Shown piece after piece: positions 1-64,000 of a DNA stretch of 64,000 bases; the first letter of the stretch is position 1; each line of letters starts with the position of its first letter. Origin of the DNA: Anaerolineales bacterium (GTDB taxonomy: Bacteria > Chloroflexota > Anaerolineae > Anaerolineales > UBA11858); NCBI GenBank assembly GCA_028278545.1, contig JANQED010000004.1:1-64000 (forward strand). Direction: 5' to 3'. The position numbers and the translations under genes are program-made. The notes below the pieces were generated by a model that saw nothing but the letters and a program-made list of their open reading frames with translations, was not told where the DNA came from and searched no databases.

Positions 1-472
1 CGGTTCCCAAAGAAGCTTATACAGTCGAGATGGATGAACTCTACACCTTTATTGGTGAGAAAAAAACAGGATCTACATCATGACCTTTGTCGATCGAGCA
101 ACACGCTGCATCTTGGCCTGGCTGGTCAGTTACAGACGGCGAGGCTACGAAGTTCAAGAGATGTTGGCCAACAGCGTTCAAGGTCATGATTACTACAGTG
201 ATGATTATGATGCCTACAAAACGGCCTTATATTCGCCGGGGATCCATTATCCAATGAAAGACAAGAGCGAAACATACTCAGTTGAAGGAGCCAATGCTGA
301 CCTGCGCCATTACTTGGCTCGACTGAGGCGCAGATCGCGATGTTTTTCGCGCTGTGAGCATGCTTTGCGTAATACCGTCAAGCTCTTTGTTTTTGCTTAC
401 AACCAGCGTCAACTATTCAAGCTGCGCTTCCCGAAGTACAACCCACCGCTCATGGATTTCTCAACACCATGA
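1..472 (+). pseudogene. IS1-like transposase, 3' part, frameshifted
   Basis: Catalytic region of a DDE transposase of the IS1 type, cut at its 5' end by the window edge. Frame 3 (from base 3) reads VEMDELYTFIGEKK, the usual first-Asp block of InsB-like proteins. After the A7 run at 60-66 the match continues in frame 2 as NRIYIMTFVDRATRCILAW and then as an open frame to the stop at 470-472. That frame includes the SDDYDAYK block and the LRHYLARLRRRSRCFSR helix typical of the IS1 C-terminus. Either the run is a programmed -1 slippage site or the copy is dead. IS1 itself shifts on an A6C motif, but upstream of the DDE region, so the position here is unusual. No convincing terminal inverted repeat was found downstream; a 9-bp direct repeat (TTGCCTGAT, 512-520 and 538-546) lies nearby. 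Confidence 0.8.
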
Positions 473-588
473 TTTTGGCCACTCCCGAGCAGGCAGAAAA
501 AGAAGATGTAATTGCCTGATGGTAAAATTTGAATTGCTTGCCTGATAAAAGATATCTTTGAAACTATCGGCATCAACTGAGGGATTTT

Positions 589-2511
589 ATGCCCACTAGC
601 ACTATTTTACTCATCGTTTCAGACGAACAGACAGGTGACCTCCTTGAAAGGGGAGTGTTGAGACCGGCAGGTTATGAGGTCACTCAAGTGAAGGAACCCA
701 CTGCTGCAAAATCTATTATTCGATCTTCATCGTTTGATGGCGTTATCTTAGAAAGCGGAATGGGGGGCAAGGATTTTGCATTCGTCAAAGAGCTGCTAGC
801 AACGTTTCCAGCAACGCCTCTGATTTTGATCGGGTCAAGCGAGGACAAAGAGACACACGCTGATGTCTTGTATCAGGGGGTATTAGATTTTCTAACATCA
901 CCTTTGAAACCTGATATTGTATTGGAAGCTGTTCAGCGAGCCGTTGATCAGAGAGCTGGCTTGGATTCTTGGGCAAAGGATCGCTATCGACGTGATACAG
1001 ATATATTGCGGCGCAAGGTAAGCTATCTGGAAACCCTGAGCAATGTGGGGCGCTCTGTCACTGCTTCGTTGGATTTGGATGAAATCCTAAAGCGGGTTGT
1101 TGATGCAGCCGTTGAAATTACCGGCGCGGAAGAGGGCAGCCTGCTCATCTGCGATGAGAGCAACGGTGAGCTTACCATGCGCGCATCTCGCAATTTCCAG
1201 GAAGAGTTTGTGCGAACTTTCCGGTTGCCAATCAGTGATACCTTAGCAGGTGAAGTCGTTCGTACAGGAAAACCCATCCTGCTAGATGAAAAATCGCCCC
1301 AGAAGATCAAAACCGCGTATTTGGTCAAAACACTGATCTATGTGCCCCTGAAGATTCATGACAAAGTGATTGGCGTTCTGGGGGTAGATAATCGGGAGAG
1401 CGAACGCTCTTTTACCGACCAGCACATCACCTTGGTTGCGGCGTTGGCAGATTATGCTGCCATTGCCATTGAAAATGCGCGGCTATTTACCGATACAGAG
1501 CTCGAGCGAAACAAACTCGAAGCGATTCTCACGCGTATCGAGGATGGTGTCATTGTTGTAGATACCGGTGGAAATGTGGTGCTAGCCAACCGGGTTGCGC
1601 GGTCACTTTTTGGTTTAGATGATAACGAGGTTCTCATGAAGCCGGTCGAGGAGGTGTTTGCTCATGAACAGCTTGTCGATCTTCTGAAGAATGGCCGCGA
1701 AACCTTCCCTTATCGGTGTGAGATTGAATTGGATGATGAGCAGGTGATCAATGTGCAGTTGAACCTGGTTCCGGATTTGGGCATGACCGTTACAATGCAT
1801 GATGTGACCTATTTCAAGGAGCTTGACCGAATCAAAAGTGAGTTTGTCAGCACCGTCTCCCATGATCTGCGATCCCCGTTGACGGCGATTCTGGGGTATG
1901 TGGAATTATTAGAGCGAGTTGGCCCTGTGAATGACAAACAGCGCAGTTTCATTCAGCGGGTGCAAATGAGTGTGCGCAACATCACTGAGTTGATCAATGA
2001 CTTATTGGACCTGGGGCGCATCGAATCTGGCTTTGATGAGAGCAAAGTCTCACTATCTTTGCAAAATGTGATCCAGTATTCCGTCGAGAGTCTTAAGGAT
2101 CGGATTGCCGGGGACGATCATGAATTATCTGTGGACGTTCCCGAGGGTCTGCCGCAGGTCATTGGCGACTCTGTTCGTTTGCGTCAGGTTGTTGATAACC
2201 TGCTCGGGAATGCCCTGCGGTATACGCCAAAAGGCGGCAAGATCGGCATTACGGCTCAAGAAGAGAATGACCAGATAATAATCCAGGTAAGTGACAATGG
2301 TTACGGAATTCCCGCGGCAGATCGCCCGCACATATTCGAAAAATTCTTCCGTGCCGGCAATGTGGTGGAGAATATATCAGGCAGTGGGCTCGGGTTGGCG
2401 ATCGTCAAATCGATTGTGGAGAATCACAATGGCCGGGTTTGGGTTGATTCTGTAGAAGGAGAGGGTTCTACCTTCACAGTTGTGCTCCCCATTGTAAGAG
2501 ACCCCAAATAG
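589..2511 (+). CDS. Hybrid sensor histidine kinase: pseudo-receiver, GAF, PAS, HisKA, HATPase
   Basis: 640-aa soluble sensor kinase without membrane segments. Order: receiver-like domain (about 5-120), GAF (about 150-300), PAS (about 310-405), HisKA with STVSHDLRSPL (phospho-acceptor His425), and HATPase_c with N (NLLGNALRYTP), G1 (DNGYGIP) and G2 (GSGLGLAI) boxes. The receiver is degenerate: the phospho-Asp position is Glu55 (VILESG) and the conserved Lys of the KP motif is Ser104 (LTSPL), so it probably cannot be phosphorylated. It is transcribed alone; start ATG has GAGGG six bases upstream, and a strong hairpin follows at 2540-2571. No response regulator lies beside it, so partner and signal are unknown. 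The GAF and PAS domains suggest an intracellular small-molecule or redox cue. Confidence 0.9.
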   Translation: MPTSTILLIVSDEQTGDLLERGVLRPAGYEVTQVKEPTAAKSIIRSSSFDGVILESGMGGKDFAFVKELLATFPATPLILIGSSEDKETHADVLYQGVLDFLTSPLKPDIVLEAVQRAVDQRAGLDSWAKDRYRRDTDILRRKVSYLETLSNVGRSVTASLDLDEILKRVVDAAVEITGAEEGSLLICDESNGELTMRASRNFQEEFVRTFRLPISDTLAGEVVRTGKPILLDEKSPQKIKTAYLVKTLIYVPLKIHDKVIGVLGVDNRESERSFTDQHITLVAALADYAAIAIENARLFTDTELERNKLEAILTRIEDGVIVVDTGGNVVLANRVARSLFGLDDNEVLMKPVEEVFAHEQLVDLLKNGRETFPYRCEIELDDEQVINVQLNLVPDLGMTVTMHDVTYFKELDRIKSEFVSTVSHDLRSPLTAILGYVELLERVGPVNDKQRSFIQRVQMSVRNITELINDLLDLGRIESGFDESKVSLSLQNVIQYSVESLKDRIAGDDHELSVDVPEGLPQVIGDSVRLRQVVDNLLGNALRYTPKGGKIGITAQEENDQIIIQVSDNGYGIPAADRPHIFEKFFRAGNVVENISGSGLGLAIVKSIVENHNGRVWVDSVEGEGSTFTVVLPIVRDPK

Positions 2512-2539
2512 TGATTTGAGATTAATCGGGATCAAAGTG

Positions 2540-2571
2540 AGACTCCGGCGAAAGGGTGCAAGCCGGAGTCT
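2540..2571 (+). terminator. Hairpin after the first histidine kinase
   Basis: Perfect 10-bp inverted repeat AGACTCCGGC/GCCGGAGTCT (2540-2549 and 2562-2571) with a 12-nt loop, 29 bases after the stop codon and followed by a T-rich stretch (TGTGATTTT). It fits an intrinsic terminator with a weak U-tract. Confidence 0.65.
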
Positions 2572-2607
2572 TGTGATTTTGTAGACCAAATTTTGGGGTT
2601 TAAGGGT

Positions 2608-2646
2608 AAGTCTCCATTGGGTGGTGAGGATACTCAATGGAGACTT
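2608..2646. repeat. 12-bp perfect inverted repeat
   Basis: AAGTCTCCATTG (2608-2619) and CAATGGAGACTT (2635-2646) pair perfectly around a 15-nt loop, 36 bases after the previous hairpin. It could serve as a second terminator for either convergent unit or as an RNA structure; a Shine-Dalgarno-like AAAGGAGG (2651-2658) follows directly. Confidence 0.6.
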
Positions 2647-2666
2647 CGCCAAAGGAGGAAACAGCG

Positions 2667-2799
2667 ATGAATGAAGGGATTGCTCCCCATTCCGCGAGAA
2701 TAATATCAGAATTGGATTGAAATGTTGATGGTCAAAGATCACCGCTGGCGGGTGATGATGCTCCCTTGGGGATATGACAAATGTTGGACGCAGGTCTGA
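2667..2799 (+). other. Intergenic region with two possible tiny ORFs
   Basis: The 358-base gap between the converging genes holds two hairpins and then ATG 2667 with an ideal Shine-Dalgarno eight bases upstream, encoding only 17 codons (to 2720). One base later ATG 2722 opens 25 codons rich in Trp and Met (to 2799). Neither peptide is recognised. The strong ribosome site is the only support, so these may be chance ORFs or a remnant of a decayed gene. Confidence 0.2.
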
Positions 2800-2869
2800 T
2801 GGAATTAATCTTTACGGGGCTTGTGTCCAACCGGAGGTCATCCAGCAATTTTGGTGGATCGGGAGCTTG

Positions 2870-3451
2870 CTATTTCCTGCCTCGCATGGCTCCGATGCGG
2901 CTGTCCAGCTCCGTGCTGAGCCGCATCCAATCTTCTACCAGCAGCACAAAACCGGTCGCTTGCGGCAGGAAAAATTGAGTTGGGAAGAAGAGTTGCAGGG
3001 CCGCTCGCGGGAGGGGATAACCATTCAATTCAACGGCTACCGCTGTATACCCGTAAAATGGGGCCAGGAACCGCCGTCTCGCCCAACTTTGTCGATCTGG
3101 TGGGAAGAGCTGCACTAAATCCACCGGGCGGATGGAGCGTACCCGTCGATAGGCGACATCCAGCTTCAAGAAGGGGGTAGCAATCCGAAAATGGATTGCC
3201 TGGGGCTGCACGTAACTCATATTTCTTGCGACCAGGGCGAATAATCCCATCAGGAGACAAATCACGGCTCCCCCCAGGACCCAAAGATTGTCGGCAGTTT
3301 CAATAAGGGGGAGTTTTCCGGTGCCTGCTTGCCACCAGGCGATGCTGAGGAGGACGCCTAGAAGGAGGGCAGGTTTCCATAAACGCTCCCAAGAGCGCTG
3401 GGCCAGCAAAAGATCGTGACGGTCCCCAGGTTTTGATGTTGACATACTCAT
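2870..3451 (-). CDS. Small membrane protein, PH-like
   Basis: 193-aa protein with two hydrophobic segments near the N-terminus (about 25-45 and 58-75), followed by a beta-rich cytoplasmic region (about 80-190) that looks like a bacterial PH-type domain. No catalytic motif is visible. Its ATG overlaps the stop of the upstream histidine kinase by 4 bases (ATGA), so the two are translationally coupled and probably functionally linked. The function is not recognised. Confidence 0.75.
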   Translation of the reverse strand: MSMSTSKPGDRHDLLLAQRSWERLWKPALLLGVLLSIAWWQAGTGKLPLIETADNLWVLGGAVICLLMGLFALVARNMSYVQPQAIHFRIATPFLKLDVAYRRVRSIRPVDLVQLFPPDRQSWARRRFLAPFYGYTAVAVELNGYPLPRAALQLFFPTQFFLPQATGFVLLVEDWMRLSTELDSRIGAMRGRK

Positions 3452-5259
3452 TCCTGGTTGGCAGTGGTGGGTAATGTGAACCAGAAAGTGCTGCCCTTAT
3501 CTAATTGGCTGCTGAAGCCGATTTCGCCCCCCATGATCTCGATCAGGCGTTGGGTGACGTTCAACCCTAACCCCCAGCCGCTCTGCTCGCGCACGAGAGG
3601 GGCTTCTGAGCGGAAAAACTGCGTGAAGAGCTTGGTTTGTTCCTCTTCGCTGATACCGATGCCAGTATCAATCACCTCCACACAAATATGGCTGTTCTTA
3701 GTAAAGGCTCGAACGGTGATCTCACCCCCCGCGGGCGTATATTTCCAGGCGTTGCTGACGAGATTAGTGACAACCTGCACTACGCGGTTGGGGTCAGCGT
3801 AGGCTTGTAGCGGATCTTCAGGGAGATCAGTCACTAAGCTCTGGGATTTTTCCTCGAGTTTGTGACGCAGGCTGCTGAGGGTTTCGAGAATATAATCTTG
3901 CACAGTAATGAAACCGGATACTAATTTGATCTTGCCGCGCTCAATCCGGGAGATGTCTGAGAGATCGGAGATCAGGTCGGCCATGCGGCCCACATTTTTG
4001 CCGATCACGTCCAAAAACTCTGCTTGCTGGTCGGTGATTTCGCCGACGTTCCCCCGGCGGATCAGCTCAGTGTACCCTTTAATGGATGTTAGTGGAATGC
4101 GCAGCTCGTGGGTAACGATGGAGACAAATTGAGACTTGGCTTCATTGGCGAATTCCACGGCTTCATATAGACGTGCGTTCTCCACTGCGGTAGCAGCTCT
4201 CCCTGCCAGGCGCGCTAAGAATTGTTGGTCTGATACCGAAATCGTTTGAGGATGTGCTACGATGATGGCGCCGATGGTTTTTCCGGCGTGTGATAGAGGG
4301 GCTGAGAAATATGCTGGTTTGCCTTCCTTCGCGGGGATAAGCCCGGAGGCAGGATGCTCTTGAATATTTGATATCAACCCTTTTTCAAGTTTGGGGGCAT
4401 CCCCCCCACCGGGTCCAGCAATCAGATTAAGGGCGCTGTCTTCGTCATTGTAGATAACTACCCATCCTTGGGCTGCCTCGGTCCCTTTGACGGCCCACTG
4501 GCGGGTAATCTCCAAAACGTGGTTCAAATCCAACTGGGCATTGAGCTCTCGATCGATTTGATTGAGGGTCTCTAGCTCCGAGACGCGCGACGCCAGGGCT
4601 TGATCGGTGCGGGTGTAAAGTTGAGCATTTTCGATGGCGACCGCAGCCTGGGTAGCGAAGGTATTCAGCAGGTTGAGATCGTCTTTGGTGAATATCCCAG
4701 TTCGGGCGCGGTTGTCTACATAAACCACGCCAATGATCTTGCCGCGAGTCCGCAAGGGGGCACACATGATGGAGCGCAGCGCGTAGATAATGACGGATTC
4801 CTGCTCAGAGAAGCGGGGGTCGATTTGCGCATCTGTCGTGACAAGGCCTTCCCCGGAATCAATCACCGATTGGGTCACCGTGCGGCTGATTTTCATGTCG
4901 TCGCGTTGCAGGTTCTCTTGTTGGATATTCCTGGCGGCGACTAAATTGAGGTTATTGGTATCGGGGTCAATGAGTGTGAGAAAGCCGCGTTCCGCGCCGG
5001 TAAGTTGAATGACAGCATCCATCACCTGCGTTAGCACTTCATCTAGGTTTAGGGACACACCCAGGCTTTGCGATACCTGATATAACGCCGCCAGTCGCTC
5101 GGCTTCCTCATCTTGCTCAAGAGATTTGATGAGTCGTTGAAGCTGTTTCCGCAGATTGGTGATGACAGCATGGGCTTCGGTGGGTAGGGGCTGTTTTTCG
5201 AGTTGATCCAGCGCGCTGTCTAGCTCATTTAGAGTTTCGACCTGGTGATCTTTTTTCAT
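3448..5259 (-). CDS. GAF-GAF sensor histidine kinase
   Basis: 603-aa soluble kinase: N-terminal coiled coil (about 5-60), GAF 1 (about 65-215), linker helix, a second GAF-like domain (about 235-370), HisKA with VTHELRIPLT (phospho-acceptor His384), and HATPase_c with NLVSNAWKYTP, DTGIGIS and GWGLGL boxes. Its two GAF domains resemble the GAF of the 589-2511 kinase, suggesting related inputs. It forms a two-gene unit with the downstream membrane protein (4-base overlap). A TATAAT box on the minus strand (5301-5306) lies about 42 bases before the ATG, without a clear -35. No cognate regulator is adjacent. Confidence 0.9.
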   Translation of the reverse strand: MKKDHQVETLNELDSALDQLEKQPLPTEAHAVITNLRKQLQRLIKSLEQDEEAERLAALYQVSQSLGVSLNLDEVLTQVMDAVIQLTGAERGFLTLIDPDTNNLNLVAARNIQQENLQRDDMKISRTVTQSVIDSGEGLVTTDAQIDPRFSEQESVIIYALRSIMCAPLRTRGKIIGVVYVDNRARTGIFTKDDLNLLNTFATQAAVAIENAQLYTRTDQALASRVSELETLNQIDRELNAQLDLNHVLEITRQWAVKGTEAAQGWVVIYNDEDSALNLIAGPGGGDAPKLEKGLISNIQEHPASGLIPAKEGKPAYFSAPLSHAGKTIGAIIVAHPQTISVSDQQFLARLAGRAATAVENARLYEAVEFANEAKSQFVSIVTHELRIPLTSIKGYTELIRRGNVGEITDQQAEFLDVIGKNVGRMADLISDLSDISRIERGKIKLVSGFITVQDYILETLSSLRHKLEEKSQSLVTDLPEDPLQAYADPNRVVQVVTNLVSNAWKYTPAGGEITVRAFTKNSHICVEVIDTGIGISEEEQTKLFTQFFRSEAPLVREQSGWGLGLNVTQRLIEIMGGEIGFSSQLDKGSTFWFTLPTTANQE

Positions 5260-5300
5260 AGTTTGTGGACAAAGATGTGAAAGCTGTTTTTGGTACGGGC

Positions 5301-5306
5301 ATTATA
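5301..5306 (-). promoter_or_regulatory. -10 box before the GAF-GAF kinase
   Basis: A perfect TATAAT on the minus strand in the short gap between the SCP2 gene and the kinase, giving a predicted leader of about 35 bases. No good -35 element is seen at the usual distance, so the call rests on the -10 alone. Confidence 0.35.
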
Positions 5307-5370
5307 AAGCACGGTGTTGTGTGGGAATGATAGACGACCGTTTCTTGTCATCGTGTTGCGTTCAGCGTTA

Positions 5371-5784
5371 TTACAGGAATTCGGTTTCCACTTCCTGGGC
5401 GCAACGCACAAAATCCAGCACAACAGGGACGTTGCGCATCATGTATGTCATGCTGCCCGTTACGCGCAATTTGCGTGTGAGCATGGCTTGCATGGGGTCA
5501 AGTTCATTCTTTATGATGCGAGTGAAATTGCCATAAGGCGCGCTGAGCACATAAGCTGGGTCGAGTTCGGCTTCGTGCTCTTCATCGGCGATGAAGGCGT
5601 TGCGACATTTGCCGTGCCACAGATCGAGGTAAAGCTTCATAGGGCTGGTTAGCGGTCCATCGGGTTCGATGTTGAACATGATGTCGCCTTCCCATTTCTT
5701 GGCGATGCGGGCATATCTTTCATCGCTGTTCAGTTTCTCATCTAATGCTTGCAGCCATTCAGCGCTGGGGAACATATAAGCCAT
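5371..5784 (-). CDS. SCP2 sterol-binding-like domain protein
   Basis: 137-aa single-domain protein resembling the SCP-2 sterol-transfer family: N-terminal helix (FPSAEWLQALDEKLNSDERY), a beta-sheet with FNIEPDGPL, then an APYGNFTRIIKNELDP-like core. Family members bind hydrophobic ligands such as lipids or acyl chains, and bacterial stand-alone copies are mostly uncharacterised. There is no signal peptide, so it should be cytoplasmic. It lies only 8 bases after the GT-C gene at 5793 and is probably co-transcribed with it, which could point to a lipid ligand, but this is speculative. Confidence 0.75.
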   Translation of the reverse strand: MAYMFPSAEWLQALDEKLNSDERYARIAKKWEGDIMFNIEPDGPLTSPMKLYLDLWHGKCRNAFIADEEHEAELDPAYVLSAPYGNFTRIIKNELDPMQAMLTRKLRVTGSMTYMMRNVPVVLDFVRCAQEVETEFL

Positions 5785-5792
5785 AATTTATC

Positions 5793-7334
5793 TCACTTTG
5801 AGTTGACTTGACCCCTTGTGGTGAGGTCATTTGAAACCTTGTTTGGGGTAAGCATGGTTTCACAAATGGCTAATGGGAGGACCGGGAACACCCAGGTCAT
5901 ATATTGGCGGAATAGAACGGAGTTGAAATCGACGAATATCAGCAGGATCAAGAAGGCCGCCGTGAAAACCTTGATTTTCTTAGCCCATGCTGCGAGAAAG
6001 ATCAGCCCCATCATTGCCAACATGGGCAGTTTTGCAGGGATGCCTGACAACCCCAATAAGGTGTCGATTGCCGGTGCTCCAAAATGGCTTTCTGAAATCC
6101 GAATTGCGGACACGAAAATGGATTTTACGAACCCCTCAGCGTTCCATATCAGAAATGGTGCTGAGACGATCAATGGGACGCTGGCCATGACCAGGTTGAG
6201 TTGGACGAATTGCTTGATAGAGCGGTTTTTAACAGATTGCCAAATCCAGATGATGAAGAGGGGGATCATGAACATGGCAATATGTTTGACACTTAAGGAG
6301 AGGCCGAACGCTAATAAAGAGATGATCTTATGCCTGGGCCAAAGGATCAGTGAGAGCAGGAGGAAGAATATGGCGATAAAATCGATGTGATAGATCATCG
6401 TCATGTGCAGCGTCCAACGGTTGAACAGCCAGAAGACCCCTGCGATAACCGCCAGAGCCAGGTTGTTGTAGCGATGATAGGGCACATAGAAAAGGAGATA
6501 CGCGATCCCAAGGTTGGCGATCAAGAATATGGCCCGCCAGAAGCCAAGCCATTGGATGAAATCTTCTAATCCTATCTCTTGTGTGAGCCATGCCAGGGTA
6601 TAAGAGATGGGCAGATAGGTGGCGAAGATCTGATTCCACTCTACGGTATCGAAGTCCAGCGAGCGCTGATAGGGGTTAATGCCCTGCTGAAGCCGGTCTC
6701 CTTCGATGAAAATGGCGAAAATATCCTGTCTTTCGAGGTCAAACTTGTTGTCTTGGTTGAACATCGTGTGCTGATCCCAGTCTTCTGGTTGCAACTCCCA
6801 TAAATAGGAGTGCATCGCCAGTCCGCTGATGAGGATCATGAAAAGCACCAAGACGGCGATTCCGTGAGAGCGGAAATATCCTTTGAAGACCTCTCTATCC
6901 TTGAAGATGACCGGGACTGCCTGCCCACACATTAACGTGAACCAAAACATGAAGGGGGCTAATCGTGTAAAGTAGCCTTGCAAAAACAAATCTGTAGTCG
7001 TGAACGCGGTATAAAGGAAATAAATGCCGCTTAGAAAGCCGGACAGGGTGAGTACCGTACCTGTTGTTAAATGACCCTCCTGGGTGAAGATACCGTCGAT
7101 CTTTTGAGTTGCTTTTTGGTACCAACGGGGGTCTTTTTTGGCTTTATAGGTGAGGGTTGAAGTTACGATGAGCAATAGAATCATCGCCATTAGCAGGATC
7201 AGGCGGAATTTCGAGATTCCAAATAACCATACGCTCTTGGGATCGCTGGGGATCAGTAATAGCCAGAGTAGAGCGATCATGCCTTCTATCAGCGCGGCGT
7301 ATAGGTAAGTTTGCAAGGTGAATCTTCTATTCAT
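5793..7334 (-). CDS. GT-C-type polytopic glycosyltransferase-like protein
   Basis: 513-aa protein with about twelve membrane segments, of the kind that use polyprenyl-phosphate sugars (GT-C fold, GT87/ALG-like). The long extracytoplasmic loop after the fifth segment has acidic residues (DNKFDLERQDIFAIF) followed by NPYQRS, as in the family. Its first 150 residues form a separate four-helix module that also starts the 891-aa protein at 53692: both have IPxDxxxxWxxGxSKxRL, then a KxxxDPxW loop and LFLQGYFTRLAP versus QFVQGYLQRLAP. It is 5 bases from endonuclease III upstream and 8 bases from the SCP2 gene downstream. The acceptor is unknown. Confidence 0.75.
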   Translation of the reverse strand: MNRRFTLQTYLYAALIEGMIALLWLLLIPSDPKSVWLFGISKFRLILLMAMILLLIVTSTLTYKAKKDPRWYQKATQKIDGIFTQEGHLTTGTVLTLSGFLSGIYFLYTAFTTTDLFLQGYFTRLAPFMFWFTLMCGQAVPVIFKDREVFKGYFRSHGIAVLVLFMILISGLAMHSYLWELQPEDWDQHTMFNQDNKFDLERQDIFAIFIEGDRLQQGINPYQRSLDFDTVEWNQIFATYLPISYTLAWLTQEIGLEDFIQWLGFWRAIFLIANLGIAYLLFYVPYHRYNNLALAVIAGVFWLFNRWTLHMTMIYHIDFIAIFFLLLSLILWPRHKIISLLAFGLSLSVKHIAMFMIPLFIIWIWQSVKNRSIKQFVQLNLVMASVPLIVSAPFLIWNAEGFVKSIFVSAIRISESHFGAPAIDTLLGLSGIPAKLPMLAMMGLIFLAAWAKKIKVFTAAFLILLIFVDFNSVLFRQYMTWVFPVLPLAICETMLTPNKVSNDLTTRGQVNSK

Positions 7335-7339
7335 GGGGC

Positions 7340-8008
7340 TTATTTTGCGTCGTCAGGGTAGTTTTCGGCGTAATAATCACACAATTCTTGTAGTGGACAT
7401 ATTCCGCATTGGGGCTTACGGGCCTTGCAGATTTCCCTTCCTAAGCGGATGATATTCAGGTGAGCGGCGTAATAGGTTTCTGGGGGAAATATACTCGCAA
7501 GATGTTCGTGGGCTTTGTCGGCGTTCATTTTCTGGGGGCGTAACCCAAGGCGACCGGTAATGCGGTAAATGTGGGTGTCCACCGGGAAGGCTGGTTTGCC
7601 CAGGGAGAACAGTACGACGATAGATGCAGTTTTTGGGCCAACGCCTTTGAACTGGATCAGCCAATCGTAAGCCTCTTGGAATGAAAAATCTTCCAAGAAG
7701 TCTAGCTCCAGAGAGCCGCGCAGTTCGGTTATTTGTTTGAGCGCATTTTGAATGCGCGGCCCCTTCTGGTTCGCCAATCCCGCGGTTCGGATGGCCTCGA
7801 TGACTTCATCTGAGTCCGCATCCCGGACTTGTTCCCATGTGGGGAAACGCTTGCGGAGGCTATTAAAGGCCCTGTCTCGGTTGGTATCGTTGGTGTTCTG
7901 TGAAAGGATAGTGGATACCAATTCGTCTAAAGGGGGCAACGGGTTGCGCCAGACTGGCTCGCCGTAATGATCTAATAAGCGTTGGTGGATTTGAGTAGCA
8001 CGATTCAT
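7340..8008 (-). CDS. nth: Endonuclease III
   Basis: 222-aa base-excision repair enzyme: a DNA glycosylase/AP lyase for oxidised pyrimidines. The helix-hairpin-helix (FKGVGPKTA) carries catalytic Lys126, and the aspartate follows at 144 (FPVDTHIYR). The C-terminal iron-sulfur loop has the canonical spacing C194-x6-C201-x2-C204-x5-C210. Length fits the family. It sits between two glycosyltransferase-like genes with small gaps (5 and 23 bases), so it is read in their unit, with no clear functional link. No Shine-Dalgarno precedes the ATG. Confidence 0.95.
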   Translation of the reverse strand: MNRATQIHQRLLDHYGEPVWRNPLPPLDELVSTILSQNTNDTNRDRAFNSLRKRFPTWEQVRDADSDEVIEAIRTAGLANQKGPRIQNALKQITELRGSLELDFLEDFSFQEAYDWLIQFKGVGPKTASIVVLFSLGKPAFPVDTHIYRITGRLGLRPQKMNADKAHEHLASIFPPETYYAAHLNIIRLGREICKARKPQCGICPLQELCDYYAENYPDDAK

Positions 8009-8031
8009 GGTGAGAGTCTTTTGTTAGGGGT

Positions 8032-9312
8032 TCAGGAGGTTCTTCTTGATATTGGGAGGATAGATTTGATATTCAATCGCCCAGGAAATGGTGTATAGTC
8101 GATCAGCAACCACAAAATCAAGGCAGCCAGCAGGCCATTGCGCAGGTTGAGAAGCAGAACTCCAAGGTAATGGAGATCGAGGAGCAACCTGAAGCCGGCG
8201 GGAAAGATCATCATCGTGAGGAAGAAAATGATGATCAGCAGGCTGGCATAGCGGAACCTCAGAAGCGGCACAAAGGGCAATATCCAGATGATGTACTGAG
8301 GGGAGAACACCTTGTTGGTGGCAATGAAGATCAACAACGCAATCGTGGTATAAGCTACAAGGCTATCCGTGGGAATGATTTGGTGTCCTGATTCTCTTCT
8401 GAAGTGCATATAGCAGCTTGCGAAAACGAGCGCGAACATGATCGTGGCAAGGTATGGTAGCCATCGAAGGGCAATATCTGCATAAGGTGCGGAGAGATGG
8501 AAGGCTGTATAGTTGTAAACGATCTCTGCTGAACCATATCCCAAGGTTTTACCTAAGAGGATAAGCCCGCTCATCAGGCTTTCCACTTCTAAGCCGCGTT
8601 GCTGGTGATAGGAGAGGAACGAGAGGAATTGGTTCGGAGAAAGTAGGAAGAAAGGGATGATCGTGAGCACGCTAATCCCGCCACCCAGCATGAAGCGCCT
8701 CAGGGAAATGCCATCCTTTTTGGTCAGCAGATACAAACCCAAAACGGGGATGATGACCATGGGGTAGAGTTTGACCCCCACCGCGACCCCGATACAGAAA
8801 CCCGATGCGAGAGGCTTGTCGGTAATGAGCAGATACAGCGCCAGGATAGTCAGCAGCGCGGGGAATAGATCGTAACGCCACGGCAGAATTGGGGCGCAGA
8901 CCGCCACTGCGATGGTCAAAAGGGCGATTGGCTTTAACTTGCCGCGGGGCTTAGGTCGCCAGCGTTTTAACAAGAGCATCACAATGGTTGATACGATCAA
9001 ACTAAGCAAAACGGTCTCGAGGAGATAGAGTCTCAGATATTGAGCAGACGTCAGATTTTGGCCGAACGCCAATAGATAAGGCAGACAGAAGGCCAATAGT
9101 GCCAGGGGCGGGTATTCCATGTCGTAATCGCGATATGGAATTTCGCCCTCGAGGAACTTGGTTGAATAGGTGTAATATATGTCCAAAGAATCGTCATGCC
9201 AATCGGTATATAGCTCGAAGGCGATTAAAGCCACGATGGTCAGGGCTATCGACTGCACGATAATTAGCCCCACGAGGACGATCCTGTCGCTAATGGACCA
9301 GTTTGTTTTCAT
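8032..9312 (-). CDS. GT87-like membrane glycosyltransferase
   Basis: 426-aa integral membrane protein with about ten segments. The first large outside loop has DIYYTYSTKFLEGEIPYRDYD followed by EYPPLALL, the hallmark of DUF2029/GT87 enzymes, which transfer mannose or related sugars from a polyprenyl-phosphate donor on the outer face of the membrane. A PWRYDLFPALL segment and an FSPQYIIWILP segment near the C-terminus are also typical. Its start overlaps the preceding gene by 23 bases, so the two are translated together. Confidence 0.8.
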   Translation of the reverse strand: MKTNWSISDRIVLVGLIIVQSIALTIVALIAFELYTDWHDDSLDIYYTYSTKFLEGEIPYRDYDMEYPPLALLAFCLPYLLAFGQNLTSAQYLRLYLLETVLLSLIVSTIVMLLLKRWRPKPRGKLKPIALLTIAVAVCAPILPWRYDLFPALLTILALYLLITDKPLASGFCIGVAVGVKLYPMVIIPVLGLYLLTKKDGISLRRFMLGGGISVLTIIPFFLLSPNQFLSFLSYHQQRGLEVESLMSGLILLGKTLGYGSAEIVYNYTAFHLSAPYADIALRWLPYLATIMFALVFASCYMHFRRESGHQIIPTDSLVAYTTIALLIFIATNKVFSPQYIIWILPFVPLLRFRYASLLIIIFFLTMMIFPAGFRLLLDLHYLGVLLLNLRNGLLAALILWLLIDYTPFPGRLNIKSILPISRRTS

Positions 9313-10300
9313 TCGCGCTACCAGAATTAGCCGGGAACAGATAGAAGAGCGCCATTGGGATGATGAGGAAGCTCAAAGGGAGCATCTGGCGGACCTCTTT
9401 GGTGATCCCCGTCAGGAAATGGATCAGAATGAATATCGGTGTGACCAGCGCCGCGCGCTGCAAGAAGGGCGGTTTTCGAGAATACTTGAGCACTGCATAG
9501 ACCCAGAACGCTCCAAAAATAAAGAAGATATAAAGGTATTCTGCTTTCCAATATTCGAGGGGTGTGAAGCTTAACTGTTCGAGCAGACCTTCAATGTTGT
9601 CCGGTAAATGCCAGGCTCCTCCTAGATGAGGCCGGTCTCGGGTTACATAGCGGATGGCGCCAGCCGCAAGGTACGCTGGCAAACAGGTGCCCAGGGTGCG
9701 TGACAGCAGTCGAAAGATGTGCTGGAACTCAAAGCGCTTGTAGTTGACACAGAAGTAAACGAAAGGCAGCGCAAGGATGGACTCGTTATTGATCCCGCCG
9801 ACAAACAAGATGACCATGTACCAAAGCGTTTTCTGCTCACGGATAGCCCAGAGCGCTAATAGAAACGTCAGCAGCAACATAGGAGCACTTTCTTGCAGAT
9901 GATTGAAGTAGCTCAAGGGCATGATGCTTGCTAAAAACAGGACCCCCGCGAAAGCGAGTTTGGCGTCAAACCATTTTCTCAGGTAGAAGTGGAAACATAG
10001 CAGGGCTAGAAAAACGAACAACCACCTTTGAAGGATATAGGCGTTTGGGATTGATATTTCGAAAAGGTTTCGAAACATCTCTGGGATGTAGAACTGGAGC
10101 AGCCTCGATTGTTCATTGTTGGTATATTGGAACGCTAAAAGCAGTTGGTGGTTCATCTCTAGCTTTCCGTCAAACCAGACCGGGGTTAAATACAGTTTCA
10201 CGCGCAGGTTGATGAGTGCCAGGAAGAAGTAAACACCCCCAAATCGAAGGGTTTCGCTCAGGTAAGGTTTACCAAGAAGCGGGTTGCGGAATTTTTTCAT
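9290..10300 (-). CDS. Polytopic membrane protein, possible GT-C
   Basis: 336-aa protein with about nine hydrophobic segments. There is a short N-terminal cytoplasmic arm, an outside loop after the first helix, and NNESILALPFVY in the middle, which resembles the EP/NE loops of GT-C-like proteins. No decisive catalytic motif is visible. Its end overlaps the GT87-like gene by 23 bases, which argues for a shared role in glycan assembly. Upstream it follows the asparaginase gene by 31 bases. The function is not established. Confidence 0.6.
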   Translation of the reverse strand: MKKFRNPLLGKPYLSETLRFGGVYFFLALINLRVKLYLTPVWFDGKLEMNHQLLLAFQYTNNEQSRLLQFYIPEMFRNLFEISIPNAYILQRWLFVFLALLCFHFYLRKWFDAKLAFAGVLFLASIMPLSYFNHLQESAPMLLLTFLLALWAIREQKTLWYMVILFVGGINNESILALPFVYFCVNYKRFEFQHIFRLLSRTLGTCLPAYLAAGAIRYVTRDRPHLGGAWHLPDNIEGLLEQLSFTPLEYWKAEYLYIFFIFGAFWVYAVLKYSRKPPFLQRAALVTPIFILIHFLTGITKEVRQMLPLSFLIIPMALFYLFPANSGSANENKLVH

Positions 10301-10331
10301 CTTCGGGTGTTCTTCATGGATACGGGAGGTC

Positions 10332-11405
10332 TCATTGGTCCTCGCTGCCAGTGAAAGGAGTCTGCAAATCAGAGATGAGCGGCCGGGCTTCGCCGATGAC
10401 CAGTTCTCGCCAGTTCTTCAAGGTCATTTTGGGGCCGAAGGATGAAAGGGCTTCTAGTTGTGGCCCGGTCAGGGCGCCGAATTGCTTAAGAATCTCCAGG
10501 GCCACGGCAGGTCGGGCGCGAGCTTTCAAGTCGCCATCGGCAATTTTAATCGCTATTCCAATGCCAGGGGATCCGGGATTGATAGCCCCAGGCATGATCC
10601 CCAGCCCCAGGTAACCCTCTGCGCCCCCCTTTGCAACGATACTGCCGTCCGCTGTTTGCATCAGGCAGGTGTCGAAACGCCCAGGGCCAGCGACCATTTC
10701 TGGGTGAGAAGTCATGGCATCGGTGATGATTTGGCACGCCCCCGCTAGCGTAGGGGGGAGATCATGGGGGTCACATAAACGAGCAAAGCCCAGGGCGGCG
10801 TTCCGCAGGGGGATGGCGAAGTTCGGGGCGGAACAACCATCGGTGCCCATTGTAACAGCCTCGAGGTCCACATCGCACATCCCGCTGAACGCCAGGAGGA
10901 TTTGCTCTTGTACCGGGTGCTCGGGGTTGATATAGTCGCCGATGGGATGGCCCATCAGGCGCGCCAGGGCTAACATGCCGGTATGCTTCCCAGAGCAGTT
11001 ATGACGTACAGGGGTGGGGCTTTCTCCGCGGGCGCGCAGGGCAAACGCGGTCTCTGCATCGGGCGGCGGATGAACACCGCAGAGCAGGTCCGTCTCGCTG
11101 ACGTCGATCTTGGTTTGGATTGACTTAATCGTGGCTGCGTGCTCATCGGTTCCCGCATGGGAGGCGCAGATAATGGCTATTTCCCGCTTTGAGAGGCCCC
11201 AGTGGGTGTGTCCATCGTTTTCAATCAGCGGCAGGGCTTGAAAAGGCTTGGCCGCGGATCGAAGGTAGACAATCGCTTGCGGGTCACCATGGGCTGCCAG
11301 CAGATTGCTGTGCGAATCGACGATTGCAAAAGCCCCAAAATGGATGGACTCGTCAATGGCTCCTCGCGTCAATGCCAGGATGGGGCGATAAGCTGTTGAG
11401 ATCAT
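10332..11405 (-). CDS. L-asparaginase II
   Basis: 357-aa cytoplasmic amidohydrolase of the asparaginase II (Rhizobium ReAV) family, converting L-asparagine to aspartate and ammonia. It is unrelated to the E. coli-type enzymes. Visible family motifs are RSAAKPFQALPL (SxxK, Ser50 and Lys53), ASHAGTDEH, HNCSGKHTGML and GTDGCSAPNFAIPL, with the paired cysteines that bind zinc in this class. Length is normal. It is followed by the GT-C-like gene at 10300 after 31 bases and preceded by the MBL-fold gene by 47 bases. No ribosome site is seen before the ATG. Confidence 0.92.
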   Translation of the reverse strand: MISTAYRPILALTRGAIDESIHFGAFAIVDSHSNLLAAHGDPQAIVYLRSAAKPFQALPLIENDGHTHWGLSKREIAIICASHAGTDEHAATIKSIQTKIDVSETDLLCGVHPPPDAETAFALRARGESPTPVRHNCSGKHTGMLALARLMGHPIGDYINPEHPVQEQILLAFSGMCDVDLEAVTMGTDGCSAPNFAIPLRNAALGFARLCDPHDLPPTLAGACQIITDAMTSHPEMVAGPGRFDTCLMQTADGSIVAKGGAEGYLGLGIMPGAINPGSPGIGIAIKIADGDLKARARPAVALEILKQFGALTGPQLEALSSFGPKMTLKNWRELVIGEARPLISDLQTPFTGSEDQ

Positions 11406-11452
11406 TGGTGAAGGAGGTGTCTGGATAGGGACGATTTCCTGGTTGCCGGCCT

Positions 11453-12286
11453 CTACCCAAAATGACGAGAGTAGTATTGCTGGAGGCCGTACTGCAGGCG
11501 CTGGGCATAGAATGTTTCCATCCTAGCAGGATATGAGATCATCTTGAGCAGGGCTGGGATCATTTTTTGGGTGTCTTCAGGTTTGGCTTTGCGTCGTGAG
11601 AGGGTTTTCAGACGTCCACCGATCGATTTCAGCAGTTTTCGCTGGTCGCGAATGGTATCGATGGTGACCGGCCCACCGCGACCACAGATGATGGTGTAGT
11701 TCGCATATTTCCGGGATGCCAACAGGTTGAGCGTTTCGTGCCAGGTTTCCAGGTCAGCTTTTGCCAGGAAAGGGGGTTGGTTCGGCGTCACAGCGTCTCC
11801 GATGAAGAGTATTTTTTCCGCCGGGATATGCACCCAGGATGATCCCGGACATGGGCCAGGGTTATGTTCGATGCGGATCTCAGGGCCACCCCAATGAAGG
11901 GATAAGTGATCGCTGAAGGTGATGTTTGGGCGCTCCCAGCGGGTTCCGCTGACCTCCGGGTAGTGTTCCCATTCAGCCCCCATTTCGCTTCCCTGACCTT
12001 TGAAGACGGTGGTTCTTTCCTGAAAGGCCTCCGCGGTTCGGTCGTGGGCCACAATTGGAAATTCGATTGCCCGGCAGCCGAGCGTGCGGTCTGCGTGGAC
12101 ATCCAGAACGACGCTGAGTCGATGAGTGCCGTGGCTCTGGGCGAGCAGGGCCGCTTTCCAGGCGCGGGCGTCATCAGAACGGAGCGGGGAGTCGATCAGA
12201 AGCGTGCCATAAGGGAACGTGATCGCACCAACCGTTACACCTGCATAAGCATCTTCATAATAGATATTCTCTGCAATGGCTCGCAT
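11453..12286 (-). CDS. MBL-fold protein with degenerate metal site
   Basis: 277-aa protein with the metallo-beta-lactamase fold: N-terminal YAGVTVGAITFPYGTLLIDSP strand-loop, a FIGDAV motif (the metal-bridging Asp strand) and a CGRGGP loop. The usual HxHxDH motif reads D62-V-H64-A-D66-R67, so the first His and the last His are replaced. At most one metal is likely to bind, or the protein has lost hydrolase activity. The start has AAGGA six bases upstream. It lies 27 bases after the GAF-PAS kinase and ahead of asparaginase. The substrate is unknown. Confidence 0.75.
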   Translation of the reverse strand: MRAIAENIYYEDAYAGVTVGAITFPYGTLLIDSPLRSDDARAWKAALLAQSHGTHRLSVVLDVHADRTLGCRAIEFPIVAHDRTAEAFQERTTVFKGQGSEMGAEWEHYPEVSGTRWERPNITFSDHLSLHWGGPEIRIEHNPGPCPGSSWVHIPAEKILFIGDAVTPNQPPFLAKADLETWHETLNLLASRKYANYTIICGRGGPVTIDTIRDQRKLLKSIGGRLKTLSRRKAKPEDTQKMIPALLKMISYPARMETFYAQRLQYGLQQYYSRHFG

Positions 12287-12313
12287 AGATGTTCCTTGTC
12301 AATAATAAACAGC

Positions 12314-14410
12314 TTACGGGGAGTCTTCTTCCACCATAGGGAGTGTAAACGCAAAGCGTGTGCCACCCTGTGTGGCTTCATCCACCCAAATCCGGCCACC
12401 GTGCCCCTCAACAGCCAGTCGGCAATAAGCGAGCCCAAGCCCGATCCCTTTAGGGTCGCCTTTTCCGTGGAGACGAGTGTATTTATCGAAAATGGTGGGG
12501 CGTTTCTCCTCCGGAATACCTGGCCCTGTATCCTCAACCCAGAAGCACAACTCCTGGTTAGCGAGCGCCGCGCCAACAGTGATGTGACTCTCGGGGGGGG
12601 TGTATTTGACGGCGTTCTCCAGCAGGTTGATGAGTACCCGTTGGATCATATTTTCGTCCACGTCGGCGAGCGGAATGCCCTCCTGGATGCGAATGAAGAC
12701 TTCTTGATCTTTGTTGTTGGCGATGGGTAGGATCGCGTCAACAGCGCCATTGATGATATCTTCGACTTTGGCTGGCTCGGTGTTCGTAACGGGTTGACCG
12801 GCCTCAAGGCGGTTGATATCGAGGAGTGAGTTGGTCAGCCGTTCGATGCGTTTTGTGGAGCGCACGGCGATCTCAAAAAGGGATTGAATCGTGGGATCAT
12901 GTTCGAAGGATTGGATGCTTTCAAGCACATCCAAACTGGATAACACATTGCCCAGCGGAGAGCGCAGATCGTGGTAGATCATCGACAGTAAGTCATCGCG
13001 TAATTGGTCGAGTTCTTTTCGCTCGGTGATGTCCCGAAAGGTCCACTGGAGATAGTACTGCCCCTCAATTTGAACCATGTGCACGTGGACCTCAATGGGG
13101 ATGATTATTTCAGTGCTGGTTTTTAATTCAGATTCGTACGATATGGTCTCATCTGGGGGAATGAACTCAAGGAATTCTCCCACAATCTCTTCATCGATCT
13201 TATGGACTTCATCAATGTGCAGCAGTTGAAGTTGTACGATGGTGAAACCTGTGAAATCGAAGGTCTGGTTGTTGACTTCTAGAATATTGCCTCTCAAATC
13301 AGTGATCAAGATGGCGTCGATGCTGCTGTTGTACAGGTCTCGATATCGCTGGTGAGCAGCTTGAAGGTCTTCGAATAGCTGCGCGTGACGAATGGCCGTT
13401 CCGGCCAGGCTGCCGATGCCGGAGAGTACGGCGAGGGCGTCTGCCTCGAAACTGCCCTCAATGGGGTTGAGGGCTTGTACTGCACCGATGATATCGCCGT
13501 CTGAAATGATGGGGGCACATGCTACTGCGCGGGTTTCAAAGCCGGTTGACTTGTCGAATTCCTCGTGGAACCGTGGGTCAACAGATACATCGGGGACGAT
13601 GATGCCTTCTTCGTGCTGCACCACCCAGCCGACGATGCCTTGCCCTACATCCACTTTCATTCCCAAGATGTCATCCTCTTTAGAAGTTGTCGCGCAATAT
13701 TCTAAAGTATTGCCGTCTGGATCTAACAGGGCCAGAGAGACGGCTTTCACCCGGAGGGCTTGGCTGATCTGCTCGAGAATGCGTTGCAGTACATCTCCGA
13801 GTCTGAGTGAAGCGGTGATCGACGAGGCGCTTTCTGCCAGGGCGCCCATCACGAGAACTTGCTGCTGGCTTGCATTGTACAAGCGAGCGTTCATTACGGC
13901 TATGGCAGCTTGATCGGCGATGGCCTGAACTAAATTGAGGTGTTCATCTGTGAAGAAGAGAGGCACGGGATGGGAGAGGGTGATCACCCCCACAAGCGTA
14001 TCTCTGGCAATGAAGGGCACGCTCAATGATGATTTGGCCTTGTCGCTGCCCTCGGCCTGCGTCGAGCTTTTTACCCAACGATCATCGCGGCTGGTATTCA
14101 GTACCAGCGCAGGCTGGCGGTTTTCCATTACCCAACCTGCCAACCCATCTTTTATGATCGCGCCTATTTGTGCCGTAGAGTGATCGAGGACATTATCCTC
14201 GTAGATGATGGTGGATTCGACTGGTTTCCCTTCGTCATTGACAACGATGATGCTGCCGCTCACCGCTCCGATTGTGCGCATAGAGAGGGCGAGTACCCGT
14301 TGGAGCACGACGGTCAGGTCGAGGGTTGAGGCAATCTCTCGACTAATGTGGTAAAGCAGCTCCAGCGCCTCTTGCGTGGAGATATACTCACTCTTAATCG
14401 GTGCGGTCAT
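12314..14410 (-). CDS. GAF-GAF-PAS sensor histidine kinase
   Basis: 698-aa soluble kinase. Order: GAF (about 15-175), GAF (about 195-345), PAS (about 355-465, ending WTFRDITERKELDQLRDD), HisKA with IYHDLRSPLG (phospho-acceptor His480), and HATPase_c with NLLENAVKYTP, DTGPGIP and GIGLGLAY. It is the third GAF kinase in 14 kb and lacks an adjacent regulator. On the minus strand a TATACT box lies about 40 bases before the start. It heads a minus-strand series of nine closely spaced genes (the MBL-fold gene follows after 27 bases), although internal promoters are likely. Confidence 0.9.
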   Translation of the reverse strand: MTAPIKSEYISTQEALELLYHISREIASTLDLTVVLQRVLALSMRTIGAVSGSIIVVNDEGKPVESTIIYEDNVLDHSTAQIGAIIKDGLAGWVMENRQPALVLNTSRDDRWVKSSTQAEGSDKAKSSLSVPFIARDTLVGVITLSHPVPLFFTDEHLNLVQAIADQAAIAVMNARLYNASQQQVLVMGALAESASSITASLRLGDVLQRILEQISQALRVKAVSLALLDPDGNTLEYCATTSKEDDILGMKVDVGQGIVGWVVQHEEGIIVPDVSVDPRFHEEFDKSTGFETRAVACAPIISDGDIIGAVQALNPIEGSFEADALAVLSGIGSLAGTAIRHAQLFEDLQAAHQRYRDLYNSSIDAILITDLRGNILEVNNQTFDFTGFTIVQLQLLHIDEVHKIDEEIVGEFLEFIPPDETISYESELKTSTEIIIPIEVHVHMVQIEGQYYLQWTFRDITERKELDQLRDDLLSMIYHDLRSPLGNVLSSLDVLESIQSFEHDPTIQSLFEIAVRSTKRIERLTNSLLDINRLEAGQPVTNTEPAKVEDIINGAVDAILPIANNKDQEVFIRIQEGIPLADVDENMIQRVLINLLENAVKYTPPESHITVGAALANQELCFWVEDTGPGIPEEKRPTIFDKYTRLHGKGDPKGIGLGLAYCRLAVEGHGGRIWVDEATQGGTRFAFTLPMVEEDSP

Positions 14411-14511
14411 GACATAACACTTTCATCTGCTGCCAAGTATAGCATATCGGTGAGGTCTGCTTCAGGATATCCTCCCTGGGATCGTCGATCGTGCATCGAA
14501 CTATGCAACCT

Positions 14512-14543
14512 CAAAAAGCTGAGACGGATGGATTGCCTCAGCT
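14512..14543 (-). terminator. Intrinsic terminator of the lipoprotein gene
   Basis: On the minus strand AGCTGAG and CTCAGCT (complement of 14517-14543, 13-nt loop) form a stem that runs straight into TTTTT. It lies 24 bases after the lipoprotein stop codon and upstream of the kinase, so it separates the two units. Confidence 0.75.
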
Positions 14544-14566
14544 CGATAGTTGCAGATTGGCTTGTG

Positions 14567-15082
14567 CTAAAGATCGGCTGGATCGAGAATATGGATCAGG
14601 ATATTTCTCGAAATCTGAGATAGATTCGAGACTTTCACTCGAATGGCCTTCCCGTTCGGGTAACCACCAAAGACCAGGGTCGCGCTGTAGTCGGTGAGTT
14701 TGGTTAATTCTTCAATTTCGATCAGTCCCAGGGCTGGAAATGTATCCCGATAGAATTGGACGCACTCTTCGATGGTTAGCGATGTGATGAAATCCATGCG
14801 CGTTGCATCTTCCATGGAGATGGAGCCGTCTTCGGGCACGGGGATGATGTCGAGGAATTGCTTGGCATCCGTTTCTACGCCCGCCATGGCAGCCTGGAAT
14901 ATCCCACCGGGTGTATCTGCGGGGAGTTCAACAACTTCGACCGTTTCGATGGGTTCTTCGGCAGCGGGGGCTGCTGCTTCGGGTGCGCTGGGGGCCTGAC
15001 CAGTTTCTGGGGCGCTGTTGCAAGCGGCCAGGATAATCGATACACTTAAAATGAGCAGGGCAATCCGACTAATTCTTTTCAT
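14567..15082 (-). CDS. Predicted lipoprotein
   Basis: 171-aa secreted lipoprotein: basic start (MKRISR), hydrophobic helix and lipobox LAAC with Cys21 as the lipidation site. An Ala/Pro/Glu-rich linker follows (about 25-55), then a roughly 110-residue globular domain (QAAMAGVETDAKQF onward) with no recognised family. The ATG has a strong GGAGGAG ribosome site nine bases upstream. It is monocistronic, ending in its own terminator (14512-14543). The function is unknown; it should be anchored at the outer face of the cytoplasmic membrane. Confidence 0.8.
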   Translation of the reverse strand: MKRISRIALLILSVSIILAACNSAPETGQAPSAPEAAAPAAEEPIETVEVVELPADTPGGIFQAAMAGVETDAKQFLDIIPVPEDGSISMEDATRMDFITSLTIEECVQFYRDTFPALGLIEIEELTKLTDYSATLVFGGYPNGKAIRVKVSNLSQISRNILIHILDPADL

Positions 15083-15381
15083 AACTACTCCTCCATGGCG
15101 TAAAACGAAATATGAAATGGGCGATCTTGCTCATTATAACCCCACGTCAAGGGCTTCTATGGCATATTTATGTGTTTTTTTCGTAACAGCGAAGCGGTTG
15201 GGTTGCTGATTTTGGGCTGTTTTCGGGTTTATGTGCTGGCACGTACTGCGAAAGCTTGGTGCTCCGTGAAGTTGGCAAGTAAATTGATCTAGAAGTTCAA
15301 CTTCTTTGCATGTGCCATTTTGTATCAGAAATTAAGCAGCAATCGAACTTCTTAAACACAGAAACTAGCCTGGCGATGCGC
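15083..15381. other. Intergenic region
   Basis: 299 bases without a supportable gene. It contains a TATAAT on the minus strand (15133-15138), about 50 bases before the lipoprotein ATG, without a clear -35. It also holds a 15-bp palindrome AGAAGTT-C-AACTTCT (15291-15305) that could end holB transcription but has no strong T-run. Confidence 0.5.
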
Positions 15382-16383
15382 TTAAGGGATAAAGGGAAGA
15401 TTCAGCAAAAGCACTTCGGCCGTCAGGCGAGCGTTTGTGTAGCGCTCGAGCCGTGATTTAGTGAGCTCCAGGTTGGAGGCCATTTCCCTGGCCCTCTCGA
15501 GGGGGATGATTTTCGCCAAACGGTCGATCTCGTTTTCATAATCCAGGTTTGTGATCGGTGTCTGGGAGCCGCTGACCTTGAGCAGCACGTCCCGCCACAG
15601 GGATAACCAGGTCTGCAAAACTTGAAAGAACCCGGCTCTGTCTTTGGCGAGCTTCTCAGCATACTGAAAACGTTCTGTTCGGTTTTCGGATAACAGGCGT
15701 TGATGATCGTCGAGCCAGGTGGCACGCTGCTCTCGATACGCCGCGTTCTGGGATAACCAATGCGCATATCCGGGCCGCCCGTTGGATAAATGGGCTAACA
15801 ACCTGGCTTCATCGTCGGGGATTCCCCACATGGTCTGCATGCCCTGGCTGACTTCCTCGAGGGGCAGCGCGCGCAGGCGAATCACTTCGCAGCGCGAGAC
15901 GATGGTCGGGAGCAGCGTTTCGGTGTCTTGCGCGGTCAGGAAGAGAACCACCTGGGGTGGGGGTTCTTCCAGGGTCTTCAGGAGGGCGTTGGCGGCGTTG
16001 GGGTTGGCCTCCTCGAAACGTAGGAATAATGCGATCTTAAACGGTGCTTCATAGGGCGCCAGGGATATGCCGCGCTGTAATTCCCGCACCTGGTCGACTT
16101 TCAATGTACCGCCGACCTCTTCTGCTGCTACGACCGCCAGATCAGGGTGCTGCATGCGCTCGATGCGTTGGCAGGTGTGGCATGTTTGGCAAGGTGTGCC
16201 GGGGTTAGGCGGTTGGGGACAATTCAACCCTTGGGTCATGCGCAGAGCCAACGTCTGTCTTCCAACCCCCTGGGGGCCGGTGATCAGATAGGCATGGCGC
16301 ATGCGCCCATTCGCGAGATGCCCCCTCAGCAAATCGACGGCCCACTCGTGGCCTAGCATACCCCAATTCGAGTCGAAATCCAT
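15382..16383 (-). CDS. holB: DNA polymerase III delta' subunit
   Basis: 333-aa clamp-loader subunit that helps load the sliding clamp on primed DNA. The AAA+ core has GPQGVGRQT (36-44; the P-loop lysine is Arg42, so ATP binding is probably lost as in other delta' subunits). The zinc module is C55, C65, C68 and C71, followed by DQVRELQ, the ANALLKTLEEPP signature and the SRC sensor (VSRCEVI). The C-terminal collar region is degenerate but of normal length. The start ATG sits only 6 bases after a TACAAT box, so the mRNA should be leaderless. It is divergent from the helicase gene. Confidence 0.93.
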   Translation of the reverse strand: MDFDSNWGMLGHEWAVDLLRGHLANGRMRHAYLITGPQGVGRQTLALRMTQGLNCPQPPNPGTPCQTCHTCQRIERMQHPDLAVVAAEEVGGTLKVDQVRELQRGISLAPYEAPFKIALFLRFEEANPNAANALLKTLEEPPPQVVLFLTAQDTETLLPTIVSRCEVIRLRALPLEEVSQGMQTMWGIPDDEARLLAHLSNGRPGYAHWLSQNAAYREQRATWLDDHQRLLSENRTERFQYAEKLAKDRAGFFQVLQTWLSLWRDVLLKVSGSQTPITNLDYENEIDRLAKIIPLERAREMASNLELTKSRLERYTNARLTAEVLLLNLPFIP

Positions 16384-16389
16384 GGCCTG

Positions 16390-16418
16390 ATTGTAGCGTA
16401 TGGGGGGGGCTTTGACAA
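16390..16418 (-). promoter_or_regulatory. Leaderless promoter of holB
   Basis: On the minus strand TTGTCA (16413-16418), a 17-nt spacer with a C-run, and TACAAT (16390-16395). The ATG begins 7 bases after the -10, at the expected transcription start, leaving no room for a ribosome site. Confidence 0.75.
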
Positions 16419-16511
16419 CGCTCTGGAGATGGTTTGGGCGCTGGGGCGCACAGGTTATCAGAGAAATCTCCCCTACGACCTTATTCTGGGGACGTTCTGC
16501 CCCCTATCGCC

Positions 16512-16540
16512 TTGCCAAACCATATGCGCGGCGATACAAT
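16512..16540 (+). promoter_or_regulatory. Leaderless promoter of the helicase gene
   Basis: TTGCCA (16512-16517), 17-nt spacer, TACAAT (16535-16540). ATG 16548 begins 8 bases after the -10 box, where transcription should start. This promoter decides the start codon: the in-frame upstream codons at 16434 and 16524 lie before or inside it. Confidence 0.75.
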
Positions 16541-16547
16541 CCCTCGC

Positions 16548-18719
16548 ATGGATGTGCTCCGCGATCTCAACCCGCAGCAACAGCAAGCTGTCATGGCTGG
16601 CACCGGCCCGGTGTTGGTCTTAGCCGGCCCCGGCTCTGGAAAGACGCGCGTCCTGACACAGCGCATCGCCTATTTGATCGGCCAGATGGGGGTGCGGCCT
16701 TACCATGTCCTGGCGGTCACATTTACCAATAAAGCCGCCAGCGAGATGGGAGATCGTGTGGATCAGATTTTGGGGCAGCGGAGCCGTGGTCTCACTTTGG
16801 GCACCTTCCATGCGATCTGCGGGCGCATCCTGCGCCGAGAAGCGGACCATTTACCCTTTGACTCCAATTATGTCATCTTCGACGCCGACGACCAGGTGCG
16901 TGTGGTCAAACAGGTCATCCAGGATTTGAATCTGGATGATAAGCGCTACCGCCCTTATGGTGTCCATGCTTCCATCTCCCGCGCCAAAAATGAGTTGATC
17001 TTCGCCGATGATTTCCCTGTCCAAACCTACCGTGACGAGGTCGTCAAGCGCGTTTATCAGCGCTATCAGCAAACCCTTTTGGCCAGCAACGCTGTCGATT
17101 TCGACGATATGCTCTTGTGGACGGCTTTCCTCTTGGATGAGATGCCAACTGTGCGTGAGCGCTACGCCCGTCGCTACGAACACCTCTTAGTGGATGAGTT
17201 TCAAGACACCAACATGGCGCAGTACGTGCTGCTCAAGCACTTGGCATCTTTCCATCAAAATATTTTCGTCGTTGGTGATACAGATCAATCGATATACCGT
17301 TGGCGCGGTGCTGATTATCGCAACGTTCTACGTTTCGAAGAAGATTTTCCCAGCGCGCAGATCATCTTGCTCGAACAGAATTACCGCTCCACACAGATGA
17401 TCCTCGATACAGCCATGGCGGTGATCGACCGCAATCCCCATCGCACCAAAAAGACTCTCTTCACTGAGCGCGGGGAAGGCCAAAAGATTTTCTTGCGCGA
17501 ATTATATGACGACCGCGAGATGGCCTCTTTTGTCGTCGATAGTATTGCCGAATCGGTTGCGTCGCAAGGCTCCCAACCGGGCGATTTTGCGGTGATGTAC
17601 CGTACCAACGCCCAATCGCGCATCTTGGAAGAGGCCTTCCTGGCGGCGAATTTACCCTATAAATTGGTCGGCGCTCAGCGCTTCTACGGGCGGCGTGAGA
17701 TTAGGGATATTTTGGCCTATCTGCGGCTGGCGCATAACCCCAAAGATGAAGTCAGCATGTTGCGGGTAATCAACACGCCCCGGCGCGGCATTGGGACTAA
17801 AACCATTGCGGCACTGCGCACCTATGCCCAGAGTGTGGGCCTTTCTCCGGGGGAAGTCCTTCTGGAGTTGGGGGTGAGTGCCGAGTCTGGGCATTGGGAT
17901 TCGCTCCCCAACAGGGTCCGACCCACCCTCTCTCAGTTTGGGGGATTGCTCGCGAACTGGTACGCTCTCAGGGGTCAGCTTTCGCCGTTAGAACTGATGG
18001 ATCAAATTACCAAAGATGTCGCCTATCGGTCGTACATCGACGATGGGGGGGATGAAGGCGCTGAGCGTTGGGAAAACGTCATGGAGCTTCGGCGTCTGGC
18101 GGCCGATTATGGAGATAAGAGCCTGGCTGCTTTCTTGGAGGATGTAGCGTTGGTTTCAGATCAGGATACGCTTGACGCCGGCGCGAATGTCCCCACGCTG
18201 ATGACTCTGCATGCCGCCAAGGGATTGGAATTCCCGGTGGTTTTCATCGTCGGGCTGAACGACGGCACTTTGCCCCACATCCGTTCTTTTGAGGACCCTG
18301 AGGCAATGCAGGAGGAGCGCCGCTTGTTATATGTGGGCATCACCCGTGCCAAAGACAACTTATACTTGCTGCATTCGCTCAATCGCTATAATTTTGGCTA
18401 TGCAGAACCTGCTGAGCCGTCGCGTTACCTGGATGATATCCCCGCGACATTGATCGATGATGGTTATGGTGGGGGGAGGCGTACGCGTTCTCGATCCTCG
18501 ATCTTCCGCCCCGAGCATTGGGAATCCCCCGCGGAGGCGGATCTGGATGTAGAGCGGGTTTTTGCGCCTGGCATGCGAGTCGCCCATCCAGCTTGGGGAG
18601 ACGGCATGGTGCTCAACAGCAAGATCGAAGACAATGAAGAGATTGTGGATGTCTTTTTTGAAGAAATAGGGTTGAAGCGGGTGGTAGCGTCGCTGGCGAA
18701 GCTCACTGTTTTGTCGTAG
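16548..18719 (+). CDS. pcrA: UvrD/PcrA-type ATP-dependent DNA helicase
   Basis: 723-aa superfamily 1A 3'-5' helicase used in excision repair and replication-fork maintenance. Motifs in order: LNPQQQQAV (Q motif), AGPGSGKT (26-33, Walker A), VTFTNKAASEM (Ia), VDEFQDTN (II), GDTDQSIYRWRGA (III), QNYRST (IV), TLHAAKGLEFPVVF (V) and EERRLLYVGITRAK (VI). The C-terminus ends in a short Tudor-like segment (AHPAWGDGMVLNSKIEDNEEIVDVFF), as in PcrA. The start at 16548 is preferred because a promoter sits immediately upstream and homology begins there. It is probably monocistronic, since the next gene has its own promoter. Confidence 0.93.
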   Translation: MDVLRDLNPQQQQAVMAGTGPVLVLAGPGSGKTRVLTQRIAYLIGQMGVRPYHVLAVTFTNKAASEMGDRVDQILGQRSRGLTLGTFHAICGRILRREADHLPFDSNYVIFDADDQVRVVKQVIQDLNLDDKRYRPYGVHASISRAKNELIFADDFPVQTYRDEVVKRVYQRYQQTLLASNAVDFDDMLLWTAFLLDEMPTVRERYARRYEHLLVDEFQDTNMAQYVLLKHLASFHQNIFVVGDTDQSIYRWRGADYRNVLRFEEDFPSAQIILLEQNYRSTQMILDTAMAVIDRNPHRTKKTLFTERGEGQKIFLRELYDDREMASFVVDSIAESVASQGSQPGDFAVMYRTNAQSRILEEAFLAANLPYKLVGAQRFYGRREIRDILAYLRLAHNPKDEVSMLRVINTPRRGIGTKTIAALRTYAQSVGLSPGEVLLELGVSAESGHWDSLPNRVRPTLSQFGGLLANWYALRGQLSPLELMDQITKDVAYRSYIDDGGDEGAERWENVMELRRLAADYGDKSLAAFLEDVALVSDQDTLDAGANVPTLMTLHAAKGLEFPVVFIVGLNDGTLPHIRSFEDPEAMQEERRLLYVGITRAKDNLYLLHSLNRYNFGYAEPAEPSRYLDDIPATLIDDGYGGGRRTRSRSSIFRPEHWESPAEADLDVERVFAPGMRVAHPAWGDGMVLNSKIEDNEEIVDVFFEEIGLKRVVASLAKLTVLS

Positions 18720-18767
18720 AGCGGCAGCGATATTCTCTCGCTTCCCGCTACACGATCTCTTGCGCGC

Positions 18768-18796
18768 TTTACCCTATTCGAAAACCGACTTATAAT
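18768..18796 (+). promoter_or_regulatory. Promoter of tsaE
   Basis: TTTACC (18768-18773), 17-nt spacer, perfect TATAAT (18791-18796). ATG 18806 starts 10 bases after the -10, so the leader is at most about 3 bases. Confidence 0.65.
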
Positions 18797-18805
18797 CACA
18801 AAGGT

Positions 18806-19306
18806 ATGTCCCCCATCCTGGACCCCCATTCTTTGGAGATCATCAGTCGTAGTGTAGAGCAGACCCGGCGAGTGGGTATGCGTTTAGGGGCTTTGTTGCA
18901 AGCCGGTGATGTGGTTGGGCTGGTCGGCGATTTGGGTTCGGGAAAAACCACACTGATGCAAGGCATTGCTGCGGGCTGGGGGTCAGTGGATCCCGTTTCC
19001 AGTCCCACGTTTGTGTTGGTAAACGTCTACCGTCGGTTTGACGCCCAAAGGCTCTATCATTTGGATGCCTATCGCCTGAGTGGGGCTGCCGAAGCGATTG
19101 ATCTAGATTTAGAGAGCATGATGGATAGAGGGCCGCTTGTTGTGGAATGGGCGGATCGGGTTGAAGATGCGCTCCCCGATAACCGTTTTTGGGTGAATTT
19201 AGAGTGGTTGGACGATACCCAGCGCCAGTTCTTGTTCTCCGCGCGCGGTGATGATTGCCAGGCCTCGCTGCAAAACTATCGCAAACAGGTTTTTGGAGTT
19301 CCGTGA
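18806..19306 (+). CDS. tsaE: tRNA t6A biosynthesis ATPase TsaE
   Basis: 166-aa P-loop ATPase of the TsaBDE complex, which supports transfer of threonylcarbamoyl to A37 of ANN-decoding tRNAs. It has GDLGSGKTTLMQG (Walker A), SSPTFVLVNVY (switch-like TsaE signature), YHLDAYRL and VVEWADR (Walker B-like). Length is normal. Its stop TGA shares one base with the ATG of tsaB, so the pair is translationally coupled. Transcription starts at or next to the ATG. Confidence 0.93.
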   Translation: MSPILDPHSLEIISRSVEQTRRVGMRLGALLQAGDVVGLVGDLGSGKTTLMQGIAAGWGSVDPVSSPTFVLVNVYRRFDAQRLYHLDAYRLSGAAEAIDLDLESMMDRGPLVVEWADRVEDALPDNRFWVNLEWLDDTQRQFLFSARGDDCQASLQNYRKQVFGVP

Positions 19307-19974
19307 TGTTATTGGCAGTGGACACATCCACTCGCATGGTGGGTATTGCTCTGTACGATGGGGTTCAGGTGCTCGCCGAGGTGGCCTGGATCAGCCAGAG
19401 CTATCATACGGTGGAGCTTGCCCCCGCTGTCGAGGAAATGCTTGTCAGAACGGGGGTGTCAATCGGGGATTTGAGCGCGCTGGGTGTGGCCACAGGCCCC
19501 GGCTCGTTTACGGCCTTGCGCATCGGGCTGGCGTTCTCGAAAGGGTTGGCGTTCAGCAAAAATCTCCCATTGGTGGGTGTGCCGACGCTCGATGTGCTGG
19601 CCGCCGCACAGCCCATTTCAGATATGCAGTTAGCCGCCGTGATAAAGGCCGGACGTAATCGACTGGCGGTTGGCTGGTATTGTGTTGCAAACGGGTTGTG
19701 GCAGTTTACAGGCAGGCTGGAAAACCTTAGTCTTGATGAATTCTCTGCCGGCATCCAGGAACCCACTATCGTGTGTGGTGAATTAGACGAGAATGCTCGC
19801 CAGCGATTAGCGCGCAAGTATAAGAATGTTCGGCTGGCCTCACCGGCACATTCGATCCGCCGACCGGCGATCCTGGCTGAGTTAGCCTATCAGCGCTGGG
19901 AAGCAGGGGAGACTGACGACCCCGCGACCTTGTCACCGACGTATCTTCACCATGGAGAACCGATCCCTGGGTGA
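19306..19974 (+). CDS. tsaB: tRNA t6A biosynthesis protein TsaB
   Basis: 222-aa ASKHA-fold partner of TsaD in the t6A complex. It begins MLLAVDTSTRMVGIALYDG, then HTVELAPAVEEML, and has the central GPGSFTALRIGLAFSKGLA signature. The ATG at 19306 overlaps the tsaE stop by one base; a start further upstream would add 17 residues inside tsaE with no homology. tsaD is not in this window. Confidence 0.92.
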   Translation: MLLAVDTSTRMVGIALYDGVQVLAEVAWISQSYHTVELAPAVEEMLVRTGVSIGDLSALGVATGPGSFTALRIGLAFSKGLAFSKNLPLVGVPTLDVLAAAQPISDMQLAAVIKAGRNRLAVGWYCVANGLWQFTGRLENLSLDEFSAGIQEPTIVCGELDENARQRLARKYKNVRLASPAHSIRRPAILAELAYQRWEAGETDDPATLSPTYLHHGEPIPG

Positions 19975-19996
19975 GGAGTTTTAGGAGAATCATGGT

Positions 19997-20623
19997 ATGA
20001 AATCTGAAGAAGCCCTTGCTCAAGTGGCCGAGGAAGTTCAGGTTTGCACGAAATGCGACTTGCAGTTCTCTCGCAAGAACGGGGTGCCTGGTGAGGGCCC
20101 AGCGACCGCCGAGATTATGTTCATTGGTGAGGGGCCAGGGTTCCACGAGAACGAGCAGGGACGTCCTTTCGTCGGTGCGGCGGGAAGATTTCTGGAAGAG
20201 TTGCTAGAACAAGTTGGGTTGCGGCGCGAAGAAGTATTTATCGGTAATGTGGTCAAATGCCGACCCCCTGGCAATCGCGATCCTCGGCCAGAGGAGTTAG
20301 CGGCCTGTGATTTTTACTTGGAACGACAGATTCAAGCCATTAACCCAAAAGTGATTGTGACCTTGGGACGCTATTCCATGGCGAAATTCATCCCAAATGC
20401 CAAGATCAGTGATGTTCATGGGCGGGCGATGCGCGTCAAGGGGCGTTTGATCCTCCCCATGTATCACCCGGCTGCCGCCTTGCATCAACCTTCGCTGCGG
20501 TCGGTTGTGGAGAGTGATTTCGCGCTGTTGCCAGAGGTGATGGCCTCGGCCGAAAGTGTCCCTGAATATGAGATCGAGACTCCTGAAGATAAATCAGAAC
20601 CCAAACAACTGAGCATGTTTTGA
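19997..20623 (+). CDS. Type-4 (iron-sulfur) uracil-DNA glycosylase
   Basis: 208-aa repair enzyme that removes uracil from deaminated DNA. The 4Fe-4S ligands C17, C20, C88 and C104 are present. Motif A is GEGPGFHENEQGRPF (44-58) and motif B is HPAAA (157-161). The last five residues, QLSMF, match the QL(S/D)LF-type beta-clamp-binding peptide at the end of an acidic, probably disordered tail (about 185-208). It follows tsaB by 22 bases and may be read from the tsaE promoter. Confidence 0.92.
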   Translation: MKSEEALAQVAEEVQVCTKCDLQFSRKNGVPGEGPATAEIMFIGEGPGFHENEQGRPFVGAAGRFLEELLEQVGLRREEVFIGNVVKCRPPGNRDPRPEELAACDFYLERQIQAINPKVIVTLGRYSMAKFIPNAKISDVHGRAMRVKGRLILPMYHPAAALHQPSLRSVVESDFALLPEVMASAESVPEYEIETPEDKSEPKQLSMF

Positions 20624-20645
20624 TGATGTATGTCAGAATGGATTA

Positions 20646-20673
20646 TTAGAGGATTTGTGGTTTAATTTACAAT
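20646..20673 (+). promoter_or_regulatory. Weak candidate promoter of the sugar dehydrogenase
   Basis: TTAGAG (20646-20651), 16-nt spacer, TACAAT (20668-20673), 33 bases before the ATG at 20706, with AAGGA as the ribosome site. Only the -10 is good; the gap after the UDG gene makes some promoter likely here. Confidence 0.3.
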
Positions 20674-20705
20674 CTGCCTGATAACAGTCCATTTAAGGAT
20701 ATGCA

Positions 20706-22022
20706 ATGAATACAAAAGACGCCCTGTTAGCGAAACTACGAGACAAAACTGCTACTGTTGCTGTGCTCGGTTTGGGATATGTTGGATTGCCGTTTGCCGC
20801 CGTCTTCGCCGAAGCCGGATTCGACGTGGTGGGCATTGACCCTGATTCGAGCAAGATCGACAAACTAGACCAGGGCGTGAGCTACATCCAGGACGTACCT
20901 ACGGAACTGGTTGCCCGTCTGATTGAAGCTGGGAAGCTCAGGGCGACAACCGACTTCTCGGTATTGGCAGAAGCGGACGCGGTCAGCATCTGTGTGCCGA
21001 CCCCTTTGCGGAAGACCGGTGATCCTGACCTATCATTTATCCTGTCGGTTACGCTTGAGTTGGCGAAATATATGCATCCCGGTATGGTTGTGGTGCTTGA
21101 GTCGACAACATACCCAGGGACGACCAGAGAGATTTTGCTGCCCCAATTAGGGGAGCAGAATGACCTGGTTGTGGGTGAAGACTATTTCCTGGCCTTTTCG
21201 CCTGAGCGCGTTGATCCGGGGCGAGAAGATTGGACCACCATTAACACGCCTAAGGTGATCGGCGGGATTACCGAAGCCTGTTCGGAAGTCGCCTCCACCT
21301 GGTACGAAGGAGCATTGGAGACGGTCGTCCCAGTCTCCTCCGCTGAAGTGGCCGAAATGGCCAAACTGCTGGAGAATACCTTCCGCATGATCAACATCGG
21401 CCTCGTCAACGAGATGGCTGTGATGTGTGACCGCCTCGGCATCGACGTATGGGAAGTGATCGATGCTGCGGCGACGAAACCCTTTGGCTTCATGAAGTTC
21501 ACCCCCGGGCCGGGCTTAGGTGGGCATTGTATTCCCATCGACCCGCTCTACCTTTCGTGGAAGCTCCGGTCGCTCAACTACACCGCGCGTTTCATCGAAC
21601 TGGCTTCGGAGATCAACCTGGGAATGCCTCGTTATGTGGTCCGCAAAGTACAGGATGCTTTGAATGAACTGGGCAAGCCCTTGAAAGGCAGCCGAGTCTT
21701 GGTATTGGGGGCTGCCTATAAACCGGATATTGACGATTTGCGCGAATCTCCTGCCCTTGATGTGATTGGTCTCTTGCAGCAAAGGGGCTCCGAGGTCAGT
21801 TATCACGATCCATATGTCACCAATATAAGAGAAGAGGAATTCGAGCTGGAATGCGTCTCAGATATGATGGCTGCGGTTCGGGGTGCTGACTGCGTTGTGA
21901 TCATCACCAATCACAGCGATTATGATTATGATGCCATTCTTGATGCGGCGACTTATATTGTCGATACTCGCAATGCTTTAGGAGAAATTGGGCGAAAAAG
22001 TCCCAAAGTTGTACGACTTTAA
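20706..22022 (+). CDS. Nucleotide-sugar dehydrogenase (WbpA/WecC type)
   Basis: 438-aa enzyme of the UDP-glucose/UDP-HexNAc 6-dehydrogenase family, oxidising C6 of a UDP-sugar to a carboxylate with two NAD+. It has an N-terminal Rossmann motif VLGLGYVGLPFA, catalytic GPGLGGHCIPIDP (Cys nucleophile) and C-terminal KPDIDDLRESPALDV. The length and the VPTPLRKTGDPDLSF loop fit the UDP-GlcNAc/ManNAc group better than UDP-glucose dehydrogenases. It opens the glycan locus, and with the epimerase that follows it should supply a uronic acid sugar. Confidence 0.88.
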   Translation: MNTKDALLAKLRDKTATVAVLGLGYVGLPFAAVFAEAGFDVVGIDPDSSKIDKLDQGVSYIQDVPTELVARLIEAGKLRATTDFSVLAEADAVSICVPTPLRKTGDPDLSFILSVTLELAKYMHPGMVVVLESTTYPGTTREILLPQLGEQNDLVVGEDYFLAFSPERVDPGREDWTTINTPKVIGGITEACSEVASTWYEGALETVVPVSSAEVAEMAKLLENTFRMINIGLVNEMAVMCDRLGIDVWEVIDAAATKPFGFMKFTPGPGLGGHCIPIDPLYLSWKLRSLNYTARFIELASEINLGMPRYVVRKVQDALNELGKPLKGSRVLVLGAAYKPDIDDLRESPALDVIGLLQQRGSEVSYHDPYVTNIREEEFELECVSDMMAAVRGADCVVIITNHSDYDYDAILDAATYIVDTRNALGEIGRKSPKVVRL

Positions 22023-22037
22023 ATCTCGACTTCAGAC

Positions 22038-22097
22038 AATCGACCGCCGACCGCATTCACTGACTTCTTCCAAGATTTGCGCGGTCGGCGGTTGATT
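22038..22097 (+). terminator. Long hairpin between dehydrogenase and epimerase genes
   Basis: 17-bp arms (22038-22054 and 22081-22097) with a single mismatch, GC-rich (GACCGCCGACCGC core), 26-nt loop, 15 bases after the stop codon. It ends in TTGATTATT rather than a pure T-run, so it may act as a terminator or only slow or stabilise the transcript. Confidence 0.55.
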
Positions 22098-22119
22098 ATT
22101 CAGGAAAACGAGCGAAATT

Positions 22120-23100
22120 ATGGCGAACTACTTGGTTACCGGCGTTGCCGGTTTTATCGCTGCCCGTGTGGCTGAAATGCTGTTAGAAGCCGGGCATACC
22201 GTCGTTGGCGTGGACAATATGAACGATGCCTACGATGTGCGCATGAAAGAATATCGTTTGAAAGCATTGCTCGATAGGGACGGCTTTCAGTTCCATCGCC
22301 TGGACATCTCTGACCGGGGTTTACTCCAAACGTTCGAAGGCTTCAACGTTTCAACGCTGGATGCGGTGATCAACCTGGCTGCGCGTGCCGGAGTGCGTGC
22401 CAGCGTAGAGGATCCCTGGGTCTATGTCGATACCAATATCACCGGTACACTCAATCTTCTGGAATTGTGTCAGCGCTGGGGAATACCTAAATTCATCTTA
22501 GCCTCCACTTCGAGCATCTATGGCGCGGATGCTCCCTTGCCAACGCCAGAGACTGCGGACAGCGCGCGGCCTTTGCAGGCTTATGCTGCCAGCAAGAAGG
22601 GCGCGGAGGCCATGGCCCATGCCTATCACTATCTTCATGATATCGATGTGAGCATCGCCCGCTTTTTCACCGTATATGGGCCAGCAGGCCGCCCCGACAT
22701 GTCCGTCTTTCGGTTCATCCGTTGGATAACAGAGGGTGAGACCTTACATCTCAATGGTGATGGCAGCCAGTCACGCGGGTTCACCTATATTGATGACATC
22801 GCTCGGGGGGTGATCCTGGGTTTGAAAGAAGTCGGGTTCGAGATTTTTAACCTGGGCGGGCATGAAGAAATTACCATGAACGACTTGATCGGCCTCATCG
22901 AGGGAAGCGTTGGACGTAAGGCGATCATCCAACATCATCCCTTTGCCAAGGCGGATATGTGGGCCAATCTTGCCGATGTCACCAAGGCTGGTCAGCTTTT
23001 GGGTTGGGAACCTGCTGTGACTTTGCAAGAGGGCATCAGCCTGACGATCGATTGGTATAACGCCAATCGCCGCTGGGCGAAGGAATTGCAGATAATTTGA
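22120..23100 (+). CDS. NAD-dependent epimerase (UDP-glucuronate 4-epimerase-like)
   Basis: 326-aa extended short-chain dehydrogenase. The coenzyme loop is GVAGFIAARVAEML, with VDNMNDAYD as the adenine-ribose acidic end and SSIYG and YAASKKGAEAM (YxxxK) as the catalytic part. RFFTVYGPAGRPDMSVFRF is the sugar-nucleotide loop seen in UDP-uronate 4-epimerases. It probably epimerises the uronic acid made by the preceding dehydrogenase. It starts behind a hairpin, with CAGGAAAA as the ribosome site. Confidence 0.88.
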   Translation: MANYLVTGVAGFIAARVAEMLLEAGHTVVGVDNMNDAYDVRMKEYRLKALLDRDGFQFHRLDISDRGLLQTFEGFNVSTLDAVINLAARAGVRASVEDPWVYVDTNITGTLNLLELCQRWGIPKFILASTSSIYGADAPLPTPETADSARPLQAYAASKKGAEAMAHAYHYLHDIDVSIARFFTVYGPAGRPDMSVFRFIRWITEGETLHLNGDGSQSRGFTYIDDIARGVILGLKEVGFEIFNLGGHEEITMNDLIGLIEGSVGRKAIIQHHPFAKADMWANLADVTKAGQLLGWEPAVTLQEGISLTIDWYNANRRWAKELQII

Positions 23101-23123
23101 ACAGAGATGCCCAACCTGATGAT

Positions 23124-24476
23124 ATGCCCCTAAATCTGCAAAAACTATACTCACGATTTCTAGAAAACGAACTTCTGCGTCGTATCATCACCAATGCCAG
23201 CTATTTGCTTAGCGCTACTGGCCTGTCCGCGGGGATGAGTGTGTTTCAGAGTATTCTGGCCGGCCGGCTGCTTGGCCCGGCCAATTTTGGCATATTGGGC
23301 GCGATAACCCAGTTTACCAGCGTGGTCAATCGCTTCGCTTCATTCCGCATGAATGAGTTGGTGGTGCGTTATGTCGGCCACTACCAGGAAAATGGGGATG
23401 AGCGACGAGCGGCTGCGGTGTTCAAGATGGGGGCACTCCTTGAGATTGGCGGGTCGATCCTGGCATTGGCTTTGATCTGGGGGTTAGCGCCGCTCGGCGC
23501 GCAGTTCTTCGCCCAGGATGCCAGCCTGGCCGATTGGTTCCGGATTTACGGCTGCATCATCCTGGCCAACCTGATGTTCGAGACGGCCAGCGGCCTTTTG
23601 CAGATTTTCGACCGTTTCCGTGTCATTGCTGTTGCCACCGCGGTGCAGAGCGCGATTACGCTGACATTGATCATCATTATTTTCTTCGCTGAAGGGGGTT
23701 TGACGGCGGTGGTGCTGGCGTACATGGTTGGCAAAGTCGTCTATTCACTTTCGGTCACGGTTGTCGCGTTGATCGACGCGCGCAGAGCCTGGGGTGGGGG
23801 CTGGTGGTTGACGCCGCTAAGCCTCTTGAAAGATGAGCGGCGCAGTTTGCTGACCTTCGCTTTCAGCACTAACCTCAGTAGCACCGTCAGCCTGGTCGCC
23901 AAAGATAGTGAGGTCCTATGGGTTTCCGCCTTCATTGGGCCTGTTCAGGCTGGCTACTATAAAACGGCCTTGGCCATTACCAATCTTTTGCAGCTTCCGG
24001 TGAGCCCCTTACCCAAAGCGACCTTTCCAGAACTCGCTCGAGAAATTGCCCGTCGCAATTGGGATAATGTGCGCTATGTGCTTCGACAGGGTTCTCGCCT
24101 CTCGGCAATCTATTCTGTGCCGGTCACGTTGGTTTTGATCATTTTTGGGAAGTGGCTGATCGAGACTACTTACGGCCCAGAATATCTGCCTACCTATTCA
24201 GCCCTGGTCATCTTGCTTATTGGGTATACCTTTGTAAATATCTTCTACTGGAATCGGGTGGCGCTCCTCTCCCTGGGGCGGGCGGTGTTTCCAACACTGG
24301 TGAATTTTACGGGGATGGTGCTTAAGGTATCGGCGATCTTTCTACTGGTTCCCAACTACGGTTATCTGGCCTTTGCTGCTTTGCTCGCCGGCTACTATTT
24401 CTTTACCGTTGGGGCGGCGGCGATCCGAGTTTATGCGGATGTTCGCGCAAGGTCCCAGCTTGATGTCGCCCGATGA
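23124..24476 (+). CDS. Wzx-like polysaccharide flippase
   Basis: 450-aa protein of the MOP/polysaccharide-transport superfamily with about twelve to fourteen membrane segments. The N-terminal SATGLSAGMSVFQSILAGRLLGPANFG segment is typical of Wzx/RfbX proteins, which flip lipid-linked oligosaccharide units to the outer face. The start is uncertain: ATG 23124 is chosen, but a TTG at 23097 overlaps the epimerase stop and would add 9 residues. The end overlaps the next gene by 4 bases (ATGA). Confidence 0.85.
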   Translation: MPLNLQKLYSRFLENELLRRIITNASYLLSATGLSAGMSVFQSILAGRLLGPANFGILGAITQFTSVVNRFASFRMNELVVRYVGHYQENGDERRAAAVFKMGALLEIGGSILALALIWGLAPLGAQFFAQDASLADWFRIYGCIILANLMFETASGLLQIFDRFRVIAVATAVQSAITLTLIIIIFFAEGGLTAVVLAYMVGKVVYSLSVTVVALIDARRAWGGGWWLTPLSLLKDERRSLLTFAFSTNLSSTVSLVAKDSEVLWVSAFIGPVQAGYYKTALAITNLLQLPVSPLPKATFPELAREIARRNWDNVRYVLRQGSRLSAIYSVPVTLVLIIFGKWLIETTYGPEYLPTYSALVILLIGYTFVNIFYWNRVALLSLGRAVFPTLVNFTGMVLKVSAIFLLVPNYGYLAFAALLAGYYFFTVGAAAIRVYADVRARSQLDVAR

Positions 24477-25606
24477 AGATTTGTCTGATCGCGCCGACTT
24501 TTCTCCCAGCTCGCAGGGCCAATACCGTCCAGGTGATGAAGATGGCCCAGGCCCTGACGGCTTTGGGAAATCAGGTGTTGGTGACTGTGCCAGGGGAGCA
24601 TAAAACCGGGCCTGCTCCAACCTGGAGTGAACTCTCACATCACTATGGCTTGCAACAGCAGTTCGAAGTCGAATGGCTGCCTGCCCGTGGTTGGTTGCGT
24701 CGCTACGATTATGGTTTTCGGGCTGTGCGCTACGCCCGCAGGCATGGCGCCGACCTGATCTACACCCGTCTGCCCCAATCGGCTGCCCTCGCCGGCTTGT
24801 TGGGGATCCCGACGATCTATGAGGTGCACGATTTTCCCACCGGGCGGGGCGCTAAGATGCTGTTCAGGCTATTTTTGCGGGGGAGCGGCGCGCGCCGTTT
24901 GGTGGTGATCACACGTGCCCTAAGGGATGATTTGATCCGCTGGATCAACACCCTGCCAGTCGCTCCCTTCACGATCGTTGCCCCTGATGGCGTTGACCTG
25001 GCACGATATGCAGATACCCCCTCTCCAGCCGAAGCTCGTCGGGCGCTCTCTCTCCCCGAACGTTTTACCGTTGGTTATACGGGCCATCTGTACCCCGGTC
25101 GTGGCGCAGGCCTGATTTTGTCTCTGGCAGCGCGTTTGCCTGAGATGACATTTTTGCTCGTCGGCGGGGACCCCGAGGACGTGGCCAAAGCACGGGCTGA
25201 AGCTGAAAAAGCGGGCCTCAGCAATGTCATCTTGAGCGGATTCGTGGCCAATGCGGAGTTGCCGCGCTATCAAGCGGCTTGTGACATCCTGTTGATGCCT
25301 TATCAGCAGCGTGTGGCGGCTTCTTCTGGGGGGGATATCGCCCGTTATCTCAGCCCCTTGAAGTTGTTTGAGTACATGGTCAGTGGGCGGCCCATCATCA
25401 GCAGTGATCTCTCGGTTCTCGAGGAGGTCCTCAACCGCGAAAATGCCCTCTTGCTGCCCCCTTCCGACATAGATGCCTGGGCAGCGGCTATTCAGGAATT
25501 GAGCATGGATGCCCCACGTCGAGAAGCTCTGGCGCGCCAGGCGAAGGTTGATATCCAGGGGTATTCTTGGAAAGCCCGCGCAGGGAAGGTTCTTGCAGGT
25601 CTGTAA
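24473..25606 (+). CDS. Glycosyltransferase family 4
   Basis: 377-aa GT-B retaining glycosyltransferase. The N-terminal domain contains APTFLPARRANTVQVMKMAQAL, the middle YEVHDFPTGRG and VVITRALRDDL, and the donor site GYTGHLYPGRG, VGGDPEDV and LSPLKLFEYMVSGRPIISSDL. It is probably cytoplasmic, adding one sugar to the lipid-linked unit before flipping. It is translationally coupled to the flippase (4-base overlap). Confidence 0.88.
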   Translation: MKICLIAPTFLPARRANTVQVMKMAQALTALGNQVLVTVPGEHKTGPAPTWSELSHHYGLQQQFEVEWLPARGWLRRYDYGFRAVRYARRHGADLIYTRLPQSAALAGLLGIPTIYEVHDFPTGRGAKMLFRLFLRGSGARRLVVITRALRDDLIRWINTLPVAPFTIVAPDGVDLARYADTPSPAEARRALSLPERFTVGYTGHLYPGRGAGLILSLAARLPEMTFLLVGGDPEDVAKARAEAEKAGLSNVILSGFVANAELPRYQAACDILLMPYQQRVAASSGGDIARYLSPLKLFEYMVSGRPIISSDLSVLEEVLNRENALLLPPSDIDAWAAAIQELSMDAPRREALARQAKVDIQGYSWKARAGKVLAGL

Positions 25607-25687
25607 GTGTCTCCGAAAAAGCGCGAAAAGCCGGACATTTCCTCATTTAGGGGAATTTTCACTGAGTTATCAAGAAAATCCGACTTC

Positions 25688-25716
25688 TTTACCCCAGGAT
25701 GTTAAGGTGATACATT
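25688..25716 (+). promoter_or_regulatory. Candidate promoter of the 25728 gene
   Basis: TTTACC (25688-25693), 17-nt spacer, TACATT (25711-25716), 12 bases before the ATG. It resembles the tsaE promoter, but both boxes match the consensus at only 4 of 6 positions. Confidence 0.35.
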
Positions 25717-25727
25717 TGTAGGACTTC

Positions 25728-27296
25728 ATGCAAAGGCGTATCGTTCTTATCTTCATCGGATTGATTTCTCTTTCTCTGGCCCTGGCCTGGGTTTCTTCGG
25801 GATTCGCATCTCTCCAGGGATGGGGGACGTTTTTGCTGGTGTCCCTTTTGGGAGCGGGCATCCTCTGGGGGGGGCTGCTGGCAACCCAAAGGGAGTCCGT
25901 GCCCCGCTGGTTGATCTGGTTGTTGTTAGGGGCGTTTTTCTTGCGGCTCATCCTGGGGGTCTTCTGGTATGTGGCCCTGCCGCTTTGGGGATACGGCAGC
26001 AGCGCGGAGGCCGCCGGGTATGTCATGAGCGATGCCCACCAGCGCGATATGGCGGCGTGGGAATTGGCCCAATCTGCTCGCCCCTTGTGGGATGCTTTTG
26101 ACTCTTATCGTTCAGTCGATCAATATGGGGGCTTTTTGTTCTTCAGTTCGGCAGTTTATCGTTATCTGGGCGGGGATGTGCACCATCCGTTGATGATCGT
26201 CCTGCTGACGGCCGCGGTTTCGTCGTTGGCAGTTCTGTTCACCTGGGCGGTTGTTCGGCGATTGTGGGGTGAGGCTCCCGCCAAAGTGGCTGCCTGGCTT
26301 CTTGCGCTTTACCCCGAAGCGGTGCTGTTAGGCAGTTCGCAGATGCGTGAGGCATTTACAATGACTTTGGCCGCCGCGGCGGTCTTTGGCCTGGTACTTG
26401 CTTTACGAGAGCGGACCTGGCGGGGTGGCCTGTGGTTGTTGGGCGCGTTGTTATTATCGATCCCCCTCTCCCCAGCGTTTACATTGTTGCTGGTGCCCGT
26501 GCTTGGGCTTACGGCGGTATTCATGATCCGCCGTCGCTGGCTGCGGGACTGGCGCTTGTGGGCGACCTCGGGGGTGTTGTTGCTCGTCGGGCTGGCTGGC
26601 ATTTGGTTTTTTGGCGCACAGCAGTCACAGGGGGATTTGACCAATCCGATCACCGTTTTGCAGGACTGGATAGAGCGAACAGGGATCTGGCAGACCATTC
26701 TCAGCCAGCAGGCTTCGGGATGGATGTATAAGCTCTCGCAGAGCACCTCCCCGGATTTTTTCAAATGGATCGTCCTTGTTTTCGGGGTCGTTCAGCCTTT
26801 CCTGCCCGCGGCGCTGATCGCGAACGGCAATTGGCTTTGGCGCTCGATCGCCATCTGGCGCGCCCTGGGATGGACATTGTTGCTGCCCTTTTTGATCTAT
26901 GCCCCCTTACGCGCTTTGCGGAAACCGCGCCAATGGCTGATCCTCAGTTTCAGCGCGGCGATCTGGCTGGTGATCTTTGCTGCCTCATTCCGCAGCGGCG
27001 GCGATCAATGGGATAATCCCCGCTACAGGGCGGCCTTTGCTTGCCTTCAAATCGGCGTTGTCGCCTGGGTTTGGGTCAGCCAACGGCGTTCGTCTGACCC
27101 CTGGTTTCGTAGGATGCTGATCGGTGCTGGCTTGGTGATCCTTTGGTTTGTCCCCTGGTACTTACGCCGCTATACGGTGGTTGTCTGGCCGGTGGTCGAT
27201 GTCCTTAAGGTGTTTGGGCTGGGCCTATCGAGTGCAATGTTGTATCTGATATGGGATTGGGTGCGCGTAAGTGGTGCTGATCAAAGCCCGCCTTGA
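25728..27296 (+). CDS. GT39/PMT-like membrane glycosyltransferase
   Basis: 522-aa polytopic protein with about eleven membrane segments. The first large outside loop carries MSDAHQRDMAAWELA (acidic residues at the usual catalytic position) and DQYGGFLFFSSAVYRYLGG. A cytoplasmic LYPEAVLLGSSQMREAF loop also fits the ArnT/PMT_2 type. A single extracytoplasmic sugar transfer from a polyprenyl-phosphate donor is the likely reaction. It has its own possible promoter and is followed by a clear promoter for the next unit. Confidence 0.75.
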   Translation: MQRRIVLIFIGLISLSLALAWVSSGFASLQGWGTFLLVSLLGAGILWGGLLATQRESVPRWLIWLLLGAFFLRLILGVFWYVALPLWGYGSSAEAAGYVMSDAHQRDMAAWELAQSARPLWDAFDSYRSVDQYGGFLFFSSAVYRYLGGDVHHPLMIVLLTAAVSSLAVLFTWAVVRRLWGEAPAKVAAWLLALYPEAVLLGSSQMREAFTMTLAAAAVFGLVLALRERTWRGGLWLLGALLLSIPLSPAFTLLLVPVLGLTAVFMIRRRWLRDWRLWATSGVLLLVGLAGIWFFGAQQSQGDLTNPITVLQDWIERTGIWQTILSQQASGWMYKLSQSTSPDFFKWIVLVFGVVQPFLPAALIANGNWLWRSIAIWRALGWTLLLPFLIYAPLRALRKPRQWLILSFSAAIWLVIFAASFRSGGDQWDNPRYRAAFACLQIGVVAWVWVSQRRSSDPWFRRMLIGAGLVILWFVPWYLRRYTVVVWPVVDVLKVFGLGLSSAMLYLIWDWVRVSGADQSPP

Positions 27297-27320
27297 CCAA
27301 GCTATAATAGCCAGTATAAT
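27293..27320 (+). promoter_or_regulatory. Promoter of the Gmd-like gene
   Basis: TTGACC (27293-27298), 16-nt spacer, perfect TATAAT (27315-27320), overlapping the last codon and stop of the preceding gene. The leader is about 25 bases, with GAGGAA as the ribosome site before ATG 27351. Confidence 0.8.
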
Positions 27321-27350
27321 CAGCCGCTGATTGTAGATTGAGGAATATTC

Positions 27351-28319
27351 ATGCCGACCGCTCTCATCACAGGAATCGCAGGTCAAGATGGCTCCTATTT
27401 GGCGGAGTTGCTGCTGTCAAAGGGCTATCGAGTGCTGGGAATCGACCGCTTCTCCAGCATGGTGACTTATGAGCATCTTAAGCACTTTCAAGATGAGATC
27501 ACCTTGCTGGAAGGCAACCTGCTTGATCAGGGTTCCCTGGTTGCCGTCATGGAGCAGTATTCCCCTGATGAAGTCTATAATTTTGCGGCGCTCTCTTTCC
27601 CGGCGGGATCATGGTCGCAGCCGGTAGTGACGGGCGATATAACCGCGTTGGGTGTCACCAGGTTGCTAGAGGCCCTGCGATTGGTTTGCCCCGAGGCGCG
27701 CTTTTATCAGGCTTCGTCGAGCGAGATGTATGGCAACGTGCGCGAGGTGCCTCAAACGGAGAACACGCCCTTTTATCCGCGCAACCCCTATGGTGCGGCG
27801 AAAGTGTATGGGCATTGGATCACGGTAACTTATCGTGAAGAGTACGATATGTTCGCGTGTTCCGGGATTTTATACAACCATGAAAGCCCTCGTCGAGGGA
27901 TGGAATATGTCACCCGCAAGATCACCCATGGCGCGGCGCGCATTAAACTAGGCCTGGCGGACGAACTGCGTTTAGGAAACCTGGACGCCCGGCGTGACTG
28001 GGGCTATGCGGGCGATTACGCCAGAGCCATTTGGTTGATGCTCCAGCAGGATCAGGCGGATGATTATGTGGTTTGCACCGGGGAGACTCATTCCGTGCGC
28101 CAGTTCTGTGATGCGGCTTTCAGTCATGTGGGCTTGGACTATCAGGAGTATGTGGTACAAGATCCCCGCTTTTACCGTCCGGCAGAAGCCAACTTGCTGG
28201 TCGGTGACCCAACGCGCGCAAAAGAGGTGCTTGGCTGGGAGCCGAGCGTGGGTTTTGAGGAATTGGTCCAAAAGATGGTCGATGCCGATCTGCAATATTT
28301 GGGGAAGGAAATCCTCTAG
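27351..28319 (+). CDS. GDP-mannose 4,6-dehydratase-like protein
   Basis: 322-aa short-chain dehydrogenase close to Gmd. It has [19 protein letters not shown] (coenzyme loop), YQASSSEMYG (catalytic Ser/Thr and Glu), YGAAKVYGHW (YxxxK), [16 protein letters not shown] and a GNLDARRDWGYAGDYARA loop. It lacks the MIRRSS block that binds NADP and neighbouring subunits in true Gmd; here it reads GIDRFSS. It is also about 30 residues shorter than the gmd copy at 60651. It may dehydrate a different nucleotide sugar. It is coupled to the next gene by one shared base. Confidence 0.82.
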   Translation: MPTALITGIAGQDGSYLAELLLSKGYRVLGIDRFSSMVTYEHLKHFQDEITLLEGNLLDQGSLVAVMEQYSPDEVYNFAALSFPAGSWSQPVVTGDITALGVTRLLEALRLVCPEARFYQASSSEMYGNVREVPQTENTPFYPRNPYGAAKVYGHWITVTYREEYDMFACSGILYNHESPRRGMEYVTRKITHGAARIKLGLADELRLGNLDARRDWGYAGDYARAIWLMLQQDQADDYVVCTGETHSVRQFCDAAFSHVGLDYQEYVVQDPRFYRPAEANLLVGDPTRAKEVLGWEPSVGFEELVQKMVDADLQYLGKEIL

Positions 28320-30238
28320 TGAACTTGTGGCTGCGCCTGGAGCGTATCAGCGAGATACCCTGGTTAGCTGAGGGGCTGGGGTTCATAGCAGGGGTTGTTT
28401 ATGCACTCCAATCCTGGGTTTATGCCCATACGCAATCCTCGATCTTGGACGAAGGCGCCTATTTGTTGAAAGGGTATCTGTTTGCGACCGGGAAATACTT
28501 CCCATTTCAGGAGTATGGCCCCTGGAGCAATCACATGCCTTTATCTTTTTTGATCCCAGGCTATATTCAAGCCGTATTCGGGCCGGGATTGCGCACCGGG
28601 CGCTATTTTGCGATTGCCCTGGGGGTTTTGACGCTGCTCGGAATATGGATCATCGCTCGCAGGATCGGGGGGAAGTGGTGGGGAGTCGCTGCTGTCTGGT
28701 TGGTGGCCCTGAATATCCCTCTGGTCAAAACCTACAGCGTGATGTCCTCTCAAGGCCTGGTGGCCTGCATGTTTGTATGGCTGTTGGTGCTGACCTTGGG
28801 CCCTCGGCGGCCAACCTGGCAGATTCTGCTTGGCACTGCGCTGGCGGCTTTGATGATGCTGACCCGCCTGAATTTGACTCCCGTACTGCCGTTCTTGATC
28901 TTATATATCTTCTGGGAAAATGGCAAAAAGGCCGGGATTTGGAGTCTGGTAGTAGGGATATTTGTCCTGGTGGCAGGACATGCCCTGTTTTGGCCTGGTA
29001 TCCTGCGGCTGTGGGTTGCCTGGCTGCCTTTGGAGTGGATTCCACTCCTTGAGCCATGGGCCAAGCCCGCGGGCGCGCTGCCCAATTGGGACCCTGAAGT
29101 GAGCATATCCGATCGATTGTTGAGCTTCTTTCAAGGGATTCGAATTCAGTTTTTCGCCCTCGTCGGCGGGGTATTCACCTGGATATTTTGGCCCTCGAAA
29201 GATAAATGGCGGTCGGCCTGGCGATTCCGCGCGGCTGTCTTCCTCTCGGTATTGTTGGGGGTACTATTTGTCTTTCATTTTTGGGCTTCTTTGTTGAAGA
29301 ATTATTGCGTATTCTGCTTCCCCACATACCTTTCCTTTTTTCATTTCCTGGGGATATTCCTTGTGGCGCTGGCTTTCAGCTCTTGGGAACAATTTGCAGA
29401 TCGTTTTAAGCGATGGATTCCCCCTGTTTTGATCTTAGCCCTGTCTACGGGTGTGGGCTATAGCGCCATTAAGATATGGGCCAGCAAGCGAATGGTCGAA
29501 CGGTTAGCCGGCGGTTTACTGCGGGTTGACGTCCCTCGATTGAGCGGCCTACGCATCCAACCTGGTACGGTGGAATTGTGGAGCCTGGCTGCCAACAAAT
29601 TCGGCTGGTCCGAAGTGGATATCTTTAGCACGACCACCGCAGCCTTACGAGCTGCGGTTCCGATGGTCCTGGGGTTGATCCTGGCCCTGCTTCTTTTGCG
29701 ATTCGGCTCAGTTGGGTGGGGCAAACTCGTCGGCGCTGCCCGGCAAAACAGATTTTCCTCTGCCGCGGGTGTTTTTATCATATTCCTGATCTTTGGAACG
29801 CTGGCCTCTTTGGGGATGGGTTTCTCTCCGGGTGATCGTGATTGCGGTTGGGATGTGATCGCATCTTATGAAGCTGGCGGCGCGCATCTTGCAGAGTACG
29901 TACCGGCTGGTTCGCAGGTATATTGGTGGGGCGGGCTTTCGACGGTGCCGCTGTTATACCTCCCCGATGTTGAAATCTATCCCCCTCAGATCAATAACGG
30001 CTATTCATTCCGACTAGGTGGCGATCCTGATGAGCTGGAACGTTATGGCTGGTGGAGCCAGGAATTGGCAGATCGGTGGGTTCGCGCCGCGGATGTGATT
30101 TTGATCGAAGCGCGCCTGTACGGCGGTTTTGCCACCAGCTTTGCAGAGAGCGAAGCCTTTGATGAAGTGTCGCCCACCGCGCCCCTATTGCCCTGCCGGA
30201 ATAATTCTCCTATTCATATCTTTTTGCGCGAGCAGTAA
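28319..30238 (+). CDS. GT39/PMT-like membrane glycosyltransferase
   Basis: 639-aa polytopic protein that starts at a GTG overlapping the previous stop. The first outside loop has SILDEGAYLLKGYL (Asp-Glu pair, the catalytic position in ArnT/PMT enzymes) followed by FQEYGPWSNHMPLSFLIPGY. About eleven further helices are followed by a C-terminal outside domain with YWWGGLSTVPLLYLPDVEIYPPQ. It is expected to transfer a sugar from a polyprenyl-phosphate carrier on the outer membrane face. The donor is unknown. Confidence 0.78.
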   Translation: MNLWLRLERISEIPWLAEGLGFIAGVVYALQSWVYAHTQSSILDEGAYLLKGYLFATGKYFPFQEYGPWSNHMPLSFLIPGYIQAVFGPGLRTGRYFAIALGVLTLLGIWIIARRIGGKWWGVAAVWLVALNIPLVKTYSVMSSQGLVACMFVWLLVLTLGPRRPTWQILLGTALAALMMLTRLNLTPVLPFLILYIFWENGKKAGIWSLVVGIFVLVAGHALFWPGILRLWVAWLPLEWIPLLEPWAKPAGALPNWDPEVSISDRLLSFFQGIRIQFFALVGGVFTWIFWPSKDKWRSAWRFRAAVFLSVLLGVLFVFHFWASLLKNYCVFCFPTYLSFFHFLGIFLVALAFSSWEQFADRFKRWIPPVLILALSTGVGYSAIKIWASKRMVERLAGGLLRVDVPRLSGLRIQPGTVELWSLAANKFGWSEVDIFSTTTAALRAAVPMVLGLILALLLLRFGSVGWGKLVGAARQNRFSSAAGVFIIFLIFGTLASLGMGFSPGDRDCGWDVIASYEAGGAHLAEYVPAGSQVYWWGGLSTVPLLYLPDVEIYPPQINNGYSFRLGGDPDELERYGWWSQELADRWVRAADVILIEARLYGGFATSFAESEAFDEVSPTAPLLPCRNNSPIHIFLREQ

Positions 30239-30304
30239 ATGAGTCCGCTGAACCCTCTCCTCATCGACAGTGGTCTCGATAGTGACCTGCGCTAAGGCTT
30301 TTGA

Positions 30305-31459
30305 ATGCGTATTTTGGTGCTCATCTATGAATTTCCTCCCGTGGGTGGGGGTGGTGGACGGGTTGCGGAGGATATTTGCCGGGGGTTGGTGAAGCGCGGC
30401 CATCAAATTTTCGTTTTGACTTCTCATATCAAGGGTGTCCCCCGCCGCGAAAATCGAGATGGGATGGAGATTTTGCGGGTTCCTGTGGGCCGCCGAACGC
30501 CTTTCAAAGCCCGTTTTGTGGATATGCTGGGCTATGTGCTGGCTGGATTTATCCCCGGACTGCGCCTGACCCAGCAGTGGAAGCCAGATGTCATGCACGT
30601 CCACTTTGCTGTGCCCAGCGGCGCGCTGGCGCGGCCGCTTTCATGGATCACAGGCGTGCCATACCTGCTCACCGCACATTTGGGCGACGTGCCCGGTGGC
30701 GTGCCGGATAAAACCGAGCGTTGGTTTCGCTGGGTATTCCCCATGACGCCTCCCATTTGGAAGAGTGCTGAAAAAGTTTGCGCGGTGAGCGAGTTTACGC
30801 GCCAGTTGGCGCGGGAAAGTTATGCTGTAGACGCACAGGTGATCCCCAACGGCGTCGATTTGGAGGTTCTGGATCCCGGCGAGATCACGGTGGGACAACC
30901 TCCGAGGATTATTTTCGCCGGGCGTTTTGTATCTCAGAAAAACCCCCTTCAAATCGTGCGCACACTGGGGGAATTGGATGATTTGCCCTGGGATTGCGTC
31001 ATGGTTGGCGACGGGCCCCTCCGTCCGGCTGTTGAAGATGAGATCGATCGCCTCGGCCTCCGAGATCGCTTTACGCTCACCGGCTGGGTGACACCGGATG
31101 ATGTCATCGAGTGGTTTGGAAAGAGCGATATCCTGTTTATGCCTTCTCTTGCAGAGGGATTGCCGGTGGTAGGCGTGCAGGCCCTTGCGATGTGCCTGGC
31201 CATCGTTGCCAGCCGGGTGGGGGGATTTGTCGATTTGGTTGAGACCGACCAAAATGGTTATTTGCTGGATCACCAAAGTGAGTTTATGGGAGCAGAGGCC
31301 CTGCGAAAGCTGATTTCTTCCCCCGAACGCTTAGAAGGATTCCGCAAGAGCAGCCGCCGGCTCGCCAGCCGGTTTGATGTTCAGCATATTGTCCGATCCT
31401 ACGAGGAGCAGTTGCGGGGCGTGGTTCGCTCGGTGGATGCCGCGGAGGCAGTGCCATAG
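30305..31459 (+). CDS. Glycosyltransferase family 4
   Basis: 384-aa GT-B protein: MRILVLIYEFPPVGGGGGRVAEDI at the N-terminus, PNGVDLEVL, FAGRFVSQKNP and MVGDGPLRPAVEDE. The usual EX7E donor-site motif reads EGLPVVGVQ, so the second Glu is Gln. This is uncommon and may change activity or donor. It shares its N-terminal architecture with the GT4 at 38248. It is followed after one base by the phosphodiesterase gene. Confidence 0.87.
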   Translation: MRILVLIYEFPPVGGGGGRVAEDICRGLVKRGHQIFVLTSHIKGVPRRENRDGMEILRVPVGRRTPFKARFVDMLGYVLAGFIPGLRLTQQWKPDVMHVHFAVPSGALARPLSWITGVPYLLTAHLGDVPGGVPDKTERWFRWVFPMTPPIWKSAEKVCAVSEFTRQLARESYAVDAQVIPNGVDLEVLDPGEITVGQPPRIIFAGRFVSQKNPLQIVRTLGELDDLPWDCVMVGDGPLRPAVEDEIDRLGLRDRFTLTGWVTPDDVIEWFGKSDILFMPSLAEGLPVVGVQALAMCLAIVASRVGGFVDLVETDQNGYLLDHQSEFMGAEALRKLISSPERLEGFRKSSRRLASRFDVQHIVRSYEEQLRGVVRSVDAAEAVP

Positions 31460-31460
31460 C

Positions 31461-33158
31461 ATGGGTACGGAATCAACCCTAAAGGCAGCCCGAGACGCCG
31501 CCCCGGGGCTCGTCGTTCTGGGGTGGGATGCGGCCACCTGGGACCTGCTGTCCCCTTGGGTTGCAGATGGGAAGCTGCCCAACCTGGCACGGATGATGGA
31601 ATCGGGCAGCTATGGGCCGATCCGGTCAACTGCCCTTCCGGTCAGCCCGGCTGCCTGGAGTACGATCATCACCGGGCAGAACCCGGCCAGGCACGGTGTT
31701 TTTGACTGGTTTGCCCGCAAAGCCGGCAGCTACGACGTGGAGTACGTACACACCGGTCAGATCAAGGCCAGGCCGGTTTGGGAGTATTTCAACGCGGCAG
31801 GAAAACGCATTGGGGTGTTCAACCTGCCGATGCTTTACCCGGCGGTCCCCCTGGATGGTTTCATGCTCTCGGGGTTGGCCGCGCCCGAGGCCTCCTCGAG
31901 CGGCTTTGCCTACCCAAGGGGTTTGGCGGTGGAATTGACAGAAAACGTTGGCCCGTTCTGGCACGCGGAAACCGAAGTGTACCGATATGGCCGTGAAAGA
32001 GCTTACTTGCAGAACGTGCTGGACTTGCTGGAGTATCAGAAGCGCGTGGTAGATTATCTGATCCAAAAGCACCCTTGTGAGGTGTATCTTTTGGTCTTCA
32101 TGCAGGCCGATCATATGCAGCACAAGTTCTGGCGCTATCTGGATTCGACCTACCCGGGGTATGATCCGGAATATGACGCCCAGTTCAGTGAAGCGATTTT
32201 GCAGGTTTTTCAGGCGCTGGACGACCATTTGGGTGATCTGCGGGCTCGCTTTGGCGAGGACACAAATTTCGTCCTGCTGTCCGATCATGGCGGCGGGCCG
32301 GTACACGGGATCATGTATATCAACCGTTGGCTGCACGAGATCGGCATGCTGCACTTGCGCAGCAACCCCTCCACGCGGCTGAAGTTCTGGGTTGCGAAGA
32401 CAGATCTGATTGGCAAAGCTTATCGAGCGGTGAGCAGGCTTGGGTTAGGGAAGATCGCCAACCTGGTCTCCAAACCGGCCCGCGATAAGGTGCTGAACTC
32501 GTTCATGTCTTTTGATGATATCGACTGGGCCCGCACCAAGGCCTATGCACGCGGCGCATTTGGGCAGATATACGTCAACTTGAAAGGCAGAGAGCCGGGA
32601 GGCATTGTCAGCCCGGGTGAGGAATATGATCAGGTCGTTGATCAGTTGATGGCTGCTCTCGAAAAATTGCCCCACCCGGAAACTGGCGAACCGCTGATCA
32701 CCGATATTCACAAGAAGGCGGATGTCTTTGACGGCCCTTATATCGAGGGGGCGGCTGATATCATCTTTTCGATTCAGGACTATCTGTACCAGTCCTCGGT
32801 GAAGATGGGCCTGGATAGTGAGGGCATCCTGGGGAAATCTGAATACGAAGATTCGGGCGGCCACCGCCCCGATGGTATCGTTGTGATGTCTGGGCCAGGC
32901 ATTGGAAAGGGTGTATCGATCACTGGCGCGGGAATCGCCGATATTTTGCCGACGGTACTTGCGCTGGCAGGTGTGCCCGTGCCCGATGATTTAGATGGCC
33001 GCCCTCTCATGGAGGCCTTTACCGATGCCCAGAGGGGATCAGTCCGGTTTGTGTCCGGGGAGTCAGGCGCATTGCCGGATACGGCAACACCGGAGCTGGA
33101 TAGTGATGAGTTGGCGGAGATCGAGGATCGTCTGCGCAGCTTGGGGTATCTAGGATGA
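31461..33158 (+). CDS. Alkaline-phosphatase-superfamily phosphodiesterase/phosphotransferase
   Basis: 565-aa protein of the type I phosphodiesterase/nucleotide pyrophosphatase group. It has VVLGWDAATWDLL (metal Asp), STALPVSPAAWSTIITGQNPARHG (nucleophile Ser/Thr loop), FMQADHMQHKFWRYLD (metal Asp-His, His) and LLSDHGGGP (metal Asp-His). No signal peptide or membrane helix is evident, so it looks cytoplasmic. In this setting it could remove or transfer a phosphorylated group on a lipid or glycan, which is inference. ATG 31461 follows the GT4 stop by one base. Its end overlaps the UPF0104 gene by 4 bases. Confidence 0.82.
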   Translation: MGTESTLKAARDAAPGLVVLGWDAATWDLLSPWVADGKLPNLARMMESGSYGPIRSTALPVSPAAWSTIITGQNPARHGVFDWFARKAGSYDVEYVHTGQIKARPVWEYFNAAGKRIGVFNLPMLYPAVPLDGFMLSGLAAPEASSSGFAYPRGLAVELTENVGPFWHAETEVYRYGRERAYLQNVLDLLEYQKRVVDYLIQKHPCEVYLLVFMQADHMQHKFWRYLDSTYPGYDPEYDAQFSEAILQVFQALDDHLGDLRARFGEDTNFVLLSDHGGGPVHGIMYINRWLHEIGMLHLRSNPSTRLKFWVAKTDLIGKAYRAVSRLGLGKIANLVSKPARDKVLNSFMSFDDIDWARTKAYARGAFGQIYVNLKGREPGGIVSPGEEYDQVVDQLMAALEKLPHPETGEPLITDIHKKADVFDGPYIEGAADIIFSIQDYLYQSSVKMGLDSEGILGKSEYEDSGGHRPDGIVVMSGPGIGKGVSITGAGIADILPTVLALAGVPVPDDLDGRPLMEAFTDAQRGSVRFVSGESGALPDTATPELDSDELAEIEDRLRSLGYLG

Positions 33159-34126
33159 AAGCCGAAAATATGAAATCATCGCCACCTTTTTCATTCGATA
33201 TGCGCTGGGTTCGTTGGGCGGGCACGATCCTCTCCTCTGCGCTGTTCATCTGGCTGCTGACCCAGCAAGATTGGCCGACGATGTGGACCTCGCTGAAGCA
33301 TATCCCCGCCTGGCTTTTTCCGCTGGCGTTTGTCTTATATTTCCTTGGGGTGCTTGCCAATGCTCTGCGCTGGTATGTCTTGCTCCGCGCTCAAGAGGTT
33401 GGTTTGGATTATTGGGAAGTGCTTAAGATCGTGCTGGCGGGCAATTTTGCCTCCAATTTTCTGCCCTCGACGGTTGGGGGTGATACGGTGCGCATCGTCA
33501 GCGCTTCCCGACACACCGGCTGGTCGGTGAGTTTTGCTTCTGTGGTGGTGGATCGTCTGTTGAACGTCTTTGTGATGATGACATTGCTGCCATTTTCCTG
33601 GCTTTCGTTTAGGGCGGTTGGGGGATTGGTCGGGTTAAAATTGCCTTCCTTGGTAGGGGGTGCAGGAACTTGGAAAGCTGCTTTCGTTTCCTCCTGGCTC
33701 ACGAAGCTGCCCGCTCGAATATCCCGCTGGGTCAAGAAAATTCTGGAAGCCTTTCTGGTCTGGCGGCATCGCAAAGATGCCGTTTTGTGGGCCTTGGGTA
33801 TATCCTGGGGCGCGCGGTTGAGCGTCTTCAGCGCGGTCTGGATTCTGGCCCGTGGTCTGGATATTTCGGTGACCCTATCCCAGGTGATCGGCGTGGGGGC
33901 GATAACGTATGTCCTTTCGCTATTGCCGATATCGATCAATGGCTTTGGCCTGCGCGAAGTCACCATGACCACCCTATATATGCAGCTCGGGGCCACACTA
34001 GAGCAGGCCTCGGCCCTGGTTGTGGTCACGCGCTTCATATTGATGGTTGAAACCCTCCCTGGCGCGCTGTGGATTTCGGATATGTTGGTAGCAAAGGATG
34101 TTGCGGACACTGGCGCGAGCGAGTAA
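33155..34126 (+). CDS. UPF0104/lysylphosphatidylglycerol synthase TM-domain protein
   Basis: 323-aa polytopic protein with about eight helices of the UPF0104/AglD-C-terminal type. It contains ANALRWYVLL, the signature ASNFLPSTVGGDTVRI and LLPISINGFGLREV. Such domains are fused or adjacent to GT2 enzymes and are thought to flip or handle polyprenyl-phosphate sugars. It is paralogous to the gene at 35174, and the two flank a GT2 of the dolichol-phosphate-mannose-synthase type. It starts inside the phosphodiesterase stop (4-base overlap). Confidence 0.83.
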   Translation: MKAENMKSSPPFSFDMRWVRWAGTILSSALFIWLLTQQDWPTMWTSLKHIPAWLFPLAFVLYFLGVLANALRWYVLLRAQEVGLDYWEVLKIVLAGNFASNFLPSTVGGDTVRIVSASRHTGWSVSFASVVVDRLLNVFVMMTLLPFSWLSFRAVGGLVGLKLPSLVGGAGTWKAAFVSSWLTKLPARISRWVKKILEAFLVWRHRKDAVLWALGISWGARLSVFSAVWILARGLDISVTLSQVIGVGAITYVLSLLPISINGFGLREVTMTTLYMQLGATLEQASALVVVTRFILMVETLPGALWISDMLVAKDVADTGASE

Positions 34127-34159
34127 GTCGATTGGCTTAGCTATGCGCATTGGGTTGGC

Positions 34160-34188
34160 TTGACCGTTGAATATGGGTGGGCTACAAT
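34160..34188 (+). promoter_or_regulatory. Promoter of the GT2 gene
   Basis: TTGACC (34160-34165), 17-nt spacer, TACAAT (34183-34188), 29 bases before ATG 34218. It splits the long plus-strand series into separate units. Confidence 0.7.
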
Positions 34189-34217
34189 GCGCCATGCTTG
34201 ATGAGAAGTAGAATCAT

Positions 34218-35177
34218 ATGGAAGAACTATCAGTCGTAATCCCTGTATATAATGAAAATGAGAGCCTGCGAGAGTTGCATGAGGCGCTCCAAAAGGCGTT
34301 AAAAACCCTCAATATGCCCTGGGAAATCGTCTATGTGGACGATGGCAGCACAGATCACAGCCTCCAAATTCTGGAGGCGCTGGCCGCCGAGGACGAGGCC
34401 CACACCCGCGTGATCGCCTTGAGGCGCAACTTCGGTCAGACGGCTGCCATCGCCGCCGGGATCGATAACACCCAAGGTGATATGATCGTCTTGATGGACG
34501 CCGACATGCAGAATGATCCTGCTGACATCCCCATGATGATCGAGAAGATGCAAGAAGGCTATGATGTCGTCAGCGGGTGGCGGGTGCGGCGCAAGGACAC
34601 CTTCATCACTCGAACACTGCCATCACGCATCGCCAATTGGCTCATCTCCTGGGTGACGGGGGTAAAACTGCGCGACTATGGCTGCACTTTGAAGGCCTAT
34701 CGCCGCGAGGTGATTACCGGCTTCCGCCTCTATGGTGAGATGCACCGTTTTATCCCTGCGTACGCCGGTTATGTCGGCGCGCGCATCGTTGAAGTGCCCG
34801 TACAACATCATCCCAGGAGGTTTGGGAGCACGAAATACGGGATGGAGCGGATCGTAAAAGTGATCCTCGATCTCCTGACGGTCAAATTCTTGATCAGTTA
34901 TGGGCATAAACCCAACTACCTCTTCGGCGGCCCCGGGATGGCGATGATGGCCCTAGGCACTTTGCTGCTGGCATTTCTGGTCGTGCGCCGTTTGGTGACC
35001 TTGGTATCGGTATTCGAATCGCCGTTCTTTCCGGTCAGTTTAATGCTTATGTATATGGGTTTCCAATCCATCTTGATGGGGCTGTTGGCCGAATTGCAGG
35101 TGCGCACTTATCATGAAGCGCAGCAGAAGCCCACGTATACTGTCCGGCGTGTGATCAATGGTTCTCCCGAAGAATGA
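34218..35177 (+). CDS. Polyprenyl-phosphate glycosyltransferase (DPM1/ArnC-like GT2)
   Basis: 319-aa GT-A enzyme: SVVIPVYNENESL, VDDGSTD, LMDADMQNDP (DxD), YGCTLKAYRRE and HHPRRFGSTKY, followed by two C-terminal membrane helices (about 230-255 and 270-295). This is the architecture of DPMS-like and GtrB/ArnC enzymes, which make polyprenyl-phosphate sugars. It probably supplies donors to the GT-C proteins of this locus. Its promoter is at 34160. Its stop overlaps the second UPF0104 gene by 4 bases. Confidence 0.9.
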   Translation: MEELSVVIPVYNENESLRELHEALQKALKTLNMPWEIVYVDDGSTDHSLQILEALAAEDEAHTRVIALRRNFGQTAAIAAGIDNTQGDMIVLMDADMQNDPADIPMMIEKMQEGYDVVSGWRVRRKDTFITRTLPSRIANWLISWVTGVKLRDYGCTLKAYRREVITGFRLYGEMHRFIPAYAGYVGARIVEVPVQHHPRRFGSTKYGMERIVKVILDLLTVKFLISYGHKPNYLFGGPGMAMMALGTLLLAFLVVRRLVTLVSVFESPFFPVSLMLMYMGFQSILMGLLAELQVRTYHEAQQKPTYTVRRVINGSPEE

Positions 35178-36121
35178 GTGATCTTGCGGAAGAGACCCCG
35201 AAAACCTCATACCTGCGTTGGGGTGGGTCGCTTTTAGCCATCGTGTTGTTGGTGTACCTGTTTCGGCGGCAGGGATGGGGGGATATCTACAGCGCCATTC
35301 GTCAGATCCCGGTGTGGCAGCTTATTCTGGCTTTCCTGTTGACGGTTGTATCTCGGCTGGCGGTTGCCGGGCGCTGGTATGCCCTGTTGACTGTTACAGA
35401 GATGGACGTCACCTGGTGGCGGACGCTGCAGTTGACGTTTGCGGGGCTGTTTGCCTCCAATTTCCTCCCCACGACCGTGGGGGGCGATGTAGTCCGTCTT
35501 GCCGGGGCCGTGCAGTTAAAACTGGATAGTGCCATCAGCGCGGCATCCTTGGTCGTTGACCGTCTGGTTGGCCTATTGGGGATGGTGCTGGCTGTCCCGC
35601 TGGGTGCGGGGCCTCTATGGGCCTGGCTGATCACCGCCCAAGGGTGGCGGGATGCCTTTTCGACCAGTTGGCTGCCTTTTCTGCAGATTGGGCAAAAGAA
35701 CCTCTGGACTCGGTTTCGAGATTTATTCAGCCGGGTGGTGAAGTCATTTGCCTTCTGGAGAGATCATCCCACATCGTTGTTGGTATCCTTGGGGATGACC
35801 GGGTTGCACATGCTCTGCCTGTATAGTTCCCTTGCCTTGATGCTGCAAGGGATTGGCGACCCCATACCCTTGTGGCTGATCGGTGGTCTGTGGAGTTTTG
35901 TCTATCTGGTTACCTTGTTGCCCATCTCGATCAACGGGTATGGCGTCCAAGAGATTTCCCTGACCCTGATCTTCACCAACGTCGGCGGCATTTCCATGAA
36001 GAGCGGTCTGACCATAGCTTTGCTCATCCGCACATTGCAGATGGTCGTCAGTTTGCCGGGAGCAGCTTTTGTCCCCTCGATCTTGGGTGGGATTCGTCAG
36101 GGTGAGATAGAAAATGCCTGA
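35174..36121 (+). CDS. UPF0104 family membrane protein
   Basis: 315-aa polytopic protein, paralogue of the one at 33155. It contains RWYALL, ASNFLPTTVGGDVVRLAG, SLVVDRLVGL and LLPISINGYGVQEI. It is coupled to the GT2 by overlapping start and stop codons (ATGA), which argues that the pair works together in making and presenting a lipid-linked sugar. The reaction is not known for this family branch. Confidence 0.83.
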   Translation: MSDLAEETPKTSYLRWGGSLLAIVLLVYLFRRQGWGDIYSAIRQIPVWQLILAFLLTVVSRLAVAGRWYALLTVTEMDVTWWRTLQLTFAGLFASNFLPTTVGGDVVRLAGAVQLKLDSAISAASLVVDRLVGLLGMVLAVPLGAGPLWAWLITAQGWRDAFSTSWLPFLQIGQKNLWTRFRDLFSRVVKSFAFWRDHPTSLLVSLGMTGLHMLCLYSSLALMLQGIGDPIPLWLIGGLWSFVYLVTLLPISINGYGVQEISLTLIFTNVGGISMKSGLTIALLIRTLQMVVSLPGAAFVPSILGGIRQGEIENA

Positions 36122-38165
36122 TCGTTCATTTGTGACCGAAGATTTTGAAAAAATGCTGGGCACACACAAACCTACCCGGGATTTGCGGTGGTTGTTGTTG
36201 GTGCTTTTCGTCCTGCTGATCGGATCGGCATATCAAATTGCTCAGCAGGTTCTGGCCGTGGGGGTGACGTTCACGCCTCGGGCGCAGCGCTGGCTGATGG
36301 TGGTTGGCCTGATTGGTGCTGGGCTTGTTGACCTGGGGGTATTCGCGGCGACCTGGACTTCCTGGTGGGAGAAACTAAGCCTTAGGGTGATCCAGTTCCC
36401 GGGTTTTTTGATCCGTTTCCGTTGGTTGTCCTGGTCCTTGTTAGTGATCGCGATACTGGGATTCCCGGTCTTAGTATTGGGCCTGATGGGCGATCTCTTG
36501 ATCGATGTGTTCCCACGCTTTTTAGCTTTCGGTTTGCTGGTATTTTTAGGAAGTATGTGCTTAAAGGCACTTTTCCCGAGGCTTTCGGCTCGCGGTGCGG
36601 GAATCACCACAAGTTTGATTATGGCCTTCGTATATCACATCGCTTCCCTGCTTATCCAGGTGACCGATTATCCTTTCTCGTTGAGTTGGTCCGAGACCAG
36701 CCGCTATTATCTGGGTTCGCTGTTTGCTGCCCAGAAGATCTATGGGATGCAGATACCCCCCTCGGTGCTGCACCCAACGCGCTATTTGATGCAGTCCGTC
36801 CTGTTTTTTGTGGGGGATTTGCCTCTCTGGGGACACCGTCTTTGGCAGGTTGGGTTGTGGGCCATCTGCGCGATCTGGGCGGCGTACTTGATCGCCCGCC
36901 GCTTAAGATTCCAGAACAGGTTGATGACCTTCCTCGTCGCGCTGTGGGTTTATCTCTCTCTATTCCAAGGGCCGGTTTACTATCATTTGCTGGTTCCGGT
37001 GATCATCATCCTGGGATGGTTCGACCCGCGCAAGTTCTGGCGCGGTTTGTTCTTGGTGATCCTGGCTTCGGCATGGGCGGGGATCAGCCGGGTAAACTGG
37101 TTCCCTGTGCCTGCCATGTTGGCTGCGGCTTTATACATCTTGGAAGAGAAGCAGGGGGATGCTCCCCTTTGGCGCTACCTGACCCCGCCGGCTGTTTGGG
37201 GGATCGTCGGGGTATCGATCGCGTTTGCCTCACAAACTTTATACATGTTTGTCTCAGGTAACGATCCAGACGCTTTTACCTCCAGCTTCACCTCGGATCT
37301 GTTGTGGTATCGCTTATTCCCCAATGTCACCTACCCTTTGGGGATGATCATCAACGTACTGTTGGTTTCATTTCCTTTGTTGTGGGTTTTGGTGGCGCGC
37401 TTTTGGAAATCTCGGGGCGGCTGGTCCGCCATTCGGGTGCTTGGATTGTGGGGGATGATCATCGTGCTGTTGCTGGGTGGTCTAGTGGTCAGTGTGAAGA
37501 TTGGCGGCGGCAGCAATCTGCACAATATGGATGCCTACCTTGTTTTGCTGGTTGTGGTGGGTGGCTATGTTTATTTCTACCGTTTCGTTAACGAGCAAAA
37601 TGGGGCTTCTAAAACGGTATATTATTGGCCCAGGACATTGATCCTGGTTGCGATCCCTGTTTTCCTGGCTGTGAGATCGGGTGCGCCATTAGATTTGCCA
37701 GCTCCGCGCGTTGTAGCCGCTTCGTTAGATGCCCTTCATCAGCATGTGAACCATGCTGCCCGGGATGGCGGAGATGTGCTGTTCATCTCGCAGCGCCACC
37801 TTTTACACTTCGATGATGCTGTTGATGTACCGTTGATCCCGGAATACGAGAAAGTGTTCTTCATGGAAATGGTCATGTCGAAGAACCCGGCTTATCTAAA
37901 CAATTTTTACGACGATCTTCAATCTCAACGCTTTGCGGCGATTGTTTCCGACCAGGCTCTTGAACACTATAAGGGTCGCGACGAAGCCTGGTCAGAAGAG
38001 CATAATGTCTGGGTGCAGTTTGTCTCGCGGCCTTTGCTATGTTACTACCAGCCGCGCCTGACTCTCAGAGTAGTACATGCTCAAGTGTTGTTTCCCAGGC
38101 CAAACGTGGAAGGGTGTCCGATCATTTCTGAGAATCAGCAGATTTTTGCTGGTAGCTCTCAGTAA
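36114..38165 (+). CDS. Uncharacterised GT-C-like membrane protein, paralogue A
   Basis: 683-aa protein with about twelve helices and a soluble C-terminal domain (about 545-683). Its features recur in the 696-aa protein at 51590: DYPFSLSWSE in the first large outside loop (acidic site expected for GT-C catalysis), SVKIGGGSNLHN (from residue 460), and a C-terminal block with VLFISQRHLLHF, PLIPEYEK and FYDDLQSQRFAAIVSD. None of these motifs is recognised from a named family. Start ATG overlaps the UPF0104 gene by 8 bases. It is likely a lipid-linked-sugar-dependent glycosyltransferase, but this is inference. Confidence 0.65.
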   Translation: MPDRSFVTEDFEKMLGTHKPTRDLRWLLLVLFVLLIGSAYQIAQQVLAVGVTFTPRAQRWLMVVGLIGAGLVDLGVFAATWTSWWEKLSLRVIQFPGFLIRFRWLSWSLLVIAILGFPVLVLGLMGDLLIDVFPRFLAFGLLVFLGSMCLKALFPRLSARGAGITTSLIMAFVYHIASLLIQVTDYPFSLSWSETSRYYLGSLFAAQKIYGMQIPPSVLHPTRYLMQSVLFFVGDLPLWGHRLWQVGLWAICAIWAAYLIARRLRFQNRLMTFLVALWVYLSLFQGPVYYHLLVPVIIILGWFDPRKFWRGLFLVILASAWAGISRVNWFPVPAMLAAALYILEEKQGDAPLWRYLTPPAVWGIVGVSIAFASQTLYMFVSGNDPDAFTSSFTSDLLWYRLFPNVTYPLGMIINVLLVSFPLLWVLVARFWKSRGGWSAIRVLGLWGMIIVLLLGGLVVSVKIGGGSNLHNMDAYLVLLVVVGGYVYFYRFVNEQNGASKTVYYWPRTLILVAIPVFLAVRSGAPLDLPAPRVVAASLDALHQHVNHAARDGGDVLFISQRHLLHFDDAVDVPLIPEYEKVFFMEMVMSKNPAYLNNFYDDLQSQRFAAIVSDQALEHYKGRDEAWSEEHNVWVQFVSRPLLCYYQPRLTLRVVHAQVLFPRPNVEGCPIISENQQIFAGSSQ

Positions 38166-38177
38166 CGGCAGTTACAT

Positions 38178-38213
38178 AGCATATCTGTCCAGACTTCGGA
38201 AGTCTCGTATGCT
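38178..38213. repeat. Two-tier hairpin
   Basis: AGCATA/TATGCT outer arms (38178-38183 and 38208-38213) enclose a tight inner stem AGACTT-CGG-AAGTCT (38191-38205), a few bases after the stop of the preceding gene. There is no T-run, so a transcript-end structure is only possible. Confidence 0.4.
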
Positions 38214-38247
38214 GAGATACCGTCATTCTGGCTGATCAATCTGACAA

Positions 38248-39399
38248 ATGCGAATCCTGATCATCAACAGTGAATATCCACCCATTGGTGGCGGCGCGGG
38301 GAAGGCCAGCGCCAATCTTGCCCGCGAACTTGTTGGTCGTGGACAAGAGGTATCGGTGTTGACCGCTCATTTCGCCGGTCTGCCGCGCGAGACCAGGCAG
38401 GATGGGTTACACATTCTCCGCATAAAGGCTCTACGCCGCCGCCTGGATCGCTCCAGCGCTTTGGAGCAGATCGTCTTCATGTTTGCCAGCAGTTTTCATA
38501 CTTTGGCCTTGCTGCGCAAATGGCGACCGGATGTGATCATTGCCTTTTTTGGCGTCCCTAGCGGAGCAGCGGCCTGGTGTGCGAACATTTTTTCAGGAAT
38601 CCCCTATTTTGTATCCTTGCGGGGCGGTGATGTGCCTGGGTTTCGGCCTTATGATTTCGCTATGTATCACAGGCTTGTCGCCCCATTATTGCGTACCATC
38701 TGGCGGCGTTCATCTGGATTGGTAGCCAACAGCAGGGGGCTGAAAAACTTGGCCGAGGCATTTGATTCAGATGTGCCCATAGAAATTATCCCCAATGGGG
38801 TAGATCTGCAGCGCTACACCCCCGGCGATCGGGATTGGGACCCCCCGCGTTTGCTTTTCGTCGGGCGGCTGGTATATCAAAAGGGGATTGATATCTTGTT
38901 AGAGGCCCTGCGGGGGTTGGAATCTCATCCGTGGGAGTTGTCGTTGGTGGGGGATGGGCCGGGAAATGCATCTTTGCGTTCGTTGGCGCAGGAATATGGT
39001 ATCTCAGATCGTGTAGACTTTGTGAGCTGGTTAGACGGCGATGCTTTACTCGATCAATACCAGGGTGCCAATCTGTTTGTTTTCCCATCTCGCCATGAGG
39101 GCATGCCCAATGCTGTGCTGGAAGCCATGGCGTGCGGCCTGCCTGTGATCGCCACCAGGATTGCGGGCAATGAAGAACTGGTGATAGATGGCGAAAATGG
39201 GTTATTAGTCCCTCCTGAAGACCCCGATGCCCTGCGCGATGCTATCTATGCGCTGCTAGATGCCCCTGCTGTTCGGCAGCAAATGGGAGCAGCGAGCCGT
39301 CAGCATGTTGCAACGCATTATTCCTGGGGGAAAGTGGCCGAAGATTTTTTGACTTTGATTGAAAGCGCGACTCATGATGGAACTGATCGTCAGGATTAA
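38248..39399 (+). CDS. Glycosyltransferase family 4
   Basis: 383-aa GT-B enzyme with MRILIINSEYPPIGGGAGKA, VSLRGGDVPGF, IPNGVDLQRY, FVGRLVYQKGID, VGDGPGNASL and a canonical donor motif EGMPNAVLEAMACGLPVIAT. It is close in design to the GT4 at 30305 but retains the standard EX7E. It probably adds one residue of the repeat unit in the cytoplasm. It precedes the AsnB gene by 40 bases. Confidence 0.88.
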   Translation: MRILIINSEYPPIGGGAGKASANLARELVGRGQEVSVLTAHFAGLPRETRQDGLHILRIKALRRRLDRSSALEQIVFMFASSFHTLALLRKWRPDVIIAFFGVPSGAAAWCANIFSGIPYFVSLRGGDVPGFRPYDFAMYHRLVAPLLRTIWRRSSGLVANSRGLKNLAEAFDSDVPIEIIPNGVDLQRYTPGDRDWDPPRLLFVGRLVYQKGIDILLEALRGLESHPWELSLVGDGPGNASLRSLAQEYGISDRVDFVSWLDGDALLDQYQGANLFVFPSRHEGMPNAVLEAMACGLPVIATRIAGNEELVIDGENGLLVPPEDPDALRDAIYALLDAPAVRQQMGAASRQHVATHYSWGKVAEDFLTLIESATHDGTDRQD

Positions 39400-39439
39400 T
39401 TTGCTGCTCGTCTGTCACCCGTCTCCAGTCCTTTGAACT

Positions 39440-41338
39440 ATGTGCGGAATCTGCGGAATCATCGATACGAAACCCCATCCGGTTGATCAGTCTGCCTTAG
39501 AAGGCATGAATGCAGCTATTGCCCATCGCGGGCCGGATAGCGATGGTTTTTACATCCGTCCCGGCGTGGGATTGGCCGTGCGCCGTCTGGCGATCATCGA
39601 TTTACAGACGGGGGATCAACCGATCTCCAACGAGGATCAAACCATTTGGGTCGTGCAGAACGGTGAGATTTATAATTTCCCCGAGTTGCGCGCGGATTTG
39701 GAAAAACGCGGCCACATTTTCAAGACGAACACGGATACAGAGTGTATCGTACATCTATATGAAGAGTACGGCGACGAATGTGTGCAGCACATGCGCGGTA
39801 TGTTCGTCTTCGCCCTCTGGGATGAGAAGTCCGAGCGATTGCTGATTGCGCGGGATCGCATGGGGCAGAAACCGCTCTATTATGCAAACCAGAACGGCAG
39901 GCTGTATTTCAGCTCTGAGCTTACCAGTCTGCTGCTGGCTTTGCCAAGTAAATCAGAGGTCCATTTACCTGCTATTGATTTCTACCTAAGCTTGCAGTAT
40001 ATCCCCGAGCCGCTAACACCTTACGAAGGCGTGTTCAAACTTCCGGCTGCGCACCAATTGACGCTCGAACGTTCGAACCATCAATCTGTTAACGTTCAGC
40101 GTTACTGGCAGTTGGGATATGAGCCTAAATGGACAGCCCCAGAAGCCCAGCTTATCGAGCAGTTGCGCAGCCAGCTGCGAGATGCTGTTGTGATGCGCAT
40201 GATCAGCGATGTGCCCCTGGGTGCTCATCTCAGTGGCGGCATCGATTCCAGCATCGTCGTGGCGCTGATGGCGCAGGCCAGCTCATTGCCGGTGAAGACT
40301 TTCTCAGTTGGTTTTGAAGAAGCCTCCTTTTCTGAATTGCCCTACGCCCGGGCGGTAGCAGAACACTATGCGACTGATCACCATGAGTTCACACTCACCT
40401 TTGGGGATATCCCGGCCACAATTTCGCAGTTGATTGCCCACTTTGGAGAACCGCTTGCCGATCCTTCGGCGCTCCCTCTTTATCATCTGGCGCGCTTGAC
40501 CCGGCAGCACGTCACCGTCGCTTTGAATGGGGATGGGGGGGATGAAGCCTTTGCGGGTTATCATCGTTATTGGCTGGACCCCTGGGCCAATCGCTACGCA
40601 CGTTTGCCGTTGATCCTGACCGAGAAGCTGGTTCCTGCTCTCACGCGTATGCTACCGAACACGAAAGACAACCCGGTGGGCAGTGATCTCGTGGATGGAC
40701 TCAAGCGCCTCGAGCAGCTCGTTGCCATTGATCCGCGGGCCAGCATCTTGCGCTGGGGCTCATATTTTTCTCCGGCCTGGAAAAGGTCTCTTTGGCGGGA
40801 AGAATTTCAAGCTCTGCTGGAAGACCGTCAGGCGGAATCCTTCTTGGTGGGCAAGTTTGAAGAGGCGTTTGCGGAATCCTTCATGGATCGTACGCTCTAC
40901 GCCGATATCCATTCCTATTTGCCGGGGGATTTGTTGGTCAAAGCCGACCGCATGACCATGGCGCACTCTTTAGAGGGTCGTTCACCGTTCTTGGATCACG
41001 AACTTGCTGCCTGGGCCGCGCGCCTGCCAGAGAACATGAAGGTGCGTGGTCGCCAGGGGAAATATTTGCTGCGCAAAGCCTTCGCCGGAGACCTGCCGCC
41101 ACGCCTCCACACGCGGGGGAAGCAGGGGTTCGGGGTCCCGTTGGGGGATTGGTTCCGAGGGCCGCTTGCCGAATGGGCGCGCGATGTCATCCTAGCTCCT
41201 CAGAGTCAACTGGATCAATGGTTTGAATCCCATCCCCGCCAGCAGCTTTTAGAAGAACATGCCGCTGGCCGGGCCAATCATGGCAAACGGATTTATGCCC
41301 TGCTGGTGTTGGGTTTGTGGGCCGAAAGCGGTCAATGA
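39440..41338 (+). CDS. asnB: Asparagine synthetase B-type glutamine amidotransferase
   Basis: 632-aa enzyme. The N-terminal class II glutaminase domain starts with Cys2 (MCGICGIID) and has AIAHRGPDS, RLAIIDL and NGEIYNF. The C-terminal ATP-dependent synthetase has the PP-loop HLSGGIDSSIV. AsnB homologues in O-antigen clusters (for example WbpS in Pseudomonas) amidate uronic acids, and this locus also contains a nucleotide-sugar dehydrogenase. The role could therefore be sugar amidation rather than asparagine synthesis. A terminator at 41426 follows. Confidence 0.92.
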   Translation: MCGICGIIDTKPHPVDQSALEGMNAAIAHRGPDSDGFYIRPGVGLAVRRLAIIDLQTGDQPISNEDQTIWVVQNGEIYNFPELRADLEKRGHIFKTNTDTECIVHLYEEYGDECVQHMRGMFVFALWDEKSERLLIARDRMGQKPLYYANQNGRLYFSSELTSLLLALPSKSEVHLPAIDFYLSLQYIPEPLTPYEGVFKLPAAHQLTLERSNHQSVNVQRYWQLGYEPKWTAPEAQLIEQLRSQLRDAVVMRMISDVPLGAHLSGGIDSSIVVALMAQASSLPVKTFSVGFEEASFSELPYARAVAEHYATDHHEFTLTFGDIPATISQLIAHFGEPLADPSALPLYHLARLTRQHVTVALNGDGGDEAFAGYHRYWLDPWANRYARLPLILTEKLVPALTRMLPNTKDNPVGSDLVDGLKRLEQLVAIDPRASILRWGSYFSPAWKRSLWREEFQALLEDRQAESFLVGKFEEAFAESFMDRTLYADIHSYLPGDLLVKADRMTMAHSLEGRSPFLDHELAAWAARLPENMKVRGRQGKYLLRKAFAGDLPPRLHTRGKQGFGVPLGDWFRGPLAEWARDVILAPQSQLDQWFESHPRQQLLEEHAAGRANHGKRIYALLVLGLWAESGQ

Positions 41339-41368
41339 TTTGTTTCCAGTGGCCGGATGAGGCCTTTC

Positions 41369-41397
41369 TTGACAAACCTTTTATATGGTGGCAAGAT
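41369..41397 (+). promoter_or_regulatory. Possible promoter before the ABC exporter
   Basis: A perfect TTGACA (41369-41374) with a 17-nt spacer and a poor -10 (CAAGAT, 41392-41397). A hairpin with T-run follows about 30 bases downstream and before the exporter genes, so if used it would give an attenuated transcript. Confidence 0.3.
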
Positions 41398-41425
41398 TCT
41401 TGGGCTGAATCTAGAAGGAAAGGAT

Positions 41426-41452
41426 AAGTGGGTCGAGTACCCACTTTTATTT
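41426..41452 (+). terminator. Intrinsic terminator after asnB
   Basis: 8-bp stem AAGTGGGT/ACCCACTT (41426-41433 and 41439-41446) with a 5-nt loop, followed by TTATTT. It lies 88 bases after asnB and 49 bases before the ABC permease. Confidence 0.75.
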
Positions 41453-41500
41453 CGTAACCAGGACAATTTTTTTCGAAATAGCTTGGGTTGAAAAACCATA

Positions 41501-42340
41501 GTGACGAAAAATACTATTAGCCCCCACTACCACAGAATCCAGCGCTCCAGTGGCTGGTCGGCGCTCAACATTTTGGATTTGTGGAAATACCGGGATTTGT
41601 TTTTCATCCTGGCAATGCGGGATGTGAAATTGCGCTATCGACAAACCGCTTTGGGGGTGACCTGGGTTATCTTGCAGCCGATTTTGACATCCGGTATTTT
41701 CGCGGTTATTTTTGGTTTATTGGCGGAATTGCCCTCCGATGATTCGCCATACCTGCTTTTTGCCTTTGCTGGCACATTGCCTTGGACATTGTTCGCCCAA
41801 TCGCTGCAGCGGGCGGGGGGCAGCCTGGTGAGCGGCCGCGAAATGATCTCCAAAGTATATTTCCCGCGGCTGATCTTGCCGATCTCAAGCTCATTTTCTG
41901 TCGTCGTCGATTTCTTGGTTGGCTTAGCATCGATCAGTGTGCTTTTTCTTATTTATAAGGAGCCGCTTACCTGGAATTTATTGGCCATACCTGGGTTAGT
42001 CCTGGTAAATCTGCTCATTGCTGTCGGCGTCAGCTTTTGGATTTCGGCTTTCAGTGTCCACTATCGCGATTTCATTTATGCTCTCCCATTTTTGGTTCAG
42101 GCGTGGATGTATGCCTCACCGGTTGCCTACGCCACCAGCATTGTGCCAGAGAAATGGGTTGCGCTGTATTCTCTAAACCCGATGGTGGGTGTTATTGAAG
42201 GGTTCCGTTGGTCTTTGTTAGGCCAGGGCGAGTTCCCCTGGATTTCCTTCGGGATATCTATTGCCATGGGGTTGGTTATTTTCTTGTTCGGCGCGCTTGT
42301 TTTCCGCCGTATAGAACGAGGTTTTGCGGATGTAATCTGA
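41501..42340 (+). CDS. ABC-2 polysaccharide export permease (Wzm-like)
   Basis: 279-aa permease with six helices of the TagG/KpsM/Wzm type, starting at GTG. It has SGWSALNILDLWKYRDLFF, RDVKLRYRQTALGVTWVILQP and FRRIERGFADVI. It forms the channel of an ABC exporter for a finished, lipid-linked polysaccharide. Its stop shares one base with the ATP-binding partner. It is clearly paralogous to the permease at 62710. Confidence 0.9.
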   Translation: MTKNTISPHYHRIQRSSGWSALNILDLWKYRDLFFILAMRDVKLRYRQTALGVTWVILQPILTSGIFAVIFGLLAELPSDDSPYLLFAFAGTLPWTLFAQSLQRAGGSLVSGREMISKVYFPRLILPISSSFSVVVDFLVGLASISVLFLIYKEPLTWNLLAIPGLVLVNLLIAVGVSFWISAFSVHYRDFIYALPFLVQAWMYASPVAYATSIVPEKWVALYSLNPMVGVIEGFRWSLLGQGEFPWISFGISIAMGLVIFLFGALVFRRIERGFADVI

Positions 42341-43608
42341 TGGCATATCCAGCGATCAGTATTCAAGAAATGAGCAAGGTTTATCGGATTGATCCTGCGA
42401 CAGGGGGTGCGGCGTCGCGCACGCTGCAGGAAGATCTGGTAGATTTCGCCAGACGGCCTTTACGACGCTCTGCATCTTCAAGGAAGCAAGAGATTTGGGC
42501 CTTGCGTGATGTTTCTTTCGACGTCCAGGAGGGCGAAGTTATCGGTTTGATTGGGCGCAATGGGGCTGGTAAGAGCACGCTTTTGAAGGTCTTATCTCGG
42601 ATTACTGAACCGACTTCTGGATATGCAGATATAAATGGGCGGGTTGGTGCATTGTTGGAAGTGGGCACTGGTTTCCACACAGAATTAACTGGACGGGAAA
42701 ATATTTATTTGAGTGGTGCCATCTTAGGGATGAGAAGGTCAGAGATCGAACGTAAGTTTGACCAGATTGTCGAATTCTCTGGCGTGAGTCAGTATATCGA
42801 GACGCCCGTCAAACGTTACTCAAGCGGCATGGCTGTCAGGCTGGCATTTGCTGTGGCAGCTCATTTGGACCCTGAAATTCTGTTAGTGGACGAAGTGCTT
42901 GCTGTCGGCGATGCTTCTTTCCAGAAGAAATCGCTGGGAAAGATGTCCGAAGTCGCTGAAAGCGGCCGCACGGTCATTTTTGTCAGCCACAATATGGGTG
43001 CGATCAAAAATCTATGTACGCGGGCGATATTGCTTGATGGGGGAGAAGTGCTGGCAGATGGTGATGTCAATAGTGTCGTACAGCAATATCTAGTCTCATC
43101 CAGTGAAAATGGGGAGTGGCATACTGAGATTGCTGAGAGGACTGATCGTCAAGGAAGTGGAAAGCTGCGATTTACTGGATTCCAGTTGTTGGGACTCCAG
43201 GAAAGTGTTGTGGATGCTGCCGTGGCCGGTGAGTCGATCGATTTTGCGCTCTCTTATCGGCGGTCTTCGGACACTTTTCAAAGTGCTCGGATCATGATCT
43301 GGTTGCGAGATGCGTTTACTAAAGGATTGCTGAGATTCGGAACAGATTTGACCGGGCAGGATTTTGAGAGCCTACCTCAAGAGGGGAGAATCATCTGTCA
43401 TGTGCCGCGTTTCTCACTCCGATCGGGACGTTATTATATCGACCTGGGTGCTGATGTAGATGGTGTTAAGGCAGATCGCGTTATTAGAGCAGTAACGCTT
43501 GACGTAATGGGGGGGGATTATTATGGAAGTGGTAAGATTCCTACGCATCCAAATGATGGCGATGTCTTGTGTGATCATGAATGGACAGTTGAGATAATCG
43601 AAGAATGA
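42340..43608 (+). CDS. ABC-transporter ATPase with glycan-binding C-terminus (Wzt-like)
   Basis: 422-aa protein. The nucleotide-binding domain (about 1-255) has IGRNGAGKST (Walker A), YSSGMAVRLAFA (signature), LLVDEVLAVGD (Walker B) and VSHNMGAI (H-loop). An extra C-terminal beta-sandwich (about 280-422, including FRSARIMIWLRD-like and SLRSGRYYIDLGADV segments) is typical of Wzt_C domains that read the polymer end. ATG 42340 overlaps the permease stop by one base. The next gene overlaps by 4 bases. Confidence 0.9.
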   Translation: MAYPAISIQEMSKVYRIDPATGGAASRTLQEDLVDFARRPLRRSASSRKQEIWALRDVSFDVQEGEVIGLIGRNGAGKSTLLKVLSRITEPTSGYADINGRVGALLEVGTGFHTELTGRENIYLSGAILGMRRSEIERKFDQIVEFSGVSQYIETPVKRYSSGMAVRLAFAVAAHLDPEILLVDEVLAVGDASFQKKSLGKMSEVAESGRTVIFVSHNMGAIKNLCTRAILLDGGEVLADGDVNSVVQQYLVSSSENGEWHTEIAERTDRQGSGKLRFTGFQLLGLQESVVDAAVAGESIDFALSYRRSSDTFQSARIMIWLRDAFTKGLLRFGTDLTGQDFESLPQEGRIICHVPRFSLRSGRYYIDLGADVDGVKADRVIRAVTLDVMGGDYYGSGKIPTHPNDGDVLCDHEWTVEIIEE

Positions 43609-45158
43609 TCAGGACCATCTATTCGGGTTTTACACTTTCATTTTGGCTGGATGTAGCCAAGATCCTGGCTAAGGAAGGCGATTGGCAACCGGTGTACTGG
43701 ATTGCCGCGCCTGCGATGGAATCGGCTGTGAAGGATTCTTTCCCTGATGCAATTTTCCATTCGTATGTCGATGCTGTCAAAGGCATACCGGCGCTTGAGT
43801 TCTCTCAAAAAACCCTGGAACCGCTTGATACTGAGTTCCTGGAACAGTTTTCCAAGTGTCAATTGACTACTTTGAGGATGATGGATCGGATGGATGCTCT
43901 TGATTCGTTCAAATACCGAGAGCGAGTAAGGCTGTTCCATCGTCTGTTGCGTTATTGGCGGCTGGTTTTAGATGAGATCCAACCTAAAAGAGTGGTTTTC
44001 GGGGTCATTCCCCATATGGTATATGATTATGTGCTCTATGAGCTTTGCAAGCAGCGTGGTATTCAAACTTACATGTATGAGAGTACACCATTACGCGGGA
44101 TGACTTTTGTAATGGAAGACTTTGTTGATCCTTCGCAGGTTGAGAAACGCTATCAACAACTGCTGAAAAAGCCCATCCCGGAAGAAATTCCCCTCTCGGA
44201 AGAGATGGAGAACTATTTACAGGCATTAACGGGCACTTATCGAGATGCCCCCGTGTATGTTAGAAGAATTTATAAAGAAAGGCCCTATGAGGGTTTAACA
44301 ACTTCGTCGAAGAGTTTCTTTAAGAAGATATTCGATTTTCAGAATTATGGTGCCTATTTCGAGAAACAGAAAAGAATCATTCAATCGAAGTTTACTCCAC
44401 CAGAGAATTATCTGAAGCAGAACAAGAAGAAACCGGAAAACTCCAACATGAATGTTTTGGAGCACAGGGTTTTCATTGCCCGTGCTCATCGGAAAATGCG
44501 CCGTCTGGAAGCTTATTATCATCGGCTGGCAGAAGAAGTTGACTTTAGTCGTCGTTATATTTATGTCGCGCTGAGCTTCCAGCCTGAACGGACGACCTCA
44601 CCGATGGGGTCGATATACGTAGATCAAAGCTTGATGGTAGATTTATTGGCCAAGTCGGTGCCCCAAGGCTGGCATATCTATGTAAAGGAACACCCATTTC
44701 AACTGACGCCCTCGAAATTTTACCGTGCTCAAGGTGGCCGGTCGCGTGATTTCTACGATGACTTAGCTGCGCCCCCCAATGCCTCTTTGGTTCCGATGCC
44801 CATAAATTCGTTCGAAATGATCGATAAGGCCCGGGCTGTGGCGGCGATTACAGGCACGGTTGGTTGGGAAGCCCTTCAACGCGGGAAACCTGTGATGGTG
44901 TTTGGATATCCCTGGTATCGGGGCTGTGAGGGTGTATTCTCTATTGACACACGTCATAGTTGTGAATCGGCTATTCGGCAAATTCAATCCGGCTATCAAA
45001 TCGATACTCAGAAACTGCGCCTCTTTGCATACGCGCTTGAGAAATCAGCCATTAGGGCTTCTGTGGAGCGGCATTTACAAATAGAAGCTATTACGGATGA
45101 GCAAGCTGCCGAGCGACTCGCACGAGGTATTCTTAACTTTGGGCAGTATAATCTGTGA
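43605..45158 (+). CDS. Capsule biosynthesis-type glycosyltransferase (KpsC/S-like)
   Basis: 517-aa soluble protein resembling the Capsule_synth (KpsC/KpsS/LipB) family, a GT-B-like group. The C-terminal half has YIYVALSFQPERTTSP, VKEHPFQ and AITGTVGWEALQRGKPVMVFGYPW, which are family hallmarks. The middle (about 230-320) is charged and probably coiled. It starts 4 bases inside the Wzt gene, so it is coupled to the exporter. In classical systems these enzymes add a Kdo linker to the lipid anchor; here the sugar is unknown. Confidence 0.75.
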   Translation: MIRTIYSGFTLSFWLDVAKILAKEGDWQPVYWIAAPAMESAVKDSFPDAIFHSYVDAVKGIPALEFSQKTLEPLDTEFLEQFSKCQLTTLRMMDRMDALDSFKYRERVRLFHRLLRYWRLVLDEIQPKRVVFGVIPHMVYDYVLYELCKQRGIQTYMYESTPLRGMTFVMEDFVDPSQVEKRYQQLLKKPIPEEIPLSEEMENYLQALTGTYRDAPVYVRRIYKERPYEGLTTSSKSFFKKIFDFQNYGAYFEKQKRIIQSKFTPPENYLKQNKKKPENSNMNVLEHRVFIARAHRKMRRLEAYYHRLAEEVDFSRRYIYVALSFQPERTTSPMGSIYVDQSLMVDLLAKSVPQGWHIYVKEHPFQLTPSKFYRAQGGRSRDFYDDLAAPPNASLVPMPINSFEMIDKARAVAAITGTVGWEALQRGKPVMVFGYPWYRGCEGVFSIDTRHSCESAIRQIQSGYQIDTQKLRLFAYALEKSAIRASVERHLQIEAITDEQAAERLARGILNFGQYNL

Positions 45159-45176
45159 TCAGGTTGATAGCCTGAT
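45158..45176 (+). repeat. Small hairpin before neuB
   Basis: ATCAGG-TTGATAG-CCTGAT stem-loop directly at the stop of the preceding gene. It is short, has no T-run and may only be incidental. Confidence 0.25.
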
Positions 45177-45259
45177 GGACAGAAGCATTCGTCCACCCAC
45201 ACCACCTTCGTGGGAAAACTCGCTTGAAAGTGAAATATGGCGTTGGCAAATCAGGATCA

Positions 45260-46288
45260 ATGGCGATAGAAACGTTCTCTGCTGGTAGGAAGCAAACCTT
45301 CATCATTGCTGAAGTTGGCTCCGTTCACGATGGCAGCTTTGGCAATGCCAAGAAGCTTATCGAGGCTGCGGCTGCTTGCGGTGTAGACGCGGTGAAGTTC
45401 CAGACGCATATCCCCGAGGCGGAGACATTGCCCGATGCTCCCATGCCTCCTTACTTTGAAAGTGAACCGAGGTTTGAATACTTCAGGCGCACCGGTTTTT
45501 CTTTGGATCAATGGCAAGGGTTGAAAGACCGTTGTGATGAGCACGACGTTGTTTTTCTCTCTTCGCCATTTTCTGAGGAAGCCGTTGACCTTTTGGAATC
45601 AATTGGAGTCTCTCAGTATAAGATCCCCTCGGGGGAAGTGACCAACCTGCCCATGCTGGAAAGGATCGCCAGCCTCGGGAAGCCGGTCATTTTGTCCTCG
45701 GGGATGAGTTCATGGGACGAGTTAGACCGCGCTGTGGCGGTCATCCAGGAACAGAATGCCCCATTGACAGTCTTGCAGTGTACCAGTGAATATCCTTGCC
45801 CCTACGAGCAGGTGGGCTTAAATGTCATGCTGGAGATGGCGGAGCGTTACAACGTGCCAGTGGGGCTCTCCGACCATACATTGACCAATTACGCGGTCTA
45901 CGCGGCGGTGACCCTGGGCGCCGCAGTGATCGAGAAACACTTTACCTTCAGCCGTGAGATGTACGGCAGCGATGCTCAGCACTCTCTTGAGCCTAATGAA
46001 ATGGCCGATCTAGTGCAGGGCGTGCGTGCCATTGAGATCATGATGGCAAATCCTGTGGAGAAAGATCAGGTTGCGCGTTATGTTGGAATGAAGCAAATTT
46101 TCGAGAAAAGTTTGGTTGCTCAAGCCGATATCCCCGCTGGCACGGTGCTGACTCGTGAATTGGTCGGCATCAAGAAGCCTGGAACAGGGATTTCTGCTGC
46201 ACGCTTGGATGAATTCCTTGGGAAAAGAGTGCTTCACAACATTGCATCTGGAACGATGTTCTCTGAGAACGATTTTCGGGATGACTAG
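45260..46288 (+). CDS. neuB: N-acetylneuraminate (nonulosonate) synthase
   Basis: 342-aa enzyme condensing ManNAc (or a related sugar) with phosphoenolpyruvate. The TIM barrel has FIIAEVGSVHDGS (the usual GINHNGS is altered), AVKFQTH, SSPFSEEAVDLL, YKIPSGEVTNLPML, GLSDHT and AVIEKHFTFSR. A C-terminal SAF domain (about 280-340) contains VAQADIPAGTVLTRELV. ATG 45260 is chosen because homology begins there; an in-frame TTG at 45224 lies 12 codons upstream. It leads neuC (6-base gap). Confidence 0.88.
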   Translation: MAIETFSAGRKQTFIIAEVGSVHDGSFGNAKKLIEAAAACGVDAVKFQTHIPEAETLPDAPMPPYFESEPRFEYFRRTGFSLDQWQGLKDRCDEHDVVFLSSPFSEEAVDLLESIGVSQYKIPSGEVTNLPMLERIASLGKPVILSSGMSSWDELDRAVAVIQEQNAPLTVLQCTSEYPCPYEQVGLNVMLEMAERYNVPVGLSDHTLTNYAVYAAVTLGAAVIEKHFTFSREMYGSDAQHSLEPNEMADLVQGVRAIEIMMANPVEKDQVARYVGMKQIFEKSLVAQADIPAGTVLTRELVGIKKPGTGISAARLDEFLGKRVLHNIASGTMFSENDFRDD

Positions 46289-46294
46289 GCGTTT

Positions 46295-47449
46295 ATGAGA
46301 AAAGTTTGTGTCGTCGTTGGCTCACGGGCGAACTATAGCAGCATCAAGAGTGTGATGTGTGCTGCGCAGGGGCGCCCCGACTTGAAATTGCAGGTCGTCG
46401 TCGGCGCGTCAGCGCTCTTGGATCGTTTTGGCTCGGTTGTGGAGACGGTGGAAGCCGACGGCTTTGAGATCGATGCCCGCGTCCACATGATCATCGAGGG
46501 TGAAAATCCCACCACGATGGCTAAATCCACTGGCCTGGGCTTGCTGGAACTCCCTACTGTGTTCGAGAACCTTCGACCAGACGTGGTTCTGACCGTGGGA
46601 GATCGCTTCGAAACCATGGCAACGGCGATCGCCGCAGCCTATATGAACATCCCTCTGGCGCACACCATGGGCGGCGAGGTTTCCGGCACAATCGACGAGA
46701 ACATCCGTCACGCGGTGACAAAGCTATCTCACATCCACTTCCCCGCCAACCAGGCCGCGGCTGAACGCATTATTCGCATGGGCGAAGACCCTTCCACAGT
46801 GCATGTGGTAGGTTGCCCGCGCATTGACCTGGTTGCGGAGATTGTCGATGAAAACAGCCGCTTGCCAGAACGCGCCTGGCTGGAGTATGAAGGGGTGGGC
46901 GGGCACATCAATCTGGACGAGCCATTTTTGTTGGTTTCACAGCATCCGGTCACCACGGAGTATGGCGAGGGTGAACGCCAGATCACCGAAACGTTGATGG
47001 CCTTGCACGAGTTGCAAATGCCCACGATCATGCTATGGCCCAATGTGGATGCCGGTTCTGAGGATATCGCCCGGGGTATGCGCAAGTTTCGTGAGCACTA
47101 TGAACATGATTACATGCGCTTCTACAAGAACTTCTCGGTGGAAACGTATGTGCGCCTGATGAAACGCTGTGCCTGCAAAGTTGGTAATTCCAGTGCGGCG
47201 ATACGTGAAGGGGCGTTTTTGGGAGTGCCTGCCGTGAATATCGGTACTCGCCAGATCGACCGTGAGCGCGGTTCGAACGTGATCGATGTAGATTATGATT
47301 GCTCTCAGATCATCGATGCCGTGAAGAGACAGGCACAAAACGGCCCTTACCCCTCAGAAGCGATATATGGAGATGGTCGTGCTGGAGGGCGTATCGCTGA
47401 GGCTTTGGCAACCCGTAAATTCAATATCCACAAACGGATGACATATTGA
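46295..47449 (+). CDS. neuC: UDP-N-acetylglucosamine 2-epimerase (hydrolysing)
   Basis: 384-aa GT-B-like enzyme that converts UDP-GlcNAc to ManNAc and UDP. It has VVGSRANYSSIKSVM, DVVLTVGDRFETMATAIAAAYMNIPLAHTMGGEVSGTIDENIRHAVTKLSH-type core blocks, and SSAAIREGAFLGVPAVNIGTRQ. Its position between neuB and neuA favours the ManNAc-producing NeuC role over non-hydrolysing WecB. It overlaps neuA by 4 bases. Confidence 0.87.
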   Translation: MRKVCVVVGSRANYSSIKSVMCAAQGRPDLKLQVVVGASALLDRFGSVVETVEADGFEIDARVHMIIEGENPTTMAKSTGLGLLELPTVFENLRPDVVLTVGDRFETMATAIAAAYMNIPLAHTMGGEVSGTIDENIRHAVTKLSHIHFPANQAAAERIIRMGEDPSTVHVVGCPRIDLVAEIVDENSRLPERAWLEYEGVGGHINLDEPFLLVSQHPVTTEYGEGERQITETLMALHELQMPTIMLWPNVDAGSEDIARGMRKFREHYEHDYMRFYKNFSVETYVRLMKRCACKVGNSSAAIREGAFLGVPAVNIGTRQIDRERGSNVIDVDYDCSQIIDAVKRQAQNGPYPSEAIYGDGRAGGRIAEALATRKFNIHKRMTY

Positions 47450-48162
47450 TTGTGAATGTGCTTGGCTTGATCCCTGCGCGTGGGGGATCGAAAGCGATTC
47501 CCAAAAAGAACATCACTACGCTTGCCGGGAAACCTTTGCTGGCCTATACCTGTGAAGCCGCCCTGGCCAGCCAGCGGCTGACGCGCGTGCTTCTCAATAC
47601 TGATGACCAGGAGATTGCCGAAGTTGGGCGCGCCTGCGGGGTGGATGTTCCCTTTATGCGCCCTGCCGATCTGGCCGCGGATGATGCGCCGATCCTGCCG
47701 GTGATCCAACACACCATAACCTGGTTGGAAGATCACCAGAATTTCCAGGCGGATATCGTCGTTCTGTTGCAGCCCACTTCACCCCTGCGGAAAGCGGAAC
47801 ACATCGATGCTGCGGTGGATTTGCTGGTGGAATCTGGGGCGGATACGGTCGTCTCGGTGGTGGCTGTGCCCCATAACTTCAACCCGGTTTCCGTGATGCG
47901 CCTCGATAAACAGGGACATCTGATTCCCTTTGAAGAGGGTCAGTTGATCCTCCGGCGTCAGGCGAAACCCCAGGTATTTGCCCGCAACGGCCCGGCGGTC
48001 CTGGCCGTTCGACGCGAAATCATCCAGCAGGGGCGCTTGTATGGGGATGTCGTACTCCCTTTGGAAATGGGCCGGATTGAATCTATCGATATTGATGACG
48101 CGCATGATCTGGCAGTGGCTGAATTTTGGCTCAAGCAGTTGGGCGAAGAAGAGCAAGCATGA
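47446..48162 (+). CDS. neuA: CMP-nonulosonate cytidylyltransferase
   Basis: 238-aa nucleotidyltransferase that activates sialic acid with CTP. It has LIPARGGSKAIPKKNI (CTP loop), LQPTSPLRKAEHIDAAVDLL, VSVVAVPHNFNP and the C-terminal SIDIDDAHDLAVAEF metal site. It starts at TTG 47446 inside the neuC stop; a GTG at 47452 is an alternative. Its stop overlaps the next gene by 4 bases. Confidence 0.9.
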   Translation: MIVNVLGLIPARGGSKAIPKKNITTLAGKPLLAYTCEAALASQRLTRVLLNTDDQEIAEVGRACGVDVPFMRPADLAADDAPILPVIQHTITWLEDHQNFQADIVVLLQPTSPLRKAEHIDAAVDLLVESGADTVVSVVAVPHNFNPVSVMRLDKQGHLIPFEEGQLILRRQAKPQVFARNGPAVLAVRREIIQQGRLYGDVVLPLEMGRIESIDIDDAHDLAVAEFWLKQLGEEEQA

Positions 48163-49490
48163 AATCGGTTGATCTGCTTTATTTTGTCGAGCATGTTGCT
48201 CGCGAGCTGGATATCGCTTGCGCGGTCAAGGCGATTTTGGAAGTGAAAAAGGGTGTTTCTGTAAAGATTGCCTCGATCACCCATGGGATTGAAGAGACTT
48301 TAGAAGCGTATCAACCTGGGGTGGTGGCTTTGCCTTATTGTGTGGCAGTCAACGAGGCCGGATTAGATAAATTTGTGGCGCGCTGGCCCCAGGCTCGATA
48401 TATCAACCTGGCCTACGAGCAGGTTTTGGGGAGGGCGCAGAAGAATCTCAATTCCCCAAAAGATGTTTTCGCCCGCGAGTATGTCATGCATCACGCCTGG
48501 GGTGATTTCTTTGCGGGATATCTTCAGGCCCATGGTGTGCCCGAAGCCCATATTGTGGTGAATGGCAACCCTTCGTATGCACTATATCGAGAACCGTACA
48601 TGGGGTATTACGGAAACCAACGTCATCAGTTGGCACGGCAGTTCGATCTCGATCCAGAGAAGCGCTGGGTATTTGTGCCTGAAAATTACGGCTGGGCGTT
48701 CTTCCAGGATCATATGGTGCGCGCACGCATTCGGCGAGGTTTCAACCCCGAGCACGCTTACCAGTACCGCGACTTCGCCCGTCAGTCGCTCCACGCGGCT
48801 GCCCAATGGTGGCGAGATGCCACTCAAATCGATTCGGTTGAGTTGATCATTCGCCCGCGTCCGGCCATCCCTGCCGAGAGCTTCGTGGAAATGGTCAGTG
48901 ACATGGCAGGTGGGTTACCGGAGCGGTTACACTTCATCAAGCACGGCACGGTGCGAGAGTGGATCCTCGCCAGCGATATGGTTATCTCCAATTTCAGCAC
49001 CACATTGCTTGAAGCGGCTGTGGCCCAGAAACCCGTCTATATGCTGATGCCATATCCGTTTCCAGATTTTCTCTATGCAGAGTGGTACGATCTGGCAGCG
49101 AAGATCGAAACCAGCGATGCGTTCACCGCTGCACTCACGCAGCAAGGGTTGCCTGAACACTGGAAGGATTTAGAAGTTTGGGCTGTGGATACCATGCTTG
49201 GCCGCGGTGATGCGATTTCCGGCCTGGCGGATTGTTTAGCATCCCTCGTAAGCGGAGAGATTGCTGCTCCCCAGGCGCAAGAAATTGCCAAGGATCTCGA
49301 ACGTCTCAGCTTGGGTCGTGTCATCCGGCAAGCTCGAAAATTCAGTTGGCGTTTGCTAAAGAATTTCCTGTCAGCCACAGAGATCGTGCCCCAGCAACGT
49401 AACTGGACGACGCATGAAAGTGATTTGCTGACCAGCCAGGAAGTAGATCAACGGGTTGCTCGCTGGGTTGAAGTTCTAGGAATAAGTTAG
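48159..49490 (+). CDS. Surface carbohydrate biosynthesis protein, GT-B-like
   Basis: 443-aa soluble protein coupled to neuA (ATGA). Visible blocks are SITHGIEETLEAYQP, VNGNPSYALY, LIIRPRPAIP, FIKHGTVREWI and MVISNFSTTLLEAAVAQKPVYML, a GT-B donor-site pattern shared with surface-carbohydrate and polysialyl/glycerophosphotransferase-like proteins. It has no membrane segment. Position right after neuBCA makes it the leading candidate for the nonulosonic acid transferase, but no motif proves the donor. Confidence 0.68.
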   Translation: MKSVDLLYFVEHVARELDIACAVKAILEVKKGVSVKIASITHGIEETLEAYQPGVVALPYCVAVNEAGLDKFVARWPQARYINLAYEQVLGRAQKNLNSPKDVFAREYVMHHAWGDFFAGYLQAHGVPEAHIVVNGNPSYALYREPYMGYYGNQRHQLARQFDLDPEKRWVFVPENYGWAFFQDHMVRARIRRGFNPEHAYQYRDFARQSLHAAAQWWRDATQIDSVELIIRPRPAIPAESFVEMVSDMAGGLPERLHFIKHGTVREWILASDMVISNFSTTLLEAAVAQKPVYMLMPYPFPDFLYAEWYDLAAKIETSDAFTAALTQQGLPEHWKDLEVWAVDTMLGRGDAISGLADCLASLVSGEIAAPQAQEIAKDLERLSLGRVIRQARKFSWRLLKNFLSATEIVPQQRNWTTHESDLLTSQEVDQRVARWVEVLGIS

Positions 49491-50426
49491 GTGTCTCTCG
49501 TCAGTGTGATAATCCCGACCTATAATCGGGCCAAGTACATTCTTTCTGCTGTTGAAAGCGTTTTGGAGCAGACCTGCTCTGATTACGAGATCATTGTCGT
49601 GGATGATGGCTCTACAGATAGCACAAAGGATTTGCTGGCCCCCATGGTCGAAAATGGGACCATTCGCTATTTTTACCAGCAGAATCAAGGCGAATCTGCT
49701 GCCCGCAATCATGGAATCCGTATGGCCCATGGCGATTATATTGCCTTTCTGGACTCCGATGATTTGTTCCTTTCAACCAAGCTTGAGAAACAGGTGGATT
49801 ATCTGAATAAGCATCCTGAAGTTGGCTTTGTGCACTCTTGGTACAGCAAATTTAGCGATGATGGTCGAGATTTAGGATATCGGGATACCTCGCAGTTCAC
49901 CGGGCGAATGTACCCCGGGCTGTTGCTGAATTGGTCGGTATTGATGGCTGTTCCGTGTGTCATGGTGCGAAGAGAGGTGCTTGCTGAAGTCGGGGGCTTC
50001 GATGAAAGCATGCGTTGGGGGCCTGATTTGGATTTGTGGCGGCGGATTACTCGTTGGTATCCGATTGGTTTGATCCCTGAGGTGTTGAGCAAAGTCAGGG
50101 TGCACCCCGGTAATGTCTCTGGCGATAAAGTAGCTGCGGTAGCCTCTTTCGAGAAGTATCTCCGCAAGGCCTTCGAGGACGACCCGGGCCTCGACGCAAA
50201 GTTCCAAAGGCGCGCCTATGCTGAACTCTACAGCAACGTCGCCCACAATATGCTTGCGGAAATAGATCGAGGGCAGATGCCCCTGGTTCGAGAGTACAGC
50301 GCCAAAGCAATCGTGCGCGACCCTTTTCAATGGAGCGCCTATCTGGGCTGGATGGCGTCTTTTCTCCCTGAAAAACTGCTCGATTGGCTGCTGATCCTTT
50401 GGCGCAAATATCGGTATGGTGGGTAG
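49491..50426 (+). CDS. Glycosyltransferase family 2
   Basis: 311-aa inverting GT-A enzyme: VSVIIPTYNRAKYI, VDDGSTDSTKDLL, ARNHGIRMAHGDYIAFLDSDD and GFDESMRWGPDLDLWRRI. No membrane helices. It starts at GTG directly at the previous stop, with no gap, and is followed 3 bases later by a GT4. It likely adds one residue to the repeat. Confidence 0.88.
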   Translation: MSLVSVIIPTYNRAKYILSAVESVLEQTCSDYEIIVVDDGSTDSTKDLLAPMVENGTIRYFYQQNQGESAARNHGIRMAHGDYIAFLDSDDLFLSTKLEKQVDYLNKHPEVGFVHSWYSKFSDDGRDLGYRDTSQFTGRMYPGLLLNWSVLMAVPCVMVRREVLAEVGGFDESMRWGPDLDLWRRITRWYPIGLIPEVLSKVRVHPGNVSGDKVAAVASFEKYLRKAFEDDPGLDAKFQRRAYAELYSNVAHNMLAEIDRGQMPLVREYSAKAIVRDPFQWSAYLGWMASFLPEKLLDWLLILWRKYRYGG

Positions 50427-50429
50427 AGG

Positions 50430-51593
50430 ATGGCGAAATCAATCCTGTTCTTAGGCAGCCAGATGGCGGTTGGAGGGGCGCAGCGGGTGTTGCTCACCCA
50501 GGCAACATGGTTCCATGCACAAGGCTATCAGGTGACGGTGGCCTTTTTTTACGATAAAGAAGCCCTATATGGGCGGTTACAGGCTGAGTACCTCTTCCCT
50601 GTGATCGATTTGTGCGCCCGCAAGGTTGCTGGAAGCGGCTTTGGGAATTCCCTGCGATTCCTGAAAGGGATGATGCGCTTGTGGAAACTTCTCCGCCGGG
50701 GGCGTTTTGATATCATCGAGACCTTCACCCCTCACAGCAATCTTGTTGGGCTGCCGTTGGCAAGGCTGGCTGGGGCGCCGGCGCGGATTGCCTCTCACCA
50801 TGGTGTCATCGAGAATATCTCCCCCTGGATGGAGCGTCTGCATGGCAAGCTGGTCAACTCGGGGATAGTGTCCTCTTTGGTGGCGGTATCCTCGCGTGTG
50901 TACAACTATGCTGTCGAGCAGGAAGGGGCTCGGACAGAAAAAGTCAAGCTGATCCCCAACGGTGTTTCTATCCCTCCTGAAAGGGCATTTACCAAGGATG
51001 ACTGGCTTGAAGTTCGCCAAGGGATTGGCGTTGAGTGTGATGGGGCTTTGGTGATTGCTGTAGGGCGTCTAACTGAGCAGAAAGGGCATAAATACCTGCT
51101 TGGTGCGGCCGCCAAGATCATTCGACGCTTCCCCAAAACAACCTTCGCCGTGGTGGGAGATGGCCCACAGATGCCCGCTTTAGAAGAGCAAGTCCGGCGG
51201 CTGGGGATTAAAGATAACCTGCGTTTGTTGGGCACGCGTGCAGATGTTTACAGGCTTTTGTACGTCGCAGACATCTTTGTGTTGCCTTCTTTGTCGGAAG
51301 GGATGCCGATGGCGTTGCTTGAAGCCATGGGGATGGGCCTTCCGGTGGTAGCGACGAATCTGGCCGGCATTGCGGACGTCGTTGAAGATGGGCGTCATGG
51401 CCTGTTGGTGCCGCCAGGTGAGGTAGAATCCCTGGAATTGGCTATTGCCCGGTTGTTATCTGATGCACAACTGAGCAAGCAGTTGGCCCAGGCAGGCCGC
51501 AAGCTGGTGTTCGAACAATATACCGTGGAGCGTATGTGCCGGACTTATGAAGAATTGTTTTTAGCGGTGTTAAGCCAGGAGAATATTGAATGA
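50430..51593 (+). CDS. Glycosyltransferase family 4
   Basis: 387-aa GT-B enzyme with GSQMAVGGAQRVLLTQATWF, IPNGVSIPPERAF, VGRLTEQKGHKYLL, VGDGPQMPALEEQ and a canonical EX7E stretch EGMPMALLEAMGMGLPVVAT. It is coupled to the next gene by a 4-base overlap. Confidence 0.88.
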   Translation: MAKSILFLGSQMAVGGAQRVLLTQATWFHAQGYQVTVAFFYDKEALYGRLQAEYLFPVIDLCARKVAGSGFGNSLRFLKGMMRLWKLLRRGRFDIIETFTPHSNLVGLPLARLAGAPARIASHHGVIENISPWMERLHGKLVNSGIVSSLVAVSSRVYNYAVEQEGARTEKVKLIPNGVSIPPERAFTKDDWLEVRQGIGVECDGALVIAVGRLTEQKGHKYLLGAAAKIIRRFPKTTFAVVGDGPQMPALEEQVRRLGIKDNLRLLGTRADVYRLLYVADIFVLPSLSEGMPMALLEAMGMGLPVVATNLAGIADVVEDGRHGLLVPPGEVESLELAIARLLSDAQLSKQLAQAGRKLVFEQYTVERMCRTYEELFLAVLSQENIE

Positions 51594-53680
51594 GGAAATC
51601 AGCCAACAGCATAACGATCGTGGTGCGTTTGCTGGTCACCATCGTTAGCGGGTTGGTGTTTATTCTGGCAATCCGAGATTTTAGCGAGGTTGCCAGGGGG
51701 ACGATGAACTGGGTGGGCAAATTCACCCTGACCTGGGGCATCCCTCTGGCGGGCTTGATGGCGATTGGGGTTTTGGCCTTTCTTTGGGGTTTGCTCAGCT
51801 TGTGGTTTCCATCTCGAACACATTTCCTAAACGCGCATCTGGCCGGATGGCGTGAGCGCCTGGGTTGGTTGCGCTGGCCGTTCTTTGTGGTTTTGGCGGT
51901 TCTCCCTGCGAGGATTTTCCTTTACACGCCCATTGGTTTCAAACTGCCTGGGACAGCCTTTCGCTGCGCGTTTTTCGGCGCGGCGATCGTGGTCATGGCT
52001 ATTTTAGCCACCCATTCAAAAGAAAATCTTATCCGTTGGCGGCCCGTTTTGCTGAGCACCCTGCTGGCGGGCTGCGTATTTGCTTTCGGCAAAGAGCTGG
52101 TCAACGTCTCAGACTATCCGCTGTCGTTGACCTGGTCTGAGGGCAACCGCATTTGGGATTACTCGGTTTTGTACGGGCGGCGGTTATACGATTACCCTCT
52201 CGACCAAAAATTCGAGGCCTACATCGACCCCGGGCGCCAGTCTTTGTGGGGGTTGCCTTTCTTGCTGCCCAACGTCACCATCCTGCAGGTGCGCCTGTGG
52301 TCGGCGTTGATCTTCACCGTGCCCTATGCTTTGCTGGGATGGATGGTCATCCGGGCGAAATCAGGTCACCTGAAAGAATGGGCCTGGTTTGGCTTGTGGG
52401 TCTTCTTGTTTTTGTACCAGGGCCCCATTTACACGCCCCTGGTGTTGAGCGCCATCCTGGTCGCTGGTGCCTGGCGCGGACCGGCCTGGCTGGCGTTGCC
52501 GCTGATTTATCTGGCTGGCTATTATGCGCAACTCAGCCGCCTGACCTGGATGTTCGCCCCGGCGGTCTGGGCGACGATGCTGGTTTTGATCGACAGTTCT
52601 GCATCGGCGAATGGGCGTCTGGGTTGGCGCACTTGGTTGAAAGCCGGTTCTTGTGGACTGGCAGGCTTTTTAGGCGGCTTTGGGTTTGCCAGAGGGTGGG
52701 CGCGTTTGGCGTCTTACTTTGGGGGTATTGCAGAAACTGAGGCCTCACCGCCGACGCCCCCTTATGCCGAGCCGGTTTTCTCTGGCTCGGCCGATGTCGT
52801 CGAGACGGTCAGCTCTTCGGGCGGCAGTTTTCTTAGCGATCAACCCTTTCTCTGGGAGAGGCTGTGGCCCAATCCCACCAATGGCTTGGGGATTGTACTG
52901 AGTTTGTTGCTGGCAGTTAGCCCTTTGATCCTTTTGATCATTTTCCTGGTGCGCACCCAACGCTGGAAATTGTCCTGGTTGCAGCAGGTTGTCATCTCCG
53001 GGGCTTTGCTGGCTTTCCTGGGTATTGGGGTGGTGATCAGTGTCAAGATCGGCGGCGGCAGCAACCTGCACAATCTGGATATGTTCTTGATCGGGCTGGT
53101 CTTTGTTGCCGGGGTCGCCTGGGAGCTTGGCGCGGCCAAGCTCCTCGCCGATTTGGAAAGGCAGGACCTGGCGGTAAAAATGCTTTTCGTGCTGCTGGTG
53201 ATGATCCCTGCGTTGATGCCCCTGGTTGGAGCCACACCTATTGATCTGCCTGAGCAGAAATATGTGGACCTGACCCTCGACCTGATCAAAACCGAGACCG
53301 AACGCGTCATCTCCGAAGGTGGAGAAGTGCTGTTCATGGACCAGCGCCAGTTGCTGACCTTTGGCGTTGTCGATGCCCCACTGGTGCCGGAGTACGAAAA
53401 GAAGCTGGTGATGGATCGGGCTTTGGCTGGCGACGCCGAGTACTTCACCGAGTTCTACAATGATCTTGCTGACCAGCGTTTTTCATTGATCATCACCGAC
53501 CCCCAAAGGATTCGGTATGCTGATGAAGACGAAGAATGGGGTGCTGAAAACGATGCCTGGGTGCAGTGGGTGACTGAGCCGCTTTTCTGTTATTACACCC
53601 CCAAGTTTTCTAAAGATAAAACCGCTGTGTGGTTTTTTGTTCCCCTTGAAGAAATCGAAGACTGCGCCATCAATCCATAG
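51590..53680 (+). CDS. Uncharacterised GT-C-like membrane protein, paralogue B
   Basis: 696-aa protein with about twelve helices, paralogous to the protein at 36114. Shared landmarks are DYPLSLTWSE in the first large outside loop, VISVKIGGGSNLHNLD (from about residue 482), and a C-terminal soluble domain with VLFMDQRQLLTF, PLVPEYEK and FYNDLADQRFSLIITD. The C-terminus ends in a Trp-rich block with a Cys before FEYYTPK-like residues (FCYYTPK). It is coupled to the preceding GT4 and 11 bases from the next GT-C gene. The function is not described for this type. Confidence 0.65.
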   Translation: MRKSANSITIVVRLLVTIVSGLVFILAIRDFSEVARGTMNWVGKFTLTWGIPLAGLMAIGVLAFLWGLLSLWFPSRTHFLNAHLAGWRERLGWLRWPFFVVLAVLPARIFLYTPIGFKLPGTAFRCAFFGAAIVVMAILATHSKENLIRWRPVLLSTLLAGCVFAFGKELVNVSDYPLSLTWSEGNRIWDYSVLYGRRLYDYPLDQKFEAYIDPGRQSLWGLPFLLPNVTILQVRLWSALIFTVPYALLGWMVIRAKSGHLKEWAWFGLWVFLFLYQGPIYTPLVLSAILVAGAWRGPAWLALPLIYLAGYYAQLSRLTWMFAPAVWATMLVLIDSSASANGRLGWRTWLKAGSCGLAGFLGGFGFARGWARLASYFGGIAETEASPPTPPYAEPVFSGSADVVETVSSSGGSFLSDQPFLWERLWPNPTNGLGIVLSLLLAVSPLILLIIFLVRTQRWKLSWLQQVVISGALLAFLGIGVVISVKIGGGSNLHNLDMFLIGLVFVAGVAWELGAAKLLADLERQDLAVKMLFVLLVMIPALMPLVGATPIDLPEQKYVDLTLDLIKTETERVISEGGEVLFMDQRQLLTFGVVDAPLVPEYEKKLVMDRALAGDAEYFTEFYNDLADQRFSLIITDPQRIRYADEDEEWGAENDAWVQWVTEPLFCYYTPKFSKDKTAVWFFVPLEEIEDCAINP

Positions 53681-53691
53681 GGAGTGCTGAT

Positions 53692-56367
53692 TTGTCTGAA
53701 TTGGTCGTCGCTGATCGCTGGCGCACACGCGGGGTAGTTCTTTATTTGGTTTTGGCCTCGATCGAGGGGGTGGCCGCCTTGATCTATCTGATCAGCATTC
53801 CTGGTGATGCTCAGAATGCTTGGTGGTTGGGGCTATCGAAGACTCGCTTGGCGATGGCGGCGGTCCTGTTTGTGGGCACCGCCATGTTTTTGGGTTTGAC
53901 CTTCAAGGTTTGGCGTGATCCTGTCTGGAGGGGCCGATTTCTGCTCTCGGTGCAAAAAACCCTCGATTTCAAGGCCCTTTATTTTGGCTTGATCCTGACA
54001 TTATTCATTGGTGGTGTGGCTGCCGGCCATCTGGTGTGGCTGGCTTCGGTGCTGACGGATCAATTCGTCCAGGGCTATCTGCAAAGATTGGCCCCTATTT
54101 CCCTTTGGGTTGGCCTGCTTAGCTGGCAAACGATCATCATTCTTCCCCTGCTTCGTTTTGGAAGCCCTTATTTTGGCGAAACCTCTCAACGCAAGGTTCT
54201 TAAGGCCAGTTTGATGGTCCTGGGGGTCCTTTTTCTGCTGTGGGCGGTGATCGCCGTCACCGGGATCGGCGTCATACCAGATATCATCCACTGGGAGCCG
54301 CCTGGCGTGCCCGTGCAGGCGGTGCAGGTGTGGGGGATCTGGCTGCTGGCGGTTTTATACCTGCTCATCGGAGAGGGTTTCAGCTCAAAGGCTTTGCCCT
54401 CCTTTGTGAAACTGAAATGGTTTGATCTGCTGGTTAGTTTCCTGATTTGGATTGCAGCGTTCTGGGCATGGAATGATGCTCCGCTGCCCCCGGCGTATTT
54501 TGCACCCAAGCCGCGCGCACCAAATTTCGAGATTTATCCCTTTTCCGATGCGGCCAGCTACGATATCACTGCTCAACGTTTGCTGATCGGTGCCGGTTTT
54601 CCCGGTATTCCCCAGAAGCCCTACTATTCCGTATTTTTGGCTCTTGCTCATGCCCTGGTTGGCGATGATTATGAGGGTCTTATCCGTTTCCAGGTTGGTG
54701 TCCTGGCGCTGATGCCGGTGCTGGTTTATTGGCTGGCGAAGACCCTGCATCACCGGGTTTCCGGCCTCCTCGCGGCCCTATTTCTGATCGTCCGGGAGGT
54801 GAATGCCTTCGCGCTTTCGAGCGAGATTCGCATATCGCACGCCAAATTGCTGTTATCCGATATGCCGACCGCGTTGGGCCTGATTCTCTTAGCCTGGCTG
54901 CTGATTTTGTGGTTGCAAAAACCCCAGCAACGCCGGTGGTATCCTATTCTGCTGGGCGGGGTTTTGGGCATCCTGTTGCTCTTCCGCCAGCAGATTGTCG
55001 TGCTGGTCGGGGTTGTCCTGGTCTTGCTGGTTATTCTGTTTTTGCGGCGTTTTAGGCTGGCTTTGGTGAACGTGGGCTTGTTCCTGTTGGGGGTGGTTTT
55101 GGCGGTCTCCCCCTGGCTGCTGCGCAGTTACCAGCTATCGAGGCGCTTAGCATTGAGCAACCAGAGCCAAGAGGCTTATCATCTACGTTTATACGCCCTG
55201 GAGCCAGGTGGAACGCTCTTAGAGCCATTGCCAGAAGAGTCCGATGCGGATTTTCAAACCAGGGTTGCTGAGTATGTCTACGATTACGCGTTGAGAAATC
55301 CAGGGAAAATAGCCCGATTCATTTCCGCCCACTTTGCCCACAGCCAGGTCGAGACACTGTTGTCCTTACCGATGTACCCCTGGCTGGTGCAGAACCCCAA
55401 TACCATTTTGTTCAATTACCAAATGGGGGATTGGCAGCGCCTGTGGGATCAGTGCTGTTCGATCCAGACCTATTTAGCGGCGATGCCTTTTTGGGATCAA
55501 TGGGAAGGCGATTTGTTGCTGGAACATAAGGTTGCTCTTATCGGCAACCTGGCTTTGTTAGCCATTGGTCTCGGTGTGGCGTGGGTGCGTCGAGACCTGG
55601 TTGGTTGGATTCCCTTGTTGATCAGCCTGGCTTATAACTTCAGTACCTCCCTGGGACGGATTTCGGGCTGGCGGTTCCTCATCCCCGTGGATTGGGTGTT
55701 GTATCTCTACTTTGCGATCGGTCTCGGGCAGCTCACACTGTGGTTGGCCAGTTATATATCCCACAGCCCCTCTTTTAGCCCCTCGGCTGGTGTTGAACAG
55801 CCTACCTTGCGACGCTTTTCCCGGTTGGAAGTGGAATATGGTGGGATTCTGCGACCAATCCTGCTGACGGGGGGCATCTTCCTGATCCTGGGTCTGGTGC
55901 CGCTGCTCCTGGAGCGCGGAATCCAGCCGAGCTATGCTCCGCTGACCAAAGCAGCAACCCTGGATTTGCTCGAAGAGGAAGGGGTGTTCGAGCAAGTTCT
56001 TTGGCTCGATGATGAACTTCTCCAGCAGTACCTCGCGGATGAGGGGGTGGTTGTGCTCCATGGGCGTGCCCTGTACCCGCGCTACTACCCAGTTGGGGAG
56101 GGTGAGTCTGGGGGTGGGTGGCCTGCTTATGCGCCGCGCGAGTATTCCCGCCTGGGCTTCTCGGTGATCAGCGCGGGGCTTGATCAGGTCTTGCTGCCCT
56201 TGGAGTTCGCTCCGAGTGAATTTCCTAACGCTTCTGATGTGGTTGTGATCGGCTGCAAGGAGGGTGATCTGGTAGATGCCTTGCTTGTGCTCTTCGAGGA
56301 CGGAGACCTTCCCCCTTTAGTCCGCTCACCCCAAACGGCGTTAGTTTGCCCCTTCCCATCCCCGTAG
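53692..56367 (+). CDS. Large GT-C (PMT_2-like) membrane protein
   Basis: 891-aa polytopic protein with about fifteen helices. It starts at TTG, supported by GGAG seven bases upstream. The N-terminal module (about 1-160) repeats that of the 5793 protein (IPGDAQNAWWLGLSKTRL, FVQGYLQRLAP). The GT-C core follows: FSDAASYDITAQRLLIG (first-loop Asp), KPYYSVFLALAHALVG, and REVNAFALSSEIRISHAKLLLSDMPTALG split over the second loop. A C-terminal outside domain is present (about 740-891). It is probably a lipid-linked-sugar-dependent transferase that ends the plus-strand run; the next genes converge on it. Confidence 0.75.
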   Translation: MSELVVADRWRTRGVVLYLVLASIEGVAALIYLISIPGDAQNAWWLGLSKTRLAMAAVLFVGTAMFLGLTFKVWRDPVWRGRFLLSVQKTLDFKALYFGLILTLFIGGVAAGHLVWLASVLTDQFVQGYLQRLAPISLWVGLLSWQTIIILPLLRFGSPYFGETSQRKVLKASLMVLGVLFLLWAVIAVTGIGVIPDIIHWEPPGVPVQAVQVWGIWLLAVLYLLIGEGFSSKALPSFVKLKWFDLLVSFLIWIAAFWAWNDAPLPPAYFAPKPRAPNFEIYPFSDAASYDITAQRLLIGAGFPGIPQKPYYSVFLALAHALVGDDYEGLIRFQVGVLALMPVLVYWLAKTLHHRVSGLLAALFLIVREVNAFALSSEIRISHAKLLLSDMPTALGLILLAWLLILWLQKPQQRRWYPILLGGVLGILLLFRQQIVVLVGVVLVLLVILFLRRFRLALVNVGLFLLGVVLAVSPWLLRSYQLSRRLALSNQSQEAYHLRLYALEPGGTLLEPLPEESDADFQTRVAEYVYDYALRNPGKIARFISAHFAHSQVETLLSLPMYPWLVQNPNTILFNYQMGDWQRLWDQCCSIQTYLAAMPFWDQWEGDLLLEHKVALIGNLALLAIGLGVAWVRRDLVGWIPLLISLAYNFSTSLGRISGWRFLIPVDWVLYLYFAIGLGQLTLWLASYISHSPSFSPSAGVEQPTLRRFSRLEVEYGGILRPILLTGGIFLILGLVPLLLERGIQPSYAPLTKAATLDLLEEEGVFEQVLWLDDELLQQYLADEGVVVLHGRALYPRYYPVGEGESGGGWPAYAPREYSRLGFSVISAGLDQVLLPLEFAPSEFPNASDVVVIGCKEGDLVDALLVLFEDGDLPPLVRSPQTALVCPFPSP

Positions 56368-56392
56368 AAGCGGTTCGTTGGGGATTTCCTTC

Positions 56393-57862
56393 TCAAACAA
56401 ATTTCAGTAATCGAGCAGCGCTGACCGCCATCCGCAGCAGCAGCCAGCCATGCTTCCAGCGCTGGATATTGGTTTCCCCGTAGACGCGCTGACGATATCT
56501 GATCGGCAGATCGACGCTCTTCAGACCCAGTTTGGCTGCCCCAAAGATCAGGTCGAAGTCGCCAAACGGGTCGAAATCGCCGAAATATCCCCGATTGGCG
56601 GCGATCAGCTCGTAATCCGATTTCCAGAGGGCTTTCGTGCCGCACAGGGTATCTTTGATGGGCTGGCCGAGCAGCCACGAGAAGGCCAGGCTGAAGAATT
56701 TGTTGCCCAGCAAGTTGAAAAAGCGCATGGCTTCCTTTTCCATCGGATACACCAGGCGCACGCCGTTGATGAAATCCCCTTTGCCCTCGACCAGGGCGTT
56801 GTAGAACCTGGGCAGGTCCTCGGGGGGGACAGTCAAATCGGCATCCAGGATCATAAGCATATCCCCGCTTGCTTCTCGAAAGCCCAACCGGATGGCATCG
56901 CCTTTGCCCTCGCCGCTTTGCTGGTGCAGTTGACAATTTCTGTGAGGGTGTTTCGCGATTTCGGCTTTGATCACCTCCCAGGTGTTGTCGCGCGAATGCC
57001 CTTCAACGAAGACGATCCCCGTCTCCCGGCCCATAGTGGGGACTCTTTCCAAAATATGGCGAATATTCCCGGCCTCGTTTCGGGCGGCGATCACAACCGA
57101 TACGGAGGGTTCTTCGCCCCGCTTTTGTTTGGGCTGTGGCCGGGCGATCAGGAAATTCGTCAAAGCCAGAACCCTGAAAGGCCAAACTTTTGCTAGGAAC
57201 TTGTTGCAAAACGAATCGATCAGCGGGGTTGCCAACGGCCATAGGATTTCCGGCCAACTGCGGATGGTTTCGAAGCCCGCCAGGTGGAGCAAATTGTCGA
57301 TATCTTCGACTGTCAGCCAATTTTGATATAAGGTCGGCTTGGCCAGTCTGAGCTTTTCGGCGATGGACAGCGGTAGTTCCCATAAGCGGCTGTAAGCGTT
57401 GATGATCAGGCGCGTGCGCCGGTGCGAAAGGGGCGCCAACCCTTCGAACACTTTCTGCACATCCCAGAGATCATTGACGATGTCTGAGAGGATGATGACG
57501 TCGAAGGGCTCGCGGATGTGCCCTAGTTCATCGGCATCGCCAAGCATGAATTCCAGTTGGGGATGGCGAGTCGAGGCCCTTTCGATCATCCTGGGGGAGA
57601 AGTCGATGCCCACCCCCTCGGCGGGATTCATGGCTGCCAGCAAATCACCCTGCCCGCAGCCGATTTCGAGCACCCTTTGGTTCGGAGCCACCCAAAACTG
57701 ATAGATTTCGATCAAGCGGCGGCGGTAGTAGTTTCCCAGGTTTAACCGCTTGTCCATGCCATCGGCCACCTGATCCCAATGGGCGATGCGTTCCTTTTGA
57801 TAAGTCTCTTGGGCAGCGTCTGAGATTTTTGAGTGATTTTGTACTGTTGGGGATGAATCCAT
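56393..57862 (-). CDS. Fused methyltransferase-glycosyltransferase 2
   Basis: 489-aa two-domain protein. Residues about 45-215 form a SAM-dependent methyltransferase (VLEIGCGQGDLLAAM, GIDFSPRMIE, DVIILSDIVNDL). Residues about 260-489 form a GT2 domain (VSVVIAARNEAGNI, VEGHSRDNTWE, MILDADLTVPPEDL, DTLCGTKALWKSDYE, RYRQRVYGETNI). No membrane helix is evident in the GT2 part, unlike DPM synthases. The fusion suggests one enzyme that methylates the sugar chain or its precursor and extends or starts another chain. The exact substrates are unknown. Confidence 0.85.
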   Translation of the reverse strand: MDSSPTVQNHSKISDAAQETYQKERIAHWDQVADGMDKRLNLGNYYRRRLIEIYQFWVAPNQRVLEIGCGQGDLLAAMNPAEGVGIDFSPRMIERASTRHPQLEFMLGDADELGHIREPFDVIILSDIVNDLWDVQKVFEGLAPLSHRRTRLIINAYSRLWELPLSIAEKLRLAKPTLYQNWLTVEDIDNLLHLAGFETIRSWPEILWPLATPLIDSFCNKFLAKVWPFRVLALTNFLIARPQPKQKRGEEPSVSVVIAARNEAGNIRHILERVPTMGRETGIVFVEGHSRDNTWEVIKAEIAKHPHRNCQLHQQSGEGKGDAIRLGFREASGDMLMILDADLTVPPEDLPRFYNALVEGKGDFINGVRLVYPMEKEAMRFFNLLGNKFFSLAFSWLLGQPIKDTLCGTKALWKSDYELIAANRGYFGDFDPFGDFDLIFGAAKLGLKSVDLPIRYRQRVYGETNIQRWKHGWLLLRMAVSAARLLKFV

Positions 57863-57893
57863 GGTGGTGGTCAGATGCGCGTAGGTTTGTTTG

Positions 57894-58952
57894 CTATTCT
57901 TTTTCGCCTCGCGGGCTGAAACCTTGGCGGAGGTTGTTGATCAGGACGAAGCTGGCGAATGGCAGTACCCCCAGGGCCGGGATTAGCCATTTCAGCAGGT
58001 AGAGGTGGTTCTCTTTCGAACATTGATGGTTGATGTCGATAGTCTCGTTGCCTTCAGGGCCATAGATGTCGATCAGGTTTTTGATAGTGCTCTCGCCGTA
58101 ACCCTGGGCTTGATAAGCCTCTCGGATAAGTTCCGGGTTGGCTTCGATTTCGTCGATGTCATGTTCGATGACCACGCCATAATCGGCGTCTAGTATCCAC
58201 CACTCATCCGTTTCCCTATCGACCCGGGCGCGGGCGACGACGTGGCCTTCCAGACCGACGATGTGCGTGCGGACACGGTTTCTCCCCAGGATGTCCGCCA
58301 AGATCTTGGATGACTGCGAGCAAACGCAGGTCGAACGTTGGATTGCCCGTTCCGCCTGGCAGAATTCGTAATTATCATTTTCACCCTGGATCAGGTTTAT
58401 GAAGTAAATCAGGTAATTTTCGTGAATGGGGATACGCAGGTTGTAGGCGTTATCTTCCTCGAATTCCGGCCAGTAGTGGACTGTGCCGTCGAAGATCAAC
58501 TGGTTCAGGCGTTTGACATACTCTGGGTATTGTTCGTCAATCTCCTCGATCCGGTTCATCTGTGCGAAGACTTCTTCGGCGGAATACTCAAGGTACCGTA
58601 TTTTCCCGGCATATTCGATTCCCTGATAAACTGCCGGGTTTCTTAGAGGCAATGCTAATCCGATCAAATTGATGGCAAATAAGATCATGCTGATGGTCAG
58701 CAGGATGAAGCTGAACAACTTAGTGGAACGCATGGCTTGCTTGACCGTTCCAGGCGGTATCAGCCAACTGCTGATAAGGGTCAAAAAGACCCCCATGACG
58801 ATGACCGCGATTTGCAGCGTGCCGATCTCGTATAGCTCCGTGCGGTTTTGGATCAGGTCCAGGCTGGCGGCTCCCAAGATCAGCACGATCCCCAGTGCAT
58901 CCAAGGTTATGGAAAAATATCGTTTCACGAGGTCACGACGTTCGTTTGACAT
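57894..58952 (-). CDS. Membrane-anchored transglutaminase-like protein
   Basis: 352-aa protein with three N-terminal helices (about 18-32, 45-66, 78-102) and one C-terminal helix (about 318-340), enclosing a globular domain (about 110-310). That domain carries a cysteine-protease/transglutaminase-like triad: CVCSQSSKILADILGR (Cys209/211), GLEGHVVARA (His237) and WWILDADYG (Asp255). The active site is probably outside the membrane. The target and whether it cross-links or cleaves are unknown. It is divergent from the winged-helix regulator. Confidence 0.75.
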   Translation of the reverse strand: MSNERRDLVKRYFSITLDALGIVLILGAASLDLIQNRTELYEIGTLQIAVIVMGVFLTLISSWLIPPGTVKQAMRSTKLFSFILLTISMILFAINLIGLALPLRNPAVYQGIEYAGKIRYLEYSAEEVFAQMNRIEEIDEQYPEYVKRLNQLIFDGTVHYWPEFEEDNAYNLRIPIHENYLIYFINLIQGENDNYEFCQAERAIQRSTCVCSQSSKILADILGRNRVRTHIVGLEGHVVARARVDRETDEWWILDADYGVVIEHDIDEIEANPELIREAYQAQGYGESTIKNLIDIYGPEGNETIDINHQCSKENHLYLLKWLIPALGVLPFASFVLINNLRQGFSPRGEKE

Positions 58953-59035
58953 AATCCTAATCGGTAACTTGTAGCTGTGCAGACTGTCACATTCGGACGG
59001 TGGTGTTGTGATCGCTGGATGCTCCGCAGGGAGGT

Positions 59036-59041
59036 ATTATA
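59036..59041 (-). promoter_or_regulatory. -10 box of the transglutaminase-like gene
   Basis: Perfect TATAAT on the minus strand, about 84 bases before the ATG, with TTACCA at an 18-nt spacing (59060-59065). It would give a leader of about 75 bases. Confidence 0.45.
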
Positions 59042-59071
59042 ACCGCCCTGGAGCTTTAATGGTATTTTACC

Positions 59072-59099
59072 TTGACCAGACGCCCTTTTGAGCTATAAT
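59072..59099 (+). promoter_or_regulatory. Promoter of the winged-helix regulator
   Basis: TTGACC (59072-59077), 16-nt spacer, TATAAT (59094-59099). A TTG at 59088 lies inside this promoter, so translation starts at ATG 59136. Confidence 0.8.
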
Positions 59100-59115
59100 T
59101 CAGTCACTGAATTAT
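59095..59115. promoter_or_regulatory. 21-bp perfect palindrome over the -10 box (operator)
   Basis: Half sites ATAATTCAGT and ACTGAATTAT around a central C form a perfect 10+1+10 palindrome. It covers the last five bases of the -10 box and the transcription start of the regulator gene. This is the usual place for a repressor site, most simply bound by the encoded winged-helix protein. Confidence 0.7.
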
Positions 59116-59135
59116 GGAATTTATCAGGTGTAGTT

Positions 59136-59624
59136 ATGGAATTGGATACCACTCGCGAGGAACGCGAACTGATCCTGCTTGAGCAGATCGAGGAAGACCC
59201 GGACGTTACGCAGGCTACTTTGGCGAGCAGCCTTGATGTGGCCGTGGGAACGGTCAACTGGCATATTAAACGGATGGTTGCTAAAGGCTATATCAAGCTT
59301 AAACGGGCTGAACGTAAGAAGTTGAAATACATCATTACGCCCGAGGGCCTTGCATTTCGCGCCCATCTCACTGTCAAATACATAGAGAACTCGATGATGC
59401 TGTATCGCCGAACGCGGCGCCGCATGATCGAGATTCTGGCCGAAGTGCGGGAAGCCGGATTTGATAGCATTCGCATCCAGGGAGATGGCGACCTGGCCGA
59501 AGTGATCCGGTTGACATGTTTGGAACAGGGTATCAAGATTGAGAATGGCTTTGGCTTGCCTGCGGTAGAGATACGCGGCTGGCGAGTTTACCTGAACATG
59601 GCAGAGAGGGTTGATGGTGGATAA
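59136..59624 (+). CDS. Winged-helix (MarR-like) regulator of glycan genes
   Basis: 162-aa protein. The N-terminal winged helix (about 5-75) has DPDVTQATLASSLDVAVGTVNWHIKRMV as helix-turn-helix and wing. It resembles MarR-like regulators that accompany EPS loci. A helical linker follows (about 80-115), then a short C-terminal domain with IRIQGDGDLAEVIRL, a shortened Rossmann-like GxG element seen in larger regulators of this type. It probably represses its own promoter and the epimerase-gmd-fcl-exporter genes behind it. The stop overlaps the next start region by 11 bases. Confidence 0.82.
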   Translation: MELDTTREERELILLEQIEEDPDVTQATLASSLDVAVGTVNWHIKRMVAKGYIKLKRAERKKLKYIITPEGLAFRAHLTVKYIENSMMLYRRTRRRMIEILAEVREAGFDSIRIQGDGDLAEVIRLTCLEQGIKIENGFGLPAVEIRGWRVYLNMAERVDGG

Positions 59625-60627
59625 GCACGTAGTCATCACCGGTGGAGCGGGGTTTATCGGTTCGTATTTGACCGGGCAATTGCTCCATGAGGGCTATCAC
59701 GTTACGGTTGTCGATGATTTGCTCTATGGTGGTGAGTCTTTGCTGTCGTATCTTCCTAACGAGCTATTCCACTTCGTCAAGGCGGACGTGTGTGAGTCGC
59801 GCGCTATTCGCGCTTCAATAAGAAGCGACTGGGCAAAACCGCAGGCGGTCATTCACCTGGCGGCTATAGCCGGTTTTCCGACCTGTCAGTCGGTGGGCCG
59901 GTTGGTGGCCTGGCGGTACAACGTTGAGTCCACACAACATGTGTTTGAACAGACCGAGGCATTGGGTGTAGATAGATTCATCTATCTTTCTACCTACAGC
60001 AACTATGGTCTCTCTGCTGATGGAGAGCCGGTAACCGAGGAGACCCCCCTAAACCCTCAATCCTTGTATGCGGAGACCAAAGTAGCCTCAGAGCGCTATC
60101 TGTTGGCACAAACGGAGGGCAGCACCTGTGCCCCCATGATCTTTCGGCCAACGACGTTATATGGCCTTTCTCCTCGACCGCGTTTCGACCTCATCGTCAA
60201 CCAGTTCGTTTTCGACGCCTACATCCGGCGGAAACTGATGATCTATCAGCGTGGTTATTCGCGTTCCTTCGTTCACATCGCGGACGCCGTTCATGGTATT
60301 ATTTTGGGTCTTCAGTCGCCAGTGGAGAGCATCCGAGGACAGGTATTCAACGTTGGTGCTGAACGAGGCAACCTGACCAAAGATCAGGTTGTAAAGCTGA
60401 TCCTCAAGCGCCTGCCGGAAACCCGTATCCAGTATAAGGATATAACTTTCGGAGGCAATATGCGCGATATCAGCGTCTCATTCAAGAAAATCCAGGATGA
60501 ATTGGGTTTCAAGGCAAAATATTCCGTCGATGATGGTGTGCGAGAAATCTTGCACGCCTTGCAGGATGGACTCATCCGCGAACCGAGTGATCCGCGCTAT
60601 CGCAACGCGCGGTTCATCGTACAATAA
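59614..60627 (+). CDS. NAD-dependent epimerase/dehydratase
   Basis: 337-aa extended short-chain dehydrogenase: [34 protein letters not shown] with [11 protein letters not shown] (YxxxK), [16 protein letters not shown] and NVGAERGN. The sugar nucleotide cannot be fixed from sequence. The ATG at 59614 overlaps the regulator; GAGGG precedes it. It is followed 23 bases later by gmd. Confidence 0.85.
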
Positions 60628-60650
60628 GAGTTGAATTGAAGGGTAAAAGC

Positions 60651-61718
60651 ATGAAAAAAGCTTTGATTACGGGCATATCTGGCCAAGATGGCTCATACCT
60701 CACAGAGCTGTTGTTATCGAAAGGCTATCAAGTTCATGGCATGATCCGTCGGTCGAGCACCTTTAACACAGGACGCATCGATCACATTTATCGTGACCCT
60801 CACAATGGTGATAAGGCCAGGATGCGGCTCTACTACGGGGACTTGACCAGCACTGATAGCTTGCAAAACGTGATCTCCGAAGTTGAGCCTGATGAGATTT
60901 ATAATCTGGCTGCTCAGAGCCATGTGCGCGTTAGCTTTGACATGCCTGAATATACCGGGGATGTCACCGGTTTAGGGACTTTGCGTCTCTTAGAAGCCAT
61001 TCGTCGCACGGGAGCCAAGGTGCGTTTTTATCAGGCTTCGACTAGCGAATTGTTTGGGAGCGCGTCCCCCCCTCAAAGCGAGGCCACGCCCTTTGAGCCG
61101 CAGAGTCCGTATGCCGCTGCCAAGGCCTATGCCCATTGGGTCACCCAAAATTACCGCGAGGGCTATGGGGTCTTTGCCAGCAGCGGCATACTCTTCAATC
61201 ACGAGTCCCCGCGCCGGGGCGAGACCTTCGTCACTCGCAAGATCACGCGTGCCGTGGCGGCGATCCTGGCCGGGAAACAGGAACACCTCTACATGGGCAA
61301 TTTAGACTCAAAACGTGACTGGGGATATGCGCCAGAATATGTGGAAGTGATGTGGCGCTTGCTACAGCACGATGAGCCTATGGATTTGGTGATCGGCACG
61401 GGGGAATCGCACACTGTGCGCGAGTTCTTAGAAGAGGCTTTTGGGTACGTCAATTTGGATTATCAAGACTATGTGCGCATTGATCCCCAGTATTTTCGCC
61501 CTACGGAGGTGGATTTCCTGTTGGCGGATGCCAGGAAAGCCAAAGATGTATTGGGCTGGGAGCCGAGGATTCGCTTCAAGGATCTAGCGCGCATCATGAT
61601 GGATGCTGACCTGGAGCTGCTGGGGCTGGAAGCTCCCGGTGATGGGAAGTGCCTCCTGGCAGAACGCTTTGATGGCTGGCATCGCTGGGAAGATCAAATC
61701 GTGAGCATGGATAAATAA
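60651..61718 (+). CDS. gmd: GDP-mannose 4,6-dehydratase
   Basis: 355-aa enzyme converting GDP-mannose to GDP-4-keto-6-deoxymannose. It has [19 protein letters not shown], the [22 protein letters not shown]/tetramer block that marks true Gmd, [20 protein letters not shown] and a [17 protein letters not shown] loop. ATG 60651 is preferred because GAAGGG lies seven bases upstream; a TTG at 60636 is less likely. It precedes fcl by 2 bases. Confidence 0.93.
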
Positions 61719-61720
61719 CG

Positions 61721-62695
61721 ATGGTTGAGAAAGCATATCCTGACCCTAACGAATTTTGGGCCAACCGGCGGGTTTGTGTGACGGGCGGGGCCGGTTTTTT
61801 GGGCTCCTTTGTGCAGCAGGAATTGCGGGAAAGAGGCGCGGCAGAGGTCTTCATCCCTCATGTTGAAGACTATGATTTGACCCTGTTGGAAGATACCCGG
61901 CGGGTGTTGCGGGATGCCAATCCAGATGTGATCATACATCTGGCGGCATTGGCGGGGGGCATTGGCGTCAACCGCGCCCGCCCGGCCGAGTTTTTCTATC
62001 AAAACCTGATGATGGGTGTACCGTTGATGCACGAGGCCTGGAAACACGGGGTGGAGAAATTCGTCGCTATTGGGACGATATGCGCCTATCCGAAATTTAC
62101 CCCCGTTCCTTTCAAAGAGGAGAATTTGTGGGATGGCTATCCCGAAGAAACCAACGCTCCCTATGGATTGGCGAAAAAGATGCTCCTGGTTCAGGCGCAG
62201 GCTTATCGAGAACAGTACGGTTTCAACGCCATCTTTTTACTCCCCGTGAACCTGTATGGCCCGCGCGATAATTTCAACCTGGAGACATCTCATGTGATAC
62301 CGGCGTTGATCCGTAAGATGATCGAGGCCCAGCAGCGCGGCGACCCCGAAGTGGTTTTGTGGGGGGATGGCTCACCCACGCGTGAGTTCTTCTACGCTGG
62401 GGATGCCGCCCGCGGCATTGTGATGGCTGCGGAGCGTTACAATCGCTCTGAGCCGGTTAATCTGGGCTCAGGCATGGAAATCAGCATCAAAGATTTGGCC
62501 CAGTTGATTGCTCGGCTAACTGGGTTTGAAGGCCGAATTGTCTGGGATACCAGCAGGCCCAATGGCCAGCCGCGGCGCGGCCTGGACACCAGTCGAGCGA
62601 AAGAGTATTTCGGCTTCGAGGCCGAGATGCCTTTCGAAGAGGGCTTGCGGCGCACAATCGAGTGGTTTAGAGAAAACCAGGATGCGGTACCCTGA
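61721..62695 (+). CDS. fcl: GDP-L-fucose synthase
   Basis: 324-aa bifunctional epimerase-reductase completing GDP-fucose. It has [47 protein letters not shown] (YxxxK), a [21 protein letters not shown] loop and [12 protein letters not shown]. It lies directly after gmd and 14 bases before the second ABC permease, in the same unit. Confidence 0.92.
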
Positions 62696-62709
62696 CGTTT
62701 CGATATTCT

Positions 62710-63567
62710 ATGGCTGAAACTTCTCTCGTTACCCAACCAACCCCAGAGACGATCATCCTGCGCCCCTCGCGCGGCTGGTCGGCGTTGAACTTGAAAGACC
62801 TCTGGCGCTACCGGGAGTTGATCTTCTTTCTTACCTGGCGGGACATCAAAGTTCGTTATAAGCAGACCGTTCTCGGCGTGGCTTGGGCGGTTATTCGTCC
62901 GGTGGTGACGATGATCGTTTATTCGCTCATCTTCGGCCAGCTTGCCAGCCTCGATTCTGAAGGCGTTCCATACACCATTTTTACCTATGTAGCGCTGTTG
63001 CCCTGGCAGTTATTCTCAAAGGCCATCTCTGATACGGGCCGCTCCATGGTATCGAATCGCAATATGATCACCAAGATATATTTCCCGCGCTTGGTCATCC
63101 CGATTTCTACCGTCCTGAGCGGTTTGGTTGATTTCTTTATTGCTTTCGTGATTTTGATCGGGATGATGGTGTATTACGATATCCCACTCACTTCGGCGAT
63201 TTGGACCTTCCCCCTGTTTTTGCTTTTGACCCTGGTCTCTGCCCTGGGTGTTGGTTTGTGGTTTTCCTCGCTGAATGTGCTGTACCGGGATGTGGGCTAT
63301 ATGCTGCCGTTCCTCACCGAGACGTGGAAGTATCTCACCCCGGTAGCGTATTCGTCGCAGTACATCACCGGAACCTGGAAGTTGATCTACTCACTCAACC
63401 CCATGGCTGGCGTCGTGCAGGGTTTCCGTTGGGCACTGTTGGGCATTGAGCTTGACCCTTCAGCGCCGTTGACCATGTCGATATCGGTTGGTATCGCTCT
63501 GGTGGTTTTAATCAGCGGCCTGTTCTACTTCCGCCGCATGGAACGCACTTTTGCGGATATGGTGTAG
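62710..63567 (+). CDS. ABC-2 polysaccharide export permease (Wzm-like), second copy
   Basis: 285-aa permease with six helices, paralogous to the one at 41501: SRGWSALNLKDLWRYRELIFF, RDIKVRYKQTVLGVAWAVIRP and RRMERTFADMV align block for block. It is part of the regulator-epimerase-gmd-fcl unit and should pair with the ATPase that follows after a 114-base gap. Confidence 0.9.
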   Translation: MAETSLVTQPTPETIILRPSRGWSALNLKDLWRYRELIFFLTWRDIKVRYKQTVLGVAWAVIRPVVTMIVYSLIFGQLASLDSEGVPYTIFTYVALLPWQLFSKAISDTGRSMVSNRNMITKIYFPRLVIPISTVLSGLVDFFIAFVILIGMMVYYDIPLTSAIWTFPLFLLLTLVSALGVGLWFSSLNVLYRDVGYMLPFLTETWKYLTPVAYSSQYITGTWKLIYSLNPMAGVVQGFRWALLGIELDPSAPLTMSISVGIALVVLISGLFYFRRMERTFADMV

Positions 63568-63572
63568 CTATC

Positions 63573-63656
63573 AGGTATTGGATATTTGACCGTTGTGAAG
63601 ATGCGTGCTTCCCAATAGATACCCAATGTCTAATAGCTGATATCCAATACCTAATC
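63573..63656. repeat. Degenerate heptamer repeats within a 13-bp inverted repeat
   Basis: AGGTATTGGATAT (63573-63585) and ATATCCAATACCT (63640-63652) are exact reverse complements. Between and around them a 7-nt period unit (CCCAATA, CCCAATG, TCTAATA, GCTGATA, TCCAATA, CCTAATC) fills 63611-63656, with one four-base break. This fills most of the 114 bases between exporter permease and ATPase genes. Confidence 0.6.
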
Positions 63657-63681
63657 GATCGATTACAAAGTTTGCATCCTT

Positions 63682-64000
63682 ATGAGCAATCTAGCCATAC
63701 GCGTAAATGATCTCGGAAAACAATACCGCATCGGCATCGCCCCTGAGCGTTACCGAACCTTGCGAGATTCTTTGGTTAACATCGTCACCTGGCCGATTCA
63801 ACGCATCCGGCGTGGTCTGGCTCCCTCGGGAGAAGATCAGCTAGATACTATTTGGGCGCTGCGTGATGTTACGTTCAATGTCGAGCAGGGACGGGTATTA
63901 GGGGTGATTGGGCGTAATGGGGCGGGTAAGAGCACGCTCCTAAAGGTGTTGTCGCGCGTCACCGAACCTACGGAGGGAGAAGTAGAGATTCGCGGACGAG
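63682..64000 (+). CDS. ABC-transporter ATPase (Wzt-like), 5' part
   Basis: The first 106 codons of the exporter ATPase; the gene runs off the window. It has IRVNDLGKQYRIG, IWALRDVTFNVEQG, IGRNGAGKST (Walker A) and LLKVLSRVTEPTEGEVEIRGR, matching the start of the ATPase at 42340. Whether it has a Wzt-type C-terminus cannot be seen. No ribosome site is visible before the ATG. Confidence 0.9.
   Translation, partial: MSNLAIRVNDLGKQYRIGIAPERYRTLRDSLVNIVTWPIQRIRRGLAPSGEDQLDTIWALRDVTFNVEQGRVLGVIGRNGAGKSTLLKVLSRVTEPTEGEVEIRGR

Follow-up and report, generated by a model that had tools for sequence, protein, structure and literature searches.

Which factor reads a perfect palindrome lying on the promoter of a predicted winged-helix (wHTH) regulator gene, and which genes does it govern? 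This question is raised by the 21-bp sequence ATAATTCAGTCACTGAATTAT at positions 59095-59115 of the window, that is, of the whole 64-kb stretch of DNA analysed here. It is composed of ATAATTCAGT-C-ACTGAATTAT, ten perfect base pairs flanking one central base, and thus agrees exactly with the earlier note, which had described a perfect 21-bp palindrome with 10-bp half-sites. The comparisons summarized below indicate that it is very likely a switch for both the self-control of the regulator and the making of surface sugars. The features of the locus are:

59072..59077, plus strand: -35 hexamer TTGACC, found by promoter scan and kept upstream of orthologues
59094..59099, plus strand: -10 hexamer TATAAT, found by promoter scan, kept in orthologues and overlapped by the left operator arm
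59095..59115, no strand assigned: predicted palindromic operator of 21 bp, based on sequence, conservation and recurrence at gmd
59136..59624, plus strand: gene for the wHTH regulator of 162 amino acids, based on Pfam matches and predicted structure
59617..60627, plus strand: gene for an NAD-dependent epimerase in the same operon; the regulator gene ends within it
60651..61718, plus strand: gmd1, GDP-mannose 4,6-dehydratase, third gene of the operon
61721..62695, plus strand: second NAD-dependent epimerase gene, putatively of the GDP-fucose-synthase type, in the same operon
62710..63567, plus strand: ABC-2 type polysaccharide export permease gene, in the same operon

The five genes from the regulator through the epimerase, gmd1 and the second epimerase to the permease lie no more than about 25 bp apart, which indicates one operon. 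A divergent gene with predicted membrane segments adjoins the regulator on the minus strand (57894-58952); no Pfam family scored above its cutoff for this gene, and a counterpart apparently occupies the same place in genome G002.

The promoter TTGACC-N16-TATAAT (59072-59099) agrees with the consensus at 11 of 12 positions, has a 16-bp spacer and is the sole promoter-like site on the plus strand between 58500 and 60500. Its ATAAT is common to the left arm of the palindrome, so the overlap with the -10 box claimed in the earlier note can be read directly, whereas coverage of the start point, claimed there as well, depends on a predicted start near 59106, within the palindrome, if transcription begins seven bases past the -10 box. 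The palindrome lies 20 bp upstream of the wHTH start codon, most likely the ATG at 59136. The centres of its half-sites, ATTCA and TGAAT, are 10 bp apart, which is one helical turn and therefore a fit for a protein dimer.

When arms of at least 10 bp were considered, with odd or even centres, this palindrome was alone in the 64-kb window. By composition, approximately 0.06 such palindromes are expected per window and approximately 1e-6 at one given place, the latter figure bearing out the tiny chance that had been asserted for this exact position. One palindrome in a window where 0.06 are expected is by itself no proof, and a chance origin has to be weighed against its conservation across the class and its second target, both described below; conservation rules this origin out, and we give it a negligible probability.

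The wHTH protein is present in 37 of 61 relatives. Upstream of its orthologues, a block TTGACC-N16/17-TTATAATTCARNNNYTGAATTWTGGA recurs while the spacer and leader sequences vary. Among 69 wHTH loci, comprising orthologues and paralogues picked by protein homology alone, 66 carry TTCAN5TGAA within 110 bp upstream of the gene, compared to 0.36% of control windows from the same loci. The three exceptions are a locus at a contig edge (L046), a locus whose wHTH gene lies inside a gmd operon with the operator at the operon head (L209 and L059, respectively), and the G002 locus (L006), which has an altered operator. The earlier note had named lack of conservation near orthologues as the observation that would speak against an operator; palindrome and promoter are in fact kept in nearly all orthologues throughout one class of Chloroflexota. 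Many of these genomes are incomplete metagenome assemblies in which absences are soft, and the genomes are related, which makes counts across them dependent on each other.

Since the -10 hexamer partly fixes the left arm, the sequence could be thought to serve only as a promoter or leader feature, such as an extended -10 element with the initial transcribed region, or an RNA hairpin. The right arm, however, is as conserved as the left in the homology-chosen orthologues while promoter spacer and leader vary, and tandem and extra copies of the site, together with the matched double change in G002 (see below), argue for recognition of DNA. A hairpin or leader function was rejected, as transcription from the predicted start within the palindrome would leave the RNA without one arm, and the folding of the leader shows no advantage over that of shuffled sequences (z -0.07). 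We consider this explanation very improbable and retain that of an operator. The copies in question are two overlapping operators 14 bp apart in six distant loci (L214, L215, L224, L225, L036 and L032) and an additional upstream palindrome near the -35 box in four others (L090, L136, L195 and L039).

Several loci show further variation. At L087:5482-5503, a second operator copy is followed by the first wHTH codons and then breaks off, as in a decayed duplicate. Paralogues with 35-37% identity (L041, L043 and L305-L309) have the palindrome as AGAATTCA.....TGAAT and lack a good -10 box; they may represent another regulator that uses a similar site. L195, which is labelled Bacteroidetes, has an Anaerolinea-like wHTH locus with tandem operators and is probably a mis-binned contig. 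No strong wHTH homologue was found among the genomes sampled from other classes of the phylum, the sample being partial and the family patchy.

With regard to the protein, three Pfam models score above their curated cutoffs (PF13412, 45.2 bits against 21.9; PF12802, 29.4 against 27; PF01047, 25.4 against 24.6), and these scores place it in the MarR superfamily of winged-helix proteins. In classical MarR proteins, the winged helix is framed by N- and C-terminal helices that make up the dimer interface; the predicted structure of this protein (mean pLDDT 83) opens directly with a winged helix (residues 5-67, recognition helix 37-50), which is followed by one long helix (69-106) and an extra alpha/beta domain of beta-alpha-beta-beta topology (111-154). 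Matches of the model in the PDB are divided among MarR, PadR and other proteins, and the predicted fold combines a winged helix of the MarR/PadR type with the long helix. The C-terminal domain (window 59433-59621) has a conserved motif, G.GD.A[DE]...LTCLEQG, and a pLDDT of 91 when modelled by itself. No domain was found in it by a Pfam search and nothing below an E value of 0.18 by Foldseek; structure searches gave weak matches, of which VIA scored best (Z 7.9), and several RNA-binding chains of the THUMP type were among the top ones (Z 6-8). This domain is perhaps a sensor of a small-molecule signal, which we propose without proof.

Genome-wide scans extended the analysis to further targets. 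A search of 298 genomes of the class found the pattern TATAATTCANNNNYTGAATTWT in 19, every one of them among the 38 with a wHTH gene, while the same pattern reversed, used as a control, occurs in none of the 298. The hypergeometric probability of this overlap is approximately 1e-19 if kinship is ignored, and kinship makes the true figure weaker. Almost all matches (29 of 30) directly precede either the wHTH gene or a gene whose product starts with MPTALITGITGQDGSYLAE, a homologue of GDP-mannose 4,6-dehydratase (gmd). An independent scan of GTDB contigs found TATAATTCARNNNYTGAATTWT in at least 119 places; 82 of the 119 matches listed directly precede wHTH or gmd (55 wHTH, 25 gmd and 2 both, leaving 37 with neither). 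Among these listed matches, all 82 positives are labelled Chloroflexota or Anaerolineae save L195, and just two of the 37 remaining loci (L102 and L150) come from Chloroflexota. Among gmd genes located outside the wHTH operon in the 61 relatives, the site is present at 10 of the 31 from wHTH-positive genomes versus 1 of the 22 from wHTH-negative ones (Fisher p 0.017, a presence statistic that ignores kinship).

Co-occurrence by itself cannot name the reader of the site, and a different, unlinked regulator could control both the wHTH gene and gmd; the single wHTH-negative case, genome G010, has the site before gmd although wHTH was not detected. On the other hand, G010 is 80% complete, and gmd of its sister G012 is preceded by an apparent end of the epimerase gene of the operon. 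Moreover, 19 of 19 genomes bearing the site carry wHTH, and changes in the recognition helix of the G002 protein coincide with symmetric changes of its site. An unlinked reader is thus improbable in our estimation, and the wHTH protein itself is the preferred candidate.

In the genus of the window, gmd is located inside the wHTH operon, and the window contains a second gmd gene:

27318..27332, no strand assigned: diverged palindrome AATCAGCCGCTGATT, candidate operator on the gmd2 -10 box
27351..28319, plus strand: gmd2, of the gmd type that in many related genomes bears the canonical operator

The gmd2 promoter has its -35 box, TTGACC, at 27293-27298 and, after a 16-bp spacer, its -10 box at 27315-27320. 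Both arms of AATCAGCCGCTGATT depart symmetrically from the canonical site, and this form is common to the window genome and its congener G001 only; in congeners G003, G004 and G005, gmd2 is preceded by the canonical site. This is probably a second, diverged operator, and the same wHTH protein may bind it, although the site is off consensus in G000 and G001 and their recognition helices are not.

The earlier note had anticipated a searchable site. A signature of this kind does exist in the form of TATAATTCARNNNYTGAATTWT, but the suggested query TTCAGTNACTGAA is too strict, as the central bases vary; run on this genome, it found one further place, on contig C166 between genes for a ROK-type regulator and a sugar-binding protein, which lacks the outer arms and was judged to be chance. 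Three additional ATTCAN5TGAAT places in this genome do not match the consensus, and TATAATTCARNNNYTGAATTWT with up to three mismatches yields weak extra matches only, so that a broad canonical-site regulon in this genome was rejected. The regulon appears to be small, probably comprising the operon that the regulator heads, gmd and a few further glycan genes.

Sites elsewhere have other neighbours. In two different genomes, a canonical site lies 112 bp (L343, G058:C65) and 184 bp (L102) before a family-2 glycosyltransferase gene; the gene after that one encodes a multi-pass membrane protein, and this locus is a probable further target. At L340 (G017:C136), L341 (G013:C14) and L346 (G015:C131), an operator and a -35 box are present and the next long ORF is 850-1260 bp away, encoding an ABC-2 permease or a large membrane protein that G013 and G015 share; the distance may be due to a long untranslated leader or to small genes that escaped recognition. 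At L047 (G297:C255), the site precedes a gene resembling phage or plasmid replication genes, neither wHTH nor gmd, and is probably a chance occurrence.

The recognition helix, VAVGT[VI]NW[HY].KR, is nearly invariant in 114 sequences, matching the invariance of the operator, although part of this set was picked for the canonical site and its invariance should be weighed alongside the 69 homology-chosen loci, in which most helix deviations (H43Y, T39S and V37I) accompany an unchanged half-site core. In the G002 operator (TATAATTCGGTAGCCGAATTTT), both half-sites are altered symmetrically and in a complementary manner (TTCGG...CCGAA), and the G002 wHTH protein (IAASTVNWHIQR) has V35I, V37A, G38S and K45Q in its recognition helix, K45Q occurring only once among the 114 sequences. 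A search of seven genomes of the genus turned up no other TATAATTCGN5CGAAT site. This matched change, a single evolutionary event, is what co-evolution of specificity would predict, and it suggests that the site is read by the wHTH protein. The G002 operator is set apart from its gene by an inserted leader of approximately 115 bp. The insert contains a strong inverted repeat (CCCGAAAAAAGGG...CCCTTTTTTCGGG) between operator and gene, and a similar repeat lies approximately 100 bp further upstream; it is perhaps a small mobile element.

Taken together, these data lead us to propose, with considerable confidence, that a MarR-like dimeric wHTH repressor binds the palindrome and keeps RNA polymerase off its own operon and, in many genomes, off gmd as well. 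One recognition helix of the dimer would contact each half-site, ATTCA and TGAAT, and the bound dimer would exclude RNA polymerase from the -10 box and the start point. The regulator would thereby repress the glycan operon that it heads, so that its own level stays coupled to the pathway, and the same operator on the separate gmd promoter of many related genomes would place that gene under the same control. The core task of such a repressor would be to co-ordinate the supply of GDP-6-deoxyhexose with the assembly of polysaccharide. The wHTH protein could instead activate or co-activate from the palindrome, a reading to which the additional palindromes near the -35 box in the four loci mentioned above might lend themselves. 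However, the site overlaps the -10 box and start point in nearly all loci, which suits a blockade, and the promoter is near consensus, so that an activator would be unneeded; steric repression is the most economical reading of a site over the -10 box and probable start of such a promoter, and activation seems unlikely. The autoregulatory operator suggested in the earlier note is thus supported by orthologue conservation, recurrence at gmd and the matched change in G002; physical binding, dimerisation, repression rather than activation, and a small-molecule signal are our inferences.

In classical autoregulated repressors of the MarR type, a palindromic operator overlaps promoter elements of the repressor's own gene. 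The wHTH regulator likewise has a conserved palindrome on its own promoter, as is expected of an autoregulated repressor at the head of an operon; the differences are that the operator coincides here with the -10 box at a nearly fixed position across the class and that the regulon is centred on GDP-mannose dehydratase. The best named relative by sequence is MarR_EPS (TIGR04176, NCBIfam, MarR family EPS-associated transcriptional regulator), the name of which associates it with exopolysaccharide genes. This model spans the winged helix and the long helix and matches all 34 aligned wHTH members, but its 105 positions stop before the C-terminal domain, and membership was rejected for the window protein, which scores 63.2 bits against a curated equivalog cutoff of 88. 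The nearest solved structure by sequence is that of FabT (6jbx). FabT of Streptococcus and Enterococcus is a MarR-family repressor encoded by the first gene of the fatty-acid operon that it represses, and its winged-helix dimer recognises palindromes both in the promoter of that operon and in a few others belonging to the same pathway (PMC9083066, PMC13046290). The position of the regulator gene at the operon head and the palindromes at its own and related promoters are alike in the two systems, whereas FabT belongs to a fatty-acid pathway in another phylum, and no helices precede the winged helix in the Chloroflexota protein, which carries the extra C-terminal domain; membership in the FabT family was rejected (NF050133, 28.2 bits against a cutoff of 200). 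No paper describing this wHTH regulator or its site was found in the literature searched.

A bolder proposal, which is possible but which we regard as doubtful, is that the protein represents an undescribed, class-wide Anaerolineae family whose novel C-terminal sensor measures sugar flux through GDP-4-keto-6-deoxymannose, with one fixed operator repressing both gmd and the assembly operon and thereby setting the make-up of the surface glycan. More conservatively, the wHTH protein and its operator are a new, well-supported member of a known repressor type in Anaerolineae, a large and mostly uncultured class for which we found little on the regulation of transcription. Regulator, operator and second target pathway form a complete testable unit, the naturally occurring pair of protein and operator variants that match each other predicts specificity residues, and the operator signature may be used for locating GDP-deoxyhexose glycan loci in metagenomes.
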